The notes below the pieces were generated by a model, which saw only the letters and a program-made list of their open reading frames with translations, ran no database searches and was not told the origin of the DNA. 30,576 bases of DNA from a virus: positions 1 to 30,576 of the IMG/VR virus record IMGVR_UViG_3300027734_000227. One strand, given 5' to 3'. The translations under genes and the position numbers were made by a program. Below, piece by piece: positions 1-30,576 of this stretch. How positions within the stretch are numbered: position 1 is the first letter of the stretch; each line of letters opens with the position of its first letter.

Positions 1-2
1 GA

Positions 3-2333
3 ACGAACCCAGGAAGTCCTGCTCCCTTTTACATGTGGGAAAGAATTGCAACTGGCCCAACAGTAATTACTGGTTCTAATACAACTCCAGATTTTACAGC
101 TGGTTCATATTATATGAATGTGTATGTATCAATACCCGGAAGTTCCACATTAAGTTCAGCTTATCAATTTACATTAGCAGACAATACTGATGCCACAGAT
201 TTTGTTACAGCATGGGCAGCCGCTAGTATACCTTATACAACAGCAAGTGTAACTACTGATGGTGCTATACAATTAACACATACTACCGGTGGTGAAATTA
301 TATTAAATGATTTTGTAAATAGTGCATTTACAAATATCAATGTATCTAATGGTTTAATAGCAGAAGCTGGATTTGAAATTAATACAACACCTGGTGTAAA
401 GTACGGGCCTGCATCTGAGCCTGCATTTACTGGATTGGCACAAGGATCTAGTTCAGGAAGCGGAACTGGTGCTACATTTAATGTTAATATTTTACCGTCT
501 GTTAATTATGCAATGGTAGGTGATGGAGTTCAAGCCGGTGGCGCCAGTTATGCTGTAGGTGATACTGTTACTATATTAGGTACTAGTTTAGGCGGAGCTA
601 CTCCTGCAAATGATCTAGTTGTTGAAATAACATCAGTTTCCGCTGGAGCGGCAACATCATGTACATACGTATCAGGTACACCAGCATCAAACTTTACTAC
701 ACAATTAAGTAACTGGGTTGAATTTACATATATTGCCAATGAAGGTGAGCCAAATATAGCTCCTGCTAATGATACAAATTGGTTCTACAGTGTAGTTGAC
801 CAAGTTGATATAATGATTAACTATAGTGGTGCATGGTATGGTTATGGTAATAGAGATTATGACAGTAGTGGTTTTCCGCTACCAAGTGGAACCAATGTAA
901 CTGATCCTAACGGACCATTGATTAGTGCTACTGCACCATCAGTACAAAGTGACGGAACTGTATTAGAATACGGTGATATATGGATTGACACTAGTGACCT
1001 AGAAAACTACCCAGTAATTAGTCGTTGGCAAAGTGTTAGTGGTACCGATCAGTGGGTATTAATTAATAATACTGACCAGACAAGTAGTACTGGTGTAGTA
1101 TTTGCTGATGCACGTTGGTCAAGTGATCAAGATACTATTAGTCCAGTAGATGATCCTATCCCAACAATTGTTAGTTTATTAACTAGTAATAATCTCGACT
1201 TAGATGCTCCGGATCCAACACTATATCCATCTGGTATGTTGTTATTCAACACACGCCGTAATGGTTATAATGTAAAACAATATAGATCCGACTATTTCAA
1301 TAGCACAGATTTCCCAGATGAAACATTACCTACATTTACTGATACTTGGGTAACAGTAAGCGGTAATCAAACAAATGGTAGTCCATATATGGGTCGTAAA
1401 GCACAACGTGCAATGGTTGTTCAATCATTGAATGCTGCAATTGCTACTAATACAGCAATACGTGATGAAGATAATTTCTTTAATTTACTTGCAACACCTA
1501 ACTATCCAGAACTACAACCCGGTATGATTACATTGAATAATGATCGTGGTCAGACTGGTTATATTTTAGGTGATACGCCAATGAGATTACCAGATGATGC
1601 TACTGCAATTCAAGCATGGGCCAATAATACAGCAGGTGCATCAAGTACAGGTGAAGAAGGTCTAGTAAACCGTGATACATATATGGGTCTATTCTATCCT
1701 AGTGGATTGGCAACTGACTTGCAAGGTAATCAAGTCGCAGTACCCCCATCATATATGATGTTGCGTACATTCTTGCGTAATGATACTATCAGTTATCCTT
1801 GGTTAGCGGCAGCAGGTACTCGTCGTGGTACAATTGACAACGCATTAAGTATTGGATATATTGATAGTGCTACCGGTGAGTTTATATCAATCAAGACTCG
1901 TTTGGGTATACGTGATGTATTGTATATTAACTTCATAAACCCATTAGTATTCTTTACTGGTGTTGGATTATTGAACTACGGTAATAAGACCAGCTTTAAT
2001 AGTTCAAGTGCATTAGATAGAACAAACGTTGCTCGTTTAGTTGCTTATATTCGTAGACAATTAACATTAGCGGCAAGACCATTCGTTTTTGAACCTAATG
2101 ATTCATTAACACGTAATCAAATTGCAGGTGTTGTACAAACATTGATGGTTGATTTAGTTGCTAAACGCGGTCTATATGATTATCTTGTAATTTGTGATGA
2201 AAGTAACAACACACCAGCAAGAATTGATAGAAATGAACTTTGGATTGATGTTGCGGTTGAGCCTGTTAAGGCAGCTGAATTCATCTATATACCAGTTCGT
2301 ATATTGAACACAGGCGAGCTTGGTGGACAATAA
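3..2333 (+). CDS. 18: Contractile tail sheath protein (T4 gp18-like), 5' end missing
   Basis: Subunit of the contractile sheath that surrounds the tail tube and drives injection. The reading frame is open to the left edge: codons from base 3 read in frame into the ATG at 33, so the true start lies outside the window. At least 776 residues are present, more than T4 gp18 (659 aa). The extra length is in the variable N-terminal and middle part, rich in Ser, Thr, Gly and Asn. The last ~150 residues carry the conserved sheath core, with VAYIRRQLTLAARPFVFEPN followed by a region ending in AAEFIYIPVRI, which is the family's inter-subunit handshake region. A hairpin terminator and the tail tube gene follow directly, as in T4 (18-19). 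Family call is secure; exact N-terminus is not visible. Confidence 0.95.
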   Translation, partial: TNPGSPAPFYMWERIATGPTVITGSNTTPDFTAGSYYMNVYVSIPGSSTLSSAYQFTLADNTDATDFVTAWAAASIPYTTASVTTDGAIQLTHTTGGEIILNDFVNSAFTNINVSNGLIAEAGFEINTTPGVKYGPASEPAFTGLAQGSSSGSGTGATFNVNILPSVNYAMVGDGVQAGGASYAVGDTVTILGTSLGGATPANDLVVEITSVSAGAATSCTYVSGTPASNFTTQLSNWVEFTYIANEGEPNIAPANDTNWFYSVVDQVDIMINYSGAWYGYGNRDYDSSGFPLPSGTNVTDPNGPLISATAPSVQSDGTVLEYGDIWIDTSDLENYPVISRWQSVSGTDQWVLINNTDQTSSTGVVFADARWSSDQDTISPVDDPIPTIVSLLTSNNLDLDAPDPTLYPSGMLLFNTRRNGYNVKQYRSDYFNSTDFPDETLPTFTDTWVTVSGNQTNGSPYMGRKAQRAMVVQSLNAAIATNTAIRDEDNFFNLLATPNYPELQPGMITLNNDRGQTGYILGDTPMRLPDDATAIQAWANNTAGASSTGEEGLVNRDTYMGLFYPSGLATDLQGNQVAVPPSYMMLRTFLRNDTISYPWLAAAGTRRGTIDNALSIGYIDSATGEFISIKTRLGIRDVLYINFINPLVFFTGVGLLNYGNKTSFNSSSALDRTNVARLVAYIRRQLTLAARPFVFEPNDSLTRNQIAGVVQTLMVDLVAKRGLYDYLVICDESNNTPARIDRNELWIDVAVEPVKAAEFIYIPVRILNTGELGGQ

Positions 2334-2335
2334 TA

Positions 2336-2366
2336 AAATATGATACCCCGGAGGGGGTATCTATTT
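2336..2366 (+). terminator. Hairpin terminator after the sheath gene
   Basis: GATACCCC (2342-2349) pairs perfectly with GGGGTATC (2354-2361) around a GGAG tetraloop. The outer AAATA/TATTT arms extend the stem past one bulged T. The tail after the stem is only weakly T-rich (TATTTAAAT), so termination may be partial. It separates sheath from tube, and a late promoter motif follows within 10 bases. Confidence 0.75.
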
Positions 2367-2371
2367 AAATA

Positions 2372-2379
2372 GATAAATA
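2372..2379 (+). promoter_or_regulatory. T4-like late promoter motif for the tail tube gene
   Basis: GATAAATA differs from the T4 late consensus TATAAATA at one position. Predicted start of transcription is about 2385, leaving a short leader that holds CAGGAG (2387-2392) before the ATG at 2399. The same motif recurs in front of many genes here. Confidence 0.7.
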
Positions 2380-2398
2380 TTAATAACAGGAGAAAAAA

Positions 2399-3034
2399 AT
2401 GGCAACAGGGTCACAATCATTAGTTAACATGACAGTAGCAGGAGATAACTCTGGTGGAAATCAGGGTTTACTAATGCCCAAATTACAATATAGATTTAGA
2501 GTTAACTTTTTAAATTTAGGTACTAGTGCTTCTACTAACGAGTTGACTAAGCAAGTTATTGACGTAACTCGCCCATCAGTTAGTTTTGGAGAAATTACTA
2601 TACCAATTTACAATTCTACTATGTATTTGGCAGGCAGACATGAATGGCAACCTTTGACAATAAATGTTAGAGATGATGCATCAGGTAGTGTTGCTAAACT
2701 AGTAGGTCAACAATTACAAAAGCAAATGGACTTTCTTCAACAAGCTAGTGCAGCCTCTGGACAAGATTATAAATTTCAAACAGACATTCAAATATTAGAT
2801 GGCGGCAACGGAACATCAACGCCGGTTGTGTTAGAAACATGGGAAGTATATGGTTGTTTCTTGCAGTCTGCTAATTACAATAATTTAGGATATGGATCAA
2901 ATGAAGTTGTAACTATACAACTGTCAATTCGCTTTGATAATGCACTACAAACTCCTTTAACAACCGGTCTAGGTATAACAGTTGGCAGAACAACGCAGAC
3001 TTTAGTAACCGGTATTGGTTCTGGTACAACGTAA
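2399..3034 (+). CDS. 19: Tail tube protein (T4 gp19-like)
   Basis: Builds the inner tail tube through which DNA passes. The 211 residues show the usual gp19 order: an N-terminal strand with PKLQYRFRVNFLNLG (~26-40), a middle block with VTRPSVSFGEITIPIYNSTMYL (~52-73), HEWQPLTINVRDD (~76-88), and a C-terminal half with WEVYGCFLQSANYNNLGYGS and VTIQLSIRFDNALQ. It is somewhat longer than T4 gp19 (163 aa), with a Gly/Thr-rich tail. It follows the sheath gene as in T4. An AGGAG-like site 7 bases upstream supports the start. Very likely correct. Confidence 0.9.
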   Translation: MATGSQSLVNMTVAGDNSGGNQGLLMPKLQYRFRVNFLNLGTSASTNELTKQVIDVTRPSVSFGEITIPIYNSTMYLAGRHEWQPLTINVRDDASGSVAKLVGQQLQKQMDFLQQASAASGQDYKFQTDIQILDGGNGTSTPVVLETWEVYGCFLQSANYNNLGYGSNEVVTIQLSIRFDNALQTPLTTGLGITVGRTTQTLVTGIGSGTT

Positions 3035-3044
3035 TTATTAATAT

Positions 3045-4217
3045 ATGGCAGGATTCTTTCAAAATTTAGCAACAGACGCGGCAGCAGGGTTTTTTGCCAA
3101 CGACTATCTACGTGATTATACTCACGCTAGTAAAACATTTATACCCAATGCATATCAATATGCACCTAAGTTTAAATTTCTATTCCATGTTTATTTTGAA
3201 ATAAATCCAACCGTATACTCACTTGGTGCGTCGTCCGATCCAAATTTGGATGCAAACTTTGGATTAGCAGTTAAAACTGTAAAAATACCAAGCTATAGTT
3301 TTGACACACATATAATGAATCAATATAATCGTAAACGTATTGTACAAACAAAAATTAAATATGATCCAATAGATATTGTTTTTCATGATGATAATGGCGG
3401 TTCAGCATCAAGTCCTACAGGCGGCGGAATAATTCGTAACTTGTGGTATAACTATTATACATATTACTACAAAGATGCAACTAAACCTGTAAATTCAAGT
3501 AACTACAATACACGAAATATTTACGCAAAATCTATTACCGGCAATACCGATTGGGGCTATATAGGAGAAACAGGAAATACAGTTAACGGCTATACTGAAA
3601 CTAGTACCGGTCAAACTAAAATTCCATTTTTTAAAAATATTACCATATATGGATTTAATCAACGTAATTATGTAGCATATACATTAATTAATCCAATGAT
3701 AACTAGGTTTGCACATGACACTTACGATTATTCACAGGGTAATGGTACTATGGAAAATTCTATGTCTATAGATTATGAAACAGTAAAATATTTTAAAGGT
3801 GCAATGAATGGTAAAAATCCTAGTAATAAAGTTCCTGGATTTGGATTAGATCAACATTTTGATTTGACAACAAGTCCCATTGCCAGACCCGGTAGTCAAG
3901 CTACTATTTTAGGTCAAGGTGGTTTAGTAGATGGAGGAGAAGGAATACTTAACGATTTGACTCCAGATGCAGACGGTAACAGAAACATATTAGGTGCTAT
4001 ACAAAAAGCAGGGGTAACTTATAATACTCTTAAAAATATGAATTTGAAACAAGCTGCCAAAGCTGAGATAACTAAAGGTATTACTAATGCTATTATGAAC
4101 CCACTAAATAATACTGGAAGAAATAAAATATTTAATATACTCTCATTCGGTTCTACACCAAATCCACCAAATTCTAGCTTTGCTGGTGTAACTCCTCCTG
4201 ATATAAGTGCAGGGTGA
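3045..4217 (+). CDS. Second tail-tube-fold protein, possibly a tube initiator or terminator
   Basis: 390 residues. The N-terminal two thirds resemble a tail tube/gp19-like fold: FKFLFHVYFEINP (~44-56), GLAVKTVKIPSYSFDTHIMN (~73-92), KYDPIDIVFHDDNGG, then ITIYGFNQRNYVAYTLINPM followed by a MENSMSIDYETVKYF segment. This order matches the adjacent tube gene in outline, but with long insertions and a ~130-residue Asn/Gly-rich extension. T4-like tails use gp19-related proteins (gp48, gp54) at the baseplate-tube junction, so a junction or end-cap role is inferred from fold and position, not shown. No clear Shine-Dalgarno site precedes the ATG, 10 bases after the tube stop; translational coupling is likely. 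Confidence 0.65.
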   Translation: MAGFFQNLATDAAAGFFANDYLRDYTHASKTFIPNAYQYAPKFKFLFHVYFEINPTVYSLGASSDPNLDANFGLAVKTVKIPSYSFDTHIMNQYNRKRIVQTKIKYDPIDIVFHDDNGGSASSPTGGGIIRNLWYNYYTYYYKDATKPVNSSNYNTRNIYAKSITGNTDWGYIGETGNTVNGYTETSTGQTKIPFFKNITIYGFNQRNYVAYTLINPMITRFAHDTYDYSQGNGTMENSMSIDYETVKYFKGAMNGKNPSNKVPGFGLDQHFDLTTSPIARPGSQATILGQGGLVDGGEGILNDLTPDADGNRNILGAIQKAGVTYNTLKNMNLKQAAKAEITKGITNAIMNPLNNTGRNKIFNILSFGSTPNPPNSSFAGVTPPDISAG

Positions 4218-4223
4218 TAAATT

Positions 4224-4586
4224 ATGGCAAGAATTATAGACGACCGAACTTCACTTGATTTAACCGTTAAAATATTTGACGATTTCTATGCATTTAATAT
4301 GGTAGTAAACGGAAATGAATTTGATATTGTTAACGGTTATTTTAAAACTGTATGTGATACTAAAGCTATTGCTGGTAATTTTACAACATTTCTATTCAGA
4401 ATAGCACAAGAGACAGGTATACCTGTATTAGATTTACTAGGACAAATTCAAGGCACCGGTAGTAAATTACAAATGAATCAAGTTATATCATACTATTTAA
4501 ACAGTTTTAAATCTAAAACAAGTTTGTATGGTACAAGTACAGTACCACAATCTACTCAACCGGTAGCACGTAATATAGTGCAATAA
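4224..4586 (+). CDS. Unknown small protein in the tail/head assembly cluster
   Basis: 120 residues, not recognised. The first ~90 residues look like a compact mixed fold (SLDLTVKIFDDFYAFNMVVN strands, then helices around NFTTFLFRIAQETGIPVLDLLGQIQ and MNQVISYYLNSFKSK). The last ~25 residues are Ser/Thr/Gln-rich and probably flexible. It is packed between the tube-like gene (6-base gap) and the gp4-like gene (2-base gap), so it is probably cotranscribed with them and may be a virion or assembly protein. An AGGG at 4211-4214 lies 9 bases before the ATG. Gene call is firm; function is open. Confidence 0.8.
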   Translation: MARIIDDRTSLDLTVKIFDDFYAFNMVVNGNEFDIVNGYFKTVCDTKAIAGNFTTFLFRIAQETGIPVLDLLGQIQGTGSKLQMNQVISYYLNSFKSKTSLYGTSTVPQSTQPVARNIVQ

Positions 4587-4588
4587 TC

Positions 4589-5026
4589 ATGGCAAAGTAT
4601 GCTCAAGGTACATTTGTCCCAAAAAATACTGAAAAATATGTAGGTAAACATACCCCTAGGTATCGTAGTGGTTGGGAACTAACATTTATGACCTTTTGTG
4701 ACAATAACAAAAATGTATTGTATTGGGCTAGTGAGGCGATAAGCGTACCATATCGTAATCCATTTACCGGACTACCAAAAACATATATCCCTGATTTTTT
4801 TGTAGTTTATCAAAATAAACATGGTAAAAATATTGCTGAGATAGTTGAGATTAAACCTAAAAAACAAAGTCTTATAGAGAGTAAAGTTGCTAACGCTAGA
4901 GACAGAATGGTAGTAGCAATTAATCATGCTAAATGGCAGGCTGCAATGGCCTATTGTAAACATCATGGATACACCTTTAGAGTCATAACTGAGGATGATC
5001 TTTTCTATAATGGGCGAAGCAAGTAA
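4589..5026 (+). CDS. 4: Head completion protein with TnsA-like nuclease fold (T4 gp4-like)
   Basis: Predicted to act on filled heads before tail joining, as gp4 does in T4. The 145 residues match the usual size (T4 gp4 is about 150). The N-terminal pattern YRSGWELTFMTFCDNN, then WASEAISVPYRNP, then YIPDFFVVYQ and AEIVEIKPKKQ is that of the TnsA/PD-(D/E)xK fold. Candidate active-site residues are Glu30, Asp69, Glu87 and Lys89, all present. KWQAAMAYCKHHGYTFRVIT near the C-terminus is typical of the family. The start lies 2 bases after the previous stop with no evident Shine-Dalgarno site. Whether it cuts DNA in this phage is inference. Confidence 0.9.
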   Translation: MAKYAQGTFVPKNTEKYVGKHTPRYRSGWELTFMTFCDNNKNVLYWASEAISVPYRNPFTGLPKTYIPDFFVVYQNKHGKNIAEIVEIKPKKQSLIESKVANARDRMVVAINHAKWQAAMAYCKHHGYTFRVITEDDLFYNGRSK

Positions 5027-5033
5027 CTAAATA
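5026..5033 (+). promoter_or_regulatory. Possible late promoter motif just before the small terminase
   Basis: ACTAAATA matches TATAAATA at 6 of 8 positions. Counting six bases on, transcription would begin at 5039, the A of the ATG. There is no Shine-Dalgarno sequence between. Weak on its own; it gains weight from the same geometry at 15620, 20207 and 29095. Confidence 0.4.
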
Positions 5034-5038
5034 CTTGT

Positions 5039-5521
5039 ATGACAAAAAAATTAAACGAATTATTTGAGTTACCACAAGATGAAATAGATAGCTTGCATTT
5101 TCCTATTCCAGAAAATGCAAATGAAATAACAACTGATGCATTAAGCGCATTAGAAAAGATTGACCATGCATTACCGCAAGTTCGTGGATTGGAAGCGAGT
5201 GATACAGAACTAGATGAATTAGCACAAATGGCTGTTGATAGTTTTAAGGATCTAAGTGATTTGGGAATGCAAGTTGATAGTAGATTTTCTAGTGAAATTT
5301 TTAGTGTAGCAAGTAATATGCTTGGTCATGCTATCACAGCTAAAACAGCAAAACTTAATAAAAAGTTAAAAATGATTGATTTACAACTTAAAAAAGCACA
5401 ATTGGATCAGAAATTAGCTAACCAGGCTGAGGAGATAGAAAACACTCCTGTCGGTGAAGGTAAAGCACTAGACCGTAATGAGTTGTTAAAGATGTTGGCT
5501 AGTAAAACAAACGACCAATGA
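5039..5521 (+). CDS. 16: Terminase small subunit (T4 gp16-like)
   Basis: Probable DNA-recognition partner of the large terminase in packaging. At 160 residues it is almost the length of T4 gp16 (164 aa). It has the same plan: an acidic N-terminus (LNELFELPQDEIDSL), a helical middle (DTELDELAQMAVDSFKDLSD), and a long C-terminal coiled coil (residues ~95-135, KTAKLNKKLKMIDLQLKKAQ), the oligomerising part in gp16. The call rests on length, helical layout, the NELFELP-type start and placement beside a gp4 homologue; sequence in this family is poorly conserved. The large terminase is not in the window. No Shine-Dalgarno site is visible and the start is close behind a promoter-like motif. Confidence 0.8.
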   Translation: MTKKLNELFELPQDEIDSLHFPIPENANEITTDALSALEKIDHALPQVRGLEASDTELDELAQMAVDSFKDLSDLGMQVDSRFSSEIFSVASNMLGHAITAKTAKLNKKLKMIDLQLKKAQLDQKLANQAEEIENTPVGEGKALDRNELLKMLASKTNDQ

Positions 5522-5527
5522 TAAATA
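5520..5527 (+). promoter_or_regulatory. T4-like late promoter motif overlapping the gp16 stop codon
   Basis: GATAAATA (7 of 8 to TATAAATA) starts inside the TGA stop of the previous gene. Predicted start of transcription is ~5533, followed by CAGGAATA as a modest ribosome-binding site and the ATG at 5548. Confidence 0.7.
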
Positions 5528-5547
5528 CATAATACAGGAATAACGCA

Positions 5548-6177
5548 ATGAAAAGCCTAAAAACATACATAACCGAAAGTCTTAAAAGTTACAAATATAC
5601 TATAAAGATTGCTGGTGACGTGGATAAAAACTTTATAGATATGTTTAAGTACAATCTAAACAAGTTTGATCCAATCCGAATCAGTGATCCAACAAAGACT
5701 CCTATTCAGAAAGATCCATATGGATTTCCTAATTTAGCAAATCAATCAGTAACTATTATTAAAGCTGACTTTAGATATCCAGCTACTGAACCAATGATTC
5801 AGCAGATTGCTCAACTATTGGGCTATAATGTTAACATGGTTCGTGTTATTACTACTGATTATAATGATAGCATTAATAGTGAAGCTGAAGGCTATGCTAA
5901 TGAGATGAAAGATAGTCCGATACTTACACATGAAGAAATGGGTGAGCAGCCTGGTGCTAAAGAAGCTAATAAAGCATATGGTGATAGTTATTTAACTAGC
6001 ATCAAAGACCAAATGAAGGGTTCAACAATTGATATTCCTTATGCAGGTCAAAAGACTCCTAATGCGTTTGATCCGTTCAAACCATATTTGGATGATAAGA
6101 AATTAGGCGATAAGAGTCCAATGAGTACTATTACTCGCCCAGCAAAGCCAGCAACTGGTGCAAGTGCATCTAAATAA
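5548..6177 (+). CDS. Unknown protein with a T4-like head-targeting leader
   Basis: 209 residues, function not recognised. It begins MKSLKTYITES, which closely resembles the capsid-targeting leader of T4 internal proteins (MKTYQEFIAEA) and includes I-T-E|S, a fit to the T4 prohead protease site (Leu/Ile-x-Glu, then a small residue). After it come a small alpha/beta-like region (~residues 15-120, with YTIKIAGDVDKNFIDMFKYN and VTIIKADFRYPATEPMIQQI) and a Pro/Lys/Ser-rich tail. It sits behind its own late promoter motif and just before another protein with a comparable leader. Packaging into the head and cleavage there is an inference from the leader alone. Confidence 0.6.
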   Translation: MKSLKTYITESLKSYKYTIKIAGDVDKNFIDMFKYNLNKFDPIRISDPTKTPIQKDPYGFPNLANQSVTIIKADFRYPATEPMIQQIAQLLGYNVNMVRVITTDYNDSINSEAEGYANEMKDSPILTHEEMGEQPGAKEANKAYGDSYLTSIKDQMKGSTIDIPYAGQKTPNAFDPFKPYLDDKKLGDKSPMSTITRPAKPATGASASK

Positions 6178-6190
6178 AAGGAATATTAAA

Positions 6191-8590
6191 ATGAATATGT
6201 TAGATTTAATGAACAAAATGACCCAGCTTAGTGAAGCAAAAGAAAAAACTAAAACTGGATTAAAGCATACTGCTGAACCCGGTGGCTATGGTCGCAAAGA
6301 TGACGAAGATGATGAAGGTCATAAAGTTAAAGCCGATGCCGTGAAAAAAGGAAAAGGTCGTCCTAAGAAAGATGCTGACGATTCAGGTGAAACTAAAAAG
6401 TATGACTTTAGTGCATTTGGTGTTAAGTCTGGCAAAGATGTTAAACTACCTAAACATGATAAAAAGAAAACTACAGTAGTTAAAGGTAAATCACAAAGTC
6501 ATGCCGATAACAAAAAAGATGATGGCACTGATCCTGAGACTAAAGATAAGAAAAAAAGTCTAAAAGAATATTTTGACGCATTAGACAGAGCGATAATGAA
6601 TGAAGATGGTTATACAACTGCACCAATGCCGGGCGCTGTTCAAGTTAAAGATGCGTCTGGTAAAGTTGTTGCAACTGCAAAAAACCCACAAGCTGCCGCA
6701 GCCTTTAAAAATGGTGATGTAACTCTTGGTAATCCAGAAGAAATGAATGAAGGTGACGGTGGTGCTATAGGTGATTTACCAAAACAAACAAGTCCAGAAC
6801 AACCGTATCAAGTACCATTTGGTGCAGATACTAATTTAGTATTTGCACGGGGTAAACGAAGTGGGTTACACTATGCTATGATGCGAGGCATGCTTAGTGA
6901 TCCTTGGTACTTTAAATTTAACGGTAAAGTATATTCAATATCAGACAACGGTGATGGTATACCAAAACCAATTGAGCAAGGTATGGCAGAAGCCGATCAA
7001 CCGTCTAATCAGATGGATATGGGTGCTGGATTGGGTGCTGGACGTAGCCAAGCAACATTTGAAAGTCGTGCTAAAGCTGATAACAAAGCTGAAAAAGCAG
7101 GTAAGAAAGTTACTAAAGACTTAGAATACGATATGAAACATAAAGGTAAAGATGACGAAAAAGCTTTGAAGGCTGGCAAGAAAGTTACCAAAGACATTGA
7201 GTATGATGAGAAACATAAAAAGACAGTAAAAGAAGCGGCTAAGCCTGACTTCCCGGATATTGACAATGACGGCAATAAAAAGGAAAAAATATCTCAGGCA
7301 GCACAAGACGCTAAAAGAGATAAAAAGAAAGTGAAAGAAGGTATGGAACATAAATTAAAAGCAGCTCGCCATACAGGTAAAGCACATGCACTATCTAAGC
7401 AAGGATATAACTGTGGTTATGATGATATGGAAGAATCAAGACATTATCACGAAGGCTACAAAGAAGGTCTAGATGAGTGCTACGGTCAAATGCCAATTCA
7501 AGGTTATGTAGGCGAAGCAAATAACGAAGTAGCTGATATGGCTAGTTACGGAGCTCACACACCTGAATTAGACGAAATGGATAAAACTTCTTACATGAAG
7601 CAACAAGCAATTAAGACTCCGGGCAATACATTTAAGGCATTTGGTCAAACTTTCAAAGATAAAGAAGTAGTAGAAAGTCCATTCGCTTTTGAAGCATGGG
7701 AACAAGAATTGAATTCTATCCTAGAAGGCAAAGATGTTACTGAAGGTATGACCGTTTCTATCAGTAAAGGTCAACAAGGTACTCCTGATTCAGTAAGTGT
7801 TTCAGCACAAGATAGTGAAGCTGATCAATTATTAAGTATCATTAAGCAATCAGGATTAGGTTTGTTTGGCGGTGATGATGCAGGTCAAACTCAGGGAACA
7901 CAACCAATGACAGTTGATGGTGGTGAAGGCCCACAAGCTAATATTGAAGTAGTTGACGACCATGATGATATGTTATCATTAATTCGTAAGATGACTGGTC
8001 AAGGTCCTGCACAAGCAAACGGTGATTATGAAGAAGAAGGTGGTCATGAAGGTCATGGCCATGAAGACGAAACGTGTGAAAGTTGCGGTGGCATGATGGA
8101 AGAAGGTCATTCATGTGGAGAAGCTGTTGAAGAAGATGAATCAATGGATCAGCGTGAATATGAAGTTGCCGAAGACCAGAGTGGTGGTGATGACTCTGAA
8201 GAATCCGATGAAGTTAATAGCGATGCGGTACGTGATGCCTCACTAGCAACAGCCGCTGGTCAAAGTTTTGCTAATACTGATGCCCCTATTAAAGAAGGTG
8301 GTGACGGCGGCGAAGCTTCAGATGCAGGTGCTGACGGTGTAGATATTGCTGATGTAGCTGATGAAACTGAAGAAGATTTAGAAGAATCATTAGCTAATGG
8401 TGCAGATGATACATTTGAGTCTGATATTGACTTTATGACTAAAGTTATTTCAGGTGGTTTAAACAAGCAAAAATCTACTGGTCAAACAACAATTCCAGTT
8501 GTTTCTACACAAGTAAATCGTTTAGGTAATCCGATGAGAGAATCTAATGATTTGTTAAAGGATTGGCGCAAATTAAGTGGTATTAAGTAA
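6191..8590 (+). CDS. Large low-complexity, highly charged protein, probably internal head/virion
   Basis: 799 residues from the ATG at 6191, chosen because AAGGA lies 8 bases upstream; an in-frame ATG at 6158 lies inside the previous gene without such a site. The N-terminus NKMTQLSEAK holds L-S-E|A, a prohead-protease-like site. The first third is Lys/Asp-rich and probably disordered. A 14-residue unit (KAGKKVTKD-EYD-KHK) occurs twice at 7096-7220. PDIDNDGNKKEK (7252-7289) looks like a DxDxDG calcium loop. A Cys/His cluster lies at 8041-8117. The C-terminal third is strongly acidic and ends in DLLKDWRKLSGIK. Further Glu-Gly/Ala/Ser sites (IKEG, VKEA, ILEG) are scattered along it. It may be scaffold-like or an injected polyprotein. 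Function unknown; a strong terminator ends the gene. Confidence 0.6.
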   Translation: MNMLDLMNKMTQLSEAKEKTKTGLKHTAEPGGYGRKDDEDDEGHKVKADAVKKGKGRPKKDADDSGETKKYDFSAFGVKSGKDVKLPKHDKKKTTVVKGKSQSHADNKKDDGTDPETKDKKKSLKEYFDALDRAIMNEDGYTTAPMPGAVQVKDASGKVVATAKNPQAAAAFKNGDVTLGNPEEMNEGDGGAIGDLPKQTSPEQPYQVPFGADTNLVFARGKRSGLHYAMMRGMLSDPWYFKFNGKVYSISDNGDGIPKPIEQGMAEADQPSNQMDMGAGLGAGRSQATFESRAKADNKAEKAGKKVTKDLEYDMKHKGKDDEKALKAGKKVTKDIEYDEKHKKTVKEAAKPDFPDIDNDGNKKEKISQAAQDAKRDKKKVKEGMEHKLKAARHTGKAHALSKQGYNCGYDDMEESRHYHEGYKEGLDECYGQMPIQGYVGEANNEVADMASYGAHTPELDEMDKTSYMKQQAIKTPGNTFKAFGQTFKDKEVVESPFAFEAWEQELNSILEGKDVTEGMTVSISKGQQGTPDSVSVSAQDSEADQLLSIIKQSGLGLFGGDDAGQTQGTQPMTVDGGEGPQANIEVVDDHDDMLSLIRKMTGQGPAQANGDYEEEGGHEGHGHEDETCESCGGMMEEGHSCGEAVEEDESMDQREYEVAEDQSGGDDSEESDEVNSDAVRDASLATAAGQSFANTDAPIKEGGDGGEASDAGADGVDIADVADETEEDLEESLANGADDTFESDIDFMTKVISGGLNKQKSTGQTTIPVVSTQVNRLGNPMRESNDLLKDWRKLSGIK
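7096..7220 (+). repeat. Two-copy coding repeat in the low-complexity head protein
   Basis: The unit KAGKKVTKDLEYDMKHK recurs as KAGKKVTKDIEYDEKHK, separated by a short KGKDDEKAL linker. Codons differ between copies (for example gcaggtaag against gctggcaag), so the duplication is not recent. Confidence 0.75.
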
Positions 8591-8607
8591 TTAATATTAC
8601 TCAAAAG

Positions 8608-8634
8608 TGCCCGGCTTTAGTCGGGTATTTTTTT
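8608..8634 (+). terminator. Rho-independent terminator before the fibre block
   Basis: CCCGGC (8610-8615) pairs with GTCGGG (8620-8625) around a TTTA loop, with one G-T pair, and is followed by a run of seven T residues (8628-8634). It closes the 5548-8590 unit. A late promoter motif follows 24 bases later. Confidence 0.85.
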
Positions 8635-8657
8635 GGCTATAGTGTTTGTAAAAAAAC

Positions 8658-8665
8658 GATAAATA
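8658..8665 (+). promoter_or_regulatory. T4-like late promoter motif for the fibre block
   Basis: GATAAATA followed by CT, placed between a terminator and the fibre gene. Predicted start of transcription is ~8671. The leader carries TAAGGTGAT before the ATG at 8686. Confidence 0.7.
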
Positions 8666-8685
8666 CTAAATAAGGTGATATAGAT

Positions 8686-11109
8686 ATGGCTCAACAAAAT
8701 ATAGATTTCGGTACCTTCCCGGATGATCCAGATGCAGATGCTATTAGAACGGCATTTTCAAAAGTACAGAACAATTTTACTGAATTGTTTGCTACAACTA
8801 CTGCCGGTAGTGTAGTTTCAGTAAACGGGGGTGCAGGTATTTCTGTTAACACCCCTACAGGTAATGTAATTGTTACTGCCAACCTTGCACAAGTAGTAGT
8901 TAGTACAAGTTCATTAAGAATTGGTCAAAATAGTAACGGTGGAACAACTGCTGTCATTAATAGTTCTATTCAAACATTAGTAATTGATATTAATCCAGCA
9001 AATGTTTTCTCAGGTAACTTTTCTGGTGTAAGTGGTGCATTAGCAAATCTTAATGGAACATTAACATCAAATTCTAACAGTCAACCTAATATTACAAGTG
9101 TTGGTACATTGACTAGTTTATCTGTAATAGGAAATATTTCTTCAGGCAATGCTAATTTAGGTAACGTAGTAATAGCTAATTATTTCACCGGAACATTAAC
9201 AACTGCCGCTCAACCTAATATTACAAGTGTAGGTAATTTAAGTTCATTAAATGTTACTGGAAATATTAGATCATCATCCTATATAGGTGGAAATATAGCT
9301 ACAACCGGGGCAAATGCGATATTTATAGGTGATGGCTATTTGTTAAGTAATTTAACTATTACTGCTGGTAGCTCTATTATTAATGGTAATAGTAATGTAG
9401 TAATTCAGGCAAATGGTAACGTAACTACCAGTGTAGCTGGTAATAATGATATACTAACTATTACTGGTACTGGTGCTAATATATCAGGTACGGCTAACGT
9501 AACTGGTAATATTAGTGGCGGTAATGCTAATTTAGGTAATGCGGTAACTGCTAATTATTTTATTGGTAACCTTTACGGTAATGCCAATACAGCCGGCACA
9601 GTAACAACTGCGGCACAATCAAATATTACAAGTGTCGGGACATTAACTAATTTAGGTGTATCAGGAAATGTTATAAGTGGTAATGTGTATGCTAATAGTG
9701 GTTTAATTAAAGCACAATATCTATCAGGAGATGGAAGTAACCTTACTAATTTAAGTGCCGGAATAACTCTTGTTAACGGAAACAGTAACGTCAGTATTCC
9801 AACTATCAATGGCAATATTAATATGAGTGCTGTTGGTAATGCTAATGTAGTAGTTGTGACAGGAACAGGAGTTAATGTATCCGGAACTATAAATGCCACT
9901 GGTACTATTACTGGAAATTTCAGTGGTAATGTTATAACGGCATCACAAGGTAATATTACTAGTTTGGGTAACTTAACTAGTTTAACCGTTAACGGAATAG
10001 CTAATTTAGGTGCAGTGGGTAATGTTAAAATTACGGGAGGCTCCAGCAACGGTTATTTATTTACTGATGGTGCCGGTAATTTAACATTTGGATCAATTGT
10101 TAATACTCCTCCCGGTGGAGCAAATAATGATGTACAATTTAAAGATGGCGGAACATATCAAGGTAGTTCTAACTTTACATTTAATCCAACATCAAATCTA
10201 GTATCAATCACTGGAAACTTATCTGTAACCGGTAATGCTAACGTTGGTAATTTAAATGCTACACTATTAACCGGTACACTAACAACAAATAATCAACCTA
10301 ATATAAAACAAGTTGGTACTTTGGATTATTTAATTATTAATACGACTGGATCTCTTGGAATGGGATCTGGTAATATTACTGCAGGAAATATTAGTCTTAT
10401 TGCTGCCGGTAGTGCTAATTTAGGTAATTCAGCAACTGCTAATTACTTTATTGGTAATTTTTACGGAACAGCTAATACAGCAACTAGCGCAACAAATGCT
10501 TCAGCCTTATTACAAAATACTTCTACTGCTACTACAGTTTATCCTATATTTACAACATCATCCGCTAATGGTAATTCATCAGCAGTATTCAATTCATCAA
10601 TAAGTGCTAACTTAAGTAATGCGTCTATTACAGCTACTACATTTGTTGGTGCACTTAGCGGGGCAGCCACAAGTGCAACTACAGCAGGTACTGTAACAAC
10701 TGCTGCACAAGGCAACATTACAAGTGTTGGCACATTAACAAGCATGACTTCAAGTGGTAATGTTCAGGGTGCTAATCTTATTGCAACCAGCTATCATATT
10801 CGTTCAGTTAATGCGGCAGTTTCAGCAGCCGGCACAGTTCAAGGAAATGCTACAGCATTAACTACTGAATTTAATAGGGTATCAACTGTTGTTAGTGGAG
10901 CCGGTGTTGTGTTACCAACAGCAGTAGCTGGTATGGCAATATCTATTGTCAATTCTAGTGCTAACTCATTGTTAGTATATCCAGCAACAGGCGCGGCAAT
11001 TAACTCATTAGCAACAAATGCTGGTTATAGTCATGTAACATTAGCAACATTACAATACATAGCAATATCAAGCACACAATGGTATACAGTAGGTGCTTCA
11101 TACGCATAA
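8686..11109 (+). CDS. Repetitive tail fibre protein
   Basis: 807 residues. The N-terminus has the short segment DADAIRTAFSKVQNNFTELF, seen at the start of many T4-like fibre proteins and likely to attach them to the virion. Residues ~110-700 are degenerate repeats of ~40-60 residues built on units such as GNANLGN, TANYF-GTL, TTAAQPNITSVGTLTSLSV and GNI, an elongated beta-rich shaft dominated by Asn, Gly, Thr and Ser. The last ~110 residues (from about VSAAGTVQGNATALTTEFNR) do not repeat and end QWYTVGASYA; they look like a globular tip that could bind the receptor. It leads an apparent operon with the lysin and two more fibres. Probable role: host recognition. The receptor cannot be told. Confidence 0.85.
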   Translation: MAQQNIDFGTFPDDPDADAIRTAFSKVQNNFTELFATTTAGSVVSVNGGAGISVNTPTGNVIVTANLAQVVVSTSSLRIGQNSNGGTTAVINSSIQTLVIDINPANVFSGNFSGVSGALANLNGTLTSNSNSQPNITSVGTLTSLSVIGNISSGNANLGNVVIANYFTGTLTTAAQPNITSVGNLSSLNVTGNIRSSSYIGGNIATTGANAIFIGDGYLLSNLTITAGSSIINGNSNVVIQANGNVTTSVAGNNDILTITGTGANISGTANVTGNISGGNANLGNAVTANYFIGNLYGNANTAGTVTTAAQSNITSVGTLTNLGVSGNVISGNVYANSGLIKAQYLSGDGSNLTNLSAGITLVNGNSNVSIPTINGNINMSAVGNANVVVVTGTGVNVSGTINATGTITGNFSGNVITASQGNITSLGNLTSLTVNGIANLGAVGNVKITGGSSNGYLFTDGAGNLTFGSIVNTPPGGANNDVQFKDGGTYQGSSNFTFNPTSNLVSITGNLSVTGNANVGNLNATLLTGTLTTNNQPNIKQVGTLDYLIINTTGSLGMGSGNITAGNISLIAAGSANLGNSATANYFIGNFYGTANTATSATNASALLQNTSTATTVYPIFTTSSANGNSSAVFNSSISANLSNASITATTFVGALSGAATSATTAGTVTTAAQGNITSVGTLTSMTSSGNVQGANLIATSYHIRSVNAAVSAAGTVQGNATALTTEFNRVSTVVSGAGVVLPTAVAGMAISIVNSSANSLLVYPATGAAINSLATNAGYSHVTLATLQYIAISSTQWYTVGASYA
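9050..10750 (+). repeat. Degenerate fibre shaft repeats
   Basis: Recurrent coding units with ACAACTGC(C/G)GC(T/A)CAA, AATATTACAAGTGT and GCTAATTTAGGTAAT occur at ~9080-9120, 9195-9230, 9520-9640, 10300-10320, 10410-10470 and 10690-10740. Copies vary in spacing and sequence, which marks diverged protein repeats and not a CRISPR array. Confidence 0.75.
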
Positions 11110-11118
11110 GGAAAACAA

Positions 11119-11742
11119 ATGGTAACAATAGAATTATTAACATCAATGTGTCCAAAAACAAGACGCTCTACGTTAGAGGGTTTTGTTGAGCCACTAAACA
11201 CGGTGGCAGAATATTATGAGATGTTTGAAAATCCAAAACGTTGTGCTGGATTCTTAGCACAGATAGCACACGAAAGTGGTGGATTTAATGCTGTAGTTGA
11301 AAACTTAAACTATAGTGCAAAAGGATTGATGGGCACATTCAAAAAGTATTTCCCTAACGAAGAACTAGCAAAACAATATGAACGCAAACCAGAGATGATT
11401 GCTAATCGTGTATATGCTAATCGTATGAAGAATGGTGATGAGAATAGCGGTGATGGCTTTAGATTCAGAGGGCGTGGATTAATTCAATTGACTGGTCGTG
11501 ATAACTATACAAGATTTGCTGAAGCATTAGATATGAGTATTGAAGATACAGTTAGATACTTAGAGACACCAAATGGCGCTGTTGCTAGTGCTGGATGGTT
11601 TTGGGATAATAATAAACTAAACCAGTTCTGTGATAAAGATGACTTTGTTACATTAACAAAGCGTATCAATGGCGGAACTATTGGGTTAGAAGATAGAAAA
11701 CATCACTATCATTTGGCATTAGAACATTTAGGCGCACATTAA
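11119..11742 (+). CDS. Endolysin, GH19 chitinase-like lysozyme
   Basis: Predicted to cut the glycan strands of peptidoglycan at lysis. The 207 residues form one GH19-type catalytic domain. AQIAHESGGFNAVVENLNYS (~48-67) carries Glu52 as the likely general acid and Glu61 as a possible second catalytic residue. Downstream come GDGFRFRGRGLIQLTGRDNY (~112-131), the family's substrate-cleft signature, and SAGWFWDNNKLNQFCD with a C-terminal ITKRINGG-like segment (TLTKRINGGTIG). No signal peptide or membrane segment is seen, so release would need a holin, and the candidate lies at 21388. AAGGA lies 9 bases before the ATG. It sits between fibre genes, so a virion-borne role is also possible. Fold assignment is secure. 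Confidence 0.95.
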   Translation: MVTIELLTSMCPKTRRSTLEGFVEPLNTVAEYYEMFENPKRCAGFLAQIAHESGGFNAVVENLNYSAKGLMGTFKKYFPNEELAKQYERKPEMIANRVYANRMKNGDENSGDGFRFRGRGLIQLTGRDNYTRFAEALDMSIEDTVRYLETPNGAVASAGWFWDNNKLNQFCDKDDFVTLTKRINGGTIGLEDRKHHYHLALEHLGAH

Positions 11743-11743
11743 T

Positions 11744-14323
11744 ATGGCACAACCAATTTGGAATACAACTGCTGGTTCTATTGGAACATTTCCTGCTACT
11801 ATAATAATGGCAACGCAGTTATCAGCATCACCTGTATCTCCCGCTACAACAATAACATATACATTATTAAGCGGTACATTGCCACCGGGTACAACTATTA
11901 CCATTGGTGGATTAATAAGCGGAACCCCCACGTTAGTTACAGTAGACACTACTACTACTTTTACAATTAGAGCAACTGATAATTTATCTAACATACGTGA
12001 TAGAACATTCTCAATAACTATATCAGGAACAGCTATTCCTGAATTCACTACACCGGCGGGAAGTGTTTTATCTACATTAGATAGTGTATGGATTGAATTA
12101 CCAATTGAATATTCAAATCCCGATAATACTAATCAGATTGTAGTAGAAGTTCAAGAAGGTATTTTACCACCCGGTTTAGAAATTAATCCAGCTGGTGTAA
12201 TTAGAGGATATGCTAACCCACCGACAGTTAGTGTTACATTAACTGAAGTAGAAACAAATGCTACTCTAACTGATGGTACTAGTTATTTGATAACATGTAC
12301 AAGTACCACTCAATTCACAATAGGAAGACCAGTAGTATTTACTTCTACTGTATTTGGTGGAATACAAAACGGAGAAACATATTATATTAAAACTATTGAT
12401 AGTTCTACTACCTTTAGTATAACCTCTACACAAAATGGTGATGTGTTTCCATTAACATCAGCATCTGGATCAATGACTGTTACACTCCCTGCTACATCAT
12501 TTGGTCAACCTACTATTCGCACATATTCATTTATCCTTAGGTTATCAAGTAATTTAGGCGGTGATACTGCTACATATTCAATTACAGTAGTAAATCAAAA
12601 TACTCCAGTAAGTCAAGGCGGCCCTGGATATACTATTAATTCACGTATACCCACTATACTTAATACTAGACCTAAAACATTTATAATTACTGATAATGAC
12701 CCATACAGTGGTTATTATATATTACCTCCAATAAGCCCTACTGTTAATGCTTTCATAGGTACAATACGTAGTGGAGAATACTTTACATTTAAAATAATAG
12801 GTTACGATTTTGACGGTAGTTCACTAACATATGATTATGTTAATTTGCCAGTAGAGTTAACCGGAGATACTGAAACAGGGTGGATTACCGGAACACCTAC
12901 ATTAAATTCAACTGGTCTAAGTACATTTTCTTTTGCTGTAAATGTATATAAAACAGATAGTAGTAGTATAGGCACAACTAATTTTAATTTTAGTTATAAT
13001 TTAAGTAATGAAATTACTGATACTATAATATGGTCAACCCCTTCAGATTTAGGAACTATATTTAATAGTTCAATAAGTACAGTAAATGTTTTTGCTGTAG
13101 CCGATACTGAATTATCATACAGAATAACTAGTGGATCATTACCTCCTAATTTGTTATTATTATCTAATGGAGAAATAACAGGTAAAGTAGCAGATCAACC
13201 CACAGACACTTTATTAGAACAAAATACTGAAACAGTATTTACCTTTACTATTCAAGCATATTCTGCTTTATTTCCTGCGGTTCAATCTACTAAAACTTTT
13301 ACAATAACGGTATTACAAGAATATACTCAACCAACAGATACACTATATATTAAGGCAGCACCTAGTATCAATGATAGAAATATTATTAATACTCTATTAA
13401 CAAGTGAAACATTAATTCCTGAAGAAATAGTGTATAGACCCAATGATATATATTTTGGTAAAGCAACTAGTATAGTATATGAGCATGCATATGGTATATA
13501 TGCAAGTGAGATTGATGAATATTTGGCGGCTGTAACTCAAAATCATTATTGGAGAAATATTACTTTAGGTGAAATAAAAACTGCCGTAGCAAAGAATAGT
13601 TTGGGAGAAATAATTTACGAAGTGGTATATAGTGAAGTCATTGATAACTTAGTTAATCCTGCAGGAATAAGTATTCAACAAGAAATTATTTGGCCAAGAC
13701 CAATAGATTTAGGATTAGGTCCATGGTATACTAGTATTACCGATATCCATGCTAGTTATGAAACTGTGTTAGGACAAGAGTATTATACTAGTTTAACACC
13801 TGGTTTTGCACAAACACTGTATCCAAATAGTTTATTTAATATGCGTAATCGTGTAAGTCAAGTTGTAGGACAAGAATTTGATAGTCGTTTACTACCATTA
13901 TGGATGACTAGTCAACAAGAAAACGGCGGTACATTGGGTTACACACAAGCTTGGGTAATATGTTATACTAAACCTGGAATTATTGTTGATGGTCAACTAT
14001 TAACTTATGCTGAATTTAAAGCAACCGGGTTAACAAAGACACGTACTGAGGGTGGCGTAATTATAACAGACTATTTTAGTTCTGCGGAAACTATTAAAAA
14101 CAATATTAACAATAATTGGCCATATACATTGAATCAAATCAACTTTAGAATTGATAGATTTAGTGTAGATAAGAGCGAAACCTATAATTATGATAAAAAA
14201 TTAAATCCACCTGCTTGGACAGGATTACCGAGTGCAACTCCTGTACCTAATCCAATAGACAGTGAAAATTTCTATGTATTGTTCCCTCGTCAAACAATTT
14301 TACCAGACGAATCTCAATACTAA
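11744..14323 (+). CDS. Tail fibre/adhesin with putative Ig-like (He_PIG) modules
   Basis: 859 residues. Four stretches follow the putative Ig pattern (SG-LPPG-...-G-I-G-PT): SGTLPPGTTITIGGLISGTP near residue 45, EGILPPGLEINPAGVIRGYA near 145, a divergent copy around TGDTETGWITGTPT near 380, and SGSLPPNLLLLSNGEITGKV near 470. Between copies two and three is a module (12308-12490) that recurs in the next fibre. The last ~330 residues are different: no repeats, Tyr/Trp-rich, with YKPNDIYFG-like and VGQEFDSRLLPLWMTSQQ segments, and resemble a folded baseplate- or fibre-anchoring region. The ATG follows the lysin stop by one base, so coupling is likely. Surface recognition is inferred from architecture. 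Confidence 0.75.
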   Translation: MAQPIWNTTAGSIGTFPATIIMATQLSASPVSPATTITYTLLSGTLPPGTTITIGGLISGTPTLVTVDTTTTFTIRATDNLSNIRDRTFSITISGTAIPEFTTPAGSVLSTLDSVWIELPIEYSNPDNTNQIVVEVQEGILPPGLEINPAGVIRGYANPPTVSVTLTEVETNATLTDGTSYLITCTSTTQFTIGRPVVFTSTVFGGIQNGETYYIKTIDSSTTFSITSTQNGDVFPLTSASGSMTVTLPATSFGQPTIRTYSFILRLSSNLGGDTATYSITVVNQNTPVSQGGPGYTINSRIPTILNTRPKTFIITDNDPYSGYYILPPISPTVNAFIGTIRSGEYFTFKIIGYDFDGSSLTYDYVNLPVELTGDTETGWITGTPTLNSTGLSTFSFAVNVYKTDSSSIGTTNFNFSYNLSNEITDTIIWSTPSDLGTIFNSSISTVNVFAVADTELSYRITSGSLPPNLLLLSNGEITGKVADQPTDTLLEQNTETVFTFTIQAYSALFPAVQSTKTFTITVLQEYTQPTDTLYIKAAPSINDRNIINTLLTSETLIPEEIVYRPNDIYFGKATSIVYEHAYGIYASEIDEYLAAVTQNHYWRNITLGEIKTAVAKNSLGEIIYEVVYSEVIDNLVNPAGISIQQEIIWPRPIDLGLGPWYTSITDIHASYETVLGQEYYTSLTPGFAQTLYPNSLFNMRNRVSQVVGQEFDSRLLPLWMTSQQENGGTLGYTQAWVICYTKPGIIVDGQLLTYAEFKATGLTKTRTEGGVIITDYFSSAETIKNNINNNWPYTLNQINFRIDRFSVDKSETYNYDKKLNPPAWTGLPSATPVPNPIDSENFYVLFPRQTILPDESQY

Positions 14324-14326
14324 ATA
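14319..14326 (+). promoter_or_regulatory. Weak late promoter-like motif before the third fibre
   Basis: ACTAAATA (6 of 8 to TATAAATA) overlaps the previous stop codon. Predicted start ~14332 and ATG at 14347. Support is position only. Confidence 0.35.
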
Positions 14327-14346
14327 TATAACGGAACAACAAAAAT

Positions 14347-15621
14347 ATGAGTACAATTAACACAAACGGCATCAATGTAAACTATCCTATACCAGGAGTG
14401 AATAACAATAGTCAAGGATTCAGAGATAACTTTGCATCTATTAGAACTAACTTGAATACAGCTGGAACAGAAATTACAGACCTACAAAACAAAGTTGTAG
14501 TTAAGTCTGCACTAGCCAATTCTACCGTTAATAACGATATGGCTAATACTCTTATTAGCAATGCATTAACACGTAGTTTCCGTGCTAGTACTTATAATTT
14601 GGGCAACGCATTGTCTGGTGTAGTATCAGTAAATGTATCATTGGGTGACGTACAATATGGTACTATTGCAGGAAATACTATACTTCAGTTTACTGGATGG
14701 AGTCCTACTAGTACACAAAGTAATGTACAACTTCAATTAGCTGTTTCAAACAATTTAGCAGTATTATCTTTCCCTAGCCAAGTTACAGATGGTGTAACTA
14801 CATTAGAAAATTATGCTAATGTTGCTAATACAAATACTGTTACCGTACCATATGGTGTAACCCAATTAGATTATAGATTCAGTACACTTGATTGCGGTAA
14901 TACAATTACAGTGGAACCCTTTAATAATAATAGAATAGCATCACAAATACAAACACGTAACGTTATTCCTACAGGAAATCAAGGTGATATGGTTGGTGAT
15001 ATTGCAACAAGTACTGGTTTAAATCAATTAACTATTACTAGTTCAAACGTATCTGATTTTTTAAATACACCAAATACAACACAACTCTATACTGATATGC
15101 CAATAGTATTCACCGGTGTTACTATGGAAGCTAATATTACAGTTGGAACAACTTATTATGTACGAAATGTTTCTGCTAACACATATTTTACTGTTTCAAC
15201 AACTTTGGGTGGGGCAAATGTTAACTTAGCAGGAAATGCTAGTCCAACACTTCCAATGTATGCTAACCCAGTATCATACCTGTACGTGTGTACGGATGAT
15301 TATAACTCTACTGAATATGCTAAGTCAGCAAATGCTACTAACAGCACTGGTAATATTACATTAAATAATACCAATTCATTGGCTAATAATGTTCCTATTA
15401 TATTTACTGGAACAACATTTGGTGGATTAGTAGCAAATACAGTATATTATATAAAAAGCGGAACCTTTAATGCTTCCCCGGGAAATATAATAGTCAGTCA
15501 ATCCAGAACAAACGGTGTAGCAGATACCGCACTTACATTAACAACTGCGTCCGGTACATGTGTTGCTACAGCATACGTAGGTTCGGACATTTGGAAAAGA
15601 ATCGCACTAACTTCTTGGTAA
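14347..15621 (+). CDS. Tail fibre or baseplate-associated fibre protein
   Basis: 424 residues. The N-terminus (NSQGFRDNFASIRTNLNTAG, ~21-40) is the same type of attachment segment as in the fibre at 8686, here with a short helix continuing into TEITDLQNKVV. A beta-rich body follows. The C-terminal half holds two copies of a module with PIVFTG / YYVRNVSANTYFTVSTTLGG (15060-15265) and PIIFTGTTFGGLVANTVYYI (15340-15580), also found once in the 859-residue fibre. It ends SDIWKRIALTSW, a common kind of fibre terminus. No strong Shine-Dalgarno site (CGGAAC at 14332-14337). Structural role likely; exact position on the virion unknown. Confidence 0.75.
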   Translation: MSTINTNGINVNYPIPGVNNNSQGFRDNFASIRTNLNTAGTEITDLQNKVVVKSALANSTVNNDMANTLISNALTRSFRASTYNLGNALSGVVSVNVSLGDVQYGTIAGNTILQFTGWSPTSTQSNVQLQLAVSNNLAVLSFPSQVTDGVTTLENYANVANTNTVTVPYGVTQLDYRFSTLDCGNTITVEPFNNNRIASQIQTRNVIPTGNQGDMVGDIATSTGLNQLTITSSNVSDFLNTPNTTQLYTDMPIVFTGVTMEANITVGTTYYVRNVSANTYFTVSTTLGGANVNLAGNASPTLPMYANPVSYLYVCTDDYNSTEYAKSANATNSTGNITLNNTNSLANNVPIIFTGTTFGGLVANTVYYIKSGTFNASPGNIIVSQSRTNGVADTALTLTTASGTCVATAYVGSDIWKRIALTSW

Positions 15622-15627
15622 TAAATA
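15620..15627 (+). promoter_or_regulatory. Late promoter motif with start predicted at the AUG
   Basis: AATAAATA (7 of 8 to TATAAATA) overlaps the preceding stop. Six bases on lies 15633, the A of the next ATG, with no Shine-Dalgarno site between, so a transcript from here would be leaderless. Confidence 0.55.
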
Positions 15628-15632
15628 TTTGA

Positions 15633-15866
15633 ATGGAACATCCATTCATTTCATCTCTTTCAGACAAAACATTAGAAGAACTACAGGGTTCCATTACGGA
15701 ACTAACCAAAAAGCTTAACTTTGCATATCGTATGCAAAATAGTGCTATGATTCATCAACTTAATATGGTTATGGAAAGTTACAAAGCAGAATATGGTCGT
15801 AAAATGGATGAATTGCTTAAAAAGCAAGGTGATCGTACACAAATCAACATTCAAAAAGAAAGCTAA
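15633..15866 (+). CDS. Small coiled-coil protein of unknown function
   Basis: 77 residues, charged and almost entirely helical by composition: LSDKTLEELQGSITELTKKL, then FAYRMQNSAMIHQLNMVMES and YKAEYGRKMDELLKKQGDRT. The Leu/Ile/Met spacing suggests a coiled coil or helical hairpin, so it probably oligomerises or binds another helix. It is the first gene after the fibres and runs into the next with a 2-base gap. Not recognised as any named family. Gene call rests on intact frame, tight packing and the promoter-like motif directly before it. Confidence 0.7.
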   Translation: MEHPFISSLSDKTLEELQGSITELTKKLNFAYRMQNSAMIHQLNMVMESYKAEYGRKMDELLKKQGDRTQINIQKES

Positions 15867-15868
15867 AA

Positions 15869-16471
15869 TTGACTACACGAATAGAACGAGAATTTTCATT
15901 TCAAGCAGGCGTTTATTTCAAAGAAGAATTTTTAATGAACCTGTATACAATAACATTGTATATGGAAGTAGAAACAGAATCTATTAGAGAACAAAATGTC
16001 GCAATGGAACGAATAAAATACTTCCTAAATGAGTGTTTAGAAAATGGTATTTTTGTACAAGACAATGAACATAAAGTTATTGAAAAATATAGTACATGTG
16101 GATTCAAAGTCTGTACCGTCCCCGAAGAACCATATGACCAAATTATAACATTGTTATTACTAACGAAGCTCAACAGTATTACTGAGGGTAGACTAGTTAT
16201 CACTGATATGACATTAGGTTCACGTATAAGTGATGATGTTAGATTCATATGTGATATTGAAAGCCCACGTGGTCCGTTAGAGTTGCCCGGATGGTGGTCA
16301 GATAGTGGTACATCAATAGCCGACCCTATTAAAAAATCAGTAAAAAAAGACAAAATTGTTAAACTGTTCAAAACACCCTCAACAGATTGGGCAGAATATA
16401 ATTTGGTTTGGAAAGAAAAAGACCAAATTGCTAATTGTGAAATTGTTTTTACAACCGAACACGAAAAATAA
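15869..16471 (+). CDS. Unknown protein with TTG start or internal ATG start
   Basis: Up to 200 residues, not recognised. The longest frame opens with TTG at 15869, 2 bases after the previous stop; an ATG at 15935 (MNLYTITLYMEVETESIREQ) gives 178 residues. Neither has a good Shine-Dalgarno site. Coupling favours the TTG, and the N-terminal residues (IEREFSFQAGVYFKEEF) look protein-like. The protein appears soluble and alpha/beta, with strands such as MNLYTITLYMEVET, EGRLVITDMTL and DVRFICDIESPRGPLELPGW and a Lys-rich C-terminal part. The 188-residue open frame on the opposite strand here is an antisense shadow. Function open. Confidence 0.65.
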   Translation: MTTRIEREFSFQAGVYFKEEFLMNLYTITLYMEVETESIREQNVAMERIKYFLNECLENGIFVQDNEHKVIEKYSTCGFKVCTVPEEPYDQIITLLLLTKLNSITEGRLVITDMTLGSRISDDVRFICDIESPRGPLELPGWWSDSGTSIADPIKKSVKKDKIVKLFKTPSTDWAEYNLVWKEKDQIANCEIVFTTEHEK

Positions 16472-16484
16472 TTAACCAAATATA

Positions 16485-16513
16485 TTGTATTTTAGTAACA
16501 GTTATGTTATAAT
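16485..16513 (+). promoter_or_regulatory. Sigma70-type extended -10 promoter
   Basis: A perfect -10 TATAAT (16508-16513) is preceded by TGT, an extended -10 element. A poor -35, TTGTAT (16485-16490), sits 17 bases upstream. Position +1 is predicted at 16520, the first base of the ATG, giving a leaderless or nearly leaderless transcript. It probably drives early/middle expression of the cluster from 16520 onward. Confidence 0.65.
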
Positions 16514-16519
16514 ATACAA

Positions 16520-17026
16520 ATGAAAACAGATAAGTATGGTCAATTAATTTACAATCAGCACGATTTGTGCGAATTGTTTCTACAAGATCCTACACGTACT
16601 ATCACTAACGCACTTATAGATAACCCAATTGAATTTAATGGATTTCTCTCATTAGAGAATTTACCCAATCTAAAACAATATGACAATTTAAATCTTTCCA
16701 TAGAAGAATTTGATAAACAAAATCAATCAAAATGGCATATGCCCAAAGAATATTATGAGTTTGATATTGCTAAATGGGTATTAGATCAATGCAAAAATGA
16801 AGCTGAGTTACAACGTGCCGGAGATGAATTAATTAAGTTTCAAGAACGTAATATGTTTGTATTATTACAGTATTTAAAATACTTAGTAGATACTATGCGT
16901 AAAAATAATGTTGTATGGGGTGTAGGGCGTGGAAGTTCAGTGGCAAGTTTTGTATTGTTTTTAATAGGAATACATAGAATAAATAGTTTGTACTATGACT
17001 TATCAATAGATGAGTTTTTAAAATAA
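16520..17026 (+). CDS. Short family C DNA polymerase-like protein (DnaE/PolC core fragment)
   Basis: 168 residues. The last ~90 align by eye with the DnaE region entering the palm: a helical ERNMFVLLQYLKYLVDTMRK segment, then WGVGRGSSVASFVLFLIGIH (133-152), matching the DnaE GPGRGS-GS signature, then SLYYDLSIDEFLK, matching the LLFERFLN step. In DnaE the catalytic Asp motif (PDFDxDF) comes right after; here the protein stops first. It also lacks PHP, fingers, thumb and OB domains. It therefore cannot be a complete polymerase. It has its own sigma70-type promoter. Possible roles are a regulator or decoy for host Pol III, or a repurposed nucleotide-binding fold; both are guesses. Homology to the motif is strong, function unknown. 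Confidence 0.7.
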   Translation: MKTDKYGQLIYNQHDLCELFLQDPTRTITNALIDNPIEFNGFLSLENLPNLKQYDNLNLSIEEFDKQNQSKWHMPKEYYEFDIAKWVLDQCKNEAELQRAGDELIKFQERNMFVLLQYLKYLVDTMRKNNVVWGVGRGSSVASFVLFLIGIHRINSLYYDLSIDEFLK

Positions 17027-17036
17027 GGAGAATATT

Positions 17037-17387
17037 ATGGCTAATTATAAAACAGCAATGGGTAAAGTTGTTGATATGTCGGCACTAGCTGCAAAGAATG
17101 AAAAAACTAGAGCAGTAGGGAACATGAAGGTTAATGCACGGGGTGATACCATTGATGCTCAAGGTCGTATTATAAAATCTGCGACAGTTAAAGCAAATGA
17201 TTCATATAACAGAACTGTGGGTAATCGTTCTGCTCAACCAGTAAGACCTACCACAAAGCCATCGGCCCCAGCTAAACCAAAAATTGATTTTAGTGAATTA
17301 ACTGAAATAGAACGTGAGATTGAAGAATCTTACATAGATGATTTAGAAGTGGAACACATTAAAGCACAGGAACTTAAAAAGAAATGA
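17037..17387 (+). CDS. Unknown basic/disordered protein upstream of the cochaperonin
   Basis: 116 residues, not recognised. A Lys/Ala/Asn-rich N-terminal half (TAMGKVVDMSALAAKNEKTR, then ARGDTIDAQGRIIKS) leads into a Pro/Ala/Lys linker (~residues 64-80) and an acidic C-terminal helix (DFSELTEIEREIEESYIDDL). It is probably flexible with one helical binding segment. AAGGAG lies 8 bases before the ATG, the best ribosome-binding site in this cluster. Its last codons overlap the next gene by 4 bases (ATGA), so the two are translationally coupled. Confidence 0.75.
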   Translation: MANYKTAMGKVVDMSALAAKNEKTRAVGNMKVNARGDTIDAQGRIIKSATVKANDSYNRTVGNRSAQPVRPTTKPSAPAKPKIDFSELTEIEREIEESYIDDLEVEHIKAQELKKK

Positions 17388-17761
17388 ACCAATACAGTAA
17401 ACCGGCATTTAGTCACACCAAAGCAGATAAACTGACATTCTTTAGAGATCATGTCATTGTATCTGAGATGCATTTTGATGAACGTATTAGTACCGGAGGT
17501 ATAATTCTACTAGATGATGATAAGAAAAGTTCAGGTATTCGTCCTCGTTGGGCAAAGATTTATGGTTTGGGTCCAGAACAGGATGATCCTCAACTAGAGA
17601 TCGGTAAATGGGTTCTAGTTAGTCACGGTCGTTGGACAAGGGGTATTACTGTTGAGACACCTTCGGGTAAACAAACATTGCGTAAAGTTGATCCCGGTGA
17701 TATACTATTAGTATCGGATGAGCCGATGGAAGATGAAACAATGAGTGATAAGGTATTTTAA
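17384..17761 (+). CDS. GroES-like cochaperonin (T4 gp31 functional type)
   Basis: Predicted lid for the host GroEL chamber; in T4, gp31 replaces GroES so that the major capsid protein can fold. At 125 residues it is longer than GroES (97) and gp31 (111). The GroES fold is visible: RDHVIVSEM (~21-29) as the first strand, a mobile loop with GGIIL (38-42) comparable to GGIVL in GroES, then PRWAKIYGLGPE, IGKWVLVSHGRWTRGI, and the closing RKVDPGDILLVSDE. A short acidic C-terminal tail is extra. It overlaps its neighbours by 4 bases and 1 base, so it belongs to the 16520-19255 unit. Whether capsid folding needs it here is inferred. Confidence 0.85.
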   Translation: MNQYSKPAFSHTKADKLTFFRDHVIVSEMHFDERISTGGIILLDDDKKSSGIRPRWAKIYGLGPEQDDPQLEIGKWVLVSHGRWTRGITVETPSGKQTLRKVDPGDILLVSDEPMEDETMSDKVF

Positions 17762-18060
17762 TGATAAATTGGTTTAGACAAAAATTACAAAACTTTTTGT
17801 ATCCACAATATCCACAAGATAGTGAGTTAGTGGAATCAAAACCACATACCAGAAGAGGTGTTCTCGTTAGAGGGTCAAGCTTTGATAGTAGAGGAATGAG
17901 TTTTACTATTCATCAAGCTAGTGGAGGTTATGTTTTAGAATACTCATCTTATGACGAAAAGACAGATAGACCTAATCACAATCTACATATTATTCCTTCT
18001 GATCAGGATATGGGTCAGGGTATCGCACACATCATCACATTAGAAATGTTAAGAAAATGA
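17761..18060 (+). CDS. Unknown small protein between cochaperonin and clamp loader
   Basis: 99 residues, not recognised. The first 30 residues are polar with aromatic patches (MINWFRQKLQNFLYPQYPQD). The rest looks like a small beta-rich domain: RRGVLVRGSSFDSRGMSFTI, then SGGYVLEYSSYDEKTDRPNH and NLHIIPSDQDMGQGIAHIIT, ending in a short helix. The ATG overlaps the stop of the GroES-like gene by one base (TAATG) and its own end overlaps the clamp loader by 4 bases. Tight coupling suggests a role around replication or host takeover, but nothing more can be said. Confidence 0.75.
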   Translation: MINWFRQKLQNFLYPQYPQDSELVESKPHTRRGVLVRGSSFDSRGMSFTIHQASGGYVLEYSSYDEKTDRPNHNLHIIPSDQDMGQGIAHIITLEMLRK

Positions 18061-18986
18061 AAAATAGCCTTTGGGTAGAAAAGTATCGTCCGCAAACAGT
18101 AGCAGATTATGTGTTTGTAAACGAAAGACAAAAAAATCAAGTAGAGGGTTGGATTAAAGAGGGTAGTATTCCTCATCTTTTACTATCAGGTGATCCGGGT
18201 ACAGGTAAGACAACTCTTGCTAAAGTATTGATACATGAACTTGGTGTTAGTGAATATGATGTATTGGAGATCAATGCTTCACGTGAGAATAGCGTAGATG
18301 TTGTACGTAACAAAATTGTTAACTTTGTACAAACAATGCCTTTCGGTAACTTCAAAGTTGTATTACTAGATGAAGCAGATTATTTGACACCAGCTGGCCA
18401 AGCGGCATTGCGTAACGATATGGAAGCATATCATATGACAGCACGATTTATTCTAACCTGTAACTATCAGCATAGAATTATCCCAGCATTGAAATCACGA
18501 TGCCATGAGTTTCACATTACAAAAACAGATAAAACAGAGTTCACTGCGAGAGCGGCAACTGTGTTAGTAAGTGAAAACGTTGAGTTTGAATTAGATGATT
18601 TGGATAGTTATGTTCGTGCCACATATCCAGACTTGCGTAAATGTTTGAATCAACTACAAGTTAACAGTAGTACAGGAAAACTATTGTCATCACAAACTCA
18701 AAGTAGTGGCGAAGATGAGTTATTGGTAGAGGCAACTACTTTGTTTAAAGCAGGGAAGATCCTTGAAGGTAGACAACAGTTATTACAATATATTGCATTG
18801 TATCCTACACGCATTGAAGATACGTATGCATGGATGTATCAGAATTTAGATTTATGGGGTAAGTCTAATGAAAAACGTGATGCTAGTATTATTGTTATTA
18901 GAAATGGTTTAGCTAATCTAAGTATGGTAGGAATTCCTGAAATATCACTGGCAGCAACATTAGTAGAATTGACAGGTGATTTATGA
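18057..18986 (+). CDS. 44: Sliding clamp loader ATPase subunit (T4 gp44-like)
   Basis: AAA+ ATPase that opens the sliding clamp and loads it on primer-template DNA. 309 residues (T4 gp44: 319). It opens with LWVEKYRPQTVADY, the RFC box II-type start. Walker A is GDPGTGKTT (~45-53), Walker B is VVLLDEADYL (~101-110), sensor 1 is FILTCNYQHRIIP, and the SRC motif (KSRCHEFHIT) supplies the arginine finger. PDLRKCLNQLQ is typical of lid/sensor 2. The C-terminal ~100 residues form the collar. Start and stop overlap both neighbours by 4 bases. Clamp (gp45) and a recognisable gp62 are not in the window. Confidence 0.97.
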   Translation: MKNSLWVEKYRPQTVADYVFVNERQKNQVEGWIKEGSIPHLLLSGDPGTGKTTLAKVLIHELGVSEYDVLEINASRENSVDVVRNKIVNFVQTMPFGNFKVVLLDEADYLTPAGQAALRNDMEAYHMTARFILTCNYQHRIIPALKSRCHEFHITKTDKTEFTARAATVLVSENVEFELDDLDSYVRATYPDLRKCLNQLQVNSSTGKLLSSQTQSSGEDELLVEATTLFKAGKILEGRQQLLQYIALYPTRIEDTYAWMYQNLDLWGKSNEKRDASIIVIRNGLANLSMVGIPEISLAATLVELTGDL

Positions 18987-19255
18987 GATATTTATTGATT
19001 ACATTTATGAGAAAGCCCGGCGGGCAAATTGATGAACAAGTTGCTGTATCTAAAAAGGTTAAGCCAAGTGACTTACAGACCTGTAATGTTATATTAGATT
19101 ATGCTAAGAAAAAAGTAGATAAATGTGTAATTGAAGGTAAAGTATTAGATAGAGAGTGGGATAAGATGCATGAATATTATTTACGAATTTATCCTAATCT
19201 AATTTCACAACTTGAAAAAGAAGCAAGTATTACTGAAAAAACAAATGGGGCCTAA
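18983..19255 (+). CDS. Small protein in the place of the clamp loader small subunit
   Basis: 90 residues, coupled to the gp44-like gene by an ATGA overlap. T4 has gp62 (187 aa) in this place, but this protein is half that size and shows no similarity I can see to gp62. It has a strand-like start (MRYLLITFMRKPGGQIDEQV), a helical middle (LQTCNVILDYAKKKVDKCVI) and a charged C-terminus with EWDKMHEYYLRIYPNLISQL. It may be a diverged or reduced partner of the loader, or unrelated. The stop codon lies in the loop of the following terminator. Confidence 0.6.
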   Translation: MRYLLITFMRKPGGQIDEQVAVSKKVKPSDLQTCNVILDYAKKKVDKCVIEGKVLDREWDKMHEYYLRIYPNLISQLEKEASITEKTNGA

Positions 19256-19264
19256 GCCCCATTT
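19243..19264. terminator. Bidirectional terminator between convergent genes
   Basis: AAATGGGGC (19243-19251) pairs perfectly with GCCCCATTT (19256-19264) around a CTAA loop. The plus strand continues TGTT; the minus strand continues TGTTTTTTC, a better T-run. It therefore ends both the gp44 unit and phoH. The stop of the 90-residue gene is in the loop. Confidence 0.85.
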
Positions 19265-19266
19265 TG

Positions 19267-20049
19267 TTAACTGTATAAGTTAAGCACATGTTCAATTATG
19301 CGATGACGTTGAACATCTTTTAGTTCAAACTTACATAATTGCAATCCCGGAATCACCCCCTTCCTCAATCGATTTTGTAAATCTAATAGCCCATTGTCGG
19401 CTGTTTTACGATCGGCTTGTTCAATATCGCCAGTAATTACAATCTTACTACCGACGCCGATTCTGGTCATAATCATTTTGAGTTGACCCGGGGTTGCGTT
19501 TTGTGCCTCGTCTAATACTACCCAACTATGTTTGAAATTTCGTCCTCGACAAAATGCTAGAGGTGCAATTTCCACTATCTGTTCTTCTAGCATGTGGGCT
19601 ATTTCTTTTGTGGTGTAGTATTCACGCAGAACGTCTAACAACGGCCTAGTCCAAGGTTCCATCTTTTGATTGATATCTCCTGGTAAGAAACCGTGTTTCT
19701 CGTCATCAACACCTATTGCTGGCCTAGATAATATGATTCTTTCACATTCACCATTACGCATAGCTTTTATGGCAGCAAGCATAGCTAAGTAAGTTTTACC
19801 AGTACCCGCAGGACCTGTGACTACGACAATATCTGTCTGCTCATCCAGTAGTGCGAGGATATAATTTTCTTGGTTAACCGACTTAGGGATAAGTTGAACG
19901 GGTTTTTTATTTACCCGCATTTCCCTCTGTACTTGTGCGAAATCTATAGTTTTTGATTCATGTGTGTAGAAAGTATGATTATCTTGTTTTTTGCTGTGTG
20001 AAAACCGTGTGTCTTGTGTACGTAATGCGCTAGTTTTTCGTTTGCTCAA
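19267..20049 (-). CDS. phoH: PhoH-like P-loop ATPase
   Basis: RNA/DNA-associated ATPase family common in marine phages; its role in infection is unsettled. With the TTG at 20049 it is 260 residues. That start has AAAGGAG exactly 7 bases upstream (20063-20057). Longer readings (TTG 20091, ATG 20082) have no such site and would lie on a promoter-like element. An N-terminal ~60-residue basic tail precedes the core. Walker A is VVTGPAGTGKTYLA, followed by RIILSRPAIG, GFLPGDINQKMEPW, Walker B SWVVLDEAQNATPGQLKMIM and KIVITGDIEQAD, all classic PhoH. It is the only minus-strand gene in the window, isolated by a bidirectional terminator and a divergent intergenic region, so it is regulated separately. 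Confidence 0.96.
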   Translation of the reverse strand: MSKRKTSALRTQDTRFSHSKKQDNHTFYTHESKTIDFAQVQREMRVNKKPVQLIPKSVNQENYILALLDEQTDIVVVTGPAGTGKTYLAMLAAIKAMRNGECERIILSRPAIGVDDEKHGFLPGDINQKMEPWTRPLLDVLREYYTTKEIAHMLEEQIVEIAPLAFCRGRNFKHSWVVLDEAQNATPGQLKMIMTRIGVGSKIVITGDIEQADRKTADNGLLDLQNRLRKGVIPGLQLCKFELKDVQRHRIIEHVLNLYS

Positions 20050-20077
20050 GTTAATTCTCCTTTGTAGAGCGTGAGTT

Positions 20078-20107
20078 CTCATAACACTCAAGTTTATTTA
20101 AAGTCAA
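20078..20107 (-). promoter_or_regulatory. Sigma70-type promoter for phoH
   Basis: Read on the minus strand: TTGACT (20107-20102), an 18-base spacer, then TGT and TATGAG (20083-20078), 4 of 6 to TATAAT with an extended -10. Predicted start ~20071, leaving a 22-base leader with AAAGGAG before the TTG at 20049. This placement argues against the longer protein starts. Confidence 0.6.
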
Positions 20108-20149
20108 TACATAGAGACATAGTAGCATACTTATTGTGTAGCTATTAAT

Positions 20150-20157
20150 GATAAATA
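20150..20157 (+). promoter_or_regulatory. Distal late promoter motif in the phoH upstream gap
   Basis: GATAAATA (7 of 8) on the plus strand, 71 bases before the gene at 20221. With the proximal motif at 20207 it gives two candidate late promoters for the 20221-21996 operon. The gap of about 170 bases between phoH and 20221 holds these motifs and the phoH promoter, and no gene. Confidence 0.55.
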
Positions 20158-20206
20158 TTAGGCTACGGTATGAATTAGGCTAATTTCATATATTCAATCT
20201 ATAAAA

Positions 20207-20214
20207 GATAAATA
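20207..20214 (+). promoter_or_regulatory. Proximal late promoter motif, start predicted at the AUG
   Basis: GATAAATA then CTTTAT and ATG at 20221. The predicted start, six bases after the motif, is 20220, one base from the AUG. No ribosome-binding site fits between. Confidence 0.6.
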
Positions 20215-20220
20215 CTTTAT

Positions 20221-20829
20221 ATGAAAACCGCAGACAAATTTTTTGACAACGTTGATTATGTAAGCATAATTGACACAGTAAAAGGTATATTTACCAGCGA
20301 CGGATCAATGGCTGTATTACTAGACTACGAGCGAGTACTAGATGAAGCCGATTTATACGCATTTAAAAACTGGGAATTAGGTGAATTAGTCCAAGGTCCT
20401 GACGTTAAACGCTACACAGTAGCATGTATATTCATGTTCCCTTACAAACTAATGCCCGATCCACGTGGGGCTAAACGTTTAGCCGGTGTAGGATGTAAAA
20501 TCAAGTTCAAAAAGACTAAACTTAAAGTACCTGTTGCTGTTGAAAATCCAGAGGATTACATTCCTGGTACAAGATATCCAAAGACTGCTATGCGTGAAGT
20601 GTGGCTAGTTTATATAGAAATGCCTAAAGAATTGATGAACGATATACGTGAAGGATCAATTGATTTAGCAGGTCAAAATATTGACTTGAATGAATTAGAT
20701 GATGCTTATGATAACGATTTAGATGAAGAAGATACCAATGAAGCAGACGATCAACGGGATGATATGATGAATCAAACCGGTACTGCAGCTCCTGGATTAG
20801 GGATGCCTCCTCCATTACCGGCAATGTAA
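20221..20829 (+). CDS. Unknown acidic-tailed protein, conserved-looking core
   Basis: 202 residues, not assigned a function. The first ~140 residues look like a folded alpha/beta domain (KTADKFFDNVDYVSIIDTVK, AVLLDYERVLDEADLYAFKN, RYTVACIFMFPYKLMPDPRG, CKIKFKKTKLKVPV). The style is that of hypothetical proteins found in marine T4-like phages, from memory only. Then follows a very acidic stretch (~165-190, rich in Asp/Glu) and a Pro/Gly/Met tail. The acidic end could bind a basic partner or mimic DNA; this is speculation. It begins immediately after a late promoter motif without a Shine-Dalgarno site and is followed after 1 base by the next gene. Confidence 0.75.
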   Translation: MKTADKFFDNVDYVSIIDTVKGIFTSDGSMAVLLDYERVLDEADLYAFKNWELGELVQGPDVKRYTVACIFMFPYKLMPDPRGAKRLAGVGCKIKFKKTKLKVPVAVENPEDYIPGTRYPKTAMREVWLVYIEMPKELMNDIREGSIDLAGQNIDLNELDDAYDNDLDEEDTNEADDQRDDMMNQTGTAAPGLGMPPPLPAM

Positions 20830-20830
20830 T

Positions 20831-21388
20831 ATGACTAATAAAACTATATTAAATGAAGGTTTAGACTATCATGATCTAGAAGATCAAATGATTCCCACTG
20901 TAACAGTAGATGAATATGCCGCACATATGGGCACTGATAGTGAGATTGTAACATTAGCTTTTACTATTAAAAGCGAAGCAGCCGGCAATGATTTAGTTGA
21001 TTGGTTTGAACGTGGATATGATTTTGTATTAGATGCTCAAGTAAGTGAAGGGGAAGTAAAGCCCGGGCAATACTTAGTATTTGTTGAAATGAATCGTAGA
21101 AGTAGTGTACCTAAACGTATCATAGAATTACTAGATGATTTAGAAACTTTGACTGATATACCAGTTAAAGATTGGACAATTGTTGTTGATGAAGAAGAAT
21201 ACTCTCCGGAAGAAGAAGTATTGAAACAAGTAATTACTATTAGCCCTCATGATTATCGTGAAGAAGTTGAAGTTGAAGAAGAAGAAATTAATGAAATGCG
21301 TGAACGTGCTGGCCTAGAAGTCAAAGTAATTCATGCTGACAAACAAGATGCTGAGATAAAAGCATTTAAATCTATGGCAGGTTTATAA
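20831..21388 (+). CDS. Unknown acidic protein
   Basis: 185 residues, not recognised. It starts TILNEGLDYHDLEDQM, where L-N-E|G fits the prohead protease pattern, though so short a match may be chance. The middle is an alpha/beta domain (EIVTLAFTIKSEAAGNDLVD, GQYLVFVEMNRRSSVPKRII, ELLDDLETLTDIPVKDWTIV). The C-terminus is strongly Glu-rich (VEVEEEEINEMRERAGLEVK). Spacing of 1 base on both sides (the stop overlaps the next ATG) makes it part of one operon with the holin-like gene. Late expression is likely from the promoter motifs ahead of 20221. Confidence 0.75.
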   Translation: MTNKTILNEGLDYHDLEDQMIPTVTVDEYAAHMGTDSEIVTLAFTIKSEAAGNDLVDWFERGYDFVLDAQVSEGEVKPGQYLVFVEMNRRSSVPKRIIELLDDLETLTDIPVKDWTIVVDEEEYSPEEEVLKQVITISPHDYREEVEVEEEEINEMRERAGLEVKVIHADKQDAEIKAFKSMAGL

Positions 21389-21996
21389 TGGCAACAATAT
21401 TACCTAAAAAGGCAAGTTTTGAACAACCAATGGCATTAGATGATGAGCATCACGAAATGTTAGCGGCCGATCCTACAATACAACAATTTCCACAAGGTAG
21501 TAGTTATGGTACAAACACATCATTTAGCGGGAGTTCAGCATTTGGCTCACCTTCGTCAGGAGGTTTCGGCTCACCCGGTAATTTTGGTTCATCAGGATCG
21601 TTCTCAAGTCCAAACTTCAATCAACAATCAAGTTCAGGATTTGGTAGTACACAAAACATCAATCAATCAAACACTAATCAACCAGTACTCACTGGAGCCG
21701 CTCCAACAAATGCCGCAAGCGGGGCAGATGTATTAGTAGCTAACGATAATACAGATTGGATTAATAAAAAATGGCGTCCAGTTATGGGTTGGATCTATAT
21801 GCTAACTTGTACAATGGACTTTGTTATATTTCCAATACTATGGTCACTACTACAAGCATTAAGTAAAGGTAGTGTCACTATGCAATGGCAACCATTAACA
21901 TTGCAGGGTGCCGGTCTTTATCACATCGCTATGGGCGCAGTTCTTGGTATTGCTGCTTATGGGCGAACAAAAGAAAAAATTGAAGGTAAATCATAA
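21388..21996 (+). CDS. Holin-like membrane protein with a long disordered head
   Basis: 202 residues. Residues ~30-115 are a Ser/Gly/Phe/Asn/Gln-rich low-complexity stretch with FGS/FGSP-type repeats (SFSGSSAFGSPSSGGFGSPG). The C-terminal 80 residues hold the recognisable part: WINKKWRPVMGWIYMLTCTM, DFVIFPILWSLLQAL and GAGLYHIAMGAVLGIAAYGR, three membrane-helix candidates with a charged end (TKEKIEGK). This matches the layout of three-helix phage holins, which form the lesion that lets the endolysin reach the wall. The lysin gene is 10 kb away, so lysis genes are split. The long FGS head is unusual for a holin. Family call is moderate to good; timing unknown. Confidence 0.7.
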   Translation: MATILPKKASFEQPMALDDEHHEMLAADPTIQQFPQGSSYGTNTSFSGSSAFGSPSSGGFGSPGNFGSSGSFSSPNFNQQSSSGFGSTQNINQSNTNQPVLTGAAPTNAASGADVLVANDNTDWINKKWRPVMGWIYMLTCTMDFVIFPILWSLLQALSKGSVTMQWQPLTLQGAGLYHIAMGAVLGIAAYGRTKEKIEGKS

Positions 21997-22002
21997 TAAA
22001 TA
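21995..22002 (+). promoter_or_regulatory. Late promoter motif before dnaJ
   Basis: AATAAATA (7 of 8) ends directly before the TTGACT -35 box. Predicted start ~22008. It would give a second, late mode of expression with a ~31-base leader that includes the dyad. Confidence 0.5.
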
Positions 22003-22031
22003 TTGACTTAACACACAAATTGTGTTATACT
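22003..22031 (+). promoter_or_regulatory. Strong sigma70-type promoter for dnaJ-clpA
   Basis: TTGACT (5 of 6) at 22003-22008, a 17-base spacer, and TATACT (5 of 6) at 22026-22031 preceded by TGT, an extended -10. +1 is predicted at 22038-22039, the A of the dnaJ ATG being 22039. This is the best sigma70-type promoter in the window. Confidence 0.75.
22013..22025. promoter_or_regulatory. Operator-like dyad within the dnaJ promoter spacer
   Basis: ACACAA-A-TTGTGT is a perfect inverted repeat filling the space between -35 and -10. An overlapping arm pair, AACAC (22010-22014) and GTGTT (22022-22026), also exists. Placement suggests a repressor site; the binder is unknown. Confidence 0.45.
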
Positions 22032-22038
22032 TAATATT

Positions 22039-22839
22039 ATGATAGACCATTACTCAACTTTAGGCGTTGGTAAAACTGCTAATGCCGACGACATAAAAAA
22101 AGCATATAGAAAATTAGCTGGTAAACATCATCCTGATAAAGGTGGTGATACTTCTACATTTCAAAAGATTGAAGAAGCATATCGCATTCTTAGTGATCCA
22201 CAACAACGACAACAATATGATAATCCAATGCCACAAGGCAATCCGTTTCAAGGATTCTCGGGTGGAGGATTTCACTTCAATATGAATGGATTCAATATGG
22301 ATGAATTGTTTGGACAAATGTTTAGACAACATCATCAGCATCCACAACAAAATATATATAGAACTTCATACTGGATTACGTTAGAACAAGCATACAACGG
22401 AGGTGAAGAAGTATTAAAATTACAAACTCCAACTGGATTACATATGGTTAAGGTAAACATTCCAAAAGGAGTTCCTGATGGTGGACAAGTACGATATGAA
22501 AAGGTTGTTGATTCATCTGATTTAATTGTAGAATATAGGATACATCCTCATTTACAATATGAAAGAAGAATGAATGACTTACATAGCAATTATTCTATAT
22601 CTGTGTTGGATTTGATTGTGGGTACTACATTTCAATTTACTACTATTAATGGTAAATCTATAGAGGTAACTGTTCCACCAAAAACTCAACCATTTATGAA
22701 TTTGAATTTAGGTGGGCACGGAATGCCAATACAAGGTACCAATGCGTGTGGTAACCAAATCATCTTGCTAAAACCCTTTATACCTGATAATATAGACAGT
22801 CGTATAACTGATAGCATATTGCAATCTAAATCACAGTAA
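22039..22839 (+). CDS. dnaJ: DnaJ/CbpA-type J-domain cochaperone
   Basis: Stimulates an Hsp70 (presumably the host DnaK) and delivers clients. 266 residues. The J domain (1-60) carries DHYSTLGV, KKAYRKLAGKHHPDKGGD with the essential HPD at 31-33, and EEAYRILSDPQQRQQYD. A Gly/Phe-rich linker (NPFQGFSGGGFHFNMNGF, ~69-90) is followed by C-terminal substrate-binding domains (YWITLEQAYNGGEEVLKLQT, GLHMVKVNIPKGVPDGGQVR, and GGHGMPIQG). The Cys-rich zinc domain of true DnaJ is absent, so it is of the CbpA (class B) type. The ATG lies within a base of the predicted transcription start, with no Shine-Dalgarno site. clpA follows after 24 bases. No Hsp70 gene is in the window. Confidence 0.95.
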   Translation: MIDHYSTLGVGKTANADDIKKAYRKLAGKHHPDKGGDTSTFQKIEEAYRILSDPQQRQQYDNPMPQGNPFQGFSGGGFHFNMNGFNMDELFGQMFRQHHQHPQQNIYRTSYWITLEQAYNGGEEVLKLQTPTGLHMVKVNIPKGVPDGGQVRYEKVVDSSDLIVEYRIHPHLQYERRMNDLHSNYSISVLDLIVGTTFQFTTINGKSIEVTVPPKTQPFMNLNLGGHGMPIQGTNACGNQIILLKPFIPDNIDSRITDSILQSKSQ

Positions 22840-22863
22840 ATATTATTTTAAAAGGAACTGGAT

Positions 22864-25140
22864 GTGAATAATTCACCCGAAATCGAAGCCATCATTGAAC
22901 AGGCTATTGAGTTGTCTAAACAACGTAAACATCAATATTGTACAATTGAACATTTGTTATTATCATTAATAACACATACACCATTTAAAAAATGTTTAGA
23001 TAGTTTTGGATGTGAAACCTCAACTATGATTCAAGAGGTTACTTCATACGTTGATAGCTTACATGCTATTGTAGCAAAGATAGACCCTAACCAAGAAGTT
23101 CAACCACGTAAAACTAACAGTTTAGAACGTGTAATGAATCGTTCTGTTACTCAGGTACTGTTCACTGGACGTAGACAAGTAACTACTATTGACTTATATC
23201 TCTCTATCGCTAGTGAGGGTAATAGTCATGCTCACTATTTCTTATTGAAATATGGGATTAATAAGAATGATTTTGTCGCACATTGGCAAAAAACATATAA
23301 AGGTTCAGAATTCACTAGTAAACTTTCTGAAGGTCAAGCAGATGAGATTCTTGAAGAATATACTACTAACTTAACTAATCTTGCACGACAAGGTAAACTT
23401 GAACCATTGATTGGTCGTAGTACTGAACTAGACGATATTGTTAATGTATTGGCTAAACGATTCAAATCAAATGTATTGATGGTGGGTGATCCGGGTGTGG
23501 GTAAAACAGCTATTGCTGAAGGGCTTGCACAAATGATTGCTGATAAAACAGTACCTGAATTCTTACACGGACATGAACTATATTCACTTGAGATTGGTGC
23601 CTTACTTGCTGGATCTAAATATCGTGGTGACTTTGAAGAAAAAGTTAAAGCTGTCCTTGATGCACTAAACACTAAGAAAAAATCAGTATTGTTTATTGAC
23701 GAAGCACATACTATGAAAGGTAGTGGTTCATCTACTAGCGGAAGTATTGATTTTGCTAATATGATTAAACCTGCAATTACTAAAGGTACACTTAAAGTTA
23801 TTGCTAGCACCACGTGGGAAGAATACTACGATTCATTTGAGAAGGATCGTGCTTTAATGCGTAGATTCTATCGTGTATCAATTGATGAACCTTCACATGA
23901 TAGTACAATTCGTATTCTTAAAGGATTAAGTTCAAGGTTGAATGACTTCCATGAAGTTGAAATTAGTGATGAAGCAGTAACTGCGGCAGTTGACGCATCA
24001 GTACGTTACATTCACGACCGTAAGAATCCAGACAAAAGTATTGACTTATTAGATGCGGCATGCGCTAAACAACGTGTTGCGGGTAATAAAGGTGCAATCA
24101 TTACTAAAGACTTGATCCATGAACAAGTTGAACGATTCACCGGTGTTCCTGCTGATAAACTTAATGGTGATAACTACGACCGTATCAATAGCCTTGAAGT
24201 TAATATCAAAGGTAAACTATACGGACAAGATGAAACAGTTGAACAAGTGTTAGAACGTATCTATGTTAGCTTTGCTGGCATTGGTAATGAACATAAACCT
24301 ACAGCAAGTTTCATCTTCTTAGGCCCAACTGGTACAGGTAAAACAGAATTAGCTAAGTTGTTAAGTAAAAACCTTGATATGACATTACTCAAATATGATA
24401 TGAGTGAATATAGTGAAAAACACTCAGTATCAAGTTTGATTGGTCCTCCCCCTGGCTATGTTGGATTTGGTGATAGTCAAGTAGGTGGTGGTCGTCTAAT
24501 CAATGACTTAAGCAAGAATCCACATAGTATCTTACTATTTGACGAAGTTGAAAAGGCTCACCCTGATATCTTTAATATCTTCTTACAGATGTTAGATGAA
24601 GGTCGTATTACTGGTAGTAACGGCAAAGAAGTTAACTGTAAGAATACTATTATTATTATGACAAGTAACTTGGGTAGTAGTGATAGTGAGAAAAACAATA
24701 TTGGATTTGGTAGTCAAGAAAAGACAGGTGAGGATGACAAAGCAATTAAAGAGTTCTTCAAACCAGAATTTAGAAATCGTGTTGATTTGATTTGTAAATT
24801 TGGTAAACTTGATTTCTTAGCAATTAAGAAAATTGTTGTTAAGTTTACGGAAGAATTGAAGAAATCATTATTTGATAAGCACAATATTAGTTTGAATCTA
24901 AGTGAGCCAGTAGTTGATTATTTGGGTGAGAAGGGCTATGATAAGAAAATGGGTGCTCGTCCATTAAGCCGTAAGATTGACGAATTGATTCGTGTACCAT
25001 TGAGCAAGAAAGTACTATTTGAGCGTATTAAAAATGCTACAGTAACATGTGTACTAGTGGATGATAAGATTGAGTTCAATGTAGTACAGAAATCAATAGC
25101 GAAAGTAGGAGAAGATGGGATTATTGAAATTAGCAACTGA
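22864..25140 (+). CDS. clpA: ClpA-type AAA+ unfoldase with a ClpP-docking loop
   Basis: 758 residues, equal to E. coli ClpA. Start is GTG at 22864 with AAAGGA 7 bases upstream. The Clp N domain (1-~145, IEHLLLSLITHTPF) is followed by D1 with Walker A GDPGVGKT (208-215) and Walker B SVLFIDEAHTMKG, the KDRALMRRFYRVSIDEPS arginine region, a short ClpA-type linker without the ClpB middle coil, and D2 with GPTGTGKTEL (487-496), ILLFDEVEKAHPD, FKPEFRNRVD and GYDKKMGARPLSRKI. NNIGFGSQE places I-G-F at 613-615, where E. coli ClpA has its ClpP-binding IGL. It should therefore feed host ClpP. It is coupled with dnaJ and overlaps the next gene by 26 bases. No clpP is visible here. Confidence 0.95.
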   Translation: MNNSPEIEAIIEQAIELSKQRKHQYCTIEHLLLSLITHTPFKKCLDSFGCETSTMIQEVTSYVDSLHAIVAKIDPNQEVQPRKTNSLERVMNRSVTQVLFTGRRQVTTIDLYLSIASEGNSHAHYFLLKYGINKNDFVAHWQKTYKGSEFTSKLSEGQADEILEEYTTNLTNLARQGKLEPLIGRSTELDDIVNVLAKRFKSNVLMVGDPGVGKTAIAEGLAQMIADKTVPEFLHGHELYSLEIGALLAGSKYRGDFEEKVKAVLDALNTKKKSVLFIDEAHTMKGSGSSTSGSIDFANMIKPAITKGTLKVIASTTWEEYYDSFEKDRALMRRFYRVSIDEPSHDSTIRILKGLSSRLNDFHEVEISDEAVTAAVDASVRYIHDRKNPDKSIDLLDAACAKQRVAGNKGAIITKDLIHEQVERFTGVPADKLNGDNYDRINSLEVNIKGKLYGQDETVEQVLERIYVSFAGIGNEHKPTASFIFLGPTGTGKTELAKLLSKNLDMTLLKYDMSEYSEKHSVSSLIGPPPGYVGFGDSQVGGGRLINDLSKNPHSILLFDEVEKAHPDIFNIFLQMLDEGRITGSNGKEVNCKNTIIIMTSNLGSSDSEKNNIGFGSQEKTGEDDKAIKEFFKPEFRNRVDLICKFGKLDFLAIKKIVVKFTEELKKSLFDKHNISLNLSEPVVDYLGEKGYDKKMGARPLSRKIDELIRVPLSKKVLFERIKNATVTCVLVDDKIEFNVVQKSIAKVGEDGIIEISN

Positions 25141-25849
25141 TACCCCGGGCATTGATTTCTATGATTATCGGGATAGTGATTACTACGGTAAATACAAATA
25201 TCGTGTAAGATTCTCTATAGAGGGTGTTAGATATGCTATGTATGAAAAAAACTTTGATGGGTTGATGAAACGATATAATATCTTAACTGGTTGGAAAAAG
25301 ATAAAAGATTTGGATAGACCAGTAGTTACAGAAAATCTAGAGGCTCTTGGAAAGTTTATAGATTTTCGTAATATGCTTAAAGAAAACAATACTGGGTTAG
25401 TTCGTATTGAGAGTAGTAGAATATCAATCTTTAGTAATGATTTAGCCTTATTAAAAACAAGTGAAAGTATTAAAGTTGGTATCTTTTATGATTATACAGA
25501 AGCTCAAACAAATAATTTTGTAGGAGTAAAGTCATTTGTCAATGACCCTAAACATAAGTATAGGGTTTATTTGAAATCTAAAATGATTCAAAATACATTT
25601 GTCACACAATTAGATGATTTATTAAAACGTTCAACAGACTTACATCCTAGTCCGTCATTAAAATACTGGCTACAGGGATATAATAATAATGCCCCTTCTT
25701 GGAGTTGGAGATATCGTTACACCAATAGTAATCACTTCATTGACTATGATGAAGAAACCCTATTAAGCTATCTAGCATTGATGCACGGGGAATATCTAGG
25801 AAAACGCTATAAATTAGAAAAGAGAATAGAAAATTATGGAACCAATTAG
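25115..25849 (+). CDS. Unknown protein overlapping the end of clpA
   Basis: 244 residues, not recognised. The ATG at 25115 lies inside clpA in another frame, with AGTAGGAGA just before it (25106-25113) as ribosome-binding site, so it is translated by coupling. The protein is basic and aromatic-rich (YYGKYKYRVRFSIEGVRYAM, ILTGWKKIKDLDRPV, VNDPKHKYRVYLKSKMIQNT, YWLQGYNNNAPSWSWRYRYT). The pattern suggests a soluble alpha/beta protein, possibly nucleic-acid-binding given the Lys/Arg/Tyr content, but no motif fixes that. It ends overlapping the next start by 14 bases. Confidence 0.75.
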   Translation: MGLLKLATDTPGIDFYDYRDSDYYGKYKYRVRFSIEGVRYAMYEKNFDGLMKRYNILTGWKKIKDLDRPVVTENLEALGKFIDFRNMLKENNTGLVRIESSRISIFSNDLALLKTSESIKVGIFYDYTEAQTNNFVGVKSFVNDPKHKYRVYLKSKMIQNTFVTQLDDLLKRSTDLHPSPSLKYWLQGYNNNAPSWSWRYRYTNSNHFIDYDEETLLSYLALMHGEYLGKRYKLEKRIENYGTN

Positions 25850-26249
25850 AAAATTCATAAATGTAGTTGAATCCGCACAAAGTGTAGAGCAACTAGCACA
25901 TATTAGCGATAAAGCATTAGATGATGCTTATCATTATGGTCGTAGTCAACCCGGTGCAAGCTTTGGATGGTTGGCTAATATTGAGAGTGCAAAAGCCGCC
26001 AAAAGATTGATTGACGCCGGTGAAACTGATATTGAAAAGATTAGTGATGCTATACATGACGGATGGAATATTACTGCGATGGCAGATTACAACAATCAAT
26101 TACAATTAGATAGTCCCACGCCTGACGAAAAGAAGGCTAAAAGAGCTAAATTAGCACAGCAACCCTATAGTCAACTTCCAGAAGAAGAAAAAGAGAAGGA
26201 TCGTGTTGTGGCAAGGGCGTTATTAAAAGCAATTACAGGTACTGCGTAA
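25836..26249 (+). CDS. Small protein with RyR-domain-like C-terminus and head-leader-like start
   Basis: 137 residues. Residues ~68-131 resemble the RyR domain (named after ryanodine receptors, also found in bacteria and phages). DAIHDGW (71-77) matches the family's helix ending in a Trp, and PYSQLPEEEKEKDRVVARAL (110-129) matches its highly conserved PW/PYxxLPEEEKExDR segment. The usual central Gly-Trp-xx-Gly part is weak or absent. The N-terminus, PIRKFINVVESAQS, looks like a head-targeting leader with V-V-E|S as an imperfect protease site. The middle (DDAYHYGRSQPGASFGWLAN) is unassigned. The ATG lies 14 bases inside the preceding gene. RyR call is by eye and moderately confident; ligand unknown. 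Confidence 0.65.
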   Translation: MEPIRKFINVVESAQSVEQLAHISDKALDDAYHYGRSQPGASFGWLANIESAKAAKRLIDAGETDIEKISDAIHDGWNITAMADYNNQLQLDSPTPDEKKAKRAKLAQQPYSQLPEEEKEKDRVVARALLKAITGTA

Positions 26250-26253
26250 AAGT

Positions 26254-26261
26254 GATAAATA
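26254..26261 (+). promoter_or_regulatory. Late promoter motif before the 54-residue gene
   Basis: GATAAATA followed by CTC. Predicted start ~26267, and leader with ATGGAG (26272-26277) 8 bases before the ATG at 26286. Confidence 0.65.
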
Positions 26262-26285
26262 CTCTAATAAAATGGAGTATTTACC

Positions 26286-26450
26286 ATGGCAAAGATTGTA
26301 ACAGAATCAATCGTAATCACTTTTAGTAAGATAGTAAAAGACACTGATTCAGGCACTAGTATCACTAGTCCTGAAATACAAGCGGCTTTAGAACAAGTTG
26401 CCCAAGAATTAATTGGCGATTCAGTAGTAGTTGAGGTTGTAAAAGCATAA
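26286..26450 (+). CDS. Small unknown protein, 54 residues
   Basis: A short reading frame of 54 codons and a TAA stop, not recognised. The product begins MAKIVTESIVITFSKIVKD, continues with a Ser/Thr-rich turn (DTDSGTSITSPE) and ends in a helix and strand (IQAALEQVAQELIGDSVVVE). The plan beta-turn-helix-beta suggests a tiny folded domain. Support: late promoter motif and GGAG site ahead, protein-like pattern, and a stop overlapping the next ATG by one base (TAATG), which implies translational coupling to the next gene. Confidence 0.7.
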   Translation: MAKIVTESIVITFSKIVKDTDSGTSITSPEIQAALEQVAQELIGDSVVVEVVKA

Positions 26451-26836
26451 TGAGCCAAACAACTACTCTCATCTTATTGCCACAAACATCATATGTTAAT
26501 CCAGGAAATGGTGCCCCCTATACCGTAACGGGAAATAGCCAACCCGGGGCATCATACATTATTGCACCTCGTTCATTACAAACTGTTAATATTAACTTGA
26601 CAAATTGTACAGGTAATATTACAATAGAAGCTAGTTTAGCTACAACTCCTAGCAGTACTGATTGGTTCAAAGTATATGAATTAACAGCTAATGCAAATGC
26701 GGCAGCTAACTCTGCCCCACAAATCGCAAGTAACGCATCAGTATATACAAATATAGATGGTAATTTTGTATATATGAGAGCAAAGGTTGTAGATTTTGAA
26801 GGTGGTGTAGTTAATTTTGTAAAGTTAAGTTATTGA
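26450..26836 (+). CDS. Small beta-rich protein, probably structural
   Basis: 128 residues, not recognised by name. It reads as a single beta-sandwich: TLILLPQTSYVNPGNGAPYT, YIIAPRSLQTVNINLTNCTG, NITIEASLATTPSSTDWFKV, then NIDGNFVYMRAKVVDFEGGV and VNFVKLSY. The composition resembles the fibre genes (Asn, Thr, Ala, Ser-rich). It could be a head decoration or fibre-associated protein. It is translated directly from the coupled stop-start with the 54-residue gene and is followed after 1 base by the nucleotidyltransferase gene. Virion location is inferred. Confidence 0.6.
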   Translation: MSQTTTLILLPQTSYVNPGNGAPYTVTGNSQPGASYIIAPRSLQTVNINLTNCTGNITIEASLATTPSSTDWFKVYELTANANAAANSAPQIASNASVYTNIDGNFVYMRAKVVDFEGGVVNFVKLSY

Positions 26837-26837
26837 T

Positions 26838-28067
26838 ATGAAAACTTTAGTTATTATGCCAGGAGGCTTTCATCCATTTCATGCCGGACACGCATCGTTA
26901 TATCAAGACGCGGTAAAGGCATTTCCCGGCGCTGATGTATATGTAACCGCTAGCAATGACACTAGTGAAAGATCCTTCCCCTTCGCAATTAAAGAAAAAC
27001 TAGCAAGAGTTGCAGGCGTACCAGCCGGACATTTTGTTCAAGTTACCAGTCCTTTTAGTTCAGAAGAAATAACTAGTAGATATGATCCCGATGATACAAT
27101 ATTAATTTTTGTAAAGAGTGAGAAAAATTCTAAAAATGGTTCCGACCCTGAAGGTCCGTTCCCAGCAGAAGTTGATCCTGCTACGGGAAAATTACCTCTT
27201 GCTAAAAGAGGTAAAAGAAAAGGACTACCGGTAAGTGATACATTAAAGTATTATGCCGGTAATGAAAAAAATCTTCAACCTATGAGTCGTAATAGATATA
27301 TCGCATATTTACCAACTGTACCGTTTGGTCCTGGTATTAAGAGTGGAAGTGAGTTCCGTGCATTATGGGATAGATTTACTAAAGTTTTATTAGATCCAAA
27401 ATCAACTCCCGAACAAAAATCTAAAGCAACAGAACTTAAAAAAGAATTGGTTATGAACATGTATCCTGCAACTCAGGAGAATCCTAGATTAGCTGTCAAT
27501 GTAGTTAAACTTATGGATAAAGGTATGAGCAATCCATTAACTAATAAATCAGATTTAGCAGAAGGATTATTAAATGAATTTGTTCCGCCAAGTAGCGGTG
27601 GGGGTGGCGAGAATGATAGAAATCGTAGAATAAGAAAACTATTAGAAATTGCTATACAAGTAGCAAAGCAAAAAAATGTTGATGAATTGGGTATGATACA
27701 TGCTATGAATATGATAGCAGGTGATGACTTTTTTAGTGTAGCAGTTGAAGGTATACTACCAGATATAACAGATAAAGAATATATGTTCGTACTACAGAGT
27801 GCCTATAAAACAGTAAAGCAAGGTTTGGCGGAAGCAGAAAAAACAGCCAGAGTCTTTCACCCGCAATATGTAGATGTATACTTCTTAGATGGACCTAGAA
27901 GAACTCCTATTCTAGTTAATCGTAAAGTACCATATAATTTAATTGATAGATATTTAGAAGTAGCTATTAAAAAATACAATCTACAACAGGGTCGTTTTGA
28001 GTTTAGAAACGCAGAAGAAGATCCAGTTAAGGTTACCGAAAGTGTGGATTATTTAGAAGAAAAATAA
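26838..28067 (+). CDS. Adenylyl/cytidylyltransferase-like protein (HxGH family) with C-terminal extension
   Basis: 409 residues. The first ~180 residues are a Rossmann-type nucleotidyltransferase: MKTLVIMPGGFHPFHAGHAS with the HxGH motif at 15-18, and IKSGSEFRAL at ~168-176 as counterpart of the ISSTxxR motif. Such enzymes join NTP to a phosphorylated substrate; NMN adenylyltransferases (NAD synthesis) and cytidylyltransferases share this core, and the substrate cannot be told here. Residues 240-248 read LAEGLLNEF, containing L-A-E|G, a prohead-protease-like site. Beyond it a helical domain (RRIRKLLEIAIQVAKQ to QSAYKTVKQGLAEAE) and a small basic domain follow, with VTES near the end. It may be a packaged, cleaved polyprotein. 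Enzyme fold is secure, reaction open. Confidence 0.85.
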   Translation: MKTLVIMPGGFHPFHAGHASLYQDAVKAFPGADVYVTASNDTSERSFPFAIKEKLARVAGVPAGHFVQVTSPFSSEEITSRYDPDDTILIFVKSEKNSKNGSDPEGPFPAEVDPATGKLPLAKRGKRKGLPVSDTLKYYAGNEKNLQPMSRNRYIAYLPTVPFGPGIKSGSEFRALWDRFTKVLLDPKSTPEQKSKATELKKELVMNMYPATQENPRLAVNVVKLMDKGMSNPLTNKSDLAEGLLNEFVPPSSGGGGENDRNRRIRKLLEIAIQVAKQKNVDELGMIHAMNMIAGDDFFSVAVEGILPDITDKEYMFVLQSAYKTVKQGLAEAEKTARVFHPQYVDVYFLDGPRRTPILVNRKVPYNLIDRYLEVAIKKYNLQQGRFEFRNAEEDPVKVTESVDYLEEK

Positions 28068-28119
28068 TTTGACCCCCTTGTTTTGATGTAAATAATACTA
28101 TCTTAACAAGAGGATCAAA
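28068..28119 (+). promoter_or_regulatory. Hairpin covering the ribosome-binding site of the glycosyltransferase
   Basis: TTTGACCCCCTTGTT (28068-28082) pairs with AACAAGAGGATCAAA (28105-28119) at 13 of 15 positions, with two C-A mismatches and a 22-base loop. The 3' arm contains the AAGAGGA site and the A of the ATG. Messages read through from upstream would have the site hidden. Confidence 0.6.
28087..28094 (+). promoter_or_regulatory. Late promoter motif inside the hairpin loop
   Basis: TGTAAATA (7 of 8 to TATAAATA) lies in the loop. Predicted start ~28100 would yield a short leader lacking the 5' arm, so the ribosome-binding site would be free. Confidence 0.5.
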
Positions 28120-29063
28120 TGGCAACAAAGAAAACAACCGAATCAACAGCAACTGCTGTAAAAACAACTAAAGCAAACAAGTCAGAAAAAACAGTTCCTG
28201 TAGAAAAAGTACAAGAAATTGCTGAACAGGCTGCGAAAGAACAAGCACAACAGGCTCCTGCAGCCGGTCAAGTTCAGGTTAACGTAGACTACCTAAAAAC
28301 TACTAAAGTACATATCGCTATGCCATGTTATGGTGGTATGCTAACAGAATCAACATTTATGTCTTTTATCAAGTGGGCTAATACAGCTCGTCAACTTGGT
28401 ATTGATTGGACATTAGAAACAATGGTTAACGAAAGTCTTATCAGTCGTGCCCGTAATACACTAACTGCTAAGTTCCTAGATATGCCAGACGCAACACATT
28501 TATTCTTTGTTGACGCTGACATTGGCTGGGAGCCATGGCATCTACTAGTTCTATTGAACCGTGACGTTGATGTTATTGGTGGTTTGTACCCAATGAAGAC
28601 AATGCCAATCAAATGGGTTGTTAATGGCTTTGAAGGTGCTGAAGAAGGACCAGATGGATTACAAGAAGTATCTAAAGCAGGTACAGGTTTCTTATTAATG
28701 AAGAAACATGTATTTGAGAAATTAAAATCTCATCCGGCGGTTAAGCAATATAAAAACGACATTGGATTAGATCCAAAGTATGACCAACACTTAAAGACCT
28801 ACTTTGATACAGCAGTTCGTCAAAATCGTTACTACAGCGAAGACTGGACATTCTGTGAAAACTGGCGTGATATTGGTGGTAAGATTTGGATGGACAAACG
28901 TGTGTTGCTACGTCACTCTGGATCATATGTATTCTGTCAGGAAAATCAAGAACACTTAATGAAAACAATTGGACCTATGTTTATACAAGAACAGCAAGAA
29001 AAATTTGGAATTAAGTTCACCGATAAAGACGGTAACGAAATAAAGAAAATAACCCCTGCATAA
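28119..29063 (+). CDS. Glycosyltransferase, GT-A fold
   Basis: Transfers a sugar from a nucleotide-sugar donor; phage targets could be DNA bases, virion proteins or host surface, and the sequence does not decide. 314 residues. The first ~55 are Lys/Ala/Gln/Thr-rich and disordered. The catalytic core starts at KVHIAMPCYGGMLTESTFMS, with ISRARNTLTAKFLD (~109-121) and HLFFVDADIGWEPW (127-140), where Asp132-Ala-Asp134 is the DxD metal/donor motif. Then VDVIGGLYPMKTMPIKWVVN, GTGFLLMKKHVFEKL, and EDWTFCENWRDIGGKIW with an Asp/Glu candidate base complete the pattern. AAGAGGA lies upstream but inside a hairpin. A perfect terminator ends the gene. Fold call is strong. Confidence 0.9.
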   Translation: MATKKTTESTATAVKTTKANKSEKTVPVEKVQEIAEQAAKEQAQQAPAAGQVQVNVDYLKTTKVHIAMPCYGGMLTESTFMSFIKWANTARQLGIDWTLETMVNESLISRARNTLTAKFLDMPDATHLFFVDADIGWEPWHLLVLLNRDVDVIGGLYPMKTMPIKWVVNGFEGAEEGPDGLQEVSKAGTGFLLMKKHVFEKLKSHPAVKQYKNDIGLDPKYDQHLKTYFDTAVRQNRYYSEDWTFCENWRDIGGKIWMDKRVLLRHSGSYVFCQENQEHLMKTIGPMFIQEQQEKFGIKFTDKDGNEIKKITPA

Positions 29064-29093
29064 TAAAGCCCCGAAAGGGGCTTTATTCTTTTT
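29062..29093 (+). terminator. Strong Rho-independent terminator after the glycosyltransferase
   Basis: AATAAAGCCCC (29062-29072) pairs perfectly with GGGGCTTTATT (29077-29087) around a GAAA tetraloop, followed by CTTTTT. It starts at the stop codon. Confidence 0.92.
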
Positions 29094-29094
29094 A

Positions 29095-29102
29095 GATAAA
29101 TA
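29095..29102 (+). promoter_or_regulatory. Late promoter motif, start predicted within the AUG
   Basis: GATAAATA followed by CTCT and ATG at 29107. Six bases on from the motif is 29108, so the message would begin at or within a base of the AUG. The terminator-promoter order repeats that seen at 2342 and 8608. Confidence 0.6.
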
Positions 29103-29106
29103 CTCT

Positions 29107-30576
29107 ATGGACTTAAAAGAATTACATTCATTCAAAATGTCAGATGCAGTGACATTTCACGATAACCTCAATCCTAAACTGTTTCGTGGACAACATCTAT
29201 GGCCTGAAGTAGAACTACAACTAAAAACAATAGCACAAGACTTTCTACAAGAGATGGGTATACATGATTTGGATGTACGTGATATCACTATATCCGGATC
29301 TAACGCAGCCTACAGTTATACAGACCATAGTGATTTAGATTTACATATCTTAGTCAATATGAAGGATTTGCCAGATGATGATATTTACCATGAATTCTTC
29401 AAAGCTAAAAAAGATTTATACAATGATTCACATGATATTACTATTAATAGAATTCCGGTAGAATTATACATACAAGATGCGGCAGAACCTGTCACTAGTT
29501 TAGGTGAATATAGTGTTAAAGATAATAAATGGTTGCGTATGCCTGCAAAACGTAGAGCAAACTTTGACCAAACAGCTACTAAATCAAAATATATAAAACT
29601 ATTAGACATTATTGATACAACATTACAATCTAATAAGATAGGCAAAGTCAATAAAATATTGAAGAAGATTAAACAATATCGTCAAGCTGGATTAGATAAA
29701 GGTGGTGAGTTTAGCCCTGAAAATCTAGCATATAAAGCATTACGTAGCCGTGGATATATTACAAAACTTTATGATTTAAGAGATAGGTTACATAGCAAAC
29801 ATTTAAGTCTGAATGGAATGTATTCTAATGTTAGTGAAAGTTTTGATAAACCGTATGAAGTACTCAGATGGGAAAAGGGTGACTTTGGTGATGTAGACGC
29901 AATAGCACGATTAGATGACGGAACTTTTCTAAGTATTATGTTCAACAAGGGATACAGTAAAGATACAAAAGAGGAAGCATGGAGTGTTGAGTTTTGGAGA
30001 AACAACAGCCAAGAAGTCACGGGTGAGGGTGATTCTCAACGAGTATTTGCCACTGTGTTAAGTGCTATTCAAACTTTTATTAAAAAGTATGAGCCCAATA
30101 AAATAACCTTTGCGGCAAACAAAGTAGATGACACTGGACACGACTCACAAAGTAGAGCTAATCTATATGACAAATTAGTTCAGCGTTATGCCAAGTCTTG
30201 GGGCTTTAAAGCGTTCCGTGCTGACACCGGCAACAAGGTTATCTATGAATTGAGTAGGATAAAGAAAGATATAGCAGAAGAATCGTTTGATGGCATAGAA
30301 ATCTCTTTAGAAAAAGAGAATGATGAAATTATGGTGACAGCTACATCAAATGGTAAAGAGTTAGGACAAGTATTATTTGTAGAAGAAAATGGATATTTGT
30401 TACCACAAGATTTAGAAGTAGATGAACGTTACCGTGGTCAAGGTATTGCCTCTACTATGTATAACTATGTAAAAAGTCAAGGATATAAGATACGCCGTAG
30501 TGGTCAACAAACAGATGCTGGAGCTGGATTCTGGGATAAACATCGTCCGGAACAAAACGTATGGGAAGCATCAGGC
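29107..30576 (+). CDS. Nucleotidyltransferase-like/GNAT fusion, 3' end missing
   Basis: Open to the right edge; 490 residues with no stop. Three parts are visible. The N-terminal domain (1-~235) has ISGSNAAYSYTDHSDLDLHI (62-81): Gly64-Ser65 and Asp76/Asp78 form the GS...DxD signature of pol-beta-type nucleotidyltransferases. The middle domain (~248-385) includes VTGEGDSQRVFATVLSAIQT and SRANLYDKLVQRYAKSWGF; I recall similar segments in other phage proteins but know no function. The C-terminal part has LEVDERYRGQGIASTMYNYV (437-456) with RGQGIA, the acetyl-CoA loop of GNAT acetyltransferases. VSESFD (242-247) and AEESFD (390-395) flank the middle domain. Likely a multi-domain phage effector. 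An alternative ATG is at 29137. Confidence 0.75.
   Translation, partial: MDLKELHSFKMSDAVTFHDNLNPKLFRGQHLWPEVELQLKTIAQDFLQEMGIHDLDVRDITISGSNAAYSYTDHSDLDLHILVNMKDLPDDDIYHEFFKAKKDLYNDSHDITINRIPVELYIQDAAEPVTSLGEYSVKDNKWLRMPAKRRANFDQTATKSKYIKLLDIIDTTLQSNKIGKVNKILKKIKQYRQAGLDKGGEFSPENLAYKALRSRGYITKLYDLRDRLHSKHLSLNGMYSNVSESFDKPYEVLRWEKGDFGDVDAIARLDDGTFLSIMFNKGYSKDTKEEAWSVEFWRNNSQEVTGEGDSQRVFATVLSAIQTFIKKYEPNKITFAANKVDDTGHDSQSRANLYDKLVQRYAKSWGFKAFRADTGNKVIYELSRIKKDIAEESFDGIEISLEKENDEIMVTATSNGKELGQVLFVEENGYLLPQDLEVDERYRGQGIASTMYNYVKSQGYKIRRSGQQTDAGAGFWDKHRPEQNVWEASG

Follow-up and report, generated by a model that had tools for sequence, protein, structure and literature searches.

A candidate multiply cut prohead-core protein of T4-like phages, with exchangeable cassettes and an RMF-like hairpin

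Introduction

The prohead protease gp21 of phage T4 is described as cleaving after L/I-x-E (PMC9026906), degrading gp22, gp67 and gp68 and trimming the internal proteins (PMC9958956). Long, multiply cut propeptides are reported for head proteins of phage SPN3US (PMC10052503), and an inner body for the head of the jumbo coliphage phAPEC6, whose genome is 350 kb (PMC7247149). Phages also deliver polyvalent proteins, multi-module chains that are processed to units and have been likened to viral polyproteins (Iyer et al. 2017, PMC5512222). For TayeBlu, a phage protein that is homologous to hibernation factors and stands on its own is reported (PMC12772287), and the viral model library contains phage proteins annotated as RMF.

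Here we describe a gene of a 30.6-kb virus record, analysed at its full length and called the window hereafter. Its product, P0001, is likely to be an internal protein of the prohead core of a T4-like phage and to be cleaved repeatedly by a gp21-type prohead protease. In the titles and abstract openings covered by our literature search, no RMF-like module was described in a head protein, and nothing there joined such a bead to prohead-protease sites and exchangeable cassettes. Thus, we regard this combination as new, its components being known separately.

Results

A long gene with conserved islands

The reading frame of P0001 is translated without a stop, and AAGGA precedes its ATG (Table 1). 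Relatives were found at 73 IMG/VR loci, on contigs of up to 364 kb, and alignments showed that the N-terminal stretch is kept in them. Searches with P0001 itself yielded no match by tblastn in 50,697 phage records (threshold E 1e-5), nothing in PHROGs beyond one PHROG at E 0.17, no Pfam family up to E 10 and no Pfam peptidase within the chain. phrog_24078, of unknown function, was matched by 17 of 33 members of the family.

The original prediction had described a charged protein with an internal repeat, a calcium-like loop and a Cys/His cluster. All three are real and lie where it had placed them, with AGKKVTKD copies at residues 303 and 328, DIDNDG at residue 356 and CESCGGMMEEGHSC at residues 629-642. 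In a set of 31 non-redundant full-length members, P0001 among them, each is conserved beyond what shuffled sequences lead one to expect: the repeat is present in 18 members (0.0 expected), the DxDxD[GNS] loop in 23 (3.6 expected) and the Cys/His pattern in 24 (0.0 expected), while the CxxC is retained in 28. By our reading, 14 of the 24 pattern carriers have a Cys at the position of the His of P0001, and the pattern thus becomes CxxCG..(C/H)xC. The four putative ligands of a zinc-knuckle-like cluster appear, by this pattern, to be kept in all the carriers; loss of the Cys/His pattern in relatives, which had been set beforehand as the outcome that would count against the prediction, did not occur.

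The calcium-like label of the loop fared less well. Its DxDxDG pattern stands, but position 12 of an EF-hand is not acidic in P0001, and the EF-hand was not retained as a main reading. The Excalibur loop has the form DxDxDGxxCE, to which the DxDxDGxxKE of P0001 appears closer, and the Excalibur model PF05901 was found in one of 33 members by Pfam scan (E 0.029).

The Lys-rich front and acidic back that had been noted are borne out by net charges of +10 over residues 51-100 and -46 over residues 601-750. The compaction of DNA proposed at the same time is no more than suggested by the basic front and by the AT-hook model PF02178, which matches 11 of the 33 members weakly, with E 0.013 at best, and does not match P0001 itself. 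The AlphaFold2 model of P0001, with a mean pLDDT of 50, has ordered islands at residues 141-178, 383-432 and 465-495, linked by low-confidence stretches; a fourth island, at ~498-555, is less certain. By likeness to T4 internal proteins, the N-terminal helix may act as a capsid-targeting sequence (CTS).

Table 1. Features of P0001 and of the gene upstream, in window coordinates (a slash marks a predicted cut)
Feature	Position	Strand	Basis
P0001, multi-site head-core polyprotein-like gene, 799 aa	6191..8590	+	ORF translation, relatives, motif counts
N-terminal helix ending LSE/A, residues 1-15, capsid-targeting-sequence-like	6191..6235	+	helix 3-15 in model; LSEA/LNEA in most aligned rows
GKGRPKK, AT-hook-like core in basic front	6350..6370	+	weak PF02178 in relatives
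Small folded island, strands and helix, residues 141-178	6611..6724	+	ten-residue blocks, pLDDT 84, 85, 83, 68
Stretch between cuts 187 and 267, with inserted cassette ~195-261	6752..6991	+	alignments
AGKKVTKD double repeat	7073..7219	+	pattern count
DIDNDGNKKE, Excalibur-like acidic loop	7256..7285	+	Pfam scan, pattern count
RMF-like helical hairpin, residues 384-435, starting at predicted cut VKE383/G	7340..7495	+	model, structure and profile comparison
Small folded island, residues 465-495	7583..7675	+	block pLDDT 64, 78, 79, 48
Helix-strand-strand-helix island, residues 496-560, moderate confidence, around conserved cuts 512/518	7676..7870	+	block pLDDT 48-69
Acidic stretch, residues 601-750, net -46	7991..8440	+	charge count
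CESCGGMMEEGHSC, zinc-knuckle-like cluster	8075..8116	+	pattern in 24/31 members
Strongly conserved C-terminus, SGGLNKQKSTGQTTIP ... NPMRE/S	8408..8587	+	alignments
14 predicted gp21-type cut sites	6233..8542	+	motif scan
Upstream 209-aa gene, N-terminus MKSLKTYITE/S	5548..6177	+	PA5oct EST35_0202 relative, 29% identity, E 1e-6

A prohead-protease site signature

P0001 contains 14 [LIMV]xE[AGS] sites against 2.9 expected, a number reached in 0 of 1000 shuffles; across the 31 members, there are 357 against 97.9 expected (z 26), counts that are not independent as the members share descent. The predicted cuts of P0001 follow residues 15, 187, 267, 348, 383, 415, 442, 495, 512, 518, 638, 702, 732 and 784. 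Seven columns are invariant in 33 aligned members, and they include E383 and E518, both of which sit in VxE/G sites of P0001. The nearest control motifs, [LIMV].D[AGS], [LIMV]..E, [LIMV]E and E.[LIMV], showed no enrichment; in the family, though not in P0001, [LIMV].[KR] (z 5.5) and E[AG] (z 4.9) show a mild excess. The strict [LI]xE motif is enriched in the family (269 against 190 expected) and not in P0001 alone (7 against 5.0 expected; 236 of 1000 shuffles). Among the 34 ORFs of the window, P0001 is the only one with a motif p < 0.01. Judged by the broader [LIMV]xE[AGS], it has the enriched L/I-x-E-like motifs that a gp21-type substrate should show.

The motif test was applied to 125 T4 ORFs from two stretches (89 of 169 kb), gp67 being absent from the ORFs ranked. 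It placed gp22 first, gp21 second, the unrelated ORF e.7 third and gp23 fourth. The single-cut internal proteins, Alt and gp24 were not singled out, and gp68, which is degraded in T4, was missed by the broad motif (p 0.50). Thus, some multiply cut core proteins are flagged by the test and others are missed; P0001 carries this flag. A Peptidase_S77 (PF03420) was detected in three of the nine long relatives searched, the other six being shorter records and possibly fragments. Inspection by eye of the ORF list of the window, itself a fragment, revealed no protease gene.

Enrichment and conservation of the motif lend indirect support to the prediction of a head or core protein that would be cut into separate peptides. 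Of the metal-site islands, the Cys/His cluster has the predicted cut 638 within it and may therefore not survive whole.

Separate core genes in a 348-kb relative

When the 379 ORFs of a 348-kb relative (G001) were ranked by the motif, a 366-aa gene in the gp22 position, directly after gp21, came first with 15 sites, followed by the P0001 relative (13 sites), a 631-aa gene beside the terminase (11 sites) and gp21 itself (4 sites). The head genes of this genome are in T4 order, with portal (PHROG 213, E 1e-106), an acidic ORF, gp21 (PHROG 207, E 4e-61), the gp22-position gene and gp23 (PHROG 138, E 2e-98), the sequence of which has a plausible maturation site, LLAE/SSAG. The P0001 relative is located at 317215, ~220 kb from this block.

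A role as the main scaffold, or as the equivalent of gp67, gp68 or gp22, had been envisaged for P0001 and is not supported by this arrangement. The gap between gp21 and gp23 is filled by another gene (99187-100287), which belongs to phrog_10922, of unknown function, and that between portal and gp21, the gp67/68 position, is filled by the acidic ORF (97638-98525) and a 97-aa ORF. As this genome has genes of their own for the scaffold position, the protease and the capsid, P0001 would be an additional protein.

Two further observations were made in the same genome. The 631-aa gene (12088-13983, L078) has relatives at loci L128-L149; in L143 and L144, apparent relatives of it, an MPYG cassette lies between VNE/G or VTE/G and MLE/S. 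CTS-like xE sites near the start were found in 44 of the 379 ORFs (shuffle mean 24.6, maximum 39 in 500), with examples at 16385-17154, 203586, 261485 and 319468 (among L078-L095), and this excess suggests that several internal proteins may be packed by this phage. Of the 34 window ORFs, 5 have CTS-like starts against 2.0 expected, which is within chance.

Exchangeable cassettes and their boundaries

Modules of the family recur in differing orders and in different proteins. Residues ~211-262 of P0001 align with almost no relative, and the 195-261 cassette was found at 90% identity only in L050/L107, in a different protein, where it likewise lies between predicted cuts. Of 1,879 BLAST match ends, 16.1% are no more than 3 aa away from a site, compared with 9.7% for circular shifts (0 of 500). 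Protein pairs with no more than 25% of their length in common gave 304 boundary clusters, of which 24.0% are at most 6 aa from a site, against 13.4% (0 of 1000), and 12.2% at most 3 aa, against 7.4% (2 of 1000); over all pairs, the excess is small (10.8% against 8.7% at 3 aa or less). These tests, the rows of which are related and not independent, left out HSPs under 25 or 20 aa and ends near protein ends and, in the boundary-cluster test, also proteins with fewer than three sites. Because the module seeds were drawn with the sites in view, the BLAST-end tests alone count for boundaries. They suggest that shared modules end near predicted cuts more often than by chance, a clear but moderate tendency.

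Among the matches listed, the MPYG module was also present in small ORFs that lack sites altogether (L137, L140, L150 and L151), and in other cases it was not close to sites (e.g. L128, L129, L131, L146 and L149). A small module with MPYGTMKARDGDP is encoded at 44 loci (L108-L151) and is shared by small stand-alone ORFs and by phage proteins of at least four otherwise unlike kinds. Another module of the P0001 family, GKPGKNF, recurs in LR756501, LR756503 and LR756511, from uncultured phages of 595-735 kb; in the stretch of LR756511 that was read, the 179-aa ORF with this module has no predicted site.

An RMF-like bead

Residues ~384-435 make up the best-folded bead of P0001. With the whole model, the top three PDB entries in the VIA comparison were all RMF (Z 6.4, 6.0 and 5.1; next 3.3). 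The bead was then predicted alone from 21 aligned segments (mean pLDDT 83), and the three RMF entries again ranked 1-3 (Z 7.9, 7.2 and 6.8; next 4.3; 29 chains), with an rmsd of 3.3-3.4 over 53-58 residues of the predicted model, Z values below 8 being such as may mean just a common arrangement. Foldseek placed RMF first and second, with weak E values of 0.65 and 0.69. Profile comparison with RMF and RMF-like sequences, 83 in all (63 close and 20 divergent), gave a probability of 71% and a P of 3.6e-5 over 47 columns, in nearly the same register as the structure match. Column shuffles reached this score in 0 of 200 cases for each of three overlapping RMF alignments (600 in total), and the reversed profile and five unrelated alignments scored below the RMF match.

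At E 1, the single match of PF04957 in nine phage records was this module in the relative from G002, with an E of 0.011 and 15 bits, under the curated cut-off of 27.9; for this reason, the module was filed as RMF-like and not as an RMF member. Of the 14 control genomes other than E. coli, 4 also had weak PF04957 matches at E 1. RMF was not found by hmmsearch of the module in PDB sequences, nor was it listed by Pfam hmmscan of the 33 members; among 2,044 ORFs scanned with an RMF profile, the module ranked top, but with an E of 0.32. The net charge of the module is -3 versus +7 for E. coli RMF. No phage match better than E 2 was obtained by tblastn of the module. Against viral models, the whole model had a best E of 0.034, with an annotated phage RMF at rank 4, and the bead alone a best E of 0.046, with annotated phage RMFs at ranks 11 and 30. 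On balance, we consider it rather probable that the bead and RMF are related by descent.

The bead is present in 20 of the 31 members and starts at most two residues from a predicted cut in 19 of these. A predicted cut also falls inside it in 17 of the 20 carriers, at site 415 in P0001. The Glu of this inner site is invariant in 21 of 21 aligned segments, even where the motif is lost, and may therefore be kept for the fold; from the model, site 415, within a well-folded hairpin, may escape cleavage. The MPYG module occurs in 7 of the 11 bead-less members, in six of them at about the same place, before a module like that at 498-555.

Neighbours and possible virion counterparts

P0001 is preceded by a head-closure gene (4589-5026; PHROG 218, E 8e-42), a 160-aa gene and the 209-aa gene of Table 1. 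In phage PA5oct, EST35_0202 and the next gene, EST35_0203, are annotated as structural, with a note of ESI-MS/MS. The opening stretch of EST35_0203 ends in VKE/S, and the protein has a Cys/His cluster and five sites (p 0.037). In phage CBB, CBB_213 is five places after the gp4-like gene, and its presence in virions is reported with five unique peptides and 18.9% coverage (PMC5259590). Site enrichment in the CBB_213 group is mixed, with p values of 0.007 for XbC2, 0.011 for GAP32, 0.091 for Munch, 0.117 for RaK2 and 0.40 for 121Q. The P0001 family profile gave nothing significant against 18 cultured jumbo-phage proteins, nor did profile-profile comparisons of the middle and end regions of P0001 with the GAP32_207/RaK2_050 group; thus, common descent with the virion proteins of that group is not claimed. 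No sequence comparison tied P0001 to the PA5oct and CBB proteins, which are its counterparts by place and style only. In Atu_ph07, the gene after the relative of the upstream gene codes for a repeat protein with 1 site against 0.9 expected, which counts against strict synteny.

Two other genes of the window drew attention. The 137-aa product of 25836-26249 has a CTS-like start, IRKFINVVE/S, and a match to the RyR domain just below the Pfam cut-off (25.1 versus 27.4 bits, E 2.2e-5). That of 26838-28067 has a nucleotidyltransferase-like N-terminus (PHROG 395, E 9e-4) followed by a long extension with LAE/G, LAE/A and VTE/S (3 sites against 1.3 expected, p 0.15), only a hint that it might be a packaged enzyme.

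Discussion

The RMF-like module and the cassette structure are additions to what had originally been predicted. Computation shows the gene, its conservation, the enrichment of sites and of boundaries near them, the separate core genes of a relative and the likeness of the bead to RMF in predicted fold and profile; a core location, cleavage, release, injection and any action on ribosomes are inferred. The N-terminal helix probably helps bring P0001 into the core. Once the shell closes, the gp21-type protease would cut the chain at many [LIMV]xE/[AGS] sites, which separate small beads, folded or metal-binding-like, from one another. Short acidic linkers may exit, while other beads would stay with the DNA and may reach the host. 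P0001 would thus be a string of exchangeable cassettes, one of them an RMF-like hairpin. That the RMF-like bead is freed intact and injected is doubtful, though well within reason, and its acting on host ribosomes is unlikely. So, though not negligible, is the complete scenario of a protease-gated cargo chain, with cassettes shuffled between prohead-protease sites and one freed, injected factor of the hibernation type acting on host ribosomes before phage gene expression begins.

P0001 might instead be a plain accessory scaffold like T4 gp22, gp67 and gp68, degraded to exiting peptides, with islands that serve core packing only, and the chance of this falls only somewhat short of even. The multi-cut signature resembles that of gp22, the acidic stretch is long, and the degradation of gp22, gp67 and gp68 as described for T4 is a precedent (PMC9958956). 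However, the 348-kb relative has separate genes for gp21 and for the gp22 and gp67/68 positions, and such a scaffold would not need the exchange of distinct folded or metal-like cassettes. A histone-like internal filler that compacts DNA, with cleavage incidental, would be in line with the basic front and its AT-hook-like core, but we deem it improbable given the strongly acidic rear and a site signature above that of every other window ORF; DNA compaction alone was not retained as a main reading. Finally, the xE enrichment might reflect the linker style of repeats and not cleavage. The shared descent of the members makes their counts dependent, and [LIMV].[KR] and E[AG] are mildly enriched too; nevertheless, the closest control motifs are not, the T4 test recovers gp22 and gp21, and the gp22-position gene and gp21 of the 348-kb relative carry the same signature, and we deem this reading improbable.

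As for the bead, it might be a two-helix hairpin of a generic kind that shares no ancestry with RMF. The Foldseek E values, the VIA Z values below 8, the failure of PDB hmmsearch and Pfam hmmscan of 33 members to bring up RMF, the E of 0.32 on 2,044 ORFs and the charge difference all favour this reading, which we regard as the lesser, yet a substantial, possibility. Against it stand the RMF entries at ranks 1-3, above the next in Z (7.9, 7.2 and 6.8 versus 4.3), and the profile match in near-same register, with its P of 3.6e-5 and 0 of 200 shuffles for each of the three overlapping alignments. The sole PF04957 match in the nine phage records (E 0.011) also is this module, the four control genomes with weak matches notwithstanding.

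If P0001 is indeed a core protein made of cassettes that are swapped at protease sites, head maturation would double as a means by which a single gene has several small effectors packaged and freed. An RMF-like factor carried in the virion would then be a direct, testable way for a jumbo phage to alter host translation on entry. Ranking a whole phage proteome by the motif is also an easy way, from sequence alone, to look for head proteins of uncultured phages that are cut many times.

Comparison with known systems

Like T4 gp22, P0001 has many gp21-type sites and an acidic part and is, by its signature, a putative core protein; it differs in that the 348-kb relative has its own gp22-position gene and that P0001 has a modular build of exchangeable cassettes and, in the model, is disordered for the most part. 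It shares with the CTS-bearing IPI-III and Alt of T4 a short N-terminal helix ending at an xE/ site and the presumed status of head cargo, but is predicted to be cut many times, not once or twice. The internal head proteins of SPN3US, compared by description apart from the tblastn of phage records, are likewise reported to be cut several times after xE, albeit with A-x-E specificity and mostly in N-terminal propeptides. Polyvalent proteins also comprise several modules per chain; however, they are described as having built-in peptidase domains (PMC5512222), whereas the sites of P0001 fit a separate prohead protease and its modules are small and mostly unnamed. Lastly, the bead of P0001 differs from RMF (PF04957) in being part of a long head protein, less basic and under the Pfam cut-off, and yet resembles it in hairpin length and register and in the C-x-Y and G-(Y/W)-(K/R)-E positions.
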